64,000 nucleotides of DNA from Bacteroidota bacterium (GTDB lineage: Bacteria > Bacteroidota > Ignavibacteria > Palsa-1295). Shown piece after piece: positions 1-64,000 of this stretch. The DNA lies in contig JAFDZW010000005.1 in NCBI GenBank assembly GCA_018266755.1, positions 1 through 64,000 on the forward strand, written 5' to 3'. Within the stretch, counting starts at the first letter, position 1. Each line of letters begins with the position of its first letter. The position numbers and the translations under genes were made by a program. Under the pieces are notes generated by a model. It ran no database searches. It saw nothing but the letters and a program-made list of their open reading frames with translations, and had not been told where the DNA came from.

Positions 1-63
1 ATAGATCAAGAAGCCGCTAAACAACTCGTTCGGACTCGGAGAGAGACAGGTACGGATACCAAG
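1..63. repeat. Copy A of a near-identical block shared by the tandem paralogues
   Basis: Bases 1-63 match 3201-3263 with three mismatches by eye (at window positions 25, 34 and 52). Both encode the same peptide LSPSPNELFSGFLIY and its surroundings. Identity drops sharply beyond 63/3263, where the two genes fall back to ordinary paralogue divergence. The block may continue to the left of the window. Confidence 0.85.
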
Positions 64-2154
64 CGTATTGAGCGTGCTGGTACTGCCGACCGTCTTTCCG
101 CTGCTGGTACCGCTAAGAGTCAATGTTGCAGTACGCAAGCCGCGCTGAGTTGGTGTTGTACAAACATTCACAACAACAAAACTACCGATCTTGAGAGTGT
201 AGGGGAGGGTGATACCCGAGACGGTAAATTCCGTTGCGTTAGTACCCGACAGATTCAACGAACGGATCACAACGTCGGCGCCACCGGTGTTACGGATAGT
301 GTCGGTCACACACACTTGTGTTCCAACGATGGCCGTATCGAGGATGTTTTTGTTTGCAGAGGAGATCGATAGTCCTCCATACGCCACGGCTGAACCCATC
401 ACAGGGATAATGACCGTCCCGGCAGTGTCGCGACGAGGTGTCTCGAATGTCGGAATGATATTCGTTTTCAGAACGATTGTGCCCTGACGAGTACCAGCCT
501 GCAACGGACGGAAACAGACGTTGACGTTGCGCGTCTTGTCCGGTGGAATGCGTACATCGGTACCAGTAATCTGAGCATATGTAAAGTCACCGTCGCTGCT
601 CGGCATACTGTTCGAGACGAGCACCAATGTATCGCTGCCCGGATTATAGACCGAGAGGGTCTTGCAGACGGTGTCGCCAAGAGCCGTCGAGTCGAATCGC
701 ATCGGATTCGGTGAGACGACAATATGTGGCAATATTCCTGTACCAATCAGAGATATTTGTACTACAGGGGTATTGATTGCATTGCTTGAGATATTAAGGG
801 TAGCAGTTCGACGCCCTTCTCTGGTCGGAGTATATTGTACGACGAGGGTATCACTTGTACCTCCCGGAAGCGCAGATGCCGGATATCGAGCGATCGAGTA
901 TTGATCCGCATCGATGCCGGTAATCGTGAAGTTATTGAGGATCAACGTCGGAATTGCTGTTGAACTGATCAAAATGCGTCCGGTGGATGATTGCCCAAGT
1001 TTTGTAAGCGTTTTCTTGAACAAGATCGTAGTATCGACCCCGATGAACGGAGCAAGACCTATGCCTTTGAAGGTGACTTGCTGAGTGCCACTATCAAGAC
1101 CGTTTGAAGTGAGTGTCAGCGTTGCAGCGCGTGCTCCGGAGGTCTGTGGTGCGAATCGAACGGTGATCGTCGCGGACTGTCCGATACCGAGGGAATCGGG
1201 AAGAGCACCAATCACGCTGAAGTCAGGATCGCCGACCAGTGTTGCGGAATTTACTTTCAATTTGCCTTCGGTGCCGGCATGTTTCACTGTCACCTGATAG
1301 TCTACATAGTTGCCGGTACTGACGGCCCCGACATCGATGCTTTTCGGTGTAGCGGAAAGCTGGACGTTCGGGACATTCTGGAACACGAGCATCACGTTTG
1401 CATTGAATTTTACCGATGCAAGATTGATACTGTTGTTTGCCGAACTACCGCTTGCAGTCGCAGAAGTACCACCGGTAGGTGTGACGCTCAGGTAATTATT
1501 CGAACCATTCGACAGCCCCATTGAGGCCGTTGTGCTCAACCCCGTACAACCATTACACCAGTTACACGTCGGGACGTTTGTGAGCTGCGGATAGATAAAT
1601 TCGATACGTCCGCCTGCTTCATACAAGCGAACCTGAAAAGTACTGTAAGCAGCGTAATATGCAACGACTTCAACTTTATACCACTCCACTGTGAGAATGC
1701 GTGCGGGGGCCGAACCTGTGACCGAGTATTTTACTGTCGGTGTGTAGCACCCGGCTCCTCCTGTCTGCCATAGCTGGTCCCAATAGGGGGCAATGACCGG
1801 TACAGTTGTACTAGAGATCGTGTTGTTGGAATTGTTTGGCTGGGTACCACTGCCAAGTGAAATAAAACCGCTTATATATGGACGGAATTGTGTATAAGTC
1901 ACTCCGTCAAATGTGAAATTGAATCCAATGTTGTATAATCCGTAAGCTACATTGGGTGTACGTGACCCTGGATAGCCGGACCATATCGTTGTTGCCGACG
2001 ACATGTCAGTTGGCGTACCTGTTGTGACGGTCATCTTGTATGCTGAAAGTGCAGCGTTGGATGAGTTGGTCCAAGCACTTAGAAACACGAGGGAAATCAT
2101 CAGCACGAGGCCGGGGAGAAGCCTCTTCTTAGTGTCCACAGTATTGATGTTCAT
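1..2154 (-). CDS. Giant secreted choice-of-anchor-D repeat protein, 3' end outside window
   Basis: An open frame of 718 codons runs from an ATG at 2154 off the left edge with no stop, so the C-terminus is missing. The first ~36 residues look like a signal peptide: a Lys/Arg patch (KKR), a hydrophobic stretch, then SNA before the mature chain. About 190 residues of aromatic-rich N-terminal domain follow (APYWDQLW is conserved in its neighbour's style), then repeated ~100-residue Ig-like modules with the pattern of choice-of-anchor D/ASPM-SPD-2-Hydin domains (phrases such as DFSVIGALP, FAPQTSGAR, TLTLSSNG-like strands). It is a paralogue of the gene at 2339-5260 and lies directly downstream of it in the same direction. 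By analogy with that neighbour it probably ends in a type IX sorting domain, but this is not visible. Likely an exported surface or adhesive protein; substrate unknown. Confidence 0.85.
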   Translation of the reverse strand, partial: MNINTVDTKKRLLPGLVLMISLVFLSAWTNSSNAALSAYKMTVTTGTPTDMSSATTIWSGYPGSRTPNVAYGLYNIGFNFTFDGVTYTQFRPYISGFISLGSGTQPNNSNNTISSTTVPVIAPYWDQLWQTGGAGCYTPTVKYSVTGSAPARILTVEWYKVEVVAYYAAYSTFQVRLYEAGGRIEFIYPQLTNVPTCNWCNGCTGLSTTASMGLSNGSNNYLSVTPTGGTSATASGSSANNSINLASVKFNANVMLVFQNVPNVQLSATPKSIDVGAVSTGNYVDYQVTVKHAGTEGKLKVNSATLVGDPDFSVIGALPDSLGIGQSATITVRFAPQTSGARAATLTLTSNGLDSGTQQVTFKGIGLAPFIGVDTTILFKKTLTKLGQSSTGRILISSTAIPTLILNNFTITGIDADQYSIARYPASALPGGTSDTLVVQYTPTREGRRTATLNISSNAINTPVVQISLIGTGILPHIVVSPNPMRFDSTALGDTVCKTLSVYNPGSDTLVLVSNSMPSSDGDFTYAQITGTDVRIPPDKTRNVNVCFRPLQAGTRQGTIVLKTNIIPTFETPRRDTAGTVIIPVMGSAVAYGGLSISSANKNILDTAIVGTQVCVTDTIRNTGGADVVIRSLNLSGTNATEFTVSGITLPYTLKIGSFVVVNVCTTPTQRGLRTATLTLSGTSSGKTVGSTSTLNTLGIRTCLSPSPNELFSGFLIY

Positions 2155-2184
2155 GAGTATGAGTAGATACGATAAAAAGATACT

Positions 2185-2192
2185 CAAATATA
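2185..2192 (-). promoter_or_regulatory. TAnnTTTG promoter for the 1-2154 gene
   Basis: On the minus strand TATATTTG lies 30 bp upstream of the ATG at 2154, with a TTTG (plus-strand 2213-2216) 20 bp further upstream. This TTTG-N20-TAnnTTTG layout matches the known Bacteroidetes promoter consensus. No start-site data are available. Confidence 0.6.
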
Positions 2193-2272
2193 CACAAAAC
2201 AGGGCAAAAATCCAAACCCAATTGGCCATTAACAGTAATTTGTTTTTAAGCTAAGAAAGGCTCTAAATACAA

Positions 2273-2300
2273 GAGGCCACGCCATTTACGGCGCGGCCTC
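2273..2300 (-). terminator. Hairpin terminator after the 2339-5260 gene
   Basis: An 11-bp stem (GAGGCCACGCC paired with GGCGCGGCCTC, one mismatch) with a 6-nt loop lies 38 bp past the stop at 2339. On the minus strand it is followed by TTGTATTTAG, a weak U-rich tract. Confidence 0.6.
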
Positions 2301-2338
2301 TAACTAAGATACCTTTGTTCTGGAATCGTATTCCGCTC

Positions 2339-5260
2339 TTACTTTGCGATAACGATCTGCCTGTTGAGTAGTATGTTGCCGCTCTGGAGCGAGATCACGT
2401 ATGTCCCGCTGGCGAGTTCGTTCGCGTCGATAGAGACGGTGTGTTCGCCGGCCGAGACGCGTCCGGTGGTGATCGTGCGAACGATACGACCGGTCATATC
2501 GCTGAGCGTCAGCGAGATGGCTGCTTCGGTCGGCACCGTGTACGAGAAGGCCGTCATCGAGGCAAACGGGTTCGGACGGTTCTGTCCGAGCACGAAGCCA
2601 TCCTGTTCGGTCTGCTGACGCACCGACTGCGAGCCGGTCTGCTGCGAGAAGTTCACCGTCAGCGTATCATCCTGACACGGACCGCCGTTCGGGAAGCTCA
2701 CCTGAGCCGTATAGGTATGGTTGATATCAGTCGGATCGTAGTTGACCGTCACCTGCTTATTCCCGTTACCGGCCACCGTACCGACAGACGCGACATGGAA
2801 GACGCCCGTATCGCCGAGGATCTGTAGCGATCCTGCATTCCAATCGCAGCCACCACTATTGTTGATCGTCAGCGTGAAGGTGCTGTGACCACCCGCATTG
2901 GTCGGCGGGATGATGACCGCATCGGCCGTCAAGTGTGCGCAACATGCCGCACCACCGAGCGAGACGGTCTGCGACTGGGTGTTGGCAGCCGAGATCGTCA
3001 TCGTCGCCGGCGACGAGCCGGTGACCGTCGGATGATAGGTCACACAGAAGACGGCTGTTGCTCCCGGGGCAACACTCTGCGTAGATGACGGGGACACCGA
3101 GTAATCGGATGCGTTGGCGCCGCTGATTGATGCCGTGTAGACGGCGGCAATATCGCCGCAGTTGGTCACCGTGTCGCACATCGTCGTATCGCTGCCGCGA
3201 TAGATCAAGAAGCCGCTAAACAATTCGTTCGGGCTCGGAGAGAGACAGGTCCGGATACCAAGTGTCGAGATAGCAACGGACGTATTTGTGACTCGATCAT
3301 TCGATTTCCCGTTGATCGAAAGCGTGGCTGTACGCAAACCACTCTGTGCCGGGGTGCCGCAGATGGTAAGAATCATTTGCGAACCCGCTTTCAGAAGGAA
3401 AGGGAGTAACACTGGATTGAGAGTGTATTCCGCTGCGTTGGCGCCCGAGAATGCGATCGACGAAATCAGAATATCGGACTCGCCGCGATTGAATATCGTA
3501 TCGGTTGCGCAGACTTGAGTGCCGACGATGGCAGTATCGTTAAGAACACCGCCGTTCGAATGTGCGAACACCCCAAACGGGACGCCGGTACCCTGAATGT
3601 CAAGCGTGATCAGACTTGCCGTATCACGACGCGGACTTTCAAACGTCGGGATAATATTGGTACGGAATGCCAAGCGTGCGCTTCGTTCGCCACGCTGCTT
3701 CGGCTTGAAGCAAATATTCATCGTCCGTGTTTTGTCAGGTGGGATAAGTGTATCGCTCCCCACCATTGAATAATAGGTATAGTCTCCATCGTTACTCGTC
3801 AGTGCGTTCTTTGAAATGATCAACGTGTCACTACCCGAGTTCCAAACAGTGACCGTCTTACACACGGAGTCGCCAATAGCTACAGAATCAAATCTCATCG
3901 CAACGCTGGGTGTAACGACGATATGGGGGAGGATTCCGGTCCCGATCAATTGGATCGGGAGAGCCGGACTATTCAACGCATTTGAATTTATGGTAAGGGT
4001 TGCTGTCCGTCGCCCCTCCCGTGTTGGTGTATACCGGACCAAGAGTGTGTCGGTTTGTCCAGCCGGTAATGGGTTCACGGGTGTCCGAATTACTGAATAC
4101 TGATCTCCGTCGATACCGGAAATCGGATAACTCGTAAAGAAAACCGGAGCAGGTCCCGACGCTGTCACCAAGATTCGTCCGACAGTACTTTGTCCCATCT
4201 TGGTAAGTATCTTCTTGAATAGTATTGTCGTATCCACAGAAATCAATGGCGCAAGCCCAACGGCCGTCAAGCCGATGGATTGCGAACCGGAATCTCTGCC
4301 GTCAGTAATGATGGTAAGTACACCAGTGCGTGTACCGTTACCAGATGGCGTGAGACTAATTGTAATCGTCGCAGAGGCTCCTGGGGCTAACGTGCTGCCG
4401 AGCGGTGGGGCAGAAGCAATCGTAAAATCAGGAGAGCCAGACATTGACAGGTTATTTAATGTCAGGTTGCTTTTCACTCCGAGGTTTTGGATCGTGACAA
4501 TCTTTGTGGCAGTGACTCCCGCAGGTTGTTGACCAAAATCTACGACCTTCGGCGAGCTTGTCAACTGGGCGTCAGAATTACTCGGAGGCGTCAACCGAAT
4601 TTGTCCCGAGGGGGTAGAACTGGTTGTGGTAACGGTCAAAGAAAGGAAACTTGGAGAAGTAAAACCATTGAGACCGATGCCGGCAGATCTGCTGCCCATC
4701 GATAGGGAGTTAGTCGAATACCAGTATTCAATATTGTTGGACGTCTCATAGAGCTTTACTTGCATGTCGCAAAACGCAGTATTTCCGCTATAAAAGCGGA
4801 GGCTTTGCCATTCAACAGTAAACACACGATTAGGCGCCGTACCGGTTGTTGCATAATACATCGCTCCGGTAGTATAATCATCTTGGGAGAACCATAACAA
4901 TGTGCCCTGATATGAAGTAGAGCCAAGCTGGCTCGAACAACAACCGCTTCCGGAAGTATAGAACGAAAGCAGTCCGTTCGTGCTGGCATAGATCGTCTTT
5001 CCGCTTGTTTGGACGGTGCTATCGTAATTGAATGCAAACGGAAGCGAAAGGGCATACGTATTGTCATCCCCTCCCGTGCTTGTGATTTGGGTTCCTATGC
5101 CGGCTATACTTGAATAGGTCCCTACAAATGTATTGTAGGTGTACCGGTTGACCCTCCCAATCTGAGCATGAACCATTGAACTGCACAAGAGTGCAGCCAC
5201 TATGGCGACTACAACTAAACTGAAGGGCGTTTTACGAGAAATGGTATGGATTTCTTTCAT
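2339..5260 (-). CDS. Giant secreted choice-of-anchor-D repeat protein with type IX sorting domain
   Basis: 973 residues. A signal peptide ending near SMVHAQ (about residue 33) is followed by an aromatic N-terminal domain to about residue 230. A chain of Ig-like choice-of-anchor D modules follows (recurring patterns like VDFGQQPAG, LTPSGNGTRTG, YTPTREGRR, CFKPKQRGER). Several Cys pairs occur in the later modules (for example MCDTVTNCGD). The last ~80 residues begin with NRPNPF and end with SGTYVISLQSG...QIVIAK, the form of a Por/type IX secretion C-terminal sorting domain. The protein should cross the outer membrane by T9SS and be released or anchored at the surface. Paralogue of the truncated gene at 1-2154. 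Function beyond export and probable adhesion is unknown. Confidence 0.85.
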   Translation of the reverse strand: MKEIHTISRKTPFSLVVVAIVAALLCSSMVHAQIGRVNRYTYNTFVGTYSSIAGIGTQITSTGGDDNTYALSLPFAFNYDSTVQTSGKTIYASTNGLLSFYTSGSGCCSSQLGSTSYQGTLLWFSQDDYTTGAMYYATTGTAPNRVFTVEWQSLRFYSGNTAFCDMQVKLYETSNNIEYWYSTNSLSMGSRSAGIGLNGFTSPSFLSLTVTTTSSTPSGQIRLTPPSNSDAQLTSSPKVVDFGQQPAGVTATKIVTIQNLGVKSNLTLNNLSMSGSPDFTIASAPPLGSTLAPGASATITISLTPSGNGTRTGVLTIITDGRDSGSQSIGLTAVGLAPLISVDTTILFKKILTKMGQSTVGRILVTASGPAPVFFTSYPISGIDGDQYSVIRTPVNPLPAGQTDTLLVRYTPTREGRRTATLTINSNALNSPALPIQLIGTGILPHIVVTPSVAMRFDSVAIGDSVCKTVTVWNSGSDTLIISKNALTSNDGDYTYYSMVGSDTLIPPDKTRTMNICFKPKQRGERSARLAFRTNIIPTFESPRRDTASLITLDIQGTGVPFGVFAHSNGGVLNDTAIVGTQVCATDTIFNRGESDILISSIAFSGANAAEYTLNPVLLPFLLKAGSQMILTICGTPAQSGLRTATLSINGKSNDRVTNTSVAISTLGIRTCLSPSPNELFSGFLIYRGSDTTMCDTVTNCGDIAAVYTASISGANASDYSVSPSSTQSVAPGATAVFCVTYHPTVTGSSPATMTISAANTQSQTVSLGGAACCAHLTADAVIIPPTNAGGHSTFTLTINNSGGCDWNAGSLQILGDTGVFHVASVGTVAGNGNKQVTVNYDPTDINHTYTAQVSFPNGGPCQDDTLTVNFSQQTGSQSVRQQTEQDGFVLGQNRPNPFASMTAFSYTVPTEAAISLTLSDMTGRIVRTITTGRVSAGEHTVSIDANELASGTYVISLQSGNILLNRQIVIAK
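3201..3263. repeat. Copy B of the near-identical block
   Basis: Partner of bases 1-63, in the same orientation and the same reading frame of the second paralogue. See the finding on possible gene conversion. Confidence 0.85.
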
Positions 5261-5355
5261 AGGGGTTGATGGATTTTGGCTGAACTTATTAAATTTAGAG
5301 ATGTACTACACACTACAACTGATTTAGTAACCATACAGGCGCGAATTAATTCCCC

Positions 5356-6111
5356 TCACTTGACAGTGCGCCAAATGTCATCTAATGCGTCGAGAGATAA
5401 CTCGCTCCAGCGACTGCCACTACGTTCTACAATGTCTTCCAGACGTCGGAAGCGCGATTCAAACTTCCTTGTCGCTTCCCGCAAGCTTCGCTCGGCTTCA
5501 AGGTGGATATGCCGACTTAGATTTACCAGGGAAAATAGTATGTCGCCGAACTCATCCTCACGTTCTTCCGGGGTAGTAGCCGCCGCAAATTCCTCAATTT
5601 CTTCGCGGATCTTATCGAGCACCCCTTCAGTCGTTGGCCAATCGAAGCCCACTTTTGAAGCTTTATCCTGAATACGCGCGGCACGCTGTAGTGCGGGAAG
5701 CGATGCAGGGACGCCGTCGAGAACAGATGTTCGCCCCGTCTCGGCACGTTTGAGCTCCTCCCAGTTTTTTGCGACATCTTGTGCGGAAGAGACTGCTGTG
5801 TCGCCAAAAATATGGGGGTGTCGGTAAATGAGTTTTTCTGATTCCGAGCGCAGGACGTCTTCCAGAGTAAACGAATTCTGTTCTTCGGCCATAAGGGCTT
5901 GGAAGATGACGTGTAAGAAGAGATCACCAAGCTCTTTTTTAAGTTCGTCAACATTATGGTTTTCAATGGCTTCCACGGTTTCATACGCTTCTTCGATTAG
6001 CGGTGCGGCAAGGCTCTGGGGTGTCTGTGCTTTGTCCCAGGGGCACTCCTTGCGTAGTCTGCGGATGATTGCCTCGAAGCGTTCGAACTCCTGAATAAGA
6101 TTATTGCTCAT
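5356..6111 (-). CDS. mazG: Nucleoside triphosphate pyrophosphohydrolase MazG
   Basis: 251 residues, close to the usual ~260 of full-length MazG. The family hydrolyses (d)NTPs to NMP plus pyrophosphate and cleans the nucleotide pool in the cytoplasm. The Mg-binding signature is clear: E40, E41, E44 followed by E60 and D63 (EExxE then ExxD), preceded by the typical ECPWDKAQT box at 22-30. A second, weaker MazG-like half follows after about residue 130 (GFDWPTTEGVLDKIREE). ATG start; the gene is divergent from the membrane protein at 6333 and not obviously in an operon. Ordinary housekeeping gene. Confidence 0.95.
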   Translation of the reverse strand: MSNNLIQEFERFEAIIRRLRKECPWDKAQTPQSLAAPLIEEAYETVEAIENHNVDELKKELGDLFLHVIFQALMAEEQNSFTLEDVLRSESEKLIYRHPHIFGDTAVSSAQDVAKNWEELKRAETGRTSVLDGVPASLPALQRAARIQDKASKVGFDWPTTEGVLDKIREEIEEFAAATTPEEREDEFGDILFSLVNLSRHIHLEAERSLREATRKFESRFRRLEDIVERSGSRWSELSLDALDDIWRTVK

Positions 6112-6240
6112 GTGTTTGTCGTATATTCGATTATCAGGGCTTGAAATTAGCCTTCAATCAGGTAGTGGGTAGAAGTGGTCAACAATTTTGATAAATTTGT
6201 AATTCTTGGCTCACTTCTTGCATAAATCATTGCAGTTGAG

Positions 6241-6248
6241 TATTTTTG
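6241..6248 (+). promoter_or_regulatory. TAnnTTTG promoter for the 6333 gene
   Basis: TATTTTTG, with TTGCAT (6218-6223) ending 17 bp upstream. The site lies in the 221-bp divergent gap between mazG and the membrane protein, giving a predicted leader of roughly 80 nt. Confidence 0.5.
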
Positions 6249-6332
6249 TGGACTCCGCTAGGGGTACAAAGATACACTGAGTTGTGAAACAAGCACGTTC
6301 ATAATCCATTCACGTTCTAACAATAGAAAACT

Positions 6333-7316
6333 ATGGCAGACACAGTAGCGACCCGAGGTGCGGCACGGACGGCTCCCAAAGCAGCCAAGATCGGCCCAAA
6401 GCCCTCGGCGGTTCCGGTAATCATGCTGACGATCTTCTTTGCGGTCGTCGTTCACGTGCTCTTTTGTATGGCCGTTGGCGGCGCAGCGGATAAAGTTGAG
6501 TGGCACCCGTTCGGATTAGAGGCGAACGTCGCATTCGGCGAAGCGCAATTTATTATTAATGCCATCGTAAGCTTTGTGCCGTTCGATATATTCTTCGGCT
6601 TCTGCTTCGCAGTGCTTGCCGGGTTTGCATTGCGCGTTCCGTTCTTCCGTGATCGTGTGTATCACACCGTCAGCGATCTGAAGAAGCGCCTCATGGTGCA
6701 GCTTTCGGCTTCGCAGGAAGAGGTCGAGTCGATCCTTCGTAACGATCCGGAGAACAACCAGCGTTTACTTTCGCGCCGTGAGGATGTGAATCTCGAAAGC
6801 GTGCAGTCGGAAATTGAGTACATCAATATCGGCCAGCGCTATCTCGAAGGAAAGGCCGGCTTTATGGGTGGCATCGCGACCTACATGCGCTTCCACTTCG
6901 TCGAGCACTACGCCAACACGACACAGGGCTTGGCATACGCCGGCGCCGCATTCCTTATTATCGTCGTCGGTATCCGCGGTCTGAAGTTCATCCCGGCCGT
7001 CAAGCCGTCACCGATCCTCTTCGCACTTGGCGTTGAGTTTTCGATGCTCTGCTTGCTCGCTCTTACACTTCTCTACACGGAAGAAGAAGAGCGTACGGAT
7101 CGCATTTTGAAGCAGATGGTCGATGCCGTCAAGGGTGGCAAGGGCCGTCAGGCTGTCGCAGCGATGGAAGAGCAGGAAGCATTGCTCTCGCGTACCGACT
7201 ATGAGAAGATCGTCCGCGATCAGCTCGACCAGAAGCTTATTGCAATCCTTAAGGACAAGGACGAAGATGCAGTACGTCGTCTTGCGCTCGACCTCGTAAG
7301 CGGCAGCAAGAAGTAA
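6333..7316 (+). CDS. Four-helix membrane protein of unknown function
   Basis: I do not recognise a family. 327 residues: an Ala/Lys/Pro-rich N-terminus (1-26), hydrophobic segments at about 27-49, 72-101, 199-220 and 227-248, a charged middle region between helices 2 and 3 (about 105-195, with QSEIEYINIGQRYLEGKAG), and a charged, probably helical C-terminal tail from 249 (TEEEERTDRI...). There is no signal peptide and no enzyme motif. It stands alone between its own TAnnTTTG promoter and a strong terminator at 7347, with codon use that favours C/G at third positions as in the well-expressed genes nearby. This suggests a constitutively made inner-membrane component, but the role is open. Confidence 0.85.
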   Translation: MADTVATRGAARTAPKAAKIGPKPSAVPVIMLTIFFAVVVHVLFCMAVGGAADKVEWHPFGLEANVAFGEAQFIINAIVSFVPFDIFFGFCFAVLAGFALRVPFFRDRVYHTVSDLKKRLMVQLSASQEEVESILRNDPENNQRLLSRREDVNLESVQSEIEYINIGQRYLEGKAGFMGGIATYMRFHFVEHYANTTQGLAYAGAAFLIIVVGIRGLKFIPAVKPSPILFALGVEFSMLCLLALTLLYTEEEERTDRILKQMVDAVKGGKGRQAVAAMEEQEALLSRTDYEKIVRDQLDQKLIAILKDKDEDAVRRLALDLVSGSKK

Positions 7317-7346
7317 GTTCGTTTCTTAATACTGTTTCTCACCGCA

Positions 7347-7384
7347 CGAACGCAACCGATACCAATCGGTTGCGTTCGCGTTTT
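7347..7384 (+). terminator. Strong hairpin terminator after the 6333 gene
   Basis: A perfect 14-bp stem (CGAACGCAACCGAT / ATCGGTTGCGTTCG) with the loop ACCA, followed by CGTTTT. It starts 31 bp past the stop at 7316. Confidence 0.85.
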
Positions 7385-7458
7385 ATGCTACAGCGGCACT
7401 ACGGCTTGCGGGGGATTGTTTGAAAACCCTACAGGATTTGTTTGCGTACGGTACAGTA

Positions 7459-8532
7459 ATGATTATTATTATGGAGAGGGGCGCGCGCGAAAGCGATACC
7501 GCGCATGTGGAGAAAATTCTTTCGCAACAGGGCATTCGATCCGAGCGTCTCAACGGTGAGAAACAGGTCGTCATCGGGATCATTGGTGCGACGAATGGGC
7601 TTGATGTGACGGCACTCGAATCGCTCGACGGCGTGCAGAGCGTCGTACGGGTCTCATCGCCGTTAAAACTGGTTTCTCGTGCCCATCATCCTCAGGACAC
7701 CGTCATTACTTTTTCAGACGGCACCAGAATTGGCGGTTCTGCTCCGAGTATCGTCATTGCGGGGCCGTGTTCGGTCGAGAGTGCCGATCAGCTTCGCCGT
7801 ACTGCAGAGCTTATCCGCTCGAGCGGCGTTCGTTTCCTTCGTGGAGGCGCATTTAAGCCGCGTACGTCACCGTATTCATTCCAGGGGCTTGGTTTTGACG
7901 GCTTAGAGTTGCTTCGGAAGGTAAGCGAAGAATTCGGGTTATTCGTCGTTACCGAAGTGATGGAGCCAGGACATGCTCCGCGTGTCGCCGAGTTTGCAGA
8001 TGTATTGCAGGTTGGAGCCCGCAATATGCAGAATTTCCCTCTACTGCGTCAACTTGGGAATGTAAATAAACCTGTGCTGCTCAAGCGAGGTCCTGCAAAC
8101 ACCATCGAAGAATGGCTATTGGCTGCCGAATATATTCTCGCCGGGGGAAATGAAAATGTCATCCTTTGTGAGCGGGGAATTCGCTCGTTTGAATCAGCCT
8201 TGCGATATACGCTCGATTTGAGCGCAGTCCCGGTTGCAAAACAGCTTTCGCATCTTCCGGTTGTCGTCGATCCGTCGCATGCGACCGGTAAGCGGGAAAT
8301 GGTTCTTCCGATGGCTCGTGCTTCGCTCGCAGCCGGTGCCGACGGGGTGATGGTTGAAGTCCATCACGATCCGATCCGCTCTCGCAGTGACGGTGCACAG
8401 GCACTGACATTCCCGATGTTTGAAGAGATGATGGGCGAACTGGTACGCATCGGCGATGCGCTCGATCGCCCGGTGCTCGTCGAGCCGTTGTCGTCGCAAA
8501 CAAAGACGAAGTCGAACGTTCGAATTTCCTGA
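7459..8532 (+). CDS. aroF: 3-deoxy-7-phosphoheptulonate synthase (DAHP synthase)
   Basis: First step of the shikimate pathway: phosphoenolpyruvate plus erythrose-4-phosphate gives DAHP. 357 residues from ATG 7459. An upstream in-frame TTG at 7420 adds 13 residues unlike the family, whereas MIIIMERGARESD is the normal family start. Residues 1-~70 form the small ferredoxin-like regulatory domain of the type I-beta enzymes. The TIM barrel follows, with GPCSVES near 102, KPRTSPYSFQG near 135 and DPSHATG near 270. The small domain in this subfamily often mediates feedback control. It starts the run aroF / CoA-binding protein / rsmE / PAP2 with gaps of 3-6 bp. Confidence 0.95.
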   Translation: MIIIMERGARESDTAHVEKILSQQGIRSERLNGEKQVVIGIIGATNGLDVTALESLDGVQSVVRVSSPLKLVSRAHHPQDTVITFSDGTRIGGSAPSIVIAGPCSVESADQLRRTAELIRSSGVRFLRGGAFKPRTSPYSFQGLGFDGLELLRKVSEEFGLFVVTEVMEPGHAPRVAEFADVLQVGARNMQNFPLLRQLGNVNKPVLLKRGPANTIEEWLLAAEYILAGGNENVILCERGIRSFESALRYTLDLSAVPVAKQLSHLPVVVDPSHATGKREMVLPMARASLAAGADGVMVEVHHDPIRSRSDGAQALTFPMFEEMMGELVRIGDALDRPVLVEPLSSQTKTKSNVRIS

Positions 8533-8537
8533 TCGTT

Positions 8538-8957
8538 GTGACTATTTCAGAGGTCTTTCGTGATTCGAAGGTAATCGCCGTCGTCGGGTTAAGTCCCGAC
8601 CCCTCGCGTTCGAGCTACTCCGTTGCAGAGCGCATGCAACGCGCAGGCTATACGATCGTGCCTGTGAATCCATTGATCAACGAGTGGAACGGCTTGGCAG
8701 CTTATCCTTCGGTTTCCTCTATCCCTTCGGATATCCAAGTCGATATCGTCGATATATTCCGACGCGAGGAGTTTATACTCGATATCATTAAAGACTCTCT
8801 CACCCGGATCCCGTTGCCGAAATGTGTGTGGTTGCAACAGGACCTGTATTGTCCAGAAGGGCGACAACTCGCAGAGGCAGCAGGGGTGACGTTTGTCGAG
8901 GATTCGTGTCTCGCTGTGAAATTCGGGTATTACCACACCCTTGGTAAGACGCTCTGA
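8538..8957 (+). CDS. CoA-binding domain protein (YccU family)
   Basis: 139 residues starting at GTG 8538, five bases after the aroF stop, so probably translationally coupled. It has the Rossmann-like CoA-binding fold of the YccU family: VIAVVGLSPDPSRSSYSVA near residues 12-30, then VPVNPLI and VDIVDIFRR. A conserved Cys-containing segment sits near the end (FVEDSCLAVKFG). Members bind CoA or a nucleotide; no catalytic activity is firmly known. Neighbours give no clear clue. Confidence 0.88.
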   Translation: MTISEVFRDSKVIAVVGLSPDPSRSSYSVAERMQRAGYTIVPVNPLINEWNGLAAYPSVSSIPSDIQVDIVDIFRREEFILDIIKDSLTRIPLPKCVWLQQDLYCPEGRQLAEAAGVTFVEDSCLAVKFGYYHTLGKTL

Positions 8958-8960
8958 TAC

Positions 8961-9695
8961 ATGGAGTGCTTCATTGTTACCCCCGAAGATATTGATCTCT
9001 CGCGCCGCGAACTTTCGCTGCAGGGCGACGAGGCCCGCCATGCTGCCAGATCGCTGAGAATGCGTGTGGGAGAGTCGTTCATGGCGACGGACCTATGTGG
9101 CTCCTGTTATCTGGCAACGATCAATAGGATTGATGACGTAGGAAAGCACGATATCGTCGTTCGTGCAACGATCGACGACGTGCTGCCAGAACATAGCGAG
9201 CCCACTATTTCCGTGGAGCTTATTCAGGGCATTCTCAATCAGCCTTCTAAGTTCGAGGAAATCATCGAACGATGCACCGAGATTGGCATTTGCGTGTTCA
9301 CCCCGATGGTGAGCGAGCGTGTCGAACGGGATAACGTAAAACGAGACCGGCTAGAAAAGCTTCTGCGGTCCTCTTGCAAGCAGGCCCATCGTGCTCGTAT
9401 GCCGTTGTTGCAGCGCACCCAATCATTCGACGAGGCACTGGAAGCTGCGAATAGGGCCGGAAAGGTGATTATTCTTCTGCATGAAGGGGCCGAACTCTCG
9501 AAATCGATTCGCAGTGCGCTGGGAGCGAGCTCAGGTAGCCAGTTAGCTCTTGTCATTGGGCCGGAAGGCGGCTTTAGCGAAGCGGAAGTGAAACGGGCAG
9601 TTTCGAAGTTCGGCGCGTTCGTTGCCTCACTCGGTCCCAGACGACTTCGCGCTGAGACTGCCGCATTCACCGCTTCGGCAATAGCCCTTGTATAA
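8961..9695 (+). CDS. rsmE: 16S rRNA (uracil1498-N3)-methyltransferase RsmE
   Basis: 244 residues, typical length. RsmE methylates N3 of U1498 in 16S rRNA of the 30S subunit, using SAM. An N-terminal PUA-like part contains GDEARHAARSLRMRVG. The C-terminal SPOUT knot carries the signature IGPEGGFSEAEV near 200-211 and LGPRRLRAETA just after. It begins 3 bp after the upstream stop in the same operon. Confidence 0.95.
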   Translation: MECFIVTPEDIDLSRRELSLQGDEARHAARSLRMRVGESFMATDLCGSCYLATINRIDDVGKHDIVVRATIDDVLPEHSEPTISVELIQGILNQPSKFEEIIERCTEIGICVFTPMVSERVERDNVKRDRLEKLLRSSCKQAHRARMPLLQRTQSFDEALEAANRAGKVIILLHEGAELSKSIRSALGASSGSQLALVIGPEGGFSEAEVKRAVSKFGAFVASLGPRRLRAETAAFTASAIALV

Positions 9696-9701
9696 TCAGA
9701 A

Positions 9702-10616
9702 ATGAAGCGTTTCATATTCATCGGTGCATTGTTTTTCACGCTGGTTCACAGCGCATTTGGCTTTGGGGTTGCTGATTCCTCAGTAGCACCGACTCCGGAT
9801 AGTCTACACAGCATTGCCCCGATCCGGGTGTTGGGACGGCCAGGGCCGCTCGACTGGGTCACAAACTTGCCGGGGGATTGGTGGCGTTGGGGGAAACAGA
9901 CATTTACCGTCAAGCAGTTGCCGGTAGTTGCCGGACTCACCGCGATTACGGCGGCAACGATCCTGACCGATTACGACTCGTGGCAAGCGACGAAGAAGCC
10001 TTACGATCACAATTCTACCTTCCACAAGATCAATGACGTTACCGCCTATCTCGGCGATGGTAAGGTACAGTTCGGTATCGCTGCCGTCTATGCTGCATAC
10101 GGATTTGCCTTTAACGATGATAAAGCGATCAGGACCGCAAGTCAAACCGTAGAAGTGATCCTTGCCTGCGGTGGCGTCGTGCAATTGCTCAAGCACGTTA
10201 CCGGGCGCGAAAGTCCATTCGTTGCGACGACACCAACGGGTGCGTGGCGCTTTTTTCCGAATCAGATCGACTACGCGAAGCACGTTCCGCACTACGACGC
10301 GTTTCCATCCGGTCATATTGCAACTGCAACGGCAACGCTGACGGTTATCATAGAGAACTACCCTGACCAGAAATGGATACCGTATGTCGGATATCCGATC
10401 CTTGCAGGAGTTGCAACTGGGCTTGTAGCGACGAGTATCCACTGGTGGAGCGATATTCCGCTTGGCGTAGCGCTTGGCTATAGCTTCGGGCGTCTTGTGG
10501 CGCATCCCGAATCGTCGGTTGCCGAGGCAGAGAAGCCCGGGACGCCAAAGACCGATCTCGGCATGTCGGTACGTGCCGATGGAAGCCCCGCGCTCGCTCT
10601 GACGGTGCGGTGGTAG
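9702..10616 (+). CDS. PAP2-superfamily membrane protein with incomplete active site
   Basis: 304 residues with an N-terminal signal-like segment (residues 1-22) and several hydrophobic stretches. It belongs to the PAP2/type 2 phosphatidic acid phosphatase fold: PSGH at about 203 and HWWSD with His ~247. The usual phosphate-binding arginines are changed. Motif 1 (K-x6-R-P) reads K164-HVTGRE-S-P, and the Arg six residues before His247 in motif 3 is Leu. A dephosphorylating role on lipid phosphates (undecaprenyl-PP or phosphatidate) is therefore doubtful although the fold is clear. It follows rsmE by 6 bp and is probably the last gene of that operon. Confidence 0.85.
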
Positions 10617-10625
10617 TTTTCTTCG

Positions 10626-10633
10626 TAAATTTG
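10626..10633 (+). promoter_or_regulatory. TAnnTTTG promoter-like element before oppF
   Basis: TAAATTTG in the context CGTAAATTTG, ten bases past the PAP2 stop and 47 bp before the ATG at 10681. No good -33 TTTG is seen; the expected region lies inside the PAP2 gene. Confidence 0.45.
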
Positions 10634-10680
10634 AGGGTTACGGTATTTCAACGGATTCATTTAATTCGATCAAGTATACA

Positions 10681-11688
10681 ATGTCGGACATCCTGCTGGA
10701 AGTGAACGGGCTCAAAAAGTACTTCCCGATCAAGAAGGGAGTGTTCTCTAAGACGGTAGGGCACGTCAAAGCCGTGGACGATGTGTCGTTCACGATTCGC
10801 AAAGGCGAAACCCTTGGTCTCGTCGGTGAATCCGGTTGCGGGAAGACGACGACCGGTCGTTGCATTCTTCGCTTGATCGAGCCAACGGCAGGCTCCGTAA
10901 AGTTCGAGGGGGAAGAGGTCACGACGATGACGGCGAACCGGTTGCGTGAGATGCGCCGTCAGATGCAAATCATTTTTCAGGACCCATATTCTTCGCTTAA
11001 TCCCCGCATCACGGTCGGTGGCATGCTGACGGAAATACTAAAGGTCCATGGACTTCGTAAAACAGATGCCGAGATTAAGGATCGCGTTGACGAGTTGCTT
11101 GACCTCGTCGGATTAAGTCCTTTGCATGCAAGACGTTATCCGCACGAATTTTCGGGTGGCCAACGCCAGCGAATTGGTATCGCCCGCGCACTCTCAGTAG
11201 AGCCGAAGTTCATCGTGTGTGACGAGCCGGTAAGCGCACTCGATGTGTCCATTCAGTCGCAGGTGCTTAACCTGCTCATGGATTTGCAAGAGAAGTTTGG
11301 CCTGACGTACCTATTCATTGCTCACGACCTTTCTGTCGTAAAGCACATCTCGAACCGAGTCGCTGTCATGTATCTCGGAGAGGTGATCGAAGTATCCGAC
11401 TACAAGACGCTGTATTCCGAACCAAAGGCGCCATACACGCAGGCATTATTGTCCGCTGTGCCAGTAGCCAATCCGCGTTTCGAACGCGAACGTATTGTGC
11501 TCACCGGTGATGTTCCGAGCCCCGCGAACACGCCAAGCGGCTGTTACTTCCATCCGCGTTGCCCGAAGGTGATGCCTGAATGCAGGGATATACATCCCGT
11601 TCTTTCAACCGATGCGGATGGCCATACGGTACGGTGCCTGATCTATCCCGATAGTTTTCCGAAGACCTCACAGGCGAAAGCGGCGTAA
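10681..11688 (+). CDS. Oligopeptide/dipeptide ABC transporter ATP-binding protein (OppF/DppF type)
   Basis: 335 residues. Walker [11 protein letters not shown] at 49-58, ABC signature FSGGQRQR near 157, Walker B ending in [12 protein letters not shown]. The C-terminal oligopeptide-transporter extension is present ([14 protein letters not shown]), which is specific to OppD/F-DppD/F subunits. It would energise uptake of peptides through a partner permease. No OppB, C, D or A gene is next to it, so its permease must be elsewhere. The next gene, pgsA, starts 39 bp downstream. Confidence 0.93.
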
Positions 11689-11727
11689 GCTGCGATCCGG
11701 CGCCGCTGGGGTTTCGTCATCACCACC

Positions 11728-12282
11728 ATGACCGACCGTCCGCTGCTTCGGGCTTCCGGAACGATCCTGACGCTTTCGAATAGCATCAGCTTTTTCCGTG
11801 CACTCCTGTCTATCCCTACGGTGCTCACCTTTCTCGGTGGGCAGTATACTGTAACGTGCATATTGATGGCCGTAGCATATCTAAGCGATATTGCCGACGG
11901 CTATGTCGCGAGAAAAACAAATACGATCAGCGAATTTGGTAAAGCGATCGACCCGATTGCCGATAAGATATTCGTGATCTCGCTTGTACTCGCGATGGTC
12001 ACCCGTGAGCTGATTCCAGGTTTCCTTGTCGCCATTATTATCGCGAAAGATGTGCTTACCATGATCGGGGCCGTGCTCGTGCGCAAACAGTTTGCTGCGA
12101 TTCCGCCGTCAAACTACTGGGGCAAATCCGCAATCCTCGTGACCATCATCTTCCTTTTTCTGGCTGTGGCCGGAGTTTCGGGGCAGGTTTTGGTGTTTGG
12201 TTGGTTTCTGGCCGCGAGCCTGCTCATTGTTTCGTTCATGATCTATATCGCACGAGCCTGGGCATTGTTGCGCCGAACGTGA
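11728..12282 (+). CDS. pgsA: CDP-alcohol phosphatidyltransferase, probably phosphatidylglycerophosphate synthase
   Basis: 184 residues, near the PgsA norm. Complete CDP-alcohol phosphotransferase motif: D54, D57-G58-x2-A61-R62-x8-G71-x3-D75-x3-D79. Several transmembrane helices flank it. The family condenses CDP-diacylglycerol with glycerol-3-phosphate, the committed step to phosphatidylglycerol and cardiolipin in the inner membrane. PgsA is favoured over PssA by length and the DPIADK form, but other acceptors cannot be excluded. It ends 6 bp before ftsY. Confidence 0.85.
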   Translation: MTDRPLLRASGTILTLSNSISFFRALLSIPTVLTFLGGQYTVTCILMAVAYLSDIADGYVARKTNTISEFGKAIDPIADKIFVISLVLAMVTRELIPGFLVAIIIAKDVLTMIGAVLVRKQFAAIPPSNYWGKSAILVTIIFLFLAVAGVSGQVLVFGWFLAASLLIVSFMIYIARAWALLRRT

Positions 12283-12288
12283 TCACAC

Positions 12289-13287
12289 ATGGGATTCTTC
12301 GATAAATTCAAGCTCTCTCGACTCAAAGAAGGACTTGCGAAAACGCAGGAGACCTTCGTGCGCAAGATCACGAGGATCCTGCACCGCAGTCGCAAGATCG
12401 ACGCGGAGTTGATGGCGGAGATCGAAGAGACATTGCTGCTGGCCGATGTCGGCATGATGACCACCGAGCAGATCATGGAAGGCCTTCAGGAGACGATGGC
12501 CCGCATGAAATGGTCCGATGCCTCCGAACTCCGGGACGAACTTCGCAAACAAATCACCGATGCGCTCACACATCAAGGTGCGTATCGGATGCCGGAAGAC
12601 CCATTTGCACTCCCGGCAACGAAGAAACCATTTATCGTAATGGTCGTCGGTGTCAATGGAGTGGGGAAGACAACGACTATCGGCAAGCTCGCACATAACT
12701 ATCGTAACGCTGGGATGAAAGTCTTGATCGGCGCCGCCGATACGTTCCGAGCCGCTGCGAACTCTCAGCTCGAAGTATGGGCCGAACGTGCGGGTGTAGA
12801 GATTATTCAGCAGCACCATGGCGCTGACCCTTCTGCTGTCGCATACGATACACTCCAGGCAGCGATCGCCCGTGATGCCGACCTCGTGTTGATCGATACT
12901 GCCGGCCGCCTGCATAACAAGGCCCATCTGATGCAAGAGCTTGAGAAGATGACTCGTGTCATGCGGAAGCTCATTCCGGATGCTCCGCATGAAGTACTCC
13001 TGGCCCTCGATGCAACGACCGGTCAGAACGCACTTCAACAAGCCAAAGAGTTTTCAAAAGTCGCACCGATCACAGGTCTTATTCTCACGAAACTTGACGG
13101 TACTGCAAAAGGTGGGGTTGTGATCGCACTTGCGAACGAGATGAAAATACCAGTCAAGTTTATCGGTGTTGGGGAGCGTATCGACGATTTACAGCCGTTC
13201 GATCCGAATGAATTTGCGAAAGCACTCTTTGGCGATGAGTCGTTCCAGGGTGAATCCTACACGGTCGAAGAAGAGGTGAAGGCCTAA
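12289..13287 (+). CDS. ftsY: Signal recognition particle receptor FtsY
   Basis: 332 residues. SRP receptor GTPase that docks ribosome-SRP complexes at the inner membrane. It has an N-domain (residues 1-~100; short, without the long acidic A region of E. coli), then the G-domain: GVNGVGKTTT at 121-130, DTFRAAA near 150, DTAGR near 204, TKLDGTAKGG near 263. The C-terminal GVGE-DDLQPF segment is typical of FtsY. It lies 6 bp after pgsA and 3 bp before mutL. Confidence 0.97.
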   Translation: MGFFDKFKLSRLKEGLAKTQETFVRKITRILHRSRKIDAELMAEIEETLLLADVGMMTTEQIMEGLQETMARMKWSDASELRDELRKQITDALTHQGAYRMPEDPFALPATKKPFIVMVVGVNGVGKTTTIGKLAHNYRNAGMKVLIGAADTFRAAANSQLEVWAERAGVEIIQQHHGADPSAVAYDTLQAAIARDADLVLIDTAGRLHNKAHLMQELEKMTRVMRKLIPDAPHEVLLALDATTGQNALQQAKEFSKVAPITGLILTKLDGTAKGGVVIALANEMKIPVKFIGVGERIDDLQPFDPNEFAKALFGDESFQGESYTVEEEVKA

Positions 13288-13290
13288 CGC

Positions 13291-15207
13291 ATGGCGACCA
13301 TCCACAAACTCACGCCGACGTTAGCGCAGAAGATCGCGGCCGGTGAGGTAGTGACCCGGCCTGAATCCGTCGTGAAAGAACTTGTCGAGAATTCTCTCGA
13401 TAGCGGTGCACAGACGGTAACCGTGGTGATCAAACAGGCAGGTCGCACACTGATTCAGGTGATTGACGATGGCTGTGGCATGTCGAGGGAAGATGCCGAA
13501 CTCTCGATCGAACGTCATGCCACTAGTAAACTCAGCGAGATTGACGATCTCGAATCCTTGAAAACGTATGGATTCCGCGGCGAAGCACTTGCTGCGATCG
13601 CGTCCGTCTCTCAGTTCGAGATGCGAACTCGTCGACGCGAAGACGAACTCGGAACATTCGTTCGGGTCGAGGGAAGCATAAAACGGGAGGTACGCTCCGA
13701 GGCATGCGACGAAGGCACGACGATCTCCATCCGAAATCTTTTCTTTAACGTCCCCGCCCGTCGCAAATTTTTGAAAAGCGAAGCAACGGAGTTCAAGCAC
13801 ATCATCGACACTGTTACACGCGCGGCGCTCTCGAATCCTGGTGTCCGATTCGTTCTTGTAAGCGATCACGATTGCGTATTCGATCTTCCGGCGTTTCGTC
13901 CGTTGCCCGAACGTGTCGAACAGATCTTCGGCTCGAAGCTTCGTTCGGCACTGATCGCCGTTGAAAGTGTCACGCCCAGCTTCCATTTGCATGGTTTTGT
14001 CAGTGCACCGGGCTTTGTCAAGCGCGTGCGGTCGGAACAGTTCTTTTTCGTGAATAACCGTCCCGTTCATTCATCGCGCGGACTTGCCTTCGCTGTATCG
14101 AATGCATACGAGCATCTTGTGGAGAAAGGCGCATTCCCATCGTGTTTTCTCTATATAGATATTGATCCGGCCAAGGTGGATGTGAACGTCCATCCTCAGA
14201 AGCTCGAGATCAAATTCGATGATGAACGCTCCATCGTTGATGAGATCCGTCGATCACTTTCCGATGCGCTGCAGCGCGCAACGCGCCTGAGTGCAACCGA
14301 GGGGGCAATGTCGCCAGAGATGACGATGCCGGCGAATGTGAATCAGACCGATGCAGCACGGTTACGTTTCCCTGAGTATGGCTCTGCGCCGCTCATGCGC
14401 TCAGGCCGTGATAGTGCTGTAGCGACGAAGCCGCCGGTTCCGAATAACGGGTTGGGGACGGTCGACCGCCTCTTCGGCAAAGGTACACAAGATCTCTTCG
14501 GAACGACAACATCTCGGCTTGTACCGAGCCCACAGACGACTGAAGGCGAACCGGAATTATCCCCCACCACGTCGGCAGCGGAACGCCGTGCGATTACGGC
14601 GGAAGCGCTTGCCGAAAAGCCGGTACTCTGGCAGATGCACAATAAGTACATCTTTAGCCAGATCAAATCCGGAATTATGATTGTCGATCAGCACGTCGCG
14701 CACGAGCGTATTCTGTACGAGCGTATTCTGCATTCACTCGAATCGGGTTCGGCTGGCTCGCAGGAACTGCTGTTTCCGCAGCCTGTCGAATTGTTACCGC
14801 GCGAGATCGCTATGATTCGTGAATTGCAAGAACCGCTGACCGGGATCGGATTTCATATCCGTCTCTTCGGTGGAACATCGGTTGTGATCGATGCGGTACC
14901 GACGGATGTTAAAAGCGGCTCCGAGGCAACCATCCTCCACGAAATGCTCGAATCCTACGACGAATACGAACGTCTTGGTACGTTCTCGTCTCGTGAGGCG
15001 CTCGCGGCAAGTTTTGCGTGCCGGGCAGCGATCAAATCGGGTGATAAACTCTCCCAGGAAGAGATGCATTCGTTGATCGAACAGTTGTTTCAAACACGCA
15101 TGCCGTACGTTTGCCCTCACGGTCGGCCCATCGTGATCAAATTGGCACTGGATGAACTCGATCGCCGATTTGGACGAACCCCAGTTGCACTCAAAACAGA
15201 GAACTGA
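13291..15207 (+). CDS. mutL: DNA mismatch repair protein MutL
   Basis: 638 residues. The GHKL ATPase N-domain has KELVENSLDSGA near 27-40, DDGCGM near 60 and GFRGEAL near 94-100. A low-complexity linker spans about 330-430. The C-domain carries D466-Q-H-V-A-H-E472...E477, the DQHA(x)2E(x)4E metal endonuclease motif with Ala changed to Val, and the partner motif CPHGRP near the end. It is therefore an endonuclease-type MutL that nicks DNA itself, as in bacteria without MutH. The start is 3 bp after ftsY, and the stop codon TGA shares a base with the ATG of the next gene (TGATG). Confidence 0.97.
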   Translation: MATIHKLTPTLAQKIAAGEVVTRPESVVKELVENSLDSGAQTVTVVIKQAGRTLIQVIDDGCGMSREDAELSIERHATSKLSEIDDLESLKTYGFRGEALAAIASVSQFEMRTRRREDELGTFVRVEGSIKREVRSEACDEGTTISIRNLFFNVPARRKFLKSEATEFKHIIDTVTRAALSNPGVRFVLVSDHDCVFDLPAFRPLPERVEQIFGSKLRSALIAVESVTPSFHLHGFVSAPGFVKRVRSEQFFFVNNRPVHSSRGLAFAVSNAYEHLVEKGAFPSCFLYIDIDPAKVDVNVHPQKLEIKFDDERSIVDEIRRSLSDALQRATRLSATEGAMSPEMTMPANVNQTDAARLRFPEYGSAPLMRSGRDSAVATKPPVPNNGLGTVDRLFGKGTQDLFGTTTSRLVPSPQTTEGEPELSPTTSAAERRAITAEALAEKPVLWQMHNKYIFSQIKSGIMIVDQHVAHERILYERILHSLESGSAGSQELLFPQPVELLPREIAMIRELQEPLTGIGFHIRLFGGTSVVIDAVPTDVKSGSEATILHEMLESYDEYERLGTFSSREALAASFACRAAIKSGDKLSQEEMHSLIEQLFQTRMPYVCPHGRPIVIKLALDELDRRFGRTPVALKTEN

Positions 15208-16301
15208 TGAGACTCAGGATTGCAGCACTGCTTCTGTTTCTTCTTCCACTGTCCGCCTGCAAACAGCATCCATCGACCCGTCCGCAGCGAAAGAATATTG
15301 TCGAAACCGTCTATGCATCCGGGACGATCAACCCAGAGAACGAGTATACGGTCTACTCGCTCGTGAGCGGTACGATCGTGAGAAAGCTCGTACACGATGG
15401 CGATTCTGTGTCGAAAGGGCAAGTAATCTACATTGTCCGAAACGAAGCACAGAGCGCGCTCTACGATGCGGCTAAACAAGCATTCGAGACGGCACAGCTA
15501 AATTCGTCAGAGACATCTCCGATCATTGCAGACCTGCGCCTGACGATGCTCAATACCGAATCGAAATTCCGCACCGATTCGCTTCAGTATATCCGTTCCA
15601 AACGTTTGCTCGATAGTGGGGCGATCACACAATCTCAGTTCGACGATATGTCGACGCTGTATACGCTTTCGTTGAATGCAAAACGCTCGGCCGAACAACG
15701 TTATCGCTCAACCGTCCGTGATCTTGCCGTAGCAGCAGCAAACGCAAAGAGCCAATTAGCTGCGGCTGAGAACGATCTCGAAAACTTTTCGATCAGAAGT
15801 GACGCGGACGGTGCAGTATTCCAGACAATGAAAGAACTTGGGGAGGCGGTACGTGTGAGCGAACCCGTTGCGATCCTTGGTGAACGCACCAAGCGAACGA
15901 TCCGGCTTGCTGTAGACCAACAGGATGTCGACCGAGTAGAGGTTGGCGCACAGGTACTGTTGAAATCGGATATCACCGGGGCTTCAATCTATGAAGGCAA
16001 GATTGTGAAAGTATATCCTGTGATGAACGTTGCAGACCAGACCTTTCGGGTAGACGCTGAATTCACCGGAACAATCCCGACCTCGTTCGTACATTCGAGC
16101 GTCGAAGCCAATATTGTTATCCAGAAAAAGCCGAATGCACTTGTGATTCCGCGGTCGCTACTGCTTCCCGGCGACAGTGTCCTTGTTGTTAGCGACAGTA
16201 AAAACAAAGCCGTAAAGGTAACGACAGGGATACTGACGCTTGACGACGCGGAGATCCTTTCCGGTTTGGATGAGAACGCGATACTCGCAGAACCGAAATA
16301 A
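15207..16301 (+). CDS. Efflux periplasmic adaptor (membrane-fusion) lipoprotein
   Basis: 364 residues. A signal peptide with lipobox LSAC places the lipidated Cys at 18. Biotinyl-lipoyl-like half motifs (VSGTIVRKLVHDGDSVSKGQ near 50-70), a long helical hairpin (about 95-190, with AAAANAKSQLAAAENDLENF), then a second lipoyl half (IRSDADGAVFQ...GEAV) and a beta-barrel domain follow. This is the MacA/HlyD family, linking an inner-membrane ABC pump to an outer-membrane channel. The permease and ATPase follow directly, so the three form one exporter; no TolC-type channel is adjacent. Confidence 0.92.
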   Translation: MRLRIAALLLFLLPLSACKQHPSTRPQRKNIVETVYASGTINPENEYTVYSLVSGTIVRKLVHDGDSVSKGQVIYIVRNEAQSALYDAAKQAFETAQLNSSETSPIIADLRLTMLNTESKFRTDSLQYIRSKRLLDSGAITQSQFDDMSTLYTLSLNAKRSAEQRYRSTVRDLAVAAANAKSQLAAAENDLENFSIRSDADGAVFQTMKELGEAVRVSEPVAILGERTKRTIRLAVDQQDVDRVEVGAQVLLKSDITGASIYEGKIVKVYPVMNVADQTFRVDAEFTGTIPTSFVHSSVEANIVIQKKPNALVIPRSLLLPGDSVLVVSDSKNKAVKVTTGILTLDDAEILSGLDENAILAEPK

Positions 16302-16313
16302 CCCATAGTTGTC

Positions 16314-17577
16314 ATGTCGCTCGCGATCAACATCGGCATCGCCCGCACACACCTACTTTCGCGCAAGCGGCAGTCACTTGTGGCAATGCTTGGCGTGACA
16401 TTCGGCATCGCGATGTTCATCCTGATGATCAGCTTCATGAAGGGGGGTAAATCAGTTCTTGGAGGACACTATGCTCTCCTCGACGCCTGATATTCATATA
16501 TATAACGACGTCACTACCGACTATTCGAAGTCGATCGCATCGGAATATTTTGCAAAGGATGAACATGATTTGATAATCGTTCGCCACCCGAAGCCCAAAC
16601 TGATTACGCTTAATTTGAAGAATGCGGAGGCAATTGTTGCGGACCTGAGACGCGATCCGAAAGTATTAGCAATCTCCCCTCAACTCAGCACACAGGTGTT
16701 TTATAATTACGGTCCTGTACAGATAAATGGATATATCAACGGTGTTGATATTTTGCAGGAGGATGCACTATACGGTCTCAAAGGGAAGATCGCAAGCGGC
16801 CGCCTCGAGAACTTACTGACAACCGATAAAGGGATACTGATGGGGCAAGGATTGGCGGATAAACTCAATGTTCGCCTGGGCGATCTTGTTACCCTTGCAA
16901 CACCGACCGGCACGTCGATGCGTTGTCGTATTGTCGGTACCTTCAAGATCGGCATCGGTGCCGTCGATAATGTGAAGAGTTATGTAAATACTGCAACCGT
17001 TCAACAACTGCTGGGGAAGGATCGGAGCTATATTACCGATATTAACATAAAGCTCCGTGACATCAATCAAGCACGACCGATGGCAGGTATTTATGCACAG
17101 AAATACGGCTATAAGGCTGACGACTGGGAGACGACGAATTCATCGGTGACTGCCTCGAATCTTGTTCGCGATATTCTCACGATCGTTGTAAGTGCGACGA
17201 TGCTAATCGTTGCGGGCTTTGGGATTTACAACATTATGAATATGACGATCGCAAACAAAATGAAAGATATTGCGATCTTAAAGGCGGAGGGTTTTGCGCG
17301 CAGAGACATTGTCCAGATTTTTCTGACGCAATCCCTTGTCATCGGCGTGCTGGGTGCACTTACAGGAATAGTGCTTGGTTTTTCGCTCTCGTTCGCGCTT
17401 TCGCGCGTCCCTTTTCCAAAGAATGAGTTCTTGGGCTTGAAGTATTTTCCAGTGGTCTTCCGCGCTTGGTACTATGGCTTCGGGATGCTCTTTGGGGTAA
17501 TCACCACATTTGCAGCCGGAGTGCTTCCGTCATTTAAGGCATCGCGAGTCGATCCGGTAGCCATATTGCGAGGCTAA
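16314..17577 (+). CDS. FtsX/MacB-type ABC permease, interrupted by a +1 frameshift as read
   Basis: The normal family N-terminus is encoded from ATG 16314 (MSLAINIGIART, then a membrane helix with GIAMFILMISFMKG), but that frame stops at 16488-16490. The remaining protein reads on in the other frame from about 16448 (QFLEDTMLSSTPDIHIYND). The junction is a run of six G at 16442-16447; with five G the frame joins as FMKGVNQFLEDTML, exactly as expected for the family. The rest shows a periplasmic core domain and three C-terminal helices (about 17190-17570), ending in SRVDPVAILRG. With the adaptor upstream and the ATPase 4 bp downstream it forms a MacAB/Lol-like exporter. A sequencing or assembly error is the simplest explanation; a true mutation or programmed shift is possible. 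Confidence 0.88.
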
Positions 17578-17581
17578 GCCT

Positions 17582-18265
17582 ATGGGAGAGATTCTATCTG
17601 CAACGAACCTTAACAAGTACTTCCGCGAGGGAGAGGAATTCCATGTGCTCAAGGATGTCTCTGTTCGCATCAATCAAGGTGAGTTTGCAACAATCATCGG
17701 TAAGTCGGGTAGTGGGAAATCCTCGTTGCTCTATTTGCTCTCTACGCTCGATACCTCGTATGAGGGCGAGATTGTTATCAACCGCACCAGGGTTACCGGT
17801 CTTACACAGAACGAACTTGCCCATTTTCGTAACGAGCACATCGGCTTTGTCTTTCAATTCCATTTTTTACTGCCGGAATTTACGGCGCTGGAAAATGTGA
17901 TGCTCCCCGCAGAGAAGCTCGGGCGGTATTCGAAATCGGAGATCAAAGAGCGTGCGATGGAGAAACTTCGCGCTGTCGATATGGATTCATTTGCCGGAAA
18001 ACTTTCGAGCAAACTCTCCGGAGGTCAGCAGCAACGCGTGGCGATCGCACGTGCGCTCATTAATGACCCGATGATCATTATGGCCGACGAACCTACCGGG
18101 AATCTGGATTCTGCCAATACGCAGATCGTGTTCAATATCTTCAGCGAGCTCTCACGCGAAAGTGGCAATACGATCATTGCAGTCACGCATGACCCGGATT
18201 TCGCGACACGCTCCGACCGTCGGATCGAACTTGTCGATGGTAGGATCGTCGATCAGGAATCGTAA
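17582..18265 (+). CDS. ABC transporter ATPase, MacB/LolD family
   Basis: 227 residues, the usual size for a stand-alone LolD/MacB-type ATPase. Walker A GKSGSGKSSL at 40-49, signature LSGGQQQR near 144, Walker B with IIMADEPTGNLDS, H-loop VTHD. It powers the FtsX-like permease just upstream (gap 4 bp) in a mechanotransmission-type exporter. Substrate unknown: lipoproteins, antibiotics or peptides are all handled by relatives. Confidence 0.93.
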   Translation: MGEILSATNLNKYFREGEEFHVLKDVSVRINQGEFATIIGKSGSGKSSLLYLLSTLDTSYEGEIVINRTRVTGLTQNELAHFRNEHIGFVFQFHFLLPEFTALENVMLPAEKLGRYSKSEIKERAMEKLRAVDMDSFAGKLSSKLSGGQQQRVAIARALINDPMIIMADEPTGNLDSANTQIVFNIFSELSRESGNTIIAVTHDPDFATRSDRRIELVDGRIVDQES

Positions 18266-18278
18266 TGAACGAACGTGT

Positions 18279-19301
18279 ATGACAAAACAAGAGCGCATCG
18301 AACTGCTGTGTACCGTCCGCGATTCGTGGGTATCACGTCATCGGCCGGAATCGGAGTCGACTGATTGGGGACAATCGCTCGCGATGTACGGTCTGTTGCG
18401 CACACTCGATATTACTGACGATGCGCCCACAAGAGAGTTTTTGAGGCGTTGGTTGTATTTCCATTTGAACGAACACGTTCACATCAATTATTTTTGCGGT
18501 TCATGGAGCTTTGGACTGCTCTATCCGACTGTGGCAACGCATTTCCCAGGGGTTCGACTTCAACTCGACCGAACGGCGCAAGAGATGTTCGATTTTATTG
18601 CTGCGAAAGCATTACGTAACGGCGAAGGGATCATCCTCCACAATGTCGATCTTCCGAATATTTATATTGACACGGTGTATTATTCGTCGGTCCTACAGGC
18701 GAAGCTTGGCACATATCTGAAGCGTGAATGGAAGCGCGATGCAATGGTACAAGTTCGAAAACACTTGAACGTGTTACGAGACGGAGAACGACCACTCTTC
18801 ATACACGCGCAAGTAAATCTTTCCGGCGACCGTTCGCAGGGCGCGTGGGCGCGAGGGAATGGGTGGGTGATGATGACATGTGCGGAGCTGCTGACCGTAC
18901 TCAAGCCTTCATCTGTCGAATATCGAGAAATCCTCAATGACATATTCGTGCCGATGTGCCGGATGCTCAAACGGTTGCAATCGTCGTCCGGCCTCTGGCG
19001 AACGATCCTCGATGATGCTTCGGCATATGAAGAAGCTTCGGCGACGGCGATGTATCTGTTTGCGCTAGCGCGTGTCAATCGGTTGAGGGTGTTACCGAAG
19101 GAGTTCAAAGGCATGCTCACTCGTGCCGAAGAGGGGCTTGTAGCATGTGTAGATAGAAACGGACGATTTGTACATGTATCTGAAGGGACGTGGCCGGGCA
19201 CAGTTGAATACTATAAATCACTAGACCGGGGAGAATGGTGGTGGGGGACGGGTGCATATCTGTTGGCCCTCAGCGAACTCGTAGCGGACAAATTACCGTG
19301 A
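18279..19301 (+). CDS. GH105/GH88-like unsaturated glucuronyl hydrolase
   Basis: 340 residues from ATG 18279; an in-frame upstream start would overlap lolD by 104 bp and adds a non-homologous Arg-rich head. The (alpha/alpha)6-barrel family signature WARGNGW is present (QGAWARGNGWVMMTCAELL), with the paired IDTVYYSS segment matching the catalytic-Asp region of YteR-like enzymes. No signal peptide, so cytoplasmic. Relatives hydrolyse unsaturated uronic acid from rhamnogalacturonan disaccharides left by polysaccharide lyases. No lyase or SusCD gene is nearby, so the real substrate is uncertain. It ends the run that began with oppF, 14 bp after the ATPase. Confidence 0.75.
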   Translation: MTKQERIELLCTVRDSWVSRHRPESESTDWGQSLAMYGLLRTLDITDDAPTREFLRRWLYFHLNEHVHINYFCGSWSFGLLYPTVATHFPGVRLQLDRTAQEMFDFIAAKALRNGEGIILHNVDLPNIYIDTVYYSSVLQAKLGTYLKREWKRDAMVQVRKHLNVLRDGERPLFIHAQVNLSGDRSQGAWARGNGWVMMTCAELLTVLKPSSVEYREILNDIFVPMCRMLKRLQSSSGLWRTILDDASAYEEASATAMYLFALARVNRLRVLPKEFKGMLTRAEEGLVACVDRNGRFVHVSEGTWPGTVEYYKSLDRGEWWWGTGAYLLALSELVADKLP

Positions 19302-19350
19302 CTTTCCGCATTCGCCGTGTGTTTGTGAGTCCGTTATATTCGCGAATAGC

Positions 19351-20322
19351 ATGATTATTCTGACCGGAGGCGCAGGGTTTATCGGTAGTGTACTGCTTGC
19401 AGAACTCAATGCAGCAGGGTTTCACGACATCGTGGTTGTGGATAATCTAGCCTCGACTACCAAATGGAAGAACCTGTTGGGCAAAAAATTCTCCGAGTAT
19501 TTTCACAAGGATGATTTTCTCGATATTTTCGAGGAAGACCTGGATCCTTCCGAGATCGAAGCAATCATCCATCTTGGTGCCTGTACTTCCACAACCGAGC
19601 AAAATGTTGATTACCTGATCCGAAACAATTACGACTACAGCAAAGCATTAGCTGAGTGGTGCTTCGAGCACGATGTGCGCTTCATTTATGCGTCGAGCGC
19701 GGCCACATACGGCGACGGCACTCGCGGTTTCAGTGATGATAATCTGATCACACCGTCTCTGCGACCGCTCAACCCATACGGCTATTCAAAGCATCTCTTC
19801 GATCTTTGGTTATTAGAGAATCGCTTCGACCAGTTATGCACCGGTTTTAAGTTCTTCAATGTGTTCGGTCCTAACGAATATCACAAGGGAGCCATGGCCA
19901 GCCTTGTATTTAAAGCGTACGAGCAAGTGCAGAAGACAGGGAGGTTAAAGCTGTTTCGATCGGCTGACCCTAAATGGAAGGATGGCGAGTTTGTTCGGGA
20001 TTTTATCTATATCAAGGATTGCGTCGATGTTATCATGTGGTCGCTTGAAACAGGACGTGCCAAAGGGATTTACAATCTTGGGACCGGATTAGCTCGCTCT
20101 TGGAATGACCTTGCCGCCTCGTTGTTTTCAGCGCTTGGTCATGAACAGCAGATCGATTTTATCGACATGCCGGAAGAACTTCGTGGTGCCTATCAGTACT
20201 ATACACAAGCAGATATGGGGAAGCTGCACGCTGCCGGCTATACCAAGGGGTTCACTACCCTCGAAGACTCGGTTCGGGACTATGTCGAGGGGTACCTCAC
20301 GCGTCCTGACCAGCACCTCTAA
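19351..20322 (+). CDS. hldD: ADP-L-glycero-D-manno-heptose-6-epimerase
   Basis: 323 residues of the short-chain dehydrogenase/extended epimerase fold. NAD(P) motif GGAGFIGS at 6-13, SSAATYG and the catalytic YGYSK, and the HldD-specific HLGACTSTTE and FFNVFGPNEYHKG segments. It makes the L,D-heptose precursor of lipopolysaccharide inner core, showing a heptose-containing outer membrane. A TATATTCG at 19335-19342, eight bases before the ATG, resembles the local promoter element and would give a leaderless or very short-leader mRNA. Confidence 0.95.
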   Translation: MIILTGGAGFIGSVLLAELNAAGFHDIVVVDNLASTTKWKNLLGKKFSEYFHKDDFLDIFEEDLDPSEIEAIIHLGACTSTTEQNVDYLIRNNYDYSKALAEWCFEHDVRFIYASSAATYGDGTRGFSDDNLITPSLRPLNPYGYSKHLFDLWLLENRFDQLCTGFKFFNVFGPNEYHKGAMASLVFKAYEQVQKTGRLKLFRSADPKWKDGEFVRDFIYIKDCVDVIMWSLETGRAKGIYNLGTGLARSWNDLAASLFSALGHEQQIDFIDMPEELRGAYQYYTQADMGKLHAAGYTKGFTTLEDSVRDYVEGYLTRPDQHL

Positions 20323-20370
20323 ATCGGAATTTTAGTAAGAATTTTCTGGTTTTCGGTGGTTCGCAAAGGG

Positions 20371-20398
20371 CCGGAGCTTTCATAGCGGTAGGTTCCGG
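20371..20398 (+). other. Leader hairpin before rpsO, possible S15 autoregulatory site
   Basis: CCGGA (20371-20375) can pair with TCCGG (20394-20398) in the 105-bp leader upstream of the S15 start. Many rpsO leaders bind S15 and repress translation, but their structures differ between phyla, so this assignment rests on position only. Confidence 0.25.
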
Positions 20399-20427
20399 TA
20401 TTGTCAAACGCTATAAAAACACGAAAT

Positions 20428-20694
20428 ATGATTACGAAAGAGACAAAGGGCGGCTTAGTTGCAAAGTATGGTTCGAACGGTAAGGATTCGGGCCGCACGG
20501 AAGTGCAGATCGCCATTCTGACGGAGCGCATCAATGCGCTGACCCCACATTTCCAGGCAAATCCGAAGGATCACCACTCGAAGACTGGCCTGTTGAAGAT
20601 GGTTGGCAAGCGCCGCTCTCTTCTTGATTATCTGGCGAAAAAGGATATTAACCGATACCGCCAGATTATCGCTCAGCTTGAGATTCGTAAGTAA
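20428..20694 (+). CDS. rpsO: 30S ribosomal protein uS15
   Basis: 88 residues from ATG 20428; an in-frame TTG at 20401 would add nine residues not found in the family. Clear S15: [20 protein letters not shown], then the conserved [21 protein letters not shown] core. It binds the central domain of 16S rRNA early in 30S assembly. Followed by a strong terminator, then pnp, the common rpsO-pnp order. Confidence 0.97.
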
Positions 20695-20710
20695 GCTGTA
20701 TTCTGGTTGT

Positions 20711-20745
20711 GGGCCGGCTCGAAGTGTTCGATCCGGCCCGTTTTT
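20711..20745 (+). terminator. Terminator after rpsO
   Basis: GGGCCGG (20711-20717) pairs with CCGGCCC (20733-20739), followed by GTTTTT. It separates rpsO from pnp, though read-through is usual in this gene pair in other bacteria. Confidence 0.85.
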
Positions 20746-20958
20746 GTTCGTTGACACCACTATGTAATGAAGCGTCGCGAAGGCTCCGTATATGCGATGA
20801 GACCTTCTGACCTACTCGACTGCTCCGAAGACCTCTCGGAATTCCCGTTCGCTTTCCGACGCGCAGCTTGCATAGTGTTTTCATCGCATTGAAGATCAAA
20901 CACACATTCTATTTTCACTTCGTGGGCGCCGATGCGTACCACGCTATCTATTGCTGTA
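20746..20958 (+). other. pnp leader region
   Basis: 213 bp between the rpsO terminator and the pnp ATG. Short complementary stretches are present (for example GAAGG...CCTTC around 20778-20808). No convincing ORF, and no promoter that I can defend. pnp leaders are often cleaved by RNase III for autoregulation in other bacteria; nothing here proves it. Confidence 0.3.
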
Positions 20959-23199
20959 ATGAAATATACAATTGACATTCCGGGGGGAAAACAACTCGGA
21001 TTCGACGTCGGCCTCTATGCGAAGCAGGCCGCAGGTTCGACGATGGTAAGCCTGGGCGAAACGATGGTTCTGACGACTGTCTGCGCCGACTCGAACGAAA
21101 AGGTCGGGATCGACTTCCTGCCCTTGCAGGTAGAATACCGCGAGCGTATGTCTGCTGCCGGTAAAATCCCGGGTGGCTACTTCAAGCGTGAAGGAAAGCC
21201 TTCCGAGAAAGAAGTGCTCTCGGCACGTATTGTCGATCGCCCGATCCGTCCGATGTTCCCGAAGGGATGGTACTACGAGACGCAGATCGTTGCATTTATT
21301 GTCTGCTCCGACCAGCAAAACGATGCTGATGTACTTGCAGTTTGTGGCGCATCGCTTTCACTCTTGCTCAGCGATATCCCGTTCGCAGAATCGATCGCCG
21401 CTGTGCGTGTCGCTAAAGTTGACGGCCAGATCGTGATTAACCCCACCTTCGACGAGCTCGAGAAAGCTACCTACGAGTTCATCGTTGCAGGTACGAAAGA
21501 CTCCATCGTCATGGTTGAGGGCGAAGCCCACGAAATCAGCGAACAGGAGTATCTTGAAGCGTTGCGCGAAGGTGCCGCCGCAGTCAAGATCGTTTGTGAA
21601 GGTCTCGAGCGCATCGCCAACGAGTGTGGTCTGGCAAAGCCGAAGCGCGTGCTTACCGCTGCTCCCGATTTTTCGGAGCTCCGTGCGAAGGTCGAACTTC
21701 TCGCTGCAAATAACCTGAAAGCTCTTGCCCGCACCGTCCTTGCAAAGGAAGAACGTGCGACCAAGACCGCCGAGGCCAAGAACGCCGTGAAGGAAGCGCT
21801 TAAGGCAGAGCTTGGTGAAGAGAAGTACGCCGAGATCGAAGGCGTGCTCGCCGGAATGCTCAAGGACATCGAAAAGCGCGAGATGCGTGAGATGATCCTT
21901 GCGGATAATATCCGTCTTGACGGCCGCAATACGACGACCGTTCGCCCGATCTCGATCCAGGTTGGTATTCTTCCACGTGCCCACGGGTCGAGCCTTTTTA
22001 CTCGTGGCGAGACTCAATCGCTTTCGACCGTAACGCTCGGTTCGAAGCGTGACGAACAGAACATCGAAGGCTTGCGCCCCGAGACAACTAAGCGATTCAT
22101 GCTGCACTATAACTTCCCACCGTTCAGTGTCGGTGAAGTCGGCCGCATGACAGGTACCGGACGCCGCGAGATCGGACATGGTAACCTTGCAGAGCGCGCG
22201 ATCAAGAACTTACTGCCACCCGCTGCAGAATTTCCGTACACGATGCGTATCGTCAGCGATATTCTCGAATCCAACGGATCGAGTTCAATGGCAACGGTGT
22301 GCGCGGGAAGTTTAGCATTGTTCGATGGCGGTGTGAAGCTCAAGAAGCCGGTCGCCGGTATCGCGATGGGCCTTATCAAGGAAGGCGATCGCTCGGCGAT
22401 CCTGAGCGATATCCTCGGCAATGAGGATTTCCTCGGCGATATGGACTTCAAGGTCTGTGGTACCCGCGACGGTATTACCGCTTGTCAGATGGATATGAAG
22501 ATCAAGGGCATTGACTTCGCATTGCTCGAGCGCGCGCTCATGCAGGCGAAGGAAGGCCGCATGCATATTCTCGGCAAGATGGACGAGGCGATCACGACAC
22601 CGCGCGGTGATCTCTCGGCGTATGCACCGCGTATGACCTCGATCAAGATCCCGGTCGAAATGATCGGTCTTGTCATCGGACCTGGCGGAAAGATGATCCG
22701 AGAGATTCAGGCCGAGTCGGGTGTCGAGGATATCTCGATCGAAGACGATGGTACGATCACGATCAGTGCTGTGACCGGCGAGTCGGCCAAGAAGGCACAG
22801 GATATGATCGAAGGGCTCACCAAGTTACCGGAAGAGGGGACAGTGTATACTGCGAAAGTAACGCAGGTACGTGAAGGACTCGGCGTCATCATGGAGTTCT
22901 TGCCGAAGAAGGAAGGCCTGATGCATATTTCCGAGATCGACTACAATCGCGTCGAGAACATCGGCGACCTCATTCAGGTCGGCGACGTCTTTGATGTGAA
23001 GCTCATTGCCGTCAAGCCGGACGGAAAGTTCTCGCTCTCTCGCAGAGCACTGCTCGAGCCGCCGGAAGGCTACGTCGAACGTCCTCGTCGCGAAGGCGGC
23101 TTTGGCGGTGGTCGCGGAGGTGATCGTCGAGGCGGCGGAGACCGCGATCGGCGCAGTGGCGGCGGTGGCCGAGGAGGATTCGACCGCGGTCATCGATAA
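20959..23199 (+). CDS. pnp: Polyribonucleotide nucleotidyltransferase (PNPase)
   Basis: 746 residues from ATG 20959 (MKYTIDIPGGKQ); an upstream ATG at 20932 adds nine residues and is less likely. Two RNase PH domains (about 1-220 and 300-540) are separated by a helical segment. A KH domain follows (VIGPGGKMIREIQ near 573), then an S1 domain (about 615-690) and an Arg/Gly-rich tail (about 715-746). It degrades mRNA 3'-5' using phosphate. The RGG-like tail is longer than in E. coli and may help RNA binding or condensate formation. Confidence 0.97.
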   Translation: MKYTIDIPGGKQLGFDVGLYAKQAAGSTMVSLGETMVLTTVCADSNEKVGIDFLPLQVEYRERMSAAGKIPGGYFKREGKPSEKEVLSARIVDRPIRPMFPKGWYYETQIVAFIVCSDQQNDADVLAVCGASLSLLLSDIPFAESIAAVRVAKVDGQIVINPTFDELEKATYEFIVAGTKDSIVMVEGEAHEISEQEYLEALREGAAAVKIVCEGLERIANECGLAKPKRVLTAAPDFSELRAKVELLAANNLKALARTVLAKEERATKTAEAKNAVKEALKAELGEEKYAEIEGVLAGMLKDIEKREMREMILADNIRLDGRNTTTVRPISIQVGILPRAHGSSLFTRGETQSLSTVTLGSKRDEQNIEGLRPETTKRFMLHYNFPPFSVGEVGRMTGTGRREIGHGNLAERAIKNLLPPAAEFPYTMRIVSDILESNGSSSMATVCAGSLALFDGGVKLKKPVAGIAMGLIKEGDRSAILSDILGNEDFLGDMDFKVCGTRDGITACQMDMKIKGIDFALLERALMQAKEGRMHILGKMDEAITTPRGDLSAYAPRMTSIKIPVEMIGLVIGPGGKMIREIQAESGVEDISIEDDGTITISAVTGESAKKAQDMIEGLTKLPEEGTVYTAKVTQVREGLGVIMEFLPKKEGLMHISEIDYNRVENIGDLIQVGDVFDVKLIAVKPDGKFSLSRRALLEPPEGYVERPRREGGFGGGRGGDRRGGGDRDRRSGGGGRGGFDRGHR

Positions 23200-23220
23200 G
23201 ATCTCAATAAGACTCAAAAA

Positions 23221-23255
23221 GAAAGGCGGCTCCGAAACGGGCCGCCTTTTTTTTT
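23221..23255. terminator. Bidirectional terminator between pnp and the metzincin gene
   Basis: AAGGCGGC (23223-23230) pairs with GCCGCCTT (23241-23248), followed by nine T on the plus strand. On the minus strand the stem is followed by TCTTTTTG. It serves the convergent genes ending at 23199 and 23273. Confidence 0.9.
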
Positions 23256-23272
23256 ACTGTTCACAAGTGTAC

Positions 23273-25504
23273 TTACTCGAATATGACCGATCTACCGATC
23301 TTCATCGAACGACTTTGAAGAACGAGTACATAGCTGCCGTTTGAAAGCGAAGCAGGCTTTTGCCAGCTAAAGGACAGGTCGCTCGAGGTGATAGATCCTG
23401 CAAACATCGTAGCGACCGCTTTGCCAAGTTTGTCATAGAGCGTCGCTGTCAGGCCCTGACCGATGTATTTCGACATACCATTGAGCGACACTGAAAGTTG
23501 GCCGACCGATGGATTAGGGCTGATCGTAAGATCGACGCCACTGGGCAGCGGGGTATTCACCACACCCAAACCGTCTACGTTCGCGGAAAGCTGAACAGAG
23601 AGGATTGATTCGATCGGGTCGTCAGTCGTAATATCGACATTTGCAGTTTTTACCCCATCGCTTGCGGCGGTAAACGAGAGTGCAAGACTCAACGTATCGC
23701 CTGGATTCACATAGTTCTTGCTTGGCTGCGTGACGGTAAACATCGGGGCGTTCGTTCCGCTGAGCACGACCTTCTTGATCGTCAGCGGTGCGTCGCCGTC
23801 GTTTCCAACGAGCGCCACTGTCGTATCGTGACGATTCCCATCGCTGATGATCCCGAAATCAACGCTTGTTGTCGCATAAAATGCATGCTGTTGGGTGCCG
23901 GTGCCGTTGAGATATACCGTGTCGCTGCCACCTTGAGCATTATGGTAGATGATCATCATCCCATAGTTCGGCCCAGTGCTGAGCGGGCGATAGGTAACAG
24001 TAAAGCTCTGAGTCGAGCCGGACGCAACGGTGAGAGGGAATTTTGGAGCATTCTTCAGAGTCCATTCGGAGTCATTCCCGTCGAGTGGAACGAACTGAAC
24101 GCCGAGGATTTTCAACGGTACGGAGCCCGTACTTTTAACAATATCCTTTAGGAGCGTGTCGCGTTTTGTAGAAAGCTGTGTGTTCGGGAAATTGACCGAA
24201 TCTGCCTTTACCTGTATCTGCGCGAGCGATTCAAGGCACGGGGCAGCATCGATACGAACTTTGAGGGTATCTTGGACACGCTGCCCGAATGTAAAGTCTT
24301 TCTGATTACAGTAGCTCATGATCGTGCCTTTGGTTTGCACCGGGGTCCAAGAGCAGCTCCCGCCGCCATCATTGGCAACACAGTGGTCGATACCGTTCGG
24401 TGGGTATGCAACGCAGTTGTGTGTGTGATACGAGCCAACGTTATGACCAAGTTCATGCGCCATGACCTCCTCATCGATAATTGGGAGTGAGGTATTCCCG
24501 GTCACATTTGTCACGCCAAAGCCATGGTCCGGGTCACACATCACATCAACCCAGGCAAGTCCTTGAGCACCACTACCAGAGCCAAGCTTATTATCCATCA
24601 GATGTGTCATTGTGCGGCTGATGGAGCTATTTGAACCAACAGTATTCCATGTATTCGTGAACGACGAAAGCAGGGAATTGAGGTCGCTGCCACTATATGG
24701 ATCGGCTGAAGTCCATATCTTTACCGTGCCGATCTGCATGGCCATATCAACTTCCGTCTCATACACACTCGTGATGGCGCCCATTATCGAGACGAGATAA
24801 TCCTGCACCTCTTGGGAGCCGCCGTATGATTGGTAGCACTCATAGTCGGCGTCGAATGCGACAATGGCAGTTTTCGTAGCTGTTTGGACCGATTGCGGAC
24901 GGGCATTCTTACCGGCCCCTCGTTCGGCAAGATAGAGTTGCGAACGCTTCATGTCGTATGCGGCTTCGTTCGTGAGTTCGCAGCGCGTGCGGTCAGAGGC
25001 ATTGTGGATAGAACTTGCCGCTGTAATAACGGAGTTGAATACCTGTCCTTTGGGGTATCCGATCGAATATTCCTCACCGCCGCTGCGGATTCGTCCGCTG
25101 ACCTTCCCTGATCGAGTGATCGCCAAATATGCAAAGCTTCCTGGTTCGCCGACGACAGTGCCTCGATACAGCTTGATTTCGGGCAAGGGTAATTCGGTGA
25201 TGGAATTACCGTTCTGCTCAAGAAAATGTGTTTCTGGCCCGAAAACCGAGAATTCAGCTACATCGATAGAGACAGCTTTTGCACTGCCGCTTGCAGGCAA
25301 AGCGATGTCCGTCGCAATGAAGTGCGGGCTATCATAGGCGCGGGCCAACGCACTCGGATCGACGGAAAATGCGGCACCTCGTTCGGCGACGAGCGTTGAA
25401 ACTTGTCCGCTCTTCGACGGTGCGAACAGGCGCACCACCGGCTGTGCAACCGCAGAGCCACAGACAGATACCACGATCAGACACAACAACAATGAACGTT
25501 TCAT
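23273..25504 (-). CDS. Secreted metzincin (reprolysin-like) metalloprotease with type IX sorting domain
   Basis: 743 residues from ATG 25504 (MKRSLLLCL...AVAQ signal peptide), preceded by AAGGAGT, one of the few clear ribosome-binding sites here. A propeptide-like region runs to about 200. The catalytic domain has H350-E-L-G-H354-N-V-G-S-Y-H360 and Met-turn GTIMSYC, the metzincin zinc site. Then come two Ig-like choice-of-anchor D modules (about 450-660) and a C-terminal domain ending SNGSYVLVLQSRSMKIGRSVIF, a type IX cargo signal. Probably an outer-surface or released protease. An 18-residue upstream extension in frame lacks support. Confidence 0.9.
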   Translation of the reverse strand: MKRSLLLCLIVVSVCGSAVAQPVVRLFAPSKSGQVSTLVAERGAAFSVDPSALARAYDSPHFIATDIALPASGSAKAVSIDVAEFSVFGPETHFLEQNGNSITELPLPEIKLYRGTVVGEPGSFAYLAITRSGKVSGRIRSGGEEYSIGYPKGQVFNSVITAASSIHNASDRTRCELTNEAAYDMKRSQLYLAERGAGKNARPQSVQTATKTAIVAFDADYECYQSYGGSQEVQDYLVSIMGAITSVYETEVDMAMQIGTVKIWTSADPYSGSDLNSLLSSFTNTWNTVGSNSSISRTMTHLMDNKLGSGSGAQGLAWVDVMCDPDHGFGVTNVTGNTSLPIIDEEVMAHELGHNVGSYHTHNCVAYPPNGIDHCVANDGGGSCSWTPVQTKGTIMSYCNQKDFTFGQRVQDTLKVRIDAAPCLESLAQIQVKADSVNFPNTQLSTKRDTLLKDIVKSTGSVPLKILGVQFVPLDGNDSEWTLKNAPKFPLTVASGSTQSFTVTYRPLSTGPNYGMMIIYHNAQGGSDTVYLNGTGTQQHAFYATTSVDFGIISDGNRHDTTVALVGNDGDAPLTIKKVVLSGTNAPMFTVTQPSKNYVNPGDTLSLALSFTAASDGVKTANVDITTDDPIESILSVQLSANVDGLGVVNTPLPSGVDLTISPNPSVGQLSVSLNGMSKYIGQGLTATLYDKLGKAVATMFAGSITSSDLSFSWQKPASLSNGSYVLVLQSRSMKIGRSVIFE

Positions 25505-25664
25505 CTTTGACGATACTCCTTGTGAATGGATGAGAATACCGAATTGTAACCCCATTTATCCACGGAGAATTTCAGAGACGAACGCCCTGCCGCCGATTCA
25601 TACTATAAGCGCCGTTATGACCGTTCGGAGAGTTCGTAGAACGGACAAACGGGGCCGCACCCTA

Positions 25665-25901
25665 TTAGTACCGTGCCCGCAGCTTATCGCAGAGTGCTGC
25701 GAGGCGAGCTTCGAGATCGAATGGGGCACCGGGTATGTCCGGGCCGCTTTCCACGCGTTTGTATCCGAGTACACCATAGGTGGTCGAGCCGTAACCGGTT
25801 TCGCGAAAGCCGGATGTTTCCGGAAGCCTACAGAGGGCGGACGACATTGGGGAGTTCGACGCCTGATGCGTCTGGAGTCGGTTCTTGGTTGAGGTATTCA
25901 T
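25665..25901 (-). CDS. Small ORF directly behind lexA, unknown
   Basis: 78 codons from ATG 25901, beginning 14 bp after the lexA stop on the same strand. Third positions are G/C-rich, as in real genes here, and the product ends in a helix-like DLEARLAALCDKLRARY. No family is recognised. Position suggests co-transcription with lexA and so possible SOS induction. It could still be chance, since overlapping frames on the other strand are also open. Confidence 0.4.
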   Translation of the reverse strand: MNTSTKNRLQTHQASNSPMSSALCRLPETSGFRETGYGSTTYGVLGYKRVESGPDIPGAPFDLEARLAALCDKLRARY

Positions 25902-25915
25902 CACGGTATACAGAT

Positions 25916-26614
25916 TTAGTTATTATACTTAAATTGGATCGGACCCGGTTTATGGTCGTCGAGCGAGCGGTAAACACTGGTTACTTTCCCAAGGACGGCA
26001 AAGCCACTGTCTTCGGTAATGGGGATCGGTTTGAACTTCTCGTTGGCGGGTTCGAGCTCATATATTCCGCCCTTTTTACGGAAGGTCTTTACCGTAGCCG
26101 AATCATCAAGTAGGGCAACGATGATCTCGCCGTTTTCGGCCGTGTCCTGCTGTCGACAGATGACGTAGTCGCCATCCATGATGCCCTTATCCTTCATACT
26201 TTCACCCTGCACGCGCAAAGCAAACATCTTCTGAGAATCTTTGACGGGCTTATAGGCCAGCCAGCCTTCGATATGCTCGACAGCAAGGATCGGCGCGCCG
26301 GCAGTAACACGGCCGACAACCGGGATCGAGTTGCCGCCACGACCGGAGGCCGTGCGGGCCGGCAGGATTGCCCGGGATAAACCCGGACCGCCACGGACAA
26401 GAAAGCCCTTTTTAATCAACGCATCAAGGTGCTTGCGGATGCCGAACGTGGAAGAGACGTCCAGTGCTTCGGCAATCTCCAGGATCGATGGCGGATAGCC
26501 GGAAATATCGATGAATTCCTCAATAAAACCAAGGACTTGCGCCTGACGCGGCGGAAGGTCGTCGCGTTTTGGAAGGGGAGTCTGTTTTGTGGTGTCTATT
26601 CTCTCGCGTGTCAT
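25916..26614 (-). CDS. lexA: SOS repressor LexA
   Basis: 232 residues. The N-terminal winged helix (about 20-75) has LPPRQAQVLGFIEEF and YPPSILEIAEALDVSS, the usual LexA DNA-binding layout. The self-cleavage bond is A105-G106 (TAGAP). Catalytic S139 (GESMKDKG) and K176 (ATVKTF) are in place, so RecA-stimulated autocleavage is expected. It represses DNA-damage genes and normally itself. The promoter upstream is flanked by two copies of a 15-bp element that may be the operator. Helix residues differ from E. coli, consistent with a different box. Confidence 0.96.
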   Translation of the reverse strand: MTRERIDTTKQTPLPKRDDLPPRQAQVLGFIEEFIDISGYPPSILEIAEALDVSSTFGIRKHLDALIKKGFLVRGGPGLSRAILPARTASGRGGNSIPVVGRVTAGAPILAVEHIEGWLAYKPVKDSQKMFALRVQGESMKDKGIMDGDYVICRQQDTAENGEIIVALLDDSATVKTFRKKGGIYELEPANEKFKPIPITEDSGFAVLGKVTSVYRSLDDHKPGPIQFKYNN

Positions 26615-26635
26615 GATCTATACCCTTTCTGAAAA

Positions 26636-26650
26636 GATAGGTGCTCGTAA
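26636..26650 (-). promoter_or_regulatory. lexA: Proposed LexA operator, proximal copy
   Basis: On the minus strand TTACGAGCACCTATC lies just past the predicted lexA start site. It overlaps the inverted repeat GTGCT-N6-AGCAC (26641-26656). It differs by one base from the copy at 26697-26711. Confidence 0.45.
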
Positions 26651-26661
26651 AAGCACGTACC

Positions 26662-26690
26662 AATATAAGCATACTTCTGGGCAAATGCAA
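26662..26690 (-). promoter_or_regulatory. lexA: lexA promoter
   Basis: On the minus strand TTGCAT (26685-26690), a 17-bp spacer, then TATATT (26662-26667). TATATTGG also resembles the local TAnnTTTG element. The start site would fall near 26655, inside the inverted repeat. Confidence 0.6.
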
Positions 26691-26696
26691 GAGGGG

Positions 26697-26711
26697 GATA
26701 GGTGCCCGTAA
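26697..26711 (-). promoter_or_regulatory. lexA: Proposed LexA operator, distal copy
   Basis: Minus-strand TTACGGGCACCTATC, upstream of the -35 by 6 bp and 61 bp from the proximal copy in the same orientation. Confidence 0.4.
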
Positions 26712-26933
26712 TATTAAATCTTTTGGTATGATCCGAAGCCTGTGCTGGGTTCAAACAGGTCTTGAAAATAAAGATTATGCAGGAATGGGCAAAATTATTT
26801 AAAGATGGAAAGTAGCGGAATGCTCTAACTTATTGAAAACATACAAATTCACCACTTTTCCCCATTTTGGAATTTCAAACATTATTTCGTATAATTGTAT
26901 GTGTGAAGTTTGAACTGACGGTAGCCCCACCGT

Positions 26934-26941
26934 TAATTTTG
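26934..26941 (+). promoter_or_regulatory. TAnnTTTG promoter for the 26974 gene
   Basis: TAATTTTG with TTTG at 26909-26912, 21 bp upstream. An inverted repeat ACGGT-N6-ACCGT (26918-26933) fills the spacer, a natural place for a repressor. Confidence 0.6.
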
Positions 26942-26973
26942 CATCAATTAGCTATAGGAAGTACCACGTCACG

Positions 26974-27579
26974 ATGGTGCACGTACGAAGCTTTCTCTCG
27001 ATTATTGGGTTGGTTTGTGTGATGGTTGGGAGTTTGCATGCTCAGCATGCAAACAAGATTTGCTCTATTCCAAACCTGAGCGGAGCCCCGCTCAGTATCA
27101 ATGCAGTTTGGGTTGACGATAGCGTGAATTTCAGCGTGGAGCCGCTGGCTGCGTATCCGCTCGAAGTCAGCGAGAGCGGGACGATCGATGTTCGAGTTAC
27201 GATCAAATCGCATGACGGGATGCCGCATTCGACGGCCGTTCATTATCGCGATGTAATGGGTCGAAGTGCTGCCTATACGATCACGCTCATTGCGCCACAG
27301 GTACTCAGTACGAACGGTACCAGCCAACCGATACAGGGAATGCCGGCATATCCGAACCCGGCAAAAGACTACTGCACCGTGGACGTCGATATTCGCCTCT
27401 TCCCGAATGTGCAGGTGGATCTCTTCACGAGCAGTGGAGGAAGGGTACTCGGTCTCGTGAAGCCGACGGCAGACAAGCTTATTGTGGACACACGGAATTT
27501 GGCTGATGGAAAGTACAATGTAGTAGTATCCTCCAACGGAGCAGTAATAAAAAGCGAAGAGGTGGTTGTTAGGCACTAA
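26974..27579 (+). CDS. Small secreted protein with type IX sorting domain
   Basis: 201 residues. The signal peptide ends near GSLHAQ (about residue 24). A short beta-rich domain with two Cys (about 25-115) follows. The last ~80 residues start at YPNPAKDYC and end DGKYNVVVSSNGAVIKSEEVVV, a Por/T9SS-type C-terminal sorting domain. The remaining unique portion is only ~90 residues and matches nothing I recognise. It has its own promoter with an inverted repeat, and a strong terminator, so it is a stand-alone regulated unit opposite lexA. Confidence 0.82.
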   Translation: MVHVRSFLSIIGLVCVMVGSLHAQHANKICSIPNLSGAPLSINAVWVDDSVNFSVEPLAAYPLEVSESGTIDVRVTIKSHDGMPHSTAVHYRDVMGRSAAYTITLIAPQVLSTNGTSQPIQGMPAYPNPAKDYCTVDVDIRLFPNVQVDLFTSSGGRVLGLVKPTADKLIVDTRNLADGKYNVVVSSNGAVIKSEEVVVRH

Positions 27580-27623
27580 ATCTTCTTCGATCTCCGACTC
27601 TAAAGGACAGGCATAAAAAGAAT

Positions 27624-27658
27624 GGGAGACTTGTGACGATGTCTCCCGTTTTTTTTTT
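27624..27658. terminator. Bidirectional terminator
   Basis: GGGAGAC (27624-27630) pairs with GTCTCCC (27641-27647), followed by GTTTTTTTTTT on the plus strand. On the minus strand ATTCTTTTTATG follows the stem. It lies between convergent genes. Confidence 0.9.
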
Positions 27659-27679
27659 GTCCCGGGTGTAAGAAAATCC

Positions 27680-28372
27680 TTAGAAGCAGAAACCGTAACT
27701 GATGTTCAGCGAGAATGCGCTGAAGTCATTGAGGAAGGTCCCGGCTGTGCTTTCAATACCAGGGGACTTATAGGGGATAATATAGTACTTCAAACTTGCG
27801 CCGAACATAGATTTTGGGTCCGAACCGAAGTATGAACCGACTCCGATCATAGCGCCGCCAGTCGTTCGAGTGATGGGGCTACCCAGCGCCGCAAAGAAAT
27901 CGCGCTGGCCATCGGTGGTTACAATAAAGACCGGGCCGGCACCAGCAGTAATGTACGGCCTAAATCCTGCTCCGAGCACATCGCCAAGTATCCGATATTG
28001 CAGCGATGCGAGCAATGGAAATACGAAAATACGGTTGAGTTTGACCTCGGTATAGAATCCGAACTCCTTGGGCCCTTTGGCTGAGCCAAGATCGAGTGTT
28101 GTGGCAACGCTGAAGTCGCTTGAGAGGGCACGACGATAGTACAGCCCCACGCCCCAACCGAAATCATTGAAGAAGCCACTGAATCCCCACGAGTTAGCAA
28201 GGCTAGACGATGCAGTTGCTGATTCATCGATGAGGGGATGGCTCGGAGTGAATATGATCGTCGAATCCTTGGCACGAGGCGTCTGATGAGCGCCTTCGGA
28301 GCCCGGTTGAGCCTTGACACTTGCGCTAACAAGCAGCGCAAATAATACCAATTTGATCACAAAACCCCTCAT
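27680..28372 (-). CDS. Outer-membrane beta-barrel protein
   Basis: 230 residues with signal peptide (residues 1-22, ending VKAQ). Alternating aromatic/polar strands typical of small 8-stranded barrels (GVGLYYRRALSSDFSVATTLDLG, LASLQYRILGDVLGAGFRPYITAG) lead to a terminal aromatic, NISYGFCF, the usual BAM recognition end. Belongs to the broad OmpA/opacity-like or PorT-like barrel group; no specific function can be read. Single gene between two terminator/intergenic regions. Confidence 0.75.
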   Translation of the reverse strand: MRGFVIKLVLFALLVSASVKAQPGSEGAHQTPRAKDSTIIFTPSHPLIDESATASSSLANSWGFSGFFNDFGWGVGLYYRRALSSDFSVATTLDLGSAKGPKEFGFYTEVKLNRIFVFPLLASLQYRILGDVLGAGFRPYITAGAGPVFIVTTDGQRDFFAALGSPITRTTGGAMIGVGSYFGSDPKSMFGASLKYYIIPYKSPGIESTAGTFLNDFSAFSLNISYGFCF

Positions 28373-28415
28373 ATGTGAATTAACGGACTCCTAAACCTGA
28401 AAGTTACACCAGCCG

Positions 28416-29639
28416 TCAGAAAACCCGCACTGCCATGAAATGCAGATATTCCGTCTCGGGCATCACGGCATGCACGGGGTGGTCTGCGCCGGCGCCATGT
28501 TCCTCGAGGATGCAGGCAGTTCGGCGAAGCGTGCCGGCGGCGTCACGAACTACATCATGCAGGTCGGTGCGCCCGAAGTGATGCGAGCAACTTGCTGTAA
28601 GTAAGACACCGCCCGGAGCCAGGAGTTTCATTGACCCACGATGGAGCCCGAGATATGCCTGTAGGGCATTCTTCAGATGTTTCTTCGATTTGGCAAGTGA
28701 GGGAGGGTCGACGACGACGACATCGTATTGTCCTTCGGCTGTTTTGAGATACTCGAAACAATCTGCATTAACCAGGTTCCACTCTGCCGAATTTGGGTTG
28801 AGCACTCGGTTGGCCTCGACGCGTGCTAACGCAAGCTTGGATGCATCTACCGCAGTGACGGTCTGCGCTCCGGCGAGTGCAGCATTCAGTGAAAAACCTC
28901 CCTCATTACAGAAGAGGTCGAGAACGTTGGAGGATTTGGTAACATATCTGCGGATAAGCGTCCGGTTATCCATTTGATCGAGGTATCCGCCTGTCTTTTG
29001 GCCGCTGAGCAGGTCAATCTCCATCGTTGTACCGGCACGGTCATAGATCGTAGCGACGGTTTTCGAGCCCTTAACGATTGCCTCGACCTCCGGCAGTCCT
29101 TCGAGAGTCCGCAGATGCGAGCTGTTTTTCTCAATGATAGATGCTGGTGAAAAGAGATCGTCGATAATCGAAATAATCTCAGATTTCATAGCCTCCATGC
29201 CTGCAGAGACGATCTGGAAAGTACAGATGTCATCGTAGCGTTCAATCACAAGTCCGGGCAGTAGGTCGCTTTCGCTATGGACCAAGCGCACTGCATTCCG
29301 CTCTGGCTCGATAAAGGCTCTTCTGGCAGCCGACTCGGCGATTCGTTGCCGCAGGAAATCGGCGTCGATCGTGGCCGCAATATCGCGGCTAATGACACGG
29401 GCGCTGATGAGGGAGTTGGGATGGTAGAAGGCAAGCGCAAACGGTTTCTTGTCGAATTCGCGCACGAGGCGAACAACCGTCCCAGGGGGGATGGATTTGT
29501 CGACCGTTGCCAATTCATTGCTGAAAGCCCACAGGTGCCCTTTGACGAGTCGGCGCTCGTGATGTGTGCGAATTATGATATCCTGATACACTTGATCGTT
29601 GTTTGTCGCGGGAGACAACAGCGCCAACAGCGATTCCAT
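28416..29639 (-). CDS. rlmI: RlmI-type 23S rRNA methyltransferase (class I SAM)
   Basis: 407 residues from ATG 29639; GTG 29591 is an alternative giving 391. The open frame continues 117 codons further upstream, but that part overlaps the divergent lipoprotein gene and lacks homology. An N-terminal PUA domain (residues ~15-90, HERRLVKGHLWAFSNE) and an EEHUD-like middle precede the Rossmann methyltransferase with VLDLFCNEGGFSLNAALAG near 235 and VVVDPPSLAKSK near 310. RlmI makes m5C1962 in E. coli 23S rRNA; the exact target here is inferred. Confidence 0.88.
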   Translation of the reverse strand: MESLLALLSPATNNDQVYQDIIIRTHHERRLVKGHLWAFSNELATVDKSIPPGTVVRLVREFDKKPFALAFYHPNSLISARVISRDIAATIDADFLRQRIAESAARRAFIEPERNAVRLVHSESDLLPGLVIERYDDICTFQIVSAGMEAMKSEIISIIDDLFSPASIIEKNSSHLRTLEGLPEVEAIVKGSKTVATIYDRAGTTMEIDLLSGQKTGGYLDQMDNRTLIRRYVTKSSNVLDLFCNEGGFSLNAALAGAQTVTAVDASKLALARVEANRVLNPNSAEWNLVNADCFEYLKTAEGQYDVVVVDPPSLAKSKKHLKNALQAYLGLHRGSMKLLAPGGVLLTASCSHHFGRTDLHDVVRDAAGTLRRTACILEEHGAGADHPVHAVMPETEYLHFMAVRVF

Positions 29640-29694
29640 TACATTCGGAACGGCGTTCGTTCCACGCTCGTTTAGCTCGTAACCACCACCGATT

Positions 29695-30210
29695 ATGAAG
29701 AATACATTTCGCATCATTCCGCTGCTGTTCGTCGCTCTTGTCGCCGGTTGTTCGCAAGTAACCAATGCGATCGACAGCTTTTTGACATTTAACGACGAAC
29801 GAACCTTTGATCTGCCATTTCCGAAGCTGACACCAGTTGGAATTGCTCTGCCGGCTTCGTTTCCGCTTTCACCCGATAGTGCTACACTTGCGAAGAATAA
29901 GACGGGGCTTTCACTCCTGAAGACGGCCAAACTCACGAAGCTCACGTTCACATTCAGCGATCCAACGTACACGATGCAGTCGGTAGACACGATGTATCTA
30001 CAGGTGACGAACCCGACGCTGGGCGTTGTGGATCTGGCCAGTTACAGCCATTCGGTCGATTCGATGCGTATGACGAATAATGATTTTGGAAAGTTCGTAA
30101 AGGACACGGGTTCGCATTTTATCGTCACGTTCAAGTTACTTGCCGCACCGAACAGCGACATTGTTGCGCACTCCGATGCCGTGATCACGTATACCGCTTC
30201 GCCACTATAA
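29695..30210 (+). CDS. Lipoprotein of unknown function
   Basis: 171 residues; signal peptide with lipobox VAGC, Cys19 lipidated. The rest looks like one beta-sandwich domain (TKLTFTFSDPTYTMQSVDTMYLQV). No family recognised. Its stop overlaps the purM start (TAATG), so the two are translated together, an odd pairing with a purine gene. Confidence 0.8.
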   Translation: MKNTFRIIPLLFVALVAGCSQVTNAIDSFLTFNDERTFDLPFPKLTPVGIALPASFPLSPDSATLAKNKTGLSLLKTAKLTKLTFTFSDPTYTMQSVDTMYLQVTNPTLGVVDLASYSHSVDSMRMTNNDFGKFVKDTGSHFIVTFKLLAAPNSDIVAHSDAVITYTASPL

Positions 30211-31238
30211 TGCCAGAAACCACTTCGCTGACGTATGCTGCTGCCGGTGTCAATATCGATGCCGGAGAAGAGGTCGTCCGTCGTATTAAACCCCTCGTAC
30301 GCAAGACATTCGACGCGAATGTCCTGACCGATATCGGCGGGTTTGGCGGGCTCTATGATGCCCGTTTCCCCTCGATGCGGCACCCGGTGCTCGTCTCGAG
30401 TACCGACGGTGTAGGCACAAAGATTAAGGTGGCAATTGAGGCGGGGCGTTACGACACGGTTGGTCAGGATCTGGTGAATCACTGTACCAACGATATTCTC
30501 GTCTGCGGTGCGCGTCCTCTCTTTTTTCTCGATTATTTTGCGACCGGGAAACTGGACGTTGAAAAGGGGACGGCCATCATCAGCGGCTTTGCGAACGCAT
30601 GTCAGGAGAATGGGTGTGCACTGATCGGCGGTGAAACGGCAGAAATGCCGGGGATGTATGCGAACGACGATTTCGATCTCGCGGGGACGATTGTTGGCAT
30701 TGTCGAACGTGACGAACTGCTCTCACGCGAAGAGGTACAAGCATCGGATGTGCTAATCGGCCTCCCGAGTACCGGTCTGCATACTAACGGGTATAGCCTC
30801 GCGAGGAAGGTGCTCGTCGACACGCTTGGTGTCAATGCGAAGCCTGCCGAACTCGGAGGCGAGTCGGTTGCCGATGTTTTGTTAAAAGTTCATCGGTCGT
30901 ATTTACATCCGGTCATGAAGCTCCTTGGTGAATTCAAGCCAAAAACTGATGTTCATGCCCTAAGCCACATTACAGGTGGTGGAATTGTAGGTAATACTTC
31001 CCGTGTGCTTTCGAGCGAACTCACGCTCGATATCGATTGGTCGTCTTGGCAACGCCCAGCTATCTATGGCCTTATTCAACAACTCGGTAATGTACCGGAA
31101 GATGATATGCGCCGGACGTTCAATCTTGGTATCGGACTCATTATCATCGCAGCGAAAGAGAAAGCCGACGGGATCGTCTCATTCCTTCGCTCGATCGGCG
31201 AGCAACCTGTCGTCATGGGCTCGGTGCGTCGGCAGTAG
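30210..31238 (+). CDS. purM: Phosphoribosylformylglycinamidine cyclo-ligase
   Basis: 342 residues, normal length. AIR synthase: closes FGAM to AIR with ATP in purine synthesis. Signatures: YAAAGVNIDAGEE at the N-terminus, STDGVGTK near 65-72, GGETAEMPGMY near 140, GLPSTGLHTNGYSLARK near 180, HITGGG near 255. It overlaps the lipoprotein by one base and precedes recQ by 9 bp. No other pur gene is adjacent. Confidence 0.97.
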   Translation: MPETTSLTYAAAGVNIDAGEEVVRRIKPLVRKTFDANVLTDIGGFGGLYDARFPSMRHPVLVSSTDGVGTKIKVAIEAGRYDTVGQDLVNHCTNDILVCGARPLFFLDYFATGKLDVEKGTAIISGFANACQENGCALIGGETAEMPGMYANDDFDLAGTIVGIVERDELLSREEVQASDVLIGLPSTGLHTNGYSLARKVLVDTLGVNAKPAELGGESVADVLLKVHRSYLHPVMKLLGEFKPKTDVHALSHITGGGIVGNTSRVLSSELTLDIDWSSWQRPAIYGLIQQLGNVPEDDMRRTFNLGIGLIIIAAKEKADGIVSFLRSIGEQPVVMGSVRRQ

Positions 31239-31247
31239 GGCTGCATT

Positions 31248-32987
31248 GTGAACGATCGGATACTTGCTGGCCTCCAGAGCATTTTCGGTCTCGACTCGTT
31301 TCGGGATCATCAGCGCGAAGCGATCGAATCACTTCTTGACGGTCGCGATACGTTGCTTGTTATGCCGACAGGCGGTGGGAAATCTCTTTGCTATCAGCTT
31401 CCTGCCGTCTTGTTGCATGGAACGGCGATCGTCATTTCGCCGCTCATCAGCTTGATGAAGGATCAAGTGGACAAACTCCGCAGTCTCTCGATTCCTGCTG
31501 CAGCACTCAATAGCTCCGTTTCATACGAACAAGCTCGTGATATTGCGTCTGGACTTGAGCAAGGCAAGCTGAAATTGCTGTATGTCGCTCCGGAACGCCT
31601 CGAAAGTCGTGCATTTATTGAATTGCTTGGTCGCGCTCATATCTCATTTTTCGCCGTCGATGAAGCACACTGCATCAGTGAGTGGGGGCATGATTTCCGA
31701 CGGAGTTATCGTCGTATTCCGAGCGTTTTCGGGCATATTGGTGGGGCCGATCGTCCGCCCATTGTCGCATTGACGGCTACTGCAACTCCCGATGTCCGAT
31801 CCGATATTACAGCACAACTGCAACTGCGGGATCCGTTCGAGATCGTGACGGGGTTTGAGCGGCCGAACATTCGCTATGCTGTCCTGCGTGAAAGTCAGAA
31901 GGACATCCGGCTCATTGACATCGCTCATACTGTGGCGCATGGAATGATCGTATATGTCTCGTCACGTGCAAAGTCGGAGTCTGTGTCGTTGATGCTCTCG
32001 CAATTAGGATTCGCTGCTCGAGCATATCATGCCGGAATGGCATCCGAACAGCGTGATGCAACTCAGACGAGCTTTGTCAGTGGCGACTGCGATATCATCG
32101 TTGCGACCAGCGCATTCGGAATGGGGATCGATAAAGCCAACGTGCGAGCCGTCGTACACTATGACCTCCCATCTACTCTTGAAGCGTATTATCAGGAATC
32201 GGGCCGAGCAGGCCGTGACGGCGAGGAAGCAATGGCGATCCTGCTGTATAACCCTGGAGACGAACGCATTCACGAGTTCATGATTGCTCGCAGCTATCCT
32301 GAGCCGGAATCGGTGCGGCGTGTCTATGATGTGATCGCACGTGTTGCTCACTCAGGTGACGGTAGTATCCGGCTGACCGCATCACAGATCGAGGCATCAG
32401 CGGATCGTCAGATCATGTCCGTGCCGCGAATTCTCGACATCCTCTCAGATGCTGGGGTGTTGGAGTGGAGTGAGGCGTCTGAAGACGGGAATTCTATCGA
32501 AGTCAACGTAAGTGCGAGTCGTGTCCGTACGGAGGAATATATCAGACGTAGCCGCGATTCTGTCCAGGCTCGATTGTTCAAAATCCTCGCCTCCGGCAAG
32601 AGCACTGAGCCTGAATCGGTGACCGAGGAGAAATTGTCGGAATTAGCTAACGCAACCGTGCAGGAAATCAAGATTGCGCTGCGTCTCCTATCTCAAAATG
32701 GTCTTATCCATGTTCGACGAGTTTCGCACGAGCGCAATCACGCATCGGTGTTTACAATCCGATTTTTCAGCGACGCCCCATCGTGGGGAGAAGTTTTCAG
32801 GAGTGTCGAAGCAATGAACACCAAGCGCGAGCATACGTTGAGTAAGTTAGAGATAATGCGCAACTATGCAACAACGTGGGAGTGTCGAAGTGCGTATGTG
32901 TTGCGATATTTCGGCGAGCGAACCGGTTCGTACCGCTGTGGCACCTGCGATGTATGCACGGCTAGTGGCCGCGGAGCGAGTCGCTGA
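31248..32987 (+). CDS. recQ: RecQ-family ATP-dependent DNA helicase
   Basis: 579 residues from GTG 31248. The core helicase (about 1-340) has MPTGGGKS at 39-46, DEAHCISEWGHDFR near 138 and the QESGRAGRDG motif VI. After it come a winged-helix-like region (about 350-530) and, at the very C-terminus, the zinc cluster C546, C564, C567, C570 (ECRSAYVLRYFGE...CGTCDVC). In E. coli RecQ this cluster sits directly after the core, before the winged helix, and an HRDC domain follows. Here the order is changed and HRDC is absent. 3'-5' unwinding for recombination repair. The 3' end overlaps the convergent lipoprotein gene by 26 bp. Confidence 0.92.
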   Translation: MNDRILAGLQSIFGLDSFRDHQREAIESLLDGRDTLLVMPTGGGKSLCYQLPAVLLHGTAIVISPLISLMKDQVDKLRSLSIPAAALNSSVSYEQARDIASGLEQGKLKLLYVAPERLESRAFIELLGRAHISFFAVDEAHCISEWGHDFRRSYRRIPSVFGHIGGADRPPIVALTATATPDVRSDITAQLQLRDPFEIVTGFERPNIRYAVLRESQKDIRLIDIAHTVAHGMIVYVSSRAKSESVSLMLSQLGFAARAYHAGMASEQRDATQTSFVSGDCDIIVATSAFGMGIDKANVRAVVHYDLPSTLEAYYQESGRAGRDGEEAMAILLYNPGDERIHEFMIARSYPEPESVRRVYDVIARVAHSGDGSIRLTASQIEASADRQIMSVPRILDILSDAGVLEWSEASEDGNSIEVNVSASRVRTEEYIRRSRDSVQARLFKILASGKSTEPESVTEEKLSELANATVQEIKIALRLLSQNGLIHVRRVSHERNHASVFTIRFFSDAPSWGEVFRSVEAMNTKREHTLSKLEIMRNYATTWECRSAYVLRYFGERTGSYRCGTCDVCTASGRGASR

Positions 32988-33255
32988 TTGCCCGAAAGAC
33001 CTTCTCCGCTCGGTCGGGTTTTGACGAGAACGCCTCCGATTCGGTTCGAAACGTGGTTGAGTCCGTTTTGAACAATCGGTAGACGGAATCAAGCTTGAGC
33101 CGCACCATTGCAGAATCAGTCCCGACTGCGCGAGCATTCAACAGGGCAACCGAGAGCTTCACGTAGCGTTGTTCTGCGGCCGTAAGGGCATCATCCTTCT
33201 GACAGCCGCCAAGAAGCATGGCTGCGAGTGCGGCAACGAAGAGTTTAGATCGCAT
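32962..33255 (-). CDS. Small lipoprotein coupled to the cystathionine lyase gene
   Basis: 97 residues from ATG 33255, overlapping the end of the lyase gene by 11 bp. Signal peptide with lipobox LGGC (Cys18), then a helical charged domain (AAEQRYVKLSVALLNARAV..., KPDRAEKVFRAISDSL). A longer frame upstream only extends inside the lyase gene. The family is not recognised. Shared with recQ's tail on the other strand. Confidence 0.72.
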   Translation of the reverse strand: MRSKLFVAALAAMLLGGCQKDDALTAAEQRYVKLSVALLNARAVGTDSAMVRLKLDSVYRLFKTDSTTFRTESEAFSSKPDRAEKVFRAISDSLRGH

Positions 33256-34399
33256 CGAGTCCGCGTTGAGTATCGGCGAGTAGGTCTTCATAATCCTCGA
33301 TCCCAACACTAAGGCGAACGAGCCCGTCGGTAATACCAAGTTCGGCACGCCGTTCCGGCGGAACCGAGCCGTGGGTCATCGTTACAGGATGGCAGACTAG
33401 CGATTCGACCCCGCCTAGGCTTTCGCCGAGCGTGAATATCTTCAGTGCCGAGGCAAAACGTTTTGCAGCTTCGATGTTGCCGGTTTCGACGGAGATCATT
33501 CCACCGAATCCACGCATTTGTTTCTTGGCAAGATCGTGCTGCGCATGGGATTTCAAGCCGGGATAAAACACCCTCTTAATCTTTGGCTCGATCGAAAGTA
33601 CTTCTGCAATTCTCATTGCATTCGCACAATGCGCGTCCATACGAATAGCAAGTGTCTTGACACTTCGCAGGAGTAACCAACAATCCCACGGTCCAGGTAC
33701 ACCACCAGCCGAGTTTTGGTAGAACTTGATCTGCTCGGCGAGCGAGGCATCGCTCGTGACAACAGCACCACCGATCACATCGGAATGCCCACCGAGATAT
33801 TTCGTTGCCGAGTGCACGACCACACTAATTCCGAAATCGAGTGGATTCTGTAGATACGGCGACATAAACGTATTGTCGACCACCGTAATGCAACCGTGCG
33901 CCTTTCCGATCGCCCCAAGACCTTCGAGATCGGTAAGGTTCATCATTGGGTTCGTCGGCGTTTCGCTGTAGATCAGTTTGGTATTGGGTTTGATCGCCGC
34001 CTTGACGTTTTTCAGATCGCGCATGTCAACATAGGTAAACTCGACATTATAGTTCGAGAGCACCTTTGAAAAATAGCGATACGAACCGCCGTACATATCA
34101 CTGCCGGCAATGACATGGTCACCGGCTTTTACGAGGGAGAGCGTTGCGGCAATTGCAGCCATGCCGCTTGCGAAGCAGTAACCGTGCGTTCCGTTTTCAA
34201 GAGCGGCAAGACTCGTTTCGAGCGCCAGTCGGGTAGGGTTGATCGTTCGTGCGTAATCGAACTGTGGGTGTTCGCCGAGCTCACTCTGCGCGTACGTTGA
34301 TGTTTGGAATACCGGAACGGCAACGGCGCCCGTTACTTGTTCCGGTTCCTGGCCGGCATGTATGGCTTTGGTGCGGAATCCTTGCTTGGTCTGTGACAT
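33245..34399 (-). CDS. PLP-dependent cystathionine gamma-lyase/gamma-synthase
   Basis: 384 residues of the Cys/Met metabolism PLP family. TKAIHAGQEPE at the N-terminus, YxR region DYARTINPT near 49-57, SxT-K with PLP lysine K200 (SATKYLGGHSD). Family members either split cystathionine to cysteine (CGL) or make it from O-acyl-homoserine (CGS). The cystathionine beta-synthase 10 bp upstream in the same operon favours the lyase direction. Substrate cannot be read from sequence alone. Confidence 0.88.
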   Translation of the reverse strand: MSQTKQGFRTKAIHAGQEPEQVTGAVAVPVFQTSTYAQSELGEHPQFDYARTINPTRLALETSLAALENGTHGYCFASGMAAIAATLSLVKAGDHVIAGSDMYGGSYRYFSKVLSNYNVEFTYVDMRDLKNVKAAIKPNTKLIYSETPTNPMMNLTDLEGLGAIGKAHGCITVVDNTFMSPYLQNPLDFGISVVVHSATKYLGGHSDVIGGAVVTSDASLAEQIKFYQNSAGGVPGPWDCWLLLRSVKTLAIRMDAHCANAMRIAEVLSIEPKIKRVFYPGLKSHAQHDLAKKQMRGFGGMISVETGNIEAAKRFASALKIFTLGESLGGVESLVCHPVTMTHGSVPPERRAELGITDGLVRLSVGIEDYEDLLADTQRGLDAI

Positions 34400-34409
34400 G
34401 CGCGTTCTA

Positions 34410-35771
34410 TTAGATAAATTCGAGAACGTCGTGACGAGTTATAATGCCAATGACACGGCCGAATTCGGCAACGAGCACGGCGGGTGCATCCTTGAGTGCA
34501 GCAATAGCCTGTTTGGCGTCCGCGCCGTCATCGAGCACGGGGAAAGAGGCTTCCATGAGCTCGATGATCGGACGATCGAGAATATCGCGTGAGTCGAGGG
34601 CACGGGCCATTAGTCGCGATTCGCGAACGGCACCGACACTCTGGCCTTCGGAATCGATCACCGGAAGCTGCGAAACGTTATGCGTATCCATTTTCATGAT
34701 CGCATCGCGAACAGTGTCGTGCGGTGCGACCGAAACAATTGGGACGACCGTCGCATGCTTGAGTCGTGCAACCATCCCTGCCGTCATTTTTTCCGTTTCG
34801 AGCAGGCGCTTTTCTTTGAGCCACTCGTCGGAGTGATGCTTGGTGAGATAACGCTCGCCGGTATCGCAGATGATGACGACGATGACGCTGCCGTCCGGAG
34901 CCTTCTCGGCGATACGCAGCGCAGCATAGACGTTCATTCCACTCGAACCGCCGCAAAAGAGTGCTTCTTCACGTGCGAGGCGACGCGCAGTCATGAATGC
35001 ATCCTTATCGGATACGTTAATGACTTCATCGACGTATTTCAAATTAAGATTTTTTGGGATGCGCTCCTGACCAACGCCTTCGATCAAATAGGGAAGTGCT
35101 TCGACAAGGCGGTTCGTCTCGAAATATGTCTTGATCGAGGAACCGACCGGATCGGCTCCGATGACTTTGATATTCGGATTCTTTTCTTTGAGGAAGCGCG
35201 CTGTGCCCGAGATCGTCCCGCCCGTACCCATTCCGGCGATGAAATGCGTGATCTTCCCGTCAGTATCGGCCCATATTTCCGGGCCGGTGGAGTAGTAGTG
35301 GCTCTCTGGATTTGCCGGATTATCGTACTGATTCAGCATGATCGCATTCGGCAGTTCGTTGGCCAGACGCTGCGCTGTATTGTAGTAATATTCCGGTGAA
35401 CTTGGTTTTGCGGCGCTCGAGACAACGACAATTTCTGCGCCGAGTGCTTTGAGGTAGCGTACGCGTTCGATCGACGCTTTGTCGGTCATCACGAAAATGC
35501 ACTTGTACCCTTTACGGATGGCTGAGAGCGCTAATCCGATACCAGTATTACCGCTGGTGGGTTCGATAATCGTCCCGCCGGGCTTGATTTTTCCGGCCTT
35601 TTCCGCTTCTTCGAGCATGCGAATGCCGATTCGGTCTTTGACCGAGCCGCCCGGGTTAAACTGTTCGAGCTTGGCCAGGACGGTGACACGCGCGTTCGGC
35701 GGTGTAAGTCGGGTGAGCTGCAGCATCGGCGTGTTACCGACGAGCTCCAGAATAGAAGAGACGTATTTCAT
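34410..35771 (-). CDS. Cystathionine beta-synthase
   Basis: 453 residues from ATG 35771 (MKYVSSILELVGNTP); a 20-residue upstream extension is not family-like. The PLP fold type II core has K45 (NPGGSVKDR), TSGNTGIGLA near 75 and GTGGTISG near 185. Then come two CBS domains (about 330-453, TAGMVARLKHATVVPIVSV... and DRPIIELMEASFPVLDDG). The CBS pair distinguishes it from plain cysteine synthase and is the place for allosteric control. Condenses serine (or OAS) with homocysteine. Forms a two-enzyme transsulfuration operon with the next gene. Confidence 0.93.
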   Translation of the reverse strand: MKYVSSILELVGNTPMLQLTRLTPPNARVTVLAKLEQFNPGGSVKDRIGIRMLEEAEKAGKIKPGGTIIEPTSGNTGIGLALSAIRKGYKCIFVMTDKASIERVRYLKALGAEIVVVSSAAKPSSPEYYYNTAQRLANELPNAIMLNQYDNPANPESHYYSTGPEIWADTDGKITHFIAGMGTGGTISGTARFLKEKNPNIKVIGADPVGSSIKTYFETNRLVEALPYLIEGVGQERIPKNLNLKYVDEVINVSDKDAFMTARRLAREEALFCGGSSGMNVYAALRIAEKAPDGSVIVVIICDTGERYLTKHHSDEWLKEKRLLETEKMTAGMVARLKHATVVPIVSVAPHDTVRDAIMKMDTHNVSQLPVIDSEGQSVGAVRESRLMARALDSRDILDRPIIELMEASFPVLDDGADAKQAIAALKDAPAVLVAEFGRVIGIITRHDVLEFI

Positions 35772-35840
35772 TCTCGCTGGTATAGTGTTCGTACAAGCGG
35801 TCGCCGCCACTCGGCGGATATGCTCGCGCATAGAACACCC

Positions 35841-35880
35841 ATCAAAACAAAACGGCTCCGTACCGAAGTACGGAGCCGTC
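35841..35880 (-). terminator. Terminator after the Omp28-like gene
   Basis: Perfect 12-bp stem ACGGCTCCGTAC (35852-35863) / GTACGGAGCCGT (35868-35879) with the loop CGAA, followed on the minus strand by TTTTGTTTTGAT. Confidence 0.9.
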
Positions 35881-35901
35881 GGAAAAAGCAGTTGCAGTTG
35901 C

Positions 35902-37965
35902 TTACTTTACCACGTTGAGCTGCTTGACGAGGCGGACACCGTTCGATTCGAACGTGACCGTGTAAATACCCGTCGAGAGTTTCGATGCGTCGAAGCTCAA
36001 CTCATGCTCGCCGGCTTCGAAGGTGCCGTTGGCAATGGTGCCGACTTCGCGACCAAGCTGGTCACGAACCGACATCGTTGCATGACCCGATTCGGCCATG
36101 ACGAACGTGATCTTCGTCGCTGCCGAGAACGGATTCGGGTAATTCGAGATGGAATACCCGAACGCTTCGCTGCGAGCGACGCCCGAAAGGTCCTTGTAGA
36201 TCGTAAACGGTCCGAACGTTGCAGAACCGGAGTTCTGGAGATCGCCCTGAACACGGATCATAGCTTCTGTCGTCGGATAGTCCGGAATTGGATTCCAATT
36301 GAATGAGCTATTGTCACCCGTTACCTGAGCAATCGGCGTTGTCATCCAGGTTACGCCATTATCAGTTGAGAGAGAGATCGTGATCGTATTGCCTACCGGA
36401 CCACCATCGGTTGTCCACGAGATCGTGCTATGGTCACCAACTGCGATCGAATCCGGATTGCCATACATGCGTGTGGCAGTTACCGTCTTGATCTTTCCAG
36501 GCTGTACACCTTGGGCTTTCACGGTGAACTGTCCGCTGATATCCGACACACCGTTGTCGTCGGAGAACTTCACAAAGCAGGCAGTCGACGTCGAAGCAAC
36601 ATTCCAAGAGAATCCTGCAATGGTAGTCGCAGTTGCACTGCTGAGAGTCTTGAGCGGTGTCCATGTCTGCATGCTATCCGACGAGAAGTACAGCGTCTTC
36701 TTTGTGGTGAGATTACCACCCGTGAAGGTCACGCTGTCTGCATTACCAGAGGTAAACACATCACCAGCTGCAGGATGTGTGATATGAACGATGCCCGGAG
36801 TTTTGAACGGCTCGCTATTAGACTTGACGCTGCCATTTGCAACATCCGTCGCGCGAAGGATAACCGTCTGACCATATGCGCTGGTCGGAATATCCCAATT
36901 GTACGGTGAGTTGGTGGTGTTCGCCGTCACAAGATTCCATGTTGTCCCGTTGTCACCGCTCCACTCGATTTTTGCGCTGTTCGATGTGTTGCCGCCATGT
37001 GCCCAAATGATCTGGGTCGGTTTGGAAGCAGACGTCGTCGAGTTTGCATTCGGAAGCACGATCCAGATCTTATCCGGTGCGGAAGTCGGCAAGGTTGCAA
37101 TGTAGCCAGTTTGAGCGGCGTTCATCACGTTGTTGTTTTCGGCCTTATATTTCTTTCCGTTGTAAATAACATCGACCAGATTAATCCCGTCAAACGCCGT
37201 CTTGACACGAAGTTGGTTCGCGTTCCAGTTCATATAGTCAACCGTGAACTCATAATGTACACGCAACGGAAGCGTGGCATTCGGATCCTGGGTGCCGAGC
37301 GTTACCGCATCACCACGAACACTGCCTCCGACCGCACGGGCTACGTTGTAGTGAACAAACGGCGAGATCGGGTTCGGCAACCCATGAAAGTTGTTGTAGT
37401 TATGCTGATCATAGATCAGGCCGTCTTCCGTGAGGACGGCAAGAGTACGATAGTACTCAGTATCCTCGGTCGGCATCTTCGACATATCGTACGGGGTAAT
37501 GTCGAGATCAAAGCTGCAAATGTGGGTACTCGGGTCGTACGCAGCGTTGACGATGCGGCAGTCAACGAGTGGCGTCTGTTTGCAGACGTTCTTCATCGCC
37601 GTATACATCGGGTCGCTGGTGCTCCAATCGTTGACGTCAGACCCGCCAGAACGCATGAATCCAACGTTGGGGAATCCCTGAACACCGAAGTAACCTTCGA
37701 CAGTATCTTCGACGTTAGGGATCGTCATTTCGTCAGCGTTGTGCCAACAGATCTCGACAACATTATTCGGCATGTACTCTTGAAGCGAATCCATGAAGAA
37801 TGCGCCACGTGGACAATATCCGCACCACGTACCGGTGAATTCCTCGATGATCCCACTACGCTTGTATGTGGTCTGAGCCGAAGACATCGAGGAGATGAAG
37901 GAAACGAGTGCAAGCGCTGCAAGGACCAAGCCAAGCGAACGCCTGTACGAGATGATGTTCTTCAT
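35902..37965 (-). CDS. Omp28-like thioredoxin-fold secreted protein with type IX sorting domain
   Basis: 687 residues; signal peptide ending MSSAQ (about residue 30). Residues ~35-270 are an Omp28/thioredoxin-like domain with the redox-type motif GTWCGYCPRG (CxxC). Then come two or three ~100-residue Ig-like modules rich in Thr/Asn (KIWIVLPNANSTTSASKP..., GIVHITHPAAGDVF...). The last ~80 residues contain YPNPFSAATKITF and end STGIYTVTFESNGVRLVKQLNVVK, a type IX sorting domain. Likely at the cell surface; whether the CxxC is redox active there is unknown. Confidence 0.88.
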   Translation of the reverse strand: MKNIISYRRSLGLVLAALALVSFISSMSSAQTTYKRSGIIEEFTGTWCGYCPRGAFFMDSLQEYMPNNVVEICWHNADEMTIPNVEDTVEGYFGVQGFPNVGFMRSGGSDVNDWSTSDPMYTAMKNVCKQTPLVDCRIVNAAYDPSTHICSFDLDITPYDMSKMPTEDTEYYRTLAVLTEDGLIYDQHNYNNFHGLPNPISPFVHYNVARAVGGSVRGDAVTLGTQDPNATLPLRVHYEFTVDYMNWNANQLRVKTAFDGINLVDVIYNGKKYKAENNNVMNAAQTGYIATLPTSAPDKIWIVLPNANSTTSASKPTQIIWAHGGNTSNSAKIEWSGDNGTTWNLVTANTTNSPYNWDIPTSAYGQTVILRATDVANGSVKSNSEPFKTPGIVHITHPAAGDVFTSGNADSVTFTGGNLTTKKTLYFSSDSMQTWTPLKTLSSATATTIAGFSWNVASTSTACFVKFSDDNGVSDISGQFTVKAQGVQPGKIKTVTATRMYGNPDSIAVGDHSTISWTTDGGPVGNTITISLSTDNGVTWMTTPIAQVTGDNSSFNWNPIPDYPTTEAMIRVQGDLQNSGSATFGPFTIYKDLSGVARSEAFGYSISNYPNPFSAATKITFVMAESGHATMSVRDQLGREVGTIANGTFEAGEHELSFDASKLSTGIYTVTFESNGVRLVKQLNVVK

Positions 37966-38094
37966 AAGTTATGATTATGATCGATAGTGAAAAAAACTGG
38001 ACGTCGAGCGCCACCCCGAAACTACACAAAACAACTGAATATGGAACACCCTCCAAAGAAGATGGTTGCAGGAAAAAACGGGCTGAAAACGGGG

Positions 38095-39384
38095 TTATTT
38101 CATCGTCGCTAACAGAGCAGTGCGGGCGGCGTTTGCAGTTTGTTCCAGGTCGGTGTCGGTGTGCACCATACTAATAAACATGGCCTCGAACTGCGATGGG
38201 GCAAGGTAAACGCCACTATCCAGCATCGAGTGGAAATAGCGGCCATAGGCGCCAGTGTCCGATGTTATGGCATCGTCGAAGTTCGCCACAGCTTTATCAG
38301 TGAAAAACAGGCAGAGCATTGAACCGACCCTGTTCTGCGTCGTCGCAAGTCCAGCAGCCGTAGCATGAGAGGCAAGTTCGCCTGAGAGCCATGCGGCTTT
38401 TTCCTCAAGGTCTGGATACGGGTTCGTGTTCTTCAGAACGTTCAACGTTGCGATCCCCGCTGCCATCGCTAACGGATTGCCAGAAAGCGTACCGGCTTGA
38501 TATACAGGTCCGGATGGGGAGATCATGGACATGATGTCGCGTTTCCCGCCATATGCACCTACCGGAAGTCCGCCACCGACAATTTTACCAAGTGTCGTGA
38601 GGTCAGGACTGATCCCATACACTTCCTGTGCACCGCCGAGCGCGACGCGGAACCCGCTCATAACCTCGTCGAAAATGAGAATGATCTTTTTTTCCGTGCA
38701 ATACGCTCGAAGCTGTTGCAAGAACTCCTTCGTTGCCGGGACGACACCCATATTCCCGCCGACGGGCTCAATAATGACCGCGGCGACGGCATCTGCATTT
38801 GCTTCGACAAGCGACTTCACGCTCTCGATGTCGTTATACCGAGCATTGAGCGTGTCCTCGGCGGTGCCGTGCGTGACACCTGGTGAATCGGGAACACCCA
38901 GTGTCAGTGCGCCAGAACCGGCCCTGATTAAAAACGAATCGGCGTGGCCGTGATAACATCCCTCGAATTTGATGAACTTCGAACGCCCGGTATATGCCCG
39001 TGCCAGACGAATGGCCGACATTGTCGCCTCAGTACCCGAATTGACCATGCGCACCATTTCAAGCGATGGCATGACTGAGCAAATCAACTCAGCGAGTTCT
39101 ACTTCAAGCTCGGTCGGAGCGCCAAAACTTGTCGCTTTGTGTAATTGCGACGCTAATACCTCAGTAACAGCAGGATGACCATGGCCAAGAATAAAGGGAC
39201 CCCACGAGCCGACGTAGTCGATGTATTTATTGCCGTCAGCATCCCAAAGGTATGCTCCCTGTGCACGCTCCATGAAGAGCGGGGTCCCTCCGACAGAGCG
39301 AAATGCGCGTACCGGGGAGTTAACTCCGCCAGGAATCGTACGTTTTGCGCGCTCGAAGAGAGCGGCAGACTTGTGTGAATTCAT
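38095..39384 (-). CDS. hemL: Glutamate-1-semialdehyde 2,1-aminomutase
   Basis: 429 residues, standard size. Converts glutamate-1-semialdehyde to 5-aminolevulinate in the C5 haem pathway. PLP lysine K267 in [31 protein letters not shown] at the N-terminus and [15 protein letters not shown] near 115-130. Start ATG 39384 abuts the hemB stop (TAA at 39387-39385), so the two are tightly coupled. Confidence 0.97.
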
Positions 39385-40392
39385 TTAGAGACGTGTTGCT
39401 GCTTCGAGTGCGAAATAGGTAAGGATAATCGTAGCTCCGGCACGTTTGATCGAGGTCAATGTCTCGAGCATCATGCGATCTCCGTCGAGCCAGCCATTCT
39501 CGGCGGCTGCTTTGATCATCGAGTATTCTCCGCTGACCTGGTATGCAGCGATCGGAACGTCGAACTCGTCTTTCGCTCGTTGAATAATATCCAGATAGCT
39601 CATCGCCGGTTTTACCATTAGGATATCGGCACCTTCGTGGAGGTCACGCTCCATGACACGGACAGCCTCGTCGCTATTGGCCGGATCCATCTGATGTGAA
39701 CGTCGATCGCCGAAGCTGGGGATGCTGCCTGCTGCATCACGAAACGGTCCGTAGAATCCCGAGGCATATTTGGCCGAATAACTCATGATTGGCGTATTGA
39801 CAAAGCCAGCATCGTCGAGAGCCGAACGGATCGCACCGATGCGGCCATCCATCATGTCACTCGGGGCAATAAGATCTGCGCCTGCCTCTGCATACACCAC
39901 CGCTTCACGCGTGAGAAGGTCGACGGTTTCGTCATTCAGAATTTCGAACTCGTGCGAATGCGTTTCGTGCACAATGCCACAGTGGCCATGAGAGGTGTAC
40001 TCACACAGACATACATCGGCACTGACCATGAGATCGGGGACACGTGTCTTGATCGCACGGATCGCCTGTGGGACGATTCCATCGGGTGAATAGCCGGAAG
40101 AGCCTCTGTCATCTTTATCGGTCGTTACCCCAAAGAGAATCACGCCACCGAGACCGGCCTTTGCTGCTTCGTCGCAGAGCGAGAGCAACGAATTTATGCC
40201 GTGCTGATACACACCGGGCATCGATGCGATCTCATTGCGCGCATCGGGATGCTCGTCAGTCACGAAGATCGGAAGAATGAGATTGCGGGGTTCGAGAGAG
40301 GTCTCGCGCACCAGTCGGCGCAGACGTTCGCTCGAACGGGTCCGGCGAGTGCGGGATGAGGCGGCGATCTCGGGTATCGTGAGGCTGCTCAT
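39385..40392 (-). CDS. hemB: Delta-aminolevulinic acid dehydratase (porphobilinogen synthase)
   Basis: 335 residues from ATG 40392 (MSSLTIPEI); a 36-residue upstream extension would overlap the neighbour. Zinc-type catalytic cysteines C128, C130, C138 in ADVCLCEYTSHGHC, and the Schiff-base MVKPAMSYLD. Joins two ALA to porphobilinogen. It lies in the haem run between the O-antigen-ligase-like gene and hemL. Confidence 0.97.
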   Translation of the reverse strand: MSSLTIPEIAASSRTRRTRSSERLRRLVRETSLEPRNLILPIFVTDEHPDARNEIASMPGVYQHGINSLLSLCDEAAKAGLGGVILFGVTTDKDDRGSSGYSPDGIVPQAIRAIKTRVPDLMVSADVCLCEYTSHGHCGIVHETHSHEFEILNDETVDLLTREAVVYAEAGADLIAPSDMMDGRIGAIRSALDDAGFVNTPIMSYSAKYASGFYGPFRDAAGSIPSFGDRRSHQMDPANSDEAVRVMERDLHEGADILMVKPAMSYLDIIQRAKDEFDVPIAAYQVSGEYSMIKAAAENGWLDGDRMMLETLTSIKRAGATIILTYFALEAATRL

Positions 40393-40474
40393 AATTATCG
40401 TTGATTGAGTGTCGGGGGTGAGAACAACGAACGGGGCAGTGAGAGTTTGCACCAATCGAAGAAGATACCGGCAC

Positions 40475-41947
40475 CTATGATTGAGCTCCGCCTTGTACAA
40501 CGGCGGAGGAAGTCTGCGGTGAGGGGCGTTTATCCCAGAAGACGAGTTTGCCAGCTTTCAGTGTCGGAAACAGTTTGACATCCCGAAGCGTCTTCACGCC
40601 AAGTTCTGCTTCAAGCATCAACTGCAGCCAGGCCATCAGTACCGCCATGATGATAAAACCGTCGGCGTATAGCAGACCCAGAAAACACGCAACGTGGTAG
40701 ATAACGAGCACCTGTATGCCCAACTGAGAGAAATATTGTGTTTCCTCGTTATACACCGCAACTCGGCGTTGGATCAGAAGTGTCTTCCAATTGCGCATCA
40801 GGAACCACCAGAATGCGAACGTACCGGGTATTCCTGTACGTAACGGCCAGTATAGATACGTATCATGGCAACCATACAACGTATAGACAGCAATCAACGG
40901 CATCCGATAATACTGCTTCCAAAATGTCCCGACCGGAACGCCAAGAATTGGATTATGATAAATATTGAGAAGGATATTCGGTAGCTCCATCAAGCGGATG
41001 TAAGCCGAACCTTCATCTTTGGGGTTCATGACACCACCGACCAATCGGGTGAGGAAACCAATCGGATCGGTCAAGAGGATAAAGACGAACATACCCAGCA
41101 CCATCGTTACCAGCAACCAGAAGTGCTTCATCCGACGGTCTCGGGGCAAGGTCAAGAACATTGCGAGCAATCCGGCGAGTGAGGCCAGAAGAAACGTGCG
41201 GCGGTAGCTGACGATCAGCGCGAAGAGCAAGAGCGGAAGCGACGCGATCATCGTCCAGCGTAACCACTTGAGGGCTGTCCCTTTGTAATGGAGCATCAGG
41301 ACAACGGAGACAATACCAACCGCCAGCAAAAAACCGTCGCGCCACTCCTGTAGTACACCCCAGTTTTTGATCGGGCTCGATGAAAAGAAGTAGATCAATG
41401 AGCCGTCAAGCGCCTTGGCGGCACAGGCAAGGATCAGGATTGTCGGTAATACTCGCCATTCACCCGGCTCGCGAAACAGATTCAGCACGATAAAATATGC
41501 GACGGGCAGCATGATCGCTTCATGCGCTTCGACAACCGGTTTGAAGTGCTGAAGCATGTAGGCACCTCGTGTATACGAGAGCACGAGACTAAAGGTCATG
41601 AGTAATAGCGGCCCCCAAAAGTACGACCGCTTCATTTCATAGTAGCCTACCATCACGCGCTCGATCGCAAGAACGGCAAGGCAAAGAAATAGCCATACTT
41701 CAAACCCGTTGAAGGGTGCGGGACTGCCAATGTGTTCGATAATCTGGATCGGCGAGCCCGGGACCATATTATCTTGCCAGAGCAGGAGCCACAGAAGTAT
41801 ATACTTCAGCGAACGGATCGACCACACCGCCTGGTCGTGGTCGGAGACCACTTGGTACGATGGGGATGAACACACAAGCTGAAAATTTCTCACGGAATCG
41901 TGGTTATCGCGAGCGATAACAGGTGCTCGGAAAGCGGCGTTCGTCAA
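40475..41947 (-). CDS. O-antigen ligase/polymerase-like multi-span membrane protein
   Basis: 490 residues with about 12 hydrophobic segments, a large loop in the C-terminal half and a soluble tail. The overall pattern, including an Arg-rich YRRTFLLASLAGLLAMF helix and NPILGVPVGTFW in the loop, fits the Wzy/O-antigen ligase family that polymerises or attaches polysaccharide in the periplasm. There is no ATG near the front: TTG 41947, 3 bp after the protoporphyrinogen oxidase stop, or GTG 41893 are the options, so the first residues are uncertain. Its place inside a haem operon is unusual. Confidence 0.75.
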   Translation of the reverse strand: MTNAAFRAPVIARDNHDSVRNFQLVCSSPSYQVVSDHDQAVWSIRSLKYILLWLLLWQDNMVPGSPIQIIEHIGSPAPFNGFEVWLFLCLAVLAIERVMVGYYEMKRSYFWGPLLLMTFSLVLSYTRGAYMLQHFKPVVEAHEAIMLPVAYFIVLNLFREPGEWRVLPTILILACAAKALDGSLIYFFSSSPIKNWGVLQEWRDGFLLAVGIVSVVLMLHYKGTALKWLRWTMIASLPLLLFALIVSYRRTFLLASLAGLLAMFLTLPRDRRMKHFWLLVTMVLGMFVFILLTDPIGFLTRLVGGVMNPKDEGSAYIRLMELPNILLNIYHNPILGVPVGTFWKQYYRMPLIAVYTLYGCHDTYLYWPLRTGIPGTFAFWWFLMRNWKTLLIQRRVAVYNEETQYFSQLGIQVLVIYHVACFLGLLYADGFIIMAVLMAWLQLMLEAELGVKTLRDVKLFPTLKAGKLVFWDKRPSPQTSSAVVQGGAQS

Positions 41948-41950
41948 AAA

Positions 41951-43276
41951 TCATTGACCGATGACAGTTGTGGCAATCGATTTTGCTGTCGTGATACAGG
42001 ATCCAATGGAGATCCCGCCGCGATAGTTACCTCCAAAATGCAGGCCCGGAAATTGGTGTTCATAGGCATCGAGTGCCTCGATCGTACGCCAATGACCGAG
42101 GTTATATTGTGGAATGGAATGTTCCCACGTGTGCGAGTGGACGAAGGCTGCAACCGTGGGTGTGCCGAGGTAGGCGGCAAGCGTCTTGATCGCTCGTGTT
42201 TCTATCTCTTCTTTCGATAAGTTGCAGATATCGGGCCGGCGGGCTCCACCCATCAGGACTGTCACCATCGACTTGCCCATTGGTGCACGGTTCGGGAAGA
42301 GGGCAGAGGTATAAATGCAGCCGAGAATATCCGAATTCTCCGATGGCGCCACGAGGAAGCCAAAGCCATCAAGTGGACGAGGAATTGAAGTCGTTTTGAA
42401 CCCAAGATAGACAATGCTGATCGGCGGGCGATACACAAGCGGCAGAGCGTCGGCGATGACGCCCCGAAGCAAGTTCGTTGTCTGTTCGAGCGGGGTAGTC
42501 AGGATAAGATTCTTTGCTTCGATGAGTTCTCCATTCGAGAGTTCGACTAACCACACGGCCTCTCTCTGTTGTATCGAGGAAATCGATATCCCTAACCGTA
42601 TCTGCGAACGAAGTGTGGAATGCAACGCTGATGGCAGTTGCGAAAGCCCTTCATCGAACGAAAACATACGCGGGAGATTCGGTCGTTGCTTTTTCTTCGC
42701 CTTCATCATGCCCCGTAGGAGTGAGCCATGTGTACGTTCGTATTCATAGAACTTCGGGAAAGCGCTTCGGACCGAGAGCTGTTCAGCATCACCTGCGTAA
42801 ATGCCGCTCATGAGTGGTTTAATTAGCATCTCGACGGCCTCCGTCCCTGCACGACGACGAAAGAACGAGGCGACACTCTCATCTTCGACAGCATGGGCTG
42901 CATGAAAGGGTTCAGCAAGGAGATATCGCTTTGCTTTGCCACTCAGGAGCTTCGTAGAAAGCAGATCGATTGGTGATCTGGGGACCTGAACGAGTCTGCC
43001 ACCCGTCGCGATGTAATTCTTCGTCCGAGTGATCACCGGTGGTCTGACGGCCTCGCGCAGACCGACGCCGTCAATTATCTCCTGTAATTCTACCGAATCC
43101 CCACGTAAGGAATTCGGACCATGTTCAAGCGTATAGCCGTCAAGATGTTCGGTCCGGATGAGACCGCCTACCTCTGATGATCGTTCGAGAATAACGAACT
43201 TCTTACCGGCGATTGCGAGATAGTAGCCGGTTGCAAGTCCGCTGATTCCCGCGCCAATAACGATCGCATCAAGCAT
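41951..43276 (-). CDS. hemY: Protoporphyrinogen oxidase (oxygen-dependent, HemY type)
   Basis: 441 residues. FAD-binding motif IVIGAGISGLATGYYLA at 6-22 and the family's EVGGLIRTEHLDGYTLEHGPNSL. The C-terminal GNYRGGISIGSCI FAD segment closes the fold. Oxidises protoporphyrinogen IX to protoporphyrin IX (some relatives use coproporphyrinogen III). Implies aerobic haem synthesis. Starts 13 bp after the lipoprotein gene. Confidence 0.93.
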   Translation of the reverse strand: MLDAIVIGAGISGLATGYYLAIAGKKFVILERSSEVGGLIRTEHLDGYTLEHGPNSLRGDSVELQEIIDGVGLREAVRPPVITRTKNYIATGGRLVQVPRSPIDLLSTKLLSGKAKRYLLAEPFHAAHAVEDESVASFFRRRAGTEAVEMLIKPLMSGIYAGDAEQLSVRSAFPKFYEYERTHGSLLRGMMKAKKKQRPNLPRMFSFDEGLSQLPSALHSTLRSQIRLGISISSIQQREAVWLVELSNGELIEAKNLILTTPLEQTTNLLRGVIADALPLVYRPPISIVYLGFKTTSIPRPLDGFGFLVAPSENSDILGCIYTSALFPNRAPMGKSMVTVLMGGARRPDICNLSKEEIETRAIKTLAAYLGTPTVAAFVHSHTWEHSIPQYNLGHWRTIEALDAYEHQFPGLHFGGNYRGGISIGSCITTAKSIATTVIGQ

Positions 43277-43289
43277 CGCAATACGTGTG

Positions 43290-44063
43290 TCAGATCGAGG
43301 CGTTCATCGAAAGCAACTGCCATGCGCCGGATTCCGACGAGAATTTCATCGTTACATGTAGCAATTGCGGGCTCGTTTGGAATGTACATTCGACGAGCAA
43401 AATTCTCGGTTGGTTTGGTAGGTCACTCGAAATATATGGGGTCACAATGGCTTTGGAACTTAGTGCGGCGGAGATATTGATACTGTTCTCGATGAACTTC
43501 GAGAAGCCTTTCATCAGATTATCCGTAGAACTAAGACGTTGTCCTGTCGGAGACATCTTCGAGTAGAACTCTGAGAAATCTTTGGCCTTGATCGAGCGAT
43601 CGAGCAGGGTTAGCCATTGGGCGACAAGACCGCGTACGACTGCATCGGGTGGAAATTGTTGGGAGATATTTCCGGCAAGGCCGAAGCCAGGCAGGCGCTC
43701 CATGCCGTTGACTTTCCACTCGCCGTTGACCTGCGAAAGGTGCAATTTGACCGGCACGACCACGCTGTCTTTTCGCGTAATGGCCCCCTCGACATAACCG
43801 GAAGAGTCCATTTGCATGTGCCCATACCAACGAAGCGAGCGGTAATCTGCAAGTCCCAGAGTTTGGATAAACGCCTTAAATTGATCTTTATTCGTGACCT
43901 TTTGTAAGGTCGGCGACGTGATCGTATAGGCGTCATCAAGTTTTCCGTCGTGGATCGTCGTCAAAAACTGTGACGAGGTCACCTCCATCGGATCGTTGCG
44001 CGAACAGCTCGACAGAGTGAGTGCCGCCAGGGCGACAAAGACGAGAAGGATGCGATGATTCAT
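43290..44063 (-). CDS. Lipoprotein heading the haem run, unknown function
   Basis: 257 residues from ATG 44063; lipobox LSSC with Cys20. The body looks like an NTF2/DUF4864-type beta-alpha domain (QFLTTIHDGKLDDAYTITSPTLQ, then VVPVKLHLSQVNGEWKVNGME), followed by a second similar unit. A 60-codon upstream extension runs over the promoter and is rejected. It is transcribed ahead of hemY from a clear TAnnTTTG element. Confidence 0.82.
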   Translation of the reverse strand: MNHRILLVFVALAALTLSSCSRNDPMEVTSSQFLTTIHDGKLDDAYTITSPTLQKVTNKDQFKAFIQTLGLADYRSLRWYGHMQMDSSGYVEGAITRKDSVVVPVKLHLSQVNGEWKVNGMERLPGFGLAGNISQQFPPDAVVRGLVAQWLTLLDRSIKAKDFSEFYSKMSPTGQRLSSTDNLMKGFSKFIENSINISAALSSKAIVTPYISSDLPNQPRILLVECTFQTSPQLLHVTMKFSSESGAWQLLSMNASI

Positions 44064-44089
44064 TGGGTATTGATATACTATGATGGGTA

Positions 44090-44097
44090 CAAATTTA
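44090..44097 (-). promoter_or_regulatory. TAnnTTTG promoter for the haem run
   Basis: Minus-strand TAAATTTG in the context CGTAAATTTGTA, identical over 12 bases to the gap promoter. It lies 27 bp upstream of ATG 44063. Confidence 0.6.
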
Positions 44098-44253
44098 CGC
44101 CCGAACCGCAGCCACCATGATAATTTACAGGTAACAGTGATTCTGAGAAAATTTTCATTTACGGTTCTGTAACTTCCCAAATCATGCTCGTATAGTATGC
44201 TTAGTTTCATAGGGACAAACTCCCAACCATAAAGACACAACACAACTCAAAGG

Positions 44254-44291
44254 AGCTCCGGGCACTTCTCTCTCACCGCCGGGGCTTTTTT
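44254..44291 (+). terminator. Orphan intrinsic terminator, possible attenuator or sRNA end
   Basis: AGCTCCGG (44254-44261) pairs with CCGGGGCT (44279-44286; one G-U), followed by TTTTTT. Both flanking genes make it orphan: the minus gene starts at 44063 and the plus gene begins about 130 bp further on. An SD-like AAAGGAG sits just before the stem. Confidence 0.7.
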
Positions 44292-44461
44292 ATTGGTACG
44301 AAGTCCTTCGCATTGGTTAACCGTGTCAGGCAATCGAACAGAGAAGTCTTGCTCGCGCGTTGTAACTTTTTCCTGTGGCATCGGTTATATAATTATGAAG
44401 CGGTTTATAACCTAACCTGACACTCAGCCGACACATACAGCGTCGACTCCTCCTGTTCTCG

Positions 44462-47400
44462 GTGATTTTCACCGGGCTTGTACTCTCTTCATCTGTATTT
44501 GCATCGTGGCAGAAGGTATTTACCTTCAAGTATGGCCGCACTGGTACCTGCGGTTTTTTCTTCAACGAGTTTGTCGGCTTCGTTGGCACATCAGCTGACG
44601 CTGGGGGCATCCTAAAGACCACTGATGGCGGCAGGTCCTGGAGCGTCTGCACACTCCCGCCCAATTATGTGGACAATGTGACGCAGATCCAGATGACGGA
44701 CGAGTACAACGGCTGGGCATCTGTGGAAGATCAATCGAATGTACGAACCGGCATATTACGGACTACTGACGGAGGGCTGACCTGGACGGCGGCTGGGCCG
44801 AAAGGGGATTACTCATGTATTTACGCTACGCCATCAGCGGTTGTAGCCGTGAGTCGTGGTAATTACGGTACGGGAGAGATCTCGACGAATCTTGGCGCGT
44901 CGTGGACAGTCGACAACACGATGAAGTTTATGAATGGTATCGACTTCGTTGACGATATGCATGGTGTCGCTACAGGCTTCTATGCCACTTCATGGAAGCG
45001 AACGGTCGATGGCGGACGCACCTGGACGGCGATCAATCCGCCGCAGCAAACCGAGTCATGGGGTGTCTACGCAGTCAAGGGAACGAGCTACTTTCTTGCA
45101 TGCCCGGAAAAGGATCAGACGATCGTGTCTAATCAAACGATCGGTTCGGTCATGATATCGTCCGATTATGGAAATACCTGGAGTATCGTATATCCAAATC
45201 TTGTCGGTTCGACAGGGGCTGTTATCGGGGTGAACGGGGCAATCTACATCCAGGCATACAATAATAAATCTGTCAACCCTACAGCGACCGGTCTCTTTCG
45301 CTCCACTGACATGGGCAAGACATGGGTGAATGTCGGAGGTCCAAGCAGTCAGAAGGATACCCGTTTTGTGGCTACCGGTTGTAATGGCGGGGTTGTCTAT
45401 GCATTTGACCAGCAGGGGAATATCTGGAAGACACGCGACGGTGGGGACGGAGCCATCACGGAACCGCCGTTTGATCTGATCTTCGATGCAAATTCGATCT
45501 CGATGTCTGGGCCGATCTGTTCAACGACGTTTGCGACCGTACGACTCCGAAATCCATATTGTGAAGATGACTCGCTCGTCTCGGTTACACTTATTGATTC
45601 CAGCTCACCGTTGTTTTCGAGCGGTGCGCTCTCGCTCGTATCGCAAATGAATCTTCCGCTTATCTTGCGTCAGAATGAGCAGGATTCACTTGTATTCCGA
45701 TGGGATCCATCCAAACTCTTTCATCGCGATACAAATATTATTACGAAGGTTCGTTTGCACTACTACTCAAAGATCCTTCAGCGTTTTCTCGATACTATCG
45801 TAACCATCACTGCTCATGCGATTGGGCAAGGTCCTCTGGCTTCGTTGGAGCCGACAAGTATGAACTTCGGTCCGGTTCATTTCTGTACACCATACGATAG
45901 CTTGTTCACAATCAAGAACAATAGTTGCGATACACTCTATATAACCGGCTACACGGCGCTACAGACGGGAGGGTATCTCCTTACGAACGCGGCAGGTGAT
46001 CCACTTGTGTTTCCGCTGGCCCTTATCCAAGGGGATTCGGTAATATTCCGTGTTCGTCTCTCACTCGATGTTGCGGGGTCATACTCGAATCGACTGACGT
46101 TTCATTTGCTTCATCAAGGAATTGGTACCGATTCTTCGATCTCATTTTCGGCATCAATGTCGTCAGCTGGTTCATTTGCCCTCAGTGATTCGCTATACGT
46201 GGAGGACGTATCGACCTGTTCAGAACTCGACACATTTGTTTTAGTTCATAATTATGGATGTAAGCCGTTAGTGATTAGCTCCGTGAGCCTTCAGAATCAG
46301 GTTGCATTTTCTATTGTCGGGACCCCAGGGTTTACATCCCCGATACCGCCAGATAGCACAGGAAAGATCTTTATCAAATTCAAACCGCCAATAGCAACGA
46401 TCTACACTGATCGACTCTCGATCAATATCGAATCTCTCGGAGAAGGCAGCGTTCTGACAATCCCACTTCAGGGTGCCGGAGTTACACAGCCGGCAATGTT
46501 GCTTGCCTCGCTGCCGATCGATACATTGTTCGCTCTGCGGTTGACACGCTGCGACAGTCCGAAACAGTTTCTGATACATATCGGAAATCCTGGATGTCAG
46601 ACGCTTTCCATACTTTCGATTACCCAATCATCGACGACGAATCCCAATGTGACCGTCTCTCACGGTGCTGTGCCAACGACGTTCACCAGTGCCAGAGCAG
46701 GGGTTGATATACGTGTTGTGGCAGATCCGAAGGTGGTACGGTCCGATAGCGGCACGATCACTATTCGGTTTCAATTGCAAGGCGAACTTGCTCGCGATAC
46801 AGTAGTGCGTTACTATCTTACGGTTGGATACGGAAGCCGCACACTTACCGTTGCGCCGGATACGCTCGATCTCGGGACGATGAAGTTCTGTGACACACGC
46901 GATACGACTATATTCATTCGGAGCGAAGGATGTGATACTGTAGAATTGCTTTTCACGCAAGTTACGGGGAATGGAAATCTTACGTTGGAGCAACCGCCAG
47001 GCACGATGATGCCGGCAGGTACGATATATCCACTTCACTTGCATTTTGAGCCAACGATGGCAGGGCCGATCACTGGAGCGATAACCATTTCGGCCCACTC
47101 TGATCCGGATTCGGTCCAGCAAATCCCGATCATCGCGAACGTGATCCCAACGGATACTCTGACCTTCGATTTCTCAGCAAGTAAGGATTCTATTCGAGCA
47201 GGGGATACGATCACATTCGTCATGGTGCCGAAACAGGATGTTCATTTCAAAGCGTTACAAAATATCTCTTTCGTACTGCATTATAATGGCGATTTATTGA
47301 CGTTCATCCCGAAGTACTCAAATGTTCTCGTTTCGAACGCCGCATTTTCTGCAGACCCGCCCGGTGGCACGCCAAAACACACTACTACTCACATATCCCT

Positions 47401-47920
47401 GCAAGGGGTTCCATTTCTAGATTTTACAGCAGGACAACCTGCGATCAAGCTCACATTTGTAGCCGCACTTACCGACTCGATCTCGTCGACGATGTATCTG
47501 TCCGATATCAAGCTCAATAACGACGATCAGATATATGCGAAGTGCGAACTCGGAGTCGTGTCGGTGGTACTCGAATACTCGCTTGCCCTCGGCTGCGGTG
47601 ACCCGTCATTGATTCGGTACATGCAGCTCGGCAATGCTGAAACACTCCTGCTCGGGAATGTGCAACCCGATCCTATTAGTGCCGCAACCGCGTTTCGCAC
47701 CTCGCTGCCATTTACGACACACCTTGCCGGAGATGTAGTATGCGAGTTGTTTGATGCACTCGGTCATAGTATCCTATCTACTACGCAGAAAGACCTTCAA
47801 ACTGGGAAGCACGTGTTCTCACTCGATCTGTCCTCCGTCCCGACAGGGACGTACACATATATTGTCCGCCACACGGCTAACAACGCCTCGGTCGCGGGTA
47901 GACTAACGGTTGTTCGGTAG
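44462..47920 (+). CDS. 1152-residue secreted propeller / anchor-D / cohesin-like protein with type IX domain
   Basis: The start is uncertain. GTG 44462 gives a hydrophobic head (VIFTGLVLSSSVFA) without positive charges. The same frame upstream to the stop at 44408 encodes RHIQRRLLLFS, a proper signal-peptide front, but offers only CTG 44417 or ATA 44435 as starts. Domains: BNR/YCF48-like propeller repeats (about 25-335, TTDGGRSW, TTDGGLTW, VDGGRTW, STDMGKTW), then four or five Ig-like anchor-D modules (about 345-880), then a cohesin-like domain (about 895-1040, FDFSASKDSIRAGD...). The C-terminal ~80 residues end PTGTYTYIVRH...GRLTVVR, a type IX sorting domain. A giant surface protein; ligand unknown. 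Confidence 0.85.
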   Translation: MIFTGLVLSSSVFASWQKVFTFKYGRTGTCGFFFNEFVGFVGTSADAGGILKTTDGGRSWSVCTLPPNYVDNVTQIQMTDEYNGWASVEDQSNVRTGILRTTDGGLTWTAAGPKGDYSCIYATPSAVVAVSRGNYGTGEISTNLGASWTVDNTMKFMNGIDFVDDMHGVATGFYATSWKRTVDGGRTWTAINPPQQTESWGVYAVKGTSYFLACPEKDQTIVSNQTIGSVMISSDYGNTWSIVYPNLVGSTGAVIGVNGAIYIQAYNNKSVNPTATGLFRSTDMGKTWVNVGGPSSQKDTRFVATGCNGGVVYAFDQQGNIWKTRDGGDGAITEPPFDLIFDANSISMSGPICSTTFATVRLRNPYCEDDSLVSVTLIDSSSPLFSSGALSLVSQMNLPLILRQNEQDSLVFRWDPSKLFHRDTNIITKVRLHYYSKILQRFLDTIVTITAHAIGQGPLASLEPTSMNFGPVHFCTPYDSLFTIKNNSCDTLYITGYTALQTGGYLLTNAAGDPLVFPLALIQGDSVIFRVRLSLDVAGSYSNRLTFHLLHQGIGTDSSISFSASMSSAGSFALSDSLYVEDVSTCSELDTFVLVHNYGCKPLVISSVSLQNQVAFSIVGTPGFTSPIPPDSTGKIFIKFKPPIATIYTDRLSINIESLGEGSVLTIPLQGAGVTQPAMLLASLPIDTLFALRLTRCDSPKQFLIHIGNPGCQTLSILSITQSSTTNPNVTVSHGAVPTTFTSARAGVDIRVVADPKVVRSDSGTITIRFQLQGELARDTVVRYYLTVGYGSRTLTVAPDTLDLGTMKFCDTRDTTIFIRSEGCDTVELLFTQVTGNGNLTLEQPPGTMMPAGTIYPLHLHFEPTMAGPITGAITISAHSDPDSVQQIPIIANVIPTDTLTFDFSASKDSIRAGDTITFVMVPKQDVHFKALQNISFVLHYNGDLLTFIPKYSNVLVSNAAFSADPPGGTPKHTTTHISLQGVPFLDFTAGQPAIKLTFVAALTDSISSTMYLSDIKLNNDDQIYAKCELGVVSVVLEYSLALGCGDPSLIRYMQLGNAETLLLGNVQPDPISAATAFRTSLPFTTHLAGDVVCELFDALGHSILSTTQKDLQTGKHVFSLDLSSVPTGTYTYIVRHTANNASVAGRLTVVR

Positions 47921-48030
47921 TTTGCAGCGACCAGACAAATCGAAACTCGCCCGAACCTGCTTTTCTTTCTCATTGTTTACGTGGTGCTCCGCACATCTGC
48001 GGGGAAAATGAATTAGCAAGAGATACGAAT

Positions 48031-49932
48031 ATGTCAAGCGAAGCCGAAGTAGTACAAACCAAGACAGGCACGAACGGGCACACAACCCCGGAATCGATCG
48101 GACAACGACCGAAGGTGCCGCTGACCGTTCTCGATGAAGTCACGATTCGATTTGCTGGCGACTCCGGCGACGGTATGCAGCTTACGGGGACACAGTTTAC
48201 GAATACTACTGCTCTGCTTGGCAATGATCTCTCGACGCTTCCTGACTATCCCGCCGAGATCCGCGCCCCAATCGGTACGCTCTATGGTGTCTCAGGATTT
48301 CAGATCCACTTTAGCTCCAAAGATATTCACACGCCGGGAGACAATCCGGATGTGCTCGTTGCAATGAATCCGGCGGCACTGAAAGTCAATCTGCGCGACC
48401 TGAAAAAGGGTGGTGCGATCATTCTGAATGAAGACGCATTTGACGAAAAGAACCTGAAGCTTGCCAAGTACGACTCGAATCCGTTGCTTGACGATTCTCT
48501 CAAAGGGTACACGGTCTATAAGTTTCCGTTAACCAAGATCACAATCGATGCGGTGCGTGATTTGAAACTTGGCACCAAAGAAGCTGGCCGCTCGAAGAAC
48601 ATGGTGGCCCTCGGCTTGGTGTACTGGCTCTACAACCGTCCGATGGACCCGACCCTTCAGTGGCTCAAGGAGAAGTTCGGCAAAAACGAGCTGATCTATG
48701 AAGCAAACGTTCGTGCACTCAAGGCCGGCTACTATCTCGGCGAAACGGCTGAGCTGTTTCATGCACGCTACGAGGTCAAGCCGGCGAAGTTCACACCAGG
48801 TGTGTACCGCAATGTGATGGGGAACGAGGCAACAGCGCTCGGTTTTGTTGCTGCTTCGGTCAAGTCGGGACTCGATTTGTTCCTCGGTTCGTACCCGATC
48901 ACTCCTGCATCGGATATTTTGCACGAACTTTCGAAATATAAGAATTTCGGTGTCAAGACGTTCCAGGCTGAAGACGAAATCGCAGGTATTTGTACAGCGA
49001 TCGGCGCTTCGTATGCGGGTTGTCTTGCACTTACGACAACGTCGGGGCCTGGGTTGGCACTCAAGGCTGAAGCCATCGGTCTTGCAGTAATGACCGAGCT
49101 TCCGCTCGTTATCGTTGACGTTCAACGCGGTGGCCCGTCGACCGGTCTGCCGACGAAGACGGAACAGGCTGATCTGATGCAGGCGATGTACGGTCGTAAC
49201 GGCGAGTCGCCGGTTGCCGTCATTGCGGCACAGTCGCCGGCCGATTGCTTTAATACGGCCATCGAAGCCTCGCGCATTGCGCTGAAATATATGCTTCCGG
49301 TTATCATGTTGACCGACGGTTATATTGCCAACGGCGCAGAGCCGTGGCTGTTGCCGGATGTCGATGCAATCCCGGCGATCGAGAACAAGCGCGTCTCCAA
49401 GAAGGGCGATGGCGACTTTATGCCGTATGAACGCGATGCGGACAATGCTCGTCCGTGGGCCATACCCGGGATCGAAGGTCTCGAGCACCGCATCGGCGGA
49501 CTCGAAAAACAGCACCGCACGGGGAATGTCAACTACGAGCCGGCAAATCACGACTTTATGGTCCGTTTGCGCCAGCAAAAGGTCGATGGTATCGTAAAGG
49601 ATATTCCACCGACTGAAGTTAACGGACCGAAGAAGGGGAAAGTGTTATTGCTCGGATGGGGCGGTACGTATGGTGCTATCACGACTGCAGCAGAGCAGTT
49701 GCATAGTAAAGGTGTTGCTTCTGCTCACCTGCGCTGGCTAAACCCGCTCCCGCCGGATCTGGGTGATATCCTGAAGAACTACGAGAAAATCGTTATTCCT
49801 GAATTGAATCTCGGACAGCTCCGCCGTGTGATTCGCGATCGTTTCTTGGTGGATGCGATCGGAATCAATAAGGTACAGGGACTTCCGTTTACTCCGCCGG
49901 AAATCATTTCTCAAGTAGAGAAGCTCCTTTAA
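48031..49932 (+). CDS. korA: 2-oxoglutarate:acceptor (ferredoxin) oxidoreductase, fused gamma-alpha subunit
   Basis: 633 residues. A gamma domain (about 36-220, RFAGDSGDGMQLTGTQF, GVSGFQIHFSS) is fused to the alpha/pyrimidine-binding domain (about 250-633, GNEATALGFVAASVKSG, GSYPITPASDILHELS, TTTSGPGLALKAEAIGLA), the KorA layout. With the TPP-binding KorB it decarboxylates 2-oxoglutarate to succinyl-CoA with ferredoxin, or runs in reverse for CO2 fixation. No korB follows; the next gene is on the other strand. A relative acting on other 2-oxoacids is possible. Confidence 0.9.
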   Translation: MSSEAEVVQTKTGTNGHTTPESIGQRPKVPLTVLDEVTIRFAGDSGDGMQLTGTQFTNTTALLGNDLSTLPDYPAEIRAPIGTLYGVSGFQIHFSSKDIHTPGDNPDVLVAMNPAALKVNLRDLKKGGAIILNEDAFDEKNLKLAKYDSNPLLDDSLKGYTVYKFPLTKITIDAVRDLKLGTKEAGRSKNMVALGLVYWLYNRPMDPTLQWLKEKFGKNELIYEANVRALKAGYYLGETAELFHARYEVKPAKFTPGVYRNVMGNEATALGFVAASVKSGLDLFLGSYPITPASDILHELSKYKNFGVKTFQAEDEIAGICTAIGASYAGCLALTTTSGPGLALKAEAIGLAVMTELPLVIVDVQRGGPSTGLPTKTEQADLMQAMYGRNGESPVAVIAAQSPADCFNTAIEASRIALKYMLPVIMLTDGYIANGAEPWLLPDVDAIPAIENKRVSKKGDGDFMPYERDADNARPWAIPGIEGLEHRIGGLEKQHRTGNVNYEPANHDFMVRLRQQKVDGIVKDIPPTEVNGPKKGKVLLLGWGGTYGAITTAAEQLHSKGVASAHLRWLNPLPPDLGDILKNYEKIVIPELNLGQLRRVIRDRFLVDAIGINKVQGLPFTPPEIISQVEKLL

Positions 49933-49957
49933 TCGAGCCGGATAACTTCCAAGTAGA

Positions 49958-50008
49958 AAGAAGTTTATAGAACGCTGTTTACAGCATCTATAAACTTCTT
50001 TTTAGTTT
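49958..50008 (+). terminator. Terminator after korA, overlapping the tlpA 3' end
   Basis: A 14-bp perfect stem AAGAAGTTTATAGA (49958-49971) / TCTATAAACTTCTT (49987-50000), with an inner GCTG/CAGC stem in the loop, followed by TTTAGTTT. The right arm and loop lie inside the last codons of the convergent thioredoxin gene (stop at 49965). Confidence 0.75.
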
Positions 50009-50561
50009 GCTGGCCGATCATTTCGATCGCAATGTGTCCCGTCCGGTCGATTATATATGTGGTAGGGAGTGCGTCGCGAACACCGTAGTTGAAATAGGTA
50101 TATGCTTTCGGATCGATGACAATTTGGTACCGAAGCTTATAATAATCTACGAAATCCTTCACTTTGGACCAGATATTATCTCCTTGGTCAACGGAAATGC
50201 CAATGACATGTACACTATCGGCTAGCATGTCTTCCGATGCCGACTCGAGATCAGGAGTCTCGTACAAGCAAAAGGTACACCACGTTGCCCAGAAATTGAG
50301 AACGACGACTTGACCGCGAAGTTCGGAAAGCGAATGAAATCTGCCAAGGGAATCACGCCAGGAAAAATCGGATGCTAGTCGCAGTTTCGTGCTGTCGGTA
50401 TAGACCTTGTCTCCGTGCCCGTAGAGCGTAGAGATGTTGTTGTAATACTGCGAATCGATATTTGTATTTGGTTGAGCACTCTCTGTAACCGAGGGGGCGC
50501 AACCTACGCTCCAGCTCAGGAGCGCAAGGATTGCCAGCGACGCGAAGTGGGTGTACCTCAT
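49965..50561 (-). CDS. TlpA/ResA-type thioredoxin lipoprotein
   Basis: 198 residues; lipobox SVGC with Cys21. Thioredoxin/AhpC-TSA fold with WATWC95-TF-C98 and the cis-Pro loop DALPTTYIIDR. Lipid-anchored periplasmic thiol oxidoreductase; relatives reduce haem-binding cysteines of cytochrome c or act as peroxiredoxins. A single gene convergent with korA. Confidence 0.9.
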   Translation of the reverse strand: MRYTHFASLAILALLSWSVGCAPSVTESAQPNTNIDSQYYNNISTLYGHGDKVYTDSTKLRLASDFSWRDSLGRFHSLSELRGQVVVLNFWATWCTFCLYETPDLESASEDMLADSVHVIGISVDQGDNIWSKVKDFVDYYKLRYQIVIDPKAYTYFNYGVRDALPTTYIIDRTGHIAIEMIGQQTKKKFIDAVNSVL

Positions 50562-50636
50562 CTATCTGAACAACGCCCGGCCATGGAGAAAGTTACACCG
50601 TTGCGCCATCTTGACAGAAGGGGCGCGAAAATTCCG

Positions 50637-50644
50637 TAATTTTG
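50637..50644 (+). promoter_or_regulatory. TAnnTTTG promoter for sdhB
   Basis: TAATTTTG with TTGACA at 50611-50616, 20 bp upstream; ATG 26 bp downstream at 50670. Confidence 0.6.
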
Positions 50645-50669
50645 TATCAGTTAGATCTACGAACCAGGA

Positions 50670-51386
50670 ATGAACGTCACTTTTCGCATTCAGCGCTACA
50701 ACCCGGAAGTTGACAAAGAGCCGTATTTCAAGGATTATACCCTTGAGAACCTCTCGGGGACGTATCGCGTACTCGATGCGCTGCACGATATCAAGTGGAA
50801 ATTCGACGGGACGCTGACGTTCCGTCGTTCGTGTGCCCATGGCATGTGCGGTTCCGACGGTATTCGCATCAATGGCAAGAACACACTCGCATGTTCGCTG
50901 TTGCTGCAAGATATCAAAGGCATCGGGTCCTCAAAGCCGGTCGTCATTGAGCCGCTTCCATATCTGCCGATCGTCAAGGATCTTGTTGTAGATATGAAGG
51001 ACTTCTACGCAAAGTACGAGCTTGTGAAGCCGTATCTCATTGCGAAGGATGCCCCGCCGGAACATGAGAGACTCCAATCCGAAGAGGATGCCGAACTACT
51101 CATGGAATCCACGAAGTGCATCATGTGCTCCTGTTGCACGACGAGCTGTCCGTCGTTATGGTCGAACGAGAACTACCTCGGGCCGGCCGCCTTCCTTAAG
51201 TCGTTCCGTTTCGCCTTCGATACCCGTGATACGAATCCGGAAGAGCATCTGGCTGCCGTCGATTCTGCCGATGGTATCTGGCGCTGCCACACAATCTTTA
51301 ATTGCGTGGAAGCTTGTCCGAAAGAGATTAATATCACGTGGCATATTTCCCAATTGAAAAAACGCTTAGTTGCCGACGAGCTCTGA
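50670..51386 (+). CDS. sdhB: Succinate dehydrogenase/fumarate reductase iron-sulfur subunit
   Basis: 238 residues. [2Fe-2S] site C55, C60, D63, C75 (SCAHGMCGSDG...LAC); Asp at the third position is also found in E. coli SdhB. [4Fe-4S] and [3Fe-4S] sites follow in KCIMCSCCTTSCP (C160, C163, C166, C170) and NCVEACP. Passes electrons from the flavoprotein SdhA to quinone. Neither sdhA nor the membrane anchor is adjacent. It has its own promoter and terminator, so it is transcribed alone. Confidence 0.95.
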   Translation: MNVTFRIQRYNPEVDKEPYFKDYTLENLSGTYRVLDALHDIKWKFDGTLTFRRSCAHGMCGSDGIRINGKNTLACSLLLQDIKGIGSSKPVVIEPLPYLPIVKDLVVDMKDFYAKYELVKPYLIAKDAPPEHERLQSEEDAELLMESTKCIMCSCCTTSCPSLWSNENYLGPAAFLKSFRFAFDTRDTNPEEHLAAVDSADGIWRCHTIFNCVEACPKEINITWHISQLKKRLVADEL

Positions 51387-51408
51387 TGAGTTGTGAGATC
51401 TACTAGCG

Positions 51409-51446
51409 ACGGTGGGTGAGCACAATGGTTCACCCACCGTTTTTTG
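51409..51446 (+). terminator. Terminator after sdhB
   Basis: ACGGTGGGTGA (51409-51419) pairs with TCACCCACCGT (51430-51440), followed by TTTTTTG. Confidence 0.9.
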
Positions 51447-51488
51447 TCTATGGCAACCTTTTTCATTGGTAGTCGTAGGAAATGTCTG

Positions 51489-52166
51489 ATGAGATATGGC
51501 TTGATTATCCTTGTTCTTGTGCTCTCTTGCGGGAGCATTTGGGCCCAGACCCGAACGGTGAACCGTTCGTCGTCCGTGTTTCGCATCGCTCGACTGAAAT
51601 ATGAAGGCGGGAGCGACTGGTACAACGGACAGACGGAAGAGCCGAATTTGTTGCGCTTCGTCGCCCAGCACACAAATATTCAGACCGATCCGGAATATCT
51701 CTGGGTGGATATTGCAAGCGACGATATTTTCTCATATCCGTTTCTGTTTATGACCGGCCACGGGAATGTTGAATTTACTGAATCCGAGGCGAAGCGGCTT
51801 CGCGCGTATCTCGATGCCGGCGGATTCCTCTATATCGACGATGACTATGGTCTCGACAAAGCACTCAGACGAGAGATGGTGAAGGTATATCCCGACCAGG
51901 AATTCAAAGAACTTCCATTTTCTCACGAGCTATTCCATTGTCATTTCGATTTTCCGAACGGCACCCCTAAGATCCATGAGCATGATGGAAAGGCGCCTCA
52001 GGCATTCGGCCTCTTTAGTGGTGGTAGGATGACTGTTCTTTATACGTATGAGTCCAATCCGAGCGACGGATGGGACGATCCGGATGTACACAACGACCCG
52101 CCCGACAAGCGCGAAGAAGCGTTGAAGTTCGGTACGAATATTGTAGTGTACGCATTGACGCATTAA
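51489..52166 (+). CDS. DUF4159 exported protein
   Basis: 225 residues from ATG 51489 (MRYGLIILV); a 15-residue upstream extension overlaps the sdhB terminator area and is rejected. Signal peptide ends at IWAQ (about residue 20). The DUF4159 fold shows RLKYEGGSDWYNG, FLFMTGHGNVEFTESE and GGFLYIDDDYG, the last resembling a glutamine-amidotransferase-like (ThuA-type) core seen in this family. Function unknown; DUF4159 genes often sit near MoxR/vWA membrane proteins elsewhere, but not here. 16 bp upstream of dapB. Confidence 0.88.
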   Translation: MRYGLIILVLVLSCGSIWAQTRTVNRSSSVFRIARLKYEGGSDWYNGQTEEPNLLRFVAQHTNIQTDPEYLWVDIASDDIFSYPFLFMTGHGNVEFTESEAKRLRAYLDAGGFLYIDDDYGLDKALRREMVKVYPDQEFKELPFSHELFHCHFDFPNGTPKIHEHDGKAPQAFGLFSGGRMTVLYTYESNPSDGWDDPDVHNDPPDKREEALKFGTNIVVYALTH

Positions 52167-52182
52167 ACCGTATTTTCGCACC

Positions 52183-52929
52183 ATGAAGATTGCACTCATC
52201 GGGTATGGGAAGATGGGCCACGAAGTCGAATCGGCCGCGATCTTGCGTTCCCACGAGATTGTCGCGAAGTTCGATGTCGATTCTCCGCTGTCTGTCGAGT
52301 CGATGCAGCAATCCGGCGCAGTCGTTGCGATTGACTTCACCCAGCCCGATACCGTGTTGGGAAATATGCGGATCGCCGCTCGGGCCGGTGTGCCTATCGT
52401 GATCGGGACTACCGGCTGGGAGAAGCAGATGGATGCGGTCGCTTCCGAGACGAAGGCATCGGGTATCGCCTGCGTATTCGCGTCGAATTTTTCCATTGGA
52501 GTGAATCTGTTCTTGCGCATCGTAGCCGAAGCGTCGAGGTTGCTTGATAAAGCCGACTACGACGTGTATATTAACGAGGCGCACCACAATGCGAAGAAGG
52601 ATTTCCCGAGTGGGACAGCCTTGCGACTTGCCGATGCTGTATTGTCCGGTATGAAATCTAAGACGCACTTCTCGTCCGAGCTTGAACAAGGTACCGCCCC
52701 TCAGCGCGATGCCCTCTATATCAGTTCGATCCGTGCAGGTGCTATTACCGGGACGCATACCGTCGGGTACGATTCCGCGGTTGACCAGATAGAGCTGACC
52801 CATCGTGCCAAGTCCCGTGCAGGTTTTGCGCTCGGAGCCGTTCGTGCTGCCGAGTGGATTGTCGGAAGGCAGGGGATGTACCGCTTCGAAGAACACATTA
52901 ACGAGATCCTTGGAATCTCGGAGGACTGA
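52183..52929 (+). CDS. dapB: 4-hydroxy-tetrahydrodipicolinate reductase
   Basis: 248 residues. Second committed step of lysine/diaminopimelate synthesis. NAD(P) motif IGYGKMG at 5-11, IGTTGWEK near 70, and the catalytic HHNAKKDFPSGTA near 130-142 (family HHxxKxDxPSGTA). TATTTTCG at 52171-52178 ends four bases before the ATG, so the mRNA may be leaderless. Two bases separate it from dapA. Confidence 0.97.
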   Translation: MKIALIGYGKMGHEVESAAILRSHEIVAKFDVDSPLSVESMQQSGAVVAIDFTQPDTVLGNMRIAARAGVPIVIGTTGWEKQMDAVASETKASGIACVFASNFSIGVNLFLRIVAEASRLLDKADYDVYINEAHHNAKKDFPSGTALRLADAVLSGMKSKTHFSSELEQGTAPQRDALYISSIRAGAITGTHTVGYDSAVDQIELTHRAKSRAGFALGAVRAAEWIVGRQGMYRFEEHINEILGISED

Positions 52930-52931
52930 TT

Positions 52932-53837
52932 ATGATCGATACCAAACTCATTCGCGGTACGGGTACCGCCATCGTTACACCATTCACTGCATCTGGTGAA
53001 ATCGATTATGACGCCACCAAGACGCTCCTTGATTATCAGATCGATGGCGGTGTCGAAATGATCGTCCCGCTCGGATCGACCGGGGAGAACCCAACGATCA
53101 CCGCAGCGGAACGAACCCGGTTTCTTGCTTTTGTGACAGAGTATGTCAATAGCAGGGCAGTTGTCATTGCAGGTACAGGAACGAACGACACGCGTTCGTC
53201 CGTCGCCAACACGCGCGAGGCGTTAGAACTTGGCGCAGACGCCGTGCTTGCGGTGACGCCCTACTATAACAAACCTACTCCGGACGGCCTGTTCGCTCAT
53301 TTCAGTGCAATCGCCGAGGTTGGGCTTCCAGTAGTGCTCTATAATGTCCCTGGCAGAACAGGTTTGAACATGTCGGCCGAGACGACCTTACGCTGTGCCG
53401 AGATCGAGAATGTGGTCGCAGTGAAGGAAGCAAGCGCGAACATGGAGCAGTGTATGGAAATCATTCGTAATTCTCCCAAGGGTTTCCGGTTGCTTTCAGG
53501 TGAGGATAATCTAACCGTACCGCTGATCTCTGTTGGTGGACGCGGGGTCATTAGCGTAACTTCCAATGTTGTCCCGAGTGAGTTCTCACGGATGGTTCGC
53601 TTTGCGCTCGACGGCCAATTTGCAGAGGCAAAAGCGATTCATTATGAATTACTAGACCTGATGAAAGTAATGTTTGTCGAATCGAACCCCGGACCGGTAA
53701 AGGCCGCTCTATCGATGATGAGATTGATAGGGGAACATTACCGCTTGCCGCTTGTGGCAATGCGAGCAGAGAGCAGAAAACGCGTTCTTGAAGTTCTCAT
53801 GCAACTCGAGAGCGTGGTGGTGGAAGAATTTCAGTAA
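52932..53837 (+). CDS. dapA: 4-hydroxy-tetrahydrodipicolinate synthase
   Basis: 301 residues, TIM-barrel aldolase. Condenses pyruvate with aspartate semialdehyde. GSTGENPT near 42-49, YYNKPTPDGLFAHF near 112, YNVPGRTG near 138 and the Schiff-base VAVKEAS with Lys near 166. Forms the dapB-dapA pair supplying lysine and peptidoglycan. Confidence 0.97.
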   Translation: MIDTKLIRGTGTAIVTPFTASGEIDYDATKTLLDYQIDGGVEMIVPLGSTGENPTITAAERTRFLAFVTEYVNSRAVVIAGTGTNDTRSSVANTREALELGADAVLAVTPYYNKPTPDGLFAHFSAIAEVGLPVVLYNVPGRTGLNMSAETTLRCAEIENVVAVKEASANMEQCMEIIRNSPKGFRLLSGEDNLTVPLISVGGRGVISVTSNVVPSEFSRMVRFALDGQFAEAKAIHYELLDLMKVMFVESNPGPVKAALSMMRLIGEHYRLPLVAMRAESRKRVLEVLMQLESVVVEEFQ

Positions 53838-53840
53838 GCG

Positions 53841-53876
53841 AAAAAAGAAAGGGGCTGAGCAGCCCCTTTCTTTTTT
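53841..53876. terminator. Bidirectional terminator dapA / GlmU-like gene
   Basis: GAAAGGGGCT (53847-53856) pairs with AGCCCCTTTC (53861-53870), with six A before and six T after. Confidence 0.92.
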
Positions 53877-53897
53877 GCATGTAGGTAATTAGCGTAA

Positions 53898-55163
53898 TTA
53901 CTTCACAAGATGCTCGAATAGTGCTTCGTCAAGTGGCCCGAATGTGACGTTGCGACGGCCGGTCACTTTCTTCGCGACTTCAATCGCTTTATCGACGCGA
54001 TACGGCTCGATCCCCTGAGCACCACCCCAACTGAAGTTCGGCATCCATTTCGGTTGAAATCCGTAGCCGAATACATTGCAGCTTACCCCGATGGCGGTTC
54101 CGGTATTGAGGAGTGTTCCGATAGCCGTCTTGGAGTGATCACCCATGAACGTCCCGACGAAGAGTGCTTTCGATTCCACTGTCTCATTCTCGATCGTCAC
54201 TCGCACATTCGAGTAGTCGTTTTTCAGGTCGCTCGTCGTCGTGCCGGCGCCGAGGTTGCACCACTCGCCGATAAAGCTGTGGCCGACGTAGCCATCATGC
54301 TGCTTATTGGCATAGCCCTGGAAGATTGATGTCTCAACCTCGCCGCCAATTTTACAAACGGGTCCGATCGTCGTGCCTTCGTGGATGCGAGCGTTGGCGC
54401 GGATCACCGAGCCGCTGCGGATGACAGCCGGTCCCATAATGACCGCACCTGACTCGATCGTAACTCCTTTTTCGATGAAGATATGGCCGCCGGTAGCATC
54501 CAGAGCTGCGCGCGGAGCGACGTAACAGCCCTCTTCAAAATGGATCTGCTTCTCTTCGCGCAGACCGACCTTCGGAAATATGCGAGCCTGCTTGTGGATC
54601 TTGCGGTCGCCTTTAGCAAGGATGCGGCGAATGTCTGCCTGCATAACCACACCGTTCGAGTTGACCATATTCCACAACGAGGTAAACAACTTCGCTTTCG
54701 GAAGGGCCTTGAACGGCAGACCAAGGGATTTTGCCGTGCACGGATCGCCATTTGTAACTGCGGCGACCACGGAAGCCGGCACTTCTGCATTCATCAGAAC
54801 CGCGAGTACATCATCCTGATTGTCCTCGACGTGGAAGACCGTGTTCGGTTCGGTGCGGAATTGTTCGAACAGGTGGTCCGTGAGCATCAACCGTCCGTTG
54901 ATGAAGAGCGTATCAAGCGTCGGATCGATGGTGTTCACGGCGATATTCGGGTAGCGAGCCGCGACGACATCCTTCAGATACGCACGGGTGTGCAGCACGA
55001 TGCGGATCTCAGGTCCGACCATCGTCTGCAGACGTTCAAGAGCGGTGAAGAAGCCGACACGAAGTTCTGCGATCGCTCTTGTATAGCTCAGGGGCTTGAA
55101 GAGCAAACCCTGGGCATTGAGGTCTTCGAAGAGTACGATCTGTGAGACAGGATGTAGAGACAT
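53898..55163 (-). CDS. GlmU-family sugar nucleotidyltransferase-like protein
   Basis: 421 residues. The N-terminal part (about 1-210) resembles the GlmU-like nucleotidyltransferase domain seen in Bacteroidetes, without a clear canonical GxGTRM pyrophosphorylase loop. The C-terminal half is a left-handed beta-helix of hexapeptide repeats (IFIEKGVTIESGAVIMGPAV..., FIGEWCNLGAGTTTSDLKNDYSN). The NLGAGT... segment is like the acetyltransferase active-site region of GlmU. Could act in UDP-GlcNAc or related activated-sugar synthesis; the N-domain's activity is doubtful. Confidence 0.85.
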   Translation of the reverse strand: MSLHPVSQIVLFEDLNAQGLLFKPLSYTRAIAELRVGFFTALERLQTMVGPEIRIVLHTRAYLKDVVAARYPNIAVNTIDPTLDTLFINGRLMLTDHLFEQFRTEPNTVFHVEDNQDDVLAVLMNAEVPASVVAAVTNGDPCTAKSLGLPFKALPKAKLFTSLWNMVNSNGVVMQADIRRILAKGDRKIHKQARIFPKVGLREEKQIHFEEGCYVAPRAALDATGGHIFIEKGVTIESGAVIMGPAVIRSGSVIRANARIHEGTTIGPVCKIGGEVETSIFQGYANKQHDGYVGHSFIGEWCNLGAGTTTSDLKNDYSNVRVTIENETVESKALFVGTFMGDHSKTAIGTLLNTGTAIGVSCNVFGYGFQPKWMPNFSWGGAQGIEPYRVDKAIEVAKKVTGRRNVTFGPLDEALFEHLVK

Positions 55164-55180
55164 TGACGATCTGATTATAT

Positions 55181-55213
55181 AAAAAAAGTCCTGACCCGAA
55201 GGTGCAGGACTTT
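55181..55213 (-). terminator. rpmE: Terminator after rpmE
   Basis: Minus strand: AAAGTCCTG...CAGGACTTT stem closed over a TTCG tetraloop, followed by TTTT. Confidence 0.88.
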
Positions 55214-55240
55214 AAACAAATGCGAAACGAAGCGCTGACG

Positions 55241-55483
55241 TTAGGCCGCAGCCTTTGCCTGCTTTTTCTCGGCCAACGCTTTTCCGAACTTCTTCTGGAA
55301 GCGTTCGACACGGCCGGCAGTATCGACGAATTTCTGCTTGCCGGTAAAGAATGGATGGCAATTATAGCAGATTTCGACGCGTAATACGTTCTCGTTCGAG
55401 GTCGAACGGGTGGTAAACTCGTTGCCGCAACCGGCGCAGTGCACCTTTACGGGATGGTAGTTCGGGTGAATTCCAGCTTTCAT
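55241..55483 (-). CDS. rpmE: 50S ribosomal protein bL31, zinc-binding form
   Basis: 80 residues: [12 protein letters not shown], then CAGC and later CYNCHPF, the four-Cys zinc site of the C+ form, followed by [21 protein letters not shown]. The Ala/Lys-rich tail is a little longer than in E. coli. Zinc-containing L31 is often replaced by a Cys-less paralogue under zinc starvation; no such copy is in this window. Confidence 0.95.
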
Positions 55484-55547
55484 GAGTAATTATTCCTTCT
55501 AAGCGACGATCTTTGCCGTCTGGTTTGTTCTAAGCCTATCATAAACG

Positions 55548-55573
55548 AAGAGGGTAAGCATGCGGTTCCTCTT
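55548..55573 (-). terminator. Weak hairpin after the aminopeptidase gene
   Basis: AAGAGG (55548-55553) and CCTCTT (55568-55573) form a 6-bp stem that overlaps the stop codon; CGTTTATG follows on the minus strand. Confidence 0.35.
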
Positions 55574-56615
55574 ATGGTTTTATGAGAAATTTGCCTCTTT
55601 CCATGATCTGTAGGTCGTCGATCCAGATATCGAATGCCCGGCCGACCACGTCAATGTGGGTCCCCGAGTACCAGGTAGCGCCGGTATGCTCGCAGTAGGG
55701 GTAGCCGAAGGCGATATGGCAGCCTGGGATCTTCTCGTCTTGCAGAATGAGACCTCGGACGTCGGCAACTCCAATATTCGTCCCGATCGCGAATTCGCCA
55801 ACGCGGTCGGAATTCTCGTCGCGATGGGTGTATTCGAGAAATTCTTCGAGCAATTCCTGATTCGCGCATTCGCACTTCGTAATTCGGGAATCCGTGACGT
55901 GGATCGTCAGCGGTGTGGCCTTCAGATCGCCGTACTTCGCGCACAGGTAGTCGCCGACAACGCCATCGACAACATACACGCCATCCACCCGCGCCGGGCA
56001 GGTCAGTACCTCGCCCCCGGGGAGGTTACCCCATTTCTCACGGGAGATGATGCCGCTTGTCTTCAACCATTTTAAGTCGGGCGAGAATGTCGCCTCGATA
56101 TGTGTGCCGGCAGGGGACTTCGCAACGATCTTCTTTGCCTGCTTCGCTAATTCCCAGACCCGGATGCTGATCGCGTCCACGGCCTTGAAATCGGCCTGCA
56201 TTCCTTCGCACATGATCTCATGATTGATATTGACCATGTGCGCGTGACGCGGCTTGATGCGATTGACAACGCTCATCATTTCTTTTCGCGTCTGCAACTC
56301 GTTCTCCTGCCCCTGCATGCAATAGATCGAAACGTCGGCATTCTCGAGGTCTTCGAGTATCTCGGCAGGCATGTGCTGGAGGGGACGCTCTGCGTAGTCT
56401 TCGACAACAAAACTGTGGACGTTCGCACCGACCTTCACCAACTCATCGAATAGACTAGCTGCGATCTCTTTCGTCGCAATGTCGGTGATGAGCGTAGCCC
56501 GCTCCCCGGGCTGGACTCTCAGACAAGTACGGATGGCATTCTCAGCGGCATGAGTGTATGCAGGATCGTAGGAAATACCTGAAAGCGGGGTGATTGTGTT
56601 AATAGTATTGCCCAT
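55572..56615 (-). CDS. M29-like aminopeptidase
   Basis: 347 residues similar to thermophilic (AmpS/AmpT) leucyl aminopeptidases and their 2,5-dihydroxypyridine dioxygenase-like relatives. The C-terminal metal-binding half shows NLPGGEV near 192, GEFAIGTN near 268, HIAFGYP and GTHIDVV, matching the Glu/His ligands of the family. Cleaves N-terminal residues from peptides in the cytosol using two metals. Single gene; substrate preference cannot be read. Confidence 0.82.
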   Translation of the reverse strand: MGNTINTITPLSGISYDPAYTHAAENAIRTCLRVQPGERATLITDIATKEIAASLFDELVKVGANVHSFVVEDYAERPLQHMPAEILEDLENADVSIYCMQGQENELQTRKEMMSVVNRIKPRHAHMVNINHEIMCEGMQADFKAVDAISIRVWELAKQAKKIVAKSPAGTHIEATFSPDLKWLKTSGIISREKWGNLPGGEVLTCPARVDGVYVVDGVVGDYLCAKYGDLKATPLTIHVTDSRITKCECANQELLEEFLEYTHRDENSDRVGEFAIGTNIGVADVRGLILQDEKIPGCHIAFGYPYCEHTGATWYSGTHIDVVGRAFDIWIDDLQIMERGKFLIKP

Positions 56616-56691
56616 TACAGAAACGATAGAGTTTAGGAATAATAGTAGAATAATACGGGTAAAATAACGTGGTATCGTAACCCGTCAGGGC

Positions 56692-58534
<1,843 letters not shown>

Positions 58535-58554
58535 TTGATTCTCTAATTCTAAAT

Positions 58555-58583
58555 AGCCATCCCGTCCGTAGGACGGGATGGCT
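58555..58583 (+). other. Perfect 13-bp hairpin between gap and pgk
   Basis: AGCCATCCCGTCC (58555-58567) pairs with GGACGGGATGGCT (58571-58583) over the triloop GTA. No T tract follows (CTCGTTCTT), so partial termination, RNase processing or 3'-end protection of gap mRNA are the likely roles. The pgk ATG is ten bases after the stem. Confidence 0.8.
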
Positions 58584-58592
58584 CTCGTTCTT

Positions 58593-59792
58593 ATGAGCTA
58601 CAAGATCATCGACGATATCAACGTTCAAGGCAAGCGTGTATTCCTGCGTGTCGATTTCAACGTGCCTCTGACGAAGGTTGCTCCGTACACAATCACTGAC
58701 GACACCCGAATCGTCGCGGCACTGCCGACAATCGAATCACTGCGCAAGCGAGGTGCTCGCGTGATCGTTGCAAGCCACCTCGGCAGACCAAAGGGTACCC
58801 CCTCCGAGGCATTCTCGATGGTTTGGGTTCGTGAACGACTTTCCGAACTTCTTGGAACAACGGTACAGTTCGCGAAGGATTGTGTCGGCGACGAGGCGAT
58901 GCGACTTGCGAATGAACTCAATGATGGAGAAGTACTTCTGTTAGAAAACCTGCGCTTTCATGCAGAAGAAGAACAGAACGATTCGGAGTTTTCAAAACGA
59001 CTCGCTTCTCTTGCGGAGATCTATGTCAATGATGCATTCGGGGCCGCACACCGAGCCCATGCTTCCACAGAGGGCATCACGCATTATTTGCCGATCAAAG
59101 CCGCCGGGTATTTAATGTACAGTGAGTTGAATTACCTCGGCGGAGTTATGTCCAATCCACGGCGACCATTTGTGGCCATCATCGGCGGAGCGAAGATCAG
59201 CGGAAAGATCGATGTCGTGAATAGCTTACTCACCAAAGCAGACGCGGTGCTTATCGGTGGTGGGATGATGTATACGTTCTACAAGGCACTCGAGCTCAAC
59301 ATTGGCAAATCACTCTGCGAGGACGACAAAGTGCAGCTCGCACGCGAACTGATGGAGGATGCAGTCGAGACTGGAAAGCGTCTCGTGCTACCAAGCGACA
59401 CGGTCATTGCGGACGCGTTCGATAACGGGGCAAACCGGCAGACCGTTGCTTCGAACGATATTCCCGATGGTTGGATCGGGATGGATATCGGTCCCGATTC
59501 CGTCGAGTCGTTCAGCGAGTTCATCCGAAACGCCAACACGATCGTTTGGAACGGTCCGATGGGCGTCTTTGAAATGCCAAACTTTGCTGCGGGCACACTT
59601 TCGATCGCAAAGGCGATGGCGGAGGCGACCGATCGTGGTGCTACGACAATCGTTGGTGGAGGAGACAGCGTTGCGGCGCTTCAGATGAGCGGACTTGCAA
59701 GCAAGATGAGCCATGTCTCCACAGGTGGAGGGGCAAGCCTGGAGTTTCTGGAAGGAAAGGTGCTGCCCGGAGTGGCGGCCCTCCAAATCTAA
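58593..59792 (+). CDS. pgk: Phosphoglycerate kinase
   Basis: 399 residues from ATG 58593; ATG 58578 in frame falls inside the hairpin stem and is rejected. RVDFNVPL near the start, SHLGRPKG near 63-70, [10 protein letters not shown] near 155, and the ATP-binding GGAKISGK and GGGDSVAAL in the C-domain. Makes ATP from 1,3-bisphosphoglycerate. Tail overlaps ruvA by 4 bp. Confidence 0.97.
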
Positions 59793-60388
59793 TTCGCTTG
59801 TTTTAGTGCTGCCTTTATGAGCTTCTCGACCGAATTCGCTTGATCGGGTTCGATCTTGATGACCTCTCTGATCGCTTTCTCGGCACTCTGTCGAGTGTAC
59901 CCCAGTGCAATGAGCGCAGCAAGCGCCTGGGCTCGTATGCCCGAGCCAGAGCCCATGTCGATAACTTCCGGCGCGACGAATTCTTCTTTGAGGAGTTTGT
60001 CGCGCAGTTCGACGACGATACGCTCTGCCGTCTTCTTTCCGATACCTGGGATCGCAGTCAGAGTGGTCAAATCCTTCTGTACGATCGCTTCACGGATCCG
60101 GGCCGCACCCAAGGCAGAGACAATGGCGAGCCCGGTCTTCGGGCCAATGCCGCTGACCGCTAAGACCATGTCAAAGAGGTCGCGTTCGGCAGTGGTCGCG
60201 AATCCGTACAGAGTTTGTGAATCTTCGCGGACGATCAGCCGAGTAATCAGGCGATATAGCACCCCAAGTTCGGGTGCCTGTTCAACCACCGCTTGGGTAC
60301 AGAGTATTTCGTAGCCGACACCTGCGGCCTCCAGGACGATCAGTCCCGCTTCCTTCGAGAGCAAAATCCCGTTAATTGATGCGATCAT
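59789..60388 (-). CDS. ruvA: Holliday junction branch migration protein RuvA
   Basis: 199 residues from ATG 60388 (MIASINGILLSKEAG). OB-fold domain I (1-~62), then tandem helix-hairpin-helix DNA-binding motifs (VSGIGPKTGLAIVS near 75-88, IPGIGKKTAERIVVEL near 111-126). Domain III at the C-terminus (LIALGYTRQSAEKAIREV) contacts RuvB. No ruvB or ruvC adjacent. Confidence 0.96.
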   Translation of the reverse strand: MIASINGILLSKEAGLIVLEAAGVGYEILCTQAVVEQAPELGVLYRLITRLIVREDSQTLYGFATTAERDLFDMVLAVSGIGPKTGLAIVSALGAARIREAIVQKDLTTLTAIPGIGKKTAERIVVELRDKLLKEEFVAPEVIDMGSGSGIRAQALAALIALGYTRQSAEKAIREVIKIEPDQANSVEKLIKAALKQAN

Positions 60389-60447
60389 GTGTTGCGAAAC
60401 TACGAACGCCAAGACGCAATACGAATTAATTGTCCAACTTCGGGACG

Positions 60448-60455
60448 TATATTTG
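60448..60455 (+). promoter_or_regulatory. ald: TAnnTTTG promoter for ald
   Basis: TATATTTG in ACGTATATTTGTAATC, 45 bp before the ATG; no good -33 match. Confidence 0.5.
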
Positions 60456-60500
60456 TAATCTATTGTTTACCAGTATTCTCAAATCCATACTGCAAATCCT

Positions 60501-61616
60501 ATGATCATCGGAGTACCACGCGAGATCAAGACAAACGAAAATCGTGTCGCACTGACACCCAGCGGCGCAGAGATCCTTCGCAGCAACGGCCATACTGTGT
60601 TGGTCGAGCACAATGCGGGCGCCGGCTCCGGTTTTTCGGATGCCGACTATCAGGCACACGGCGTTGAGATCATCGCGACCGCCAAAGAAGTGTTCGACCG
60701 TGCCGAGATGATCATGAAGGTCAAAGAGCCGATCGCACCGGAGTATGGTCTCATCCGGAAGGGCCAAGTACTTTTCACCTATTTCCACTTTGCCGCTGAC
60801 CGTACACTGACCGAAGCGATCATCAAATCCGGTTCGATCGCGATTGCATACGAGACGGTGCAGAAGGCGAACGGTTCGTTGCCGCTTCTGGTACCGATGT
60901 CGGAAGTTGCCGGCCGTATGGCTCCGCAGGAAGGTGCCAAGTATCTCGAGAAGGCACAAGGCGGTCGCGGCATTCTGCTCGCAGGCGTACCGGGTACAGA
61001 GCCGGCTGAAGTCGTCGTGCTCGGCGGTGGTGTCGTTGGCACCAATGCAGCCAAGATCGCTGCCGGACTTGGTGCTCACGTCACGCTGCTCGACGTGAAT
61101 CTCGATCGTTTACGGTACCTTGATGACGTCATGCCAAAGAATGTCGTGACGATGATGTCGAGCCCGTACAACATCCGCAAGGTGATTAAGAAGGCCGACC
61201 TCGTTATTGGCGGTGTGCTCATCCCGGGTGCGAAGGCTCCGCGCCTCGTGACGAAGGATATGCTCAAGGACATGAAGCCGGGTTCGGTCATTGTGGATGT
61301 CGCTGTTGATCAGGGTGGTTGTATCGAGACGTGCAAGCCGACGACCCATGAGAATCCTACCTACGTCGTCGATGGTGTAATCCACTACTGCGTTGCGAAT
61401 ATGCCGGGTGCTGTGCCGATGACCTCGACGATCGCCCTCACGAATGCGACGCTACCGTACGCGGTACAGCTTGCAAACGAAGGCTACGAGAAGGCGATCT
61501 CGAAGAACGCCGAGTTGCGTGCAGGCGTGAATGTGATCGACGGCCACGTGACATATCACGGTGTTGCCGAGGCATTCGGATTGCCGTACGAGGATTCGCA
61601 CAACTTTATCAAGTAA
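60501..61616 (+). CDS. ald: Alanine dehydrogenase
   Basis: 371 residues. Reversible L-alanine to pyruvate plus ammonia with [20 protein letters not shown] at the start (Arg15-type substrate contact), [10 protein letters not shown] near 74, FTYFHFAAD near 93, NAD-binding [18 protein letters not shown] near 174-191, DVAVDQGGC near 269. It heads the ald-nuoG-nuoH run, 19 bp before nuoG. Confidence 0.97.
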
Positions 61617-61635
61617 TTTTTCTTCCGACCGAGGT

Positions 61636-63351
61636 ATGCCGACAGTAACGATCGACGGCGTCCAGTACGAAGCGCAAGCAGGGCAGACCATCATTCAGGT
61701 GGCGCTCGAGCATGGAATAGACATTCCGCATTTCTGCTGGCATCCGGGGCTGAGCGTAGCAGGCAACTGCCGTATGTGTATCGTTGATGTCGAGAAGATC
61801 CCTAAACCCTCGATCGCCTGTGCGACCACCATTGCCGATGGCATGGTAGTGCACACGCAGAACGAGAAGGCGTTGAAGGCTCGCGAGGATGTGATGGAGT
61901 TCTTGCTCATCAACCATCCGCTCGATTGCCCGATCTGTGACGAAGCAGGGCAGTGTAAGCTTCAGGATTATGCCTTCAATCACTCACGCGGCGAGTCGCG
62001 CTTCGAGGAAACGAAGAATCACAAGGACAAGCGCGTTGCGTTCGGGCCGAACGTGATGTTCGACGGTGAGCGCTGCATCTCCTGCTCGCGCTGCATTCGG
62101 TTCTCGCAGGAAGTGGCTGAGCAGCCGGTACTGACGTTCGTTCAGCGCGGTGATCACGTCACGATTCAGACTTTCCCGGGCACGCAGTTCGATAACCCGT
62201 ATTCCATGAACGTGATCGACATTTGTCCGGTCGGTGCGCTCACGAGCCGCGACTTCCGGTTCAAGGCACGTCCGTGGGATATGTCGTTCACCGAGACAGT
62301 GTGCGCGGGATGTGCACGAGGATGTAGTATACGGGTCGGCGTTCGCAATAATGAGATATTGCGTCTCGAGCCGAGACCGAACCCGAACGTTAACGATTTC
62401 TGGATGTGCGACCCCGGCCGTCTCGAGACCTATCCGCATGTCAACGCCGAGGACCGAGTGAGTGGAGCATACATCCGTACAAACGGTTCGATCCAGCAGG
62501 TTTCGATACACGACGGAGTGCATGCAATTGCTTCAGGACTCAAAAAGTTTAAGCCTGAAGAGATCGCATTTGTCGCCTCTGCATTTGCGACACTAGAGGA
62601 TAATTATATATTCCTTGAGGCTGCAAAGCAGCGCGGCGCAAAGCATGTTGGGTACTTCGAAGCGGTGAGTGGGGAAGATGCCCGATTGCTCATGAGAGCC
62701 GACAAGGCACCGAACGCATATAGTCTCGGACTGCTCGGCATTAAGCCGTTCGGTAGCGATATCGAATCGCAGATTGCCAGTGGTAAGATCAAAGCAGTGT
62801 ATGCGCTTGAGGACGATTTCTTCTCGCGTACGCACCACTTGCAGCATGCGTTTTCTAAGCTCGAGTTTTTCGCTTGTCATGCAACGAATATGACGGCAAC
62901 GGTCAAGGCAGCTCACGTTATCCTTCCTGCTGCGACATGGGCGGAGAAAGAAGGTGTGCTCATCAATTTCGAAGGCTGGGCACAGAAGCTCTCTCCGGCA
63001 GTTGCAACGGCGCACGTCGTTCGCGGATTCGATCATCTTGCGCAGTCGCGCCTCGATAAGTTCGGTACGCCGTTCGATAAGTGGGCACAGTCGAACAAGC
63101 GTGATGCGCAGGAGTCGTGGCGTTTGGCTCAGGAGGTTGCGAAGGCATTGGGTGGCAAGAGCGATCACCGATACACCGAAGACGTGTTTGAAGCTGTGGC
63201 TCACCACTACCCGCAACTGAAGGGTTTGACCTATGACCTGCTCGGTTCGCTCGGCCGTCCGCTCAACGGCATAGACAAACCGTTCAAAGAATCGTCGTAT
63301 CGCGAGGTCTATCAGCTCGATACCATCGACGAGATTCCCGTACTATCGTAA
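61636..63351 (+). CDS. nuoG: NADH-quinone oxidoreductase subunit G
   Basis: 571 residues from ATG 61636 (preceded by GAGGT); an upstream frame extension overlaps ald and is rejected. Ferredoxin-like [2Fe-2S] domain at 1-~78 (FCWHPGLSVAGNCRMC), His/Cys cluster region (CPICDEAGQCKLQDYAF), 4Fe-4S CISCSRCIR near 148 and a MopB-type Fe4S4 motif CAGCARGC near 224. A shortened molybdopterin-oxidoreductase-like domain follows to the end. Shorter than E. coli NuoG (~900), as is common in this lineage. Peripheral arm of complex I. Confidence 0.95.
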   Translation: MPTVTIDGVQYEAQAGQTIIQVALEHGIDIPHFCWHPGLSVAGNCRMCIVDVEKIPKPSIACATTIADGMVVHTQNEKALKAREDVMEFLLINHPLDCPICDEAGQCKLQDYAFNHSRGESRFEETKNHKDKRVAFGPNVMFDGERCISCSRCIRFSQEVAEQPVLTFVQRGDHVTIQTFPGTQFDNPYSMNVIDICPVGALTSRDFRFKARPWDMSFTETVCAGCARGCSIRVGVRNNEILRLEPRPNPNVNDFWMCDPGRLETYPHVNAEDRVSGAYIRTNGSIQQVSIHDGVHAIASGLKKFKPEEIAFVASAFATLEDNYIFLEAAKQRGAKHVGYFEAVSGEDARLLMRADKAPNAYSLGLLGIKPFGSDIESQIASGKIKAVYALEDDFFSRTHHLQHAFSKLEFFACHATNMTATVKAAHVILPAATWAEKEGVLINFEGWAQKLSPAVATAHVVRGFDHLAQSRLDKFGTPFDKWAQSNKRDAQESWRLAQEVAKALGGKSDHRYTEDVFEAVAHHYPQLKGLTYDLLGSLGRPLNGIDKPFKESSYREVYQLDTIDEIPVLS

Positions 63352-63366
63352 TTGCCGCACGAAGCA

Positions 63367-64000
63367 ATGATCGTTGAAGCCCTCATTAAGATAGTCGCCT
63401 TACTGCTGATCGTTCTGACATCGGTTGCATACCTCGTTCTGCTGGAACGTTGGATCTGCGCCTGGTTGCAAGACCGTATTGGTCCGAACCGTGTCGGTCC
63501 GCTCGGATTATTGCAACCGTTGGCTGACGTCCTGAAACTCTTGCTCAAAGAGGATATCGAACCGACAGCGGCACAAGGGTGGTACCATTGGCTTGCACCT
63601 GTGATCTCGATCACAGTGGCGATCAGTGCATTGGCGATCGTTCCGTTCGGGGCCAGTCTCGTTCTCGGTGGTCATACCGTCAATATCGCAGTTGCAAGTG
63701 GTGTGAATATCGGGGTGCTGTATATCATTGCGCTCACGAGTGTCGGGGTATATGGGATTACGCTTGCCGGCTGGTCGAGCGGATCGAAGTACTCGTTGCT
63801 CGGCGGTCTTCGTTCGAGCGCACAGATGATCAGCTATGAGCTCACACTCGGGCTCGGCCTGGTGTCTGTGGTGATGCTTTCAGGGTCACTCGACATGACG
63901 AACATCATCCACTCACAGATTGCCGGTGGTTGGAATATTTTGCGTGCACCGCTTGGATTCCTCCTGTTCATCACCTCATCATTTGCCGAGACAAATCGCC
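63367..64000 (+). CDS. nuoH: NADH-quinone oxidoreductase subunit H, 3' end outside window
   Basis: Open from ATG 63367 to the window edge (211 codons). Clear NuoH: a first helix, then LERWICAWLQDRIGPNRVGPLG near 27-48, the quinone-pocket loop, DVLKLLLKED, GWSSGSKYSLLGGLRSSAQMISYE near 138-161, and FAETNR at the cut end. Membrane-arm subunit lining the quinone channel. Starts 15 bp after nuoG. Confidence 0.96.
   Translation, partial: MIVEALIKIVALLLIVLTSVAYLVLLERWICAWLQDRIGPNRVGPLGLLQPLADVLKLLLKEDIEPTAAQGWYHWLAPVISITVAISALAIVPFGASLVLGGHTVNIAVASGVNIGVLYIIALTSVGVYGITLAGWSSGSKYSLLGGLRSSAQMISYELTLGLGLVSVVMLSGSLDMTNIIHSQIAGGWNILRAPLGFLLFITSSFAETNR

Follow-up and report, generated by a model that had tools for sequence, protein, structure and literature searches.

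A predicted autoregulated lexA promoter with a 16-bp palindromic LexA box in a Kapabacteria-like bacterium

The window (the whole stretch of DNA that was analysed, 64 kb in length) carries a lexA gene, in whose upstream region the following features were distinguished:

25916..26614, minus strand: lexA, 232 aa, canonical LexA with a winged HTH and an S24 peptidase domain
26636..26640, minus strand: CTATC, flank of the proximal half-site (CTAT or CTRYY after RGCAC is conserved in the family)
26641..26656, minus strand: O1, predicted primary LexA operator, GTGCTTTTACGAGCAC, which overlaps the expected start site
26657..26672, minus strand: O0, putative weaker box, ATGCTTATATTGGTAC, abutting O1 and spanning the -10 hexamer
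26662..26667, minus strand: -10 hexamer TATATT, read from the sequence, its position kept in relatives
26685..26690, minus strand: -35 hexamer TTGCAT, read from the sequence, with a 17-bp spacer to the -10
26697..26720, minus strand: S1, GATTTAATATTACGGGCACCTATC, a single LexA-like half-site (RGCACC) plus an AT-rich arm

The lexA product matched TIGR00498 (192.9 bits versus a cut-off of 110.95) as well as PF01726 and PF00717. Its Ala-Gly cleavage site and Ser-Lys dyad (the serine of GESMKD and the lysine of ATVKTF) align with those of E. coli LexA, the E. coli and B. subtilis sequences serving as references. The only LexA-like match in the 3.55-Mb genome, which was scanned as a whole by pattern only, was lexA itself. 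Among named relatives, Candidatus Kapaibacterium and unclassified Bacteroidota MAGs come closest to the host.

A preliminary description of this region had proposed, as a candidate unusual SOS box, a 15-mer present in two minus-strand copies, the proximal TTACGAGCACCTATC (26636-26650) and the distal TTACGGGCACCTATC (26697-26711). The coordinates, read directly, proved exact: the copies differ by one mismatch, share the same orientation, lie 61 bp apart and bracket TTGCAT-N17-TATATT. The related pattern TTACGRGCACC occurs 16 times in the genome (versus 5 for the reversed control), more often than chance would give. In relatives the two copies have only RGCACCTAT in common (e.g. proximal AATGAGCACCTAT and distal ATTACGGGCACCTAT in G001), which indicates that some of the agreement over all 15 bases is due to chance. 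The proximal 15-mer consists of positions 26641-26650, i.e. the right half of a palindrome, plus the CTATC flank. The palindrome itself, GTGCT-N6-AGCAC (26656-26641), begins 5 bp past the -10, and the overlap of the proximal copy with it at the expected start site is, as had been suggested, a placement well suited to autorepression. Thus, the idea of an unusual box at this promoter is retained, with the 16-bp palindrome as its unit, and the 15-mer, whose identity is lost in relatives, was rejected as the box.

Conservation of the palindrome was analysed in 11 genomes of the same family (f1) with complete lexA promoters, the host included. RTGCT-N6-RGCAC was found just past the -10 in all of them, although these promoters are related and do not amount to 11 independent observations. 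Examples of these boxes are GTGCTTTTATGAGCAC, ATGCTTTGATGGGCAC and ATGCTGTCATGGGCAC, and the box consensus is RTGCY-N6-RGCAC (16 bp, palindromic). Comparison of the subgroup of the window (four genomes) with genus g3 (seven genomes) gave 82% identity over the 18-bp box region, versus 29% for its flanks. In the window no other site scores as high as O1 against the box matrix (19.5, the next being 12.2), the matrix including O1 and its orthologs. The exact form GTGCT-N6-AGCAC occurs at three places in the host genome versus 36 for the reversed control, i.e. it is rarer rather than enriched; hence the case rests on the position of the sites and not on their number. Perfect copies of RTGCT-N6-RGCACCT in this genome were detected at recA, at lexA and within one ORF. 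Taken as a dyad-symmetric site lying over the lexA promoter and conserved in orthologs, the O1-type palindrome is very probably the SOS box (LexA operator) of this lineage.

Unexpectedly, the lexA promoters carry more than one such predicted box, in a strict 16-bp register. O0 is the third-best matrix match in the window (12.2) and forms with O1 a contiguous tandem (26672-26641, ATGCTTATATTGGTAC followed by GTGCTTTTACGAGCAC); the lexA promoter of G010 contains three boxes in the same manner (ATGCTTTGATGGGCAC, CTGCTACATCCAGCAA and GTGTTGTAAACAGCAC). When the matrix was scored at 128 offsets around O1 in the lexA promoters of the family, the top three were -16 (mean -1.6, ranking first), +16 (-3.7) and +32 (-5.2), compared with a mean of -23.7 (s.d. 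5.1) for all offsets. Since the 11 promoters are related, the independent cases of tandem arrangement are fewer than eleven; the interiors of the g3 boxes vary but their half-sites do not, a pattern that speaks for a function of the tandem boxes. No 16-bp register was seen around 26 boxes at other genes, so the array is limited to lexA promoters.

The preliminary description had also suggested looking for the element upstream of recA and further repair genes and in orthologous lexA promoters, and both searches were positive. The recA box of the host (GTGCTTTGATAGGCAC / GTGCTTTGATAGGCACCT) lies six bases past the recA -10, and perfect GTGCY-N6-RGCAC sites are present in the recA promoters of eight further genomes of the family. 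A matrix built from the 11 lexA boxes alone gave a mean of 11.95 for the family recA promoters (shuffled 1.41 ± 0.98, z 10.8) and 10.93 for promoters of Y-family polymerase genes (shuffled 1.82 ± 0.85, z 10.7), two of which (L221 and L225) score at chance level. In the class outside this family, the recA promoters of 17 genomes scored -1.12 with the same matrix and had no f1-type box. The exact form GGTGCY-N6-RGCACC precedes recA in G003, G004, G009 and G012 and splB (a COG1533-type radical SAM protein, NF033668) in G003, G004, G005 and G006; its remaining copies in the family are at one other intergenic place (L204) or within mostly GC-rich ORFs. Among 13 genomes TGCYNNNNNNRGCACCTAT was detected 20 times (control, 7), largely at lexA, splB and a family of RecA-fold proteins. 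Against the box, several promoters contain only a single strong half-site, e.g. that of splB in the host (GTACAGTTATAAGCAC) and the proximal site of g3 recA (GATGGGCACCTAT). In the case of ruvB the sole candidate is an S1-like site 345 bp upstream, with no recognisable promoter.

In other families of the class (L258, L256, L257, L259, L240 and others) no f1-type box is present in the 300 bp before recA, and the gene seems to lie just behind another reading frame.

We consider it highly probable that the region serves this Kapabacteria-like bacterium as an autoregulated promoter of lexA, with O1 and O0 as predicted operators and S1 as an auxiliary element; LexA binding, repression, induction by damage and the role of S1 are what we infer from sequence, conservation, distribution and register. 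LexA dimers would most likely bind O1 at the lexA start site and, more weakly, the abutting O0 over the -10, the two together blocking RNA polymerase. DNA damage would then lead to RecA-stimulated self-cleavage of LexA, freeing lexA, recA, splB and the Y-family polymerase genes. S1 would act as an auxiliary upstream element, perhaps a UP-like site or a weak operator in helical phase.

The distal copy, which had been proposed as part of the candidate SOS box, does not stand as such: its left half-site is absent, RTGCY being replaced by TTAAT or a close variant in the S1 copies listed, and it is part of another element (TTTAATATTRCGRGCACC) that has a distribution of its own. S1 combines one strong half-site with an AT-rich arm (TTTAATATTACGGGCACC). 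Among the lexA promoters it is present only in those of the host, G001, G002 and G005, at a distance of 60-61 bp to the proximal half-site, and was not found at those of g3. With up to 3 mismatches allowed, the distal 20-mer GATTTAATATTACGRGCACC occurs 23 times in the host genome versus 0 for the control, and the S1 copies there number 17-23. Those outside longer repeats include the copies at recA, lexA, splB and four RecA-fold paralogs; others are in dispersed repeats of 130-400 bp. The architecture GGCACC-TTG-N18/24-TAT-N11/23-GCAC was detected 12 times (control, 0), splB being among these cases. Most copies are inverted and precede a -35 by 12-13 or 21-23 bp, two spacings that are one helical turn apart, although repeat copies are not independent and the spacing at splB, L023 and L032, where the script chose another hexamer pair, was read by eye. 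The promoter downstream of most copies is TTGACA-N17-TATNTT; no promoter of this type follows S1 at L025, L033 and L037.

These features leave an even chance that S1 is not a LexA operator at all, but a UP-like AT-rich promoter module combined with the site of another protein, acting upstream of the -35, spread with dispersed repeats and sharing only the half-site RGCACC with the LexA box. The absent left half-site, the strictly kept AT-rich arm, the spacing to the -35 and the many copies within RNA-like repeats that have no LexA box downstream (L020, L022, L027) are all consistent with such a module. However, in G001, G002 and G005 the sole perfect copy is the one at lexA, and the non-repeat copies of the host precede recA, splB and RecA-fold paralogs, genes that carry LexA boxes elsewhere in the family. 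A broader scheme, in which LexA would occupy the contiguous tandem 16-bp boxes at lexA and S1 would be an SOS module spread to about twenty places, placing degenerate RecA-fold proteins and dispersed structured RNAs under damage control, appears to us possible but rather doubtful.

The dispersed S1 repeats are non-coding, also carry a strong promoter and form five groups: (i) L020, L022 and L027, (ii) L021 and L030, (iii) L026 and L038, (iv) L029, L034 and L039, and (v) L031 and L036. No Rfam family was assigned to them; a search with 20 S1 loci gave one below-threshold miRNA match, which we took as chance. In several repeats the promoter is followed by a GC hairpin and then by Ts, the hairpin showing compensating variation (GTCCGC..GCGGAC, GCCGG..CCGGC), and the inverted repeats flanking the -10 likewise vary compensatingly between L022 and L027 (GTACATATTTC/GAAATATGTAC versus GGGACATATTTT/GAAATATGTCCC). 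Three further readings of S1 were discarded: (i) a palindromic LexA box, for lack of the left half-site, (ii) an additional promoter of lexA in which TAATAT would be the -10, having a geometry unlike that at O1 and no fitting -35 at other copies, and (iii) a member of the 16-bp register, the distance of 60-61 bp not being a multiple of 16.

LexA stands out among regulators for how often its binding motif has changed, and a count of 17 motifs has been given (PMC8565304). The literature searched contained no LexA motif from either Kapabacteria or Ignavibacteria, and in it we found GTGCY-N6-RGCAC described for no other group. The LexA motifs of the neighbouring Bacteroidetes and Balneolaeota have already been worked out. 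The LexA box of Fibrobacter succinogenes is TGCNC-N4-GTGCA, and the preliminary description saw a loose likeness to it. The likeness holds for the TGC-N8-GCA frame (here TGCTTTTACGAGCA), the palindromic form and the FCB-group host, but not for the inner C and G-T, which are replaced here (TGCTT...GAGCA or TGCCG...CGGCA), and the present box adds an outer G..C (GTGCY-N6-RGCAC). The same description was right to set the site apart from both the E. coli and the Bacillus type. CTGT/ACAG half-sites, as in CTGT-N8-ACAG, were not found in the f1 lexA boxes. The Bacillus/Gram-positive box, CGAAC-N4-GTTCG (PMC3091678), is likewise a short-spaced palindrome bound by a canonical LexA, but the half-site here is RGCAC, with no GAAC/GTTC and hence no GAAC-N4-GTTC. 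In the neighbouring phylum Balneolaeota LexA also covers lexA, recA, translesion polymerases and a radical SAM protein, although its site is a direct repeat of other letters (TTACACATATTTTWTACATA; PMC7739468), unlike the inverted repeat found here. A known SOS network with a CI-like repressor similarly comprises splB, umuC/dinB and recA, whereas a canonical LexA (PF01726) and a different box are present here.

Within the class, the lexA promoters of sister families carry quite different palindromes (read by eye in f10, f8 and f13), suggesting several switches of the LexA box. We found (i) GTGAACAAATGAGCAC and near variants in f10 (four genomes, two facing copies each), in which a GAAC half is joined to a GAGCAC half, (ii) TAGTAGA..TCTACTA in f8, and (iii) CTGTATA..TATACAG in f13, a CTGT/ACAG-type site (CTGTATATTTATACAG). 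The recognition helix STFGVRKH is nearly constant in f1, and other helices occur where the box differs. The predicted box, helix and regulon, beside at least three sister-family palindromes, may thus offer compact helix/site pairs for the study of specificity switching in LexA. The loci concerned are L055-L057 and L061 (f10), L058, L059 and L062 (f8), and L067-L069 and L071 (f13).

As the link of LexA to the box is drawn here from sequence, another regulator co-controlling repair genes might read RTGCY-N6-RGCAC while LexA binds elsewhere; we regard this as very improbable, given that lexA, recA, splB and the Y-family polymerase genes are the core LexA set, that the genome encodes one canonical LexA, and that box and recognition helix change together between families. 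That the two 15-mers are mere members of dispersed repeats, meaningless for lexA, is scarcely credible despite the 23 copies of the distal 20-mer, some of them 200-400-bp repeats, as it is already contradicted for the proximal copy, which is present in all lexA promoters of the family (most of them without the repeat), and the distal element is found at lexA in three relatives without expansion.

Under the preferred reading of the palindrome as a LexA operator, the box also points to what may be an undescribed multi-copy family with a predicted RecA/KaiC-like fold under the same putative control. Searches of Pfam, NCBIfam, PHROGs and PDB sequences gave nothing above curated cut-offs for this family. 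Eight proteins (set A1), encoded at L024, L025, L032 and L033 in the host and at L265, L268, L275 and L230 in relatives, share N-x-x-E-F. A LexA box lies upstream of three g3 members, and S1 upstream of the four members of the host and one of G011. The AlphaFold model of the family (pLDDT 75.8, pTM 0.70) matches the RecA-fold domains of KaiC and DnaB (Foldseek 1.6e-6, TM about 0.4), and where the Walker A motif would be expected the alignment shows MNRDLVKN, GENVLLNT or GDTVGENA, the GKT/S apparently having been lost.
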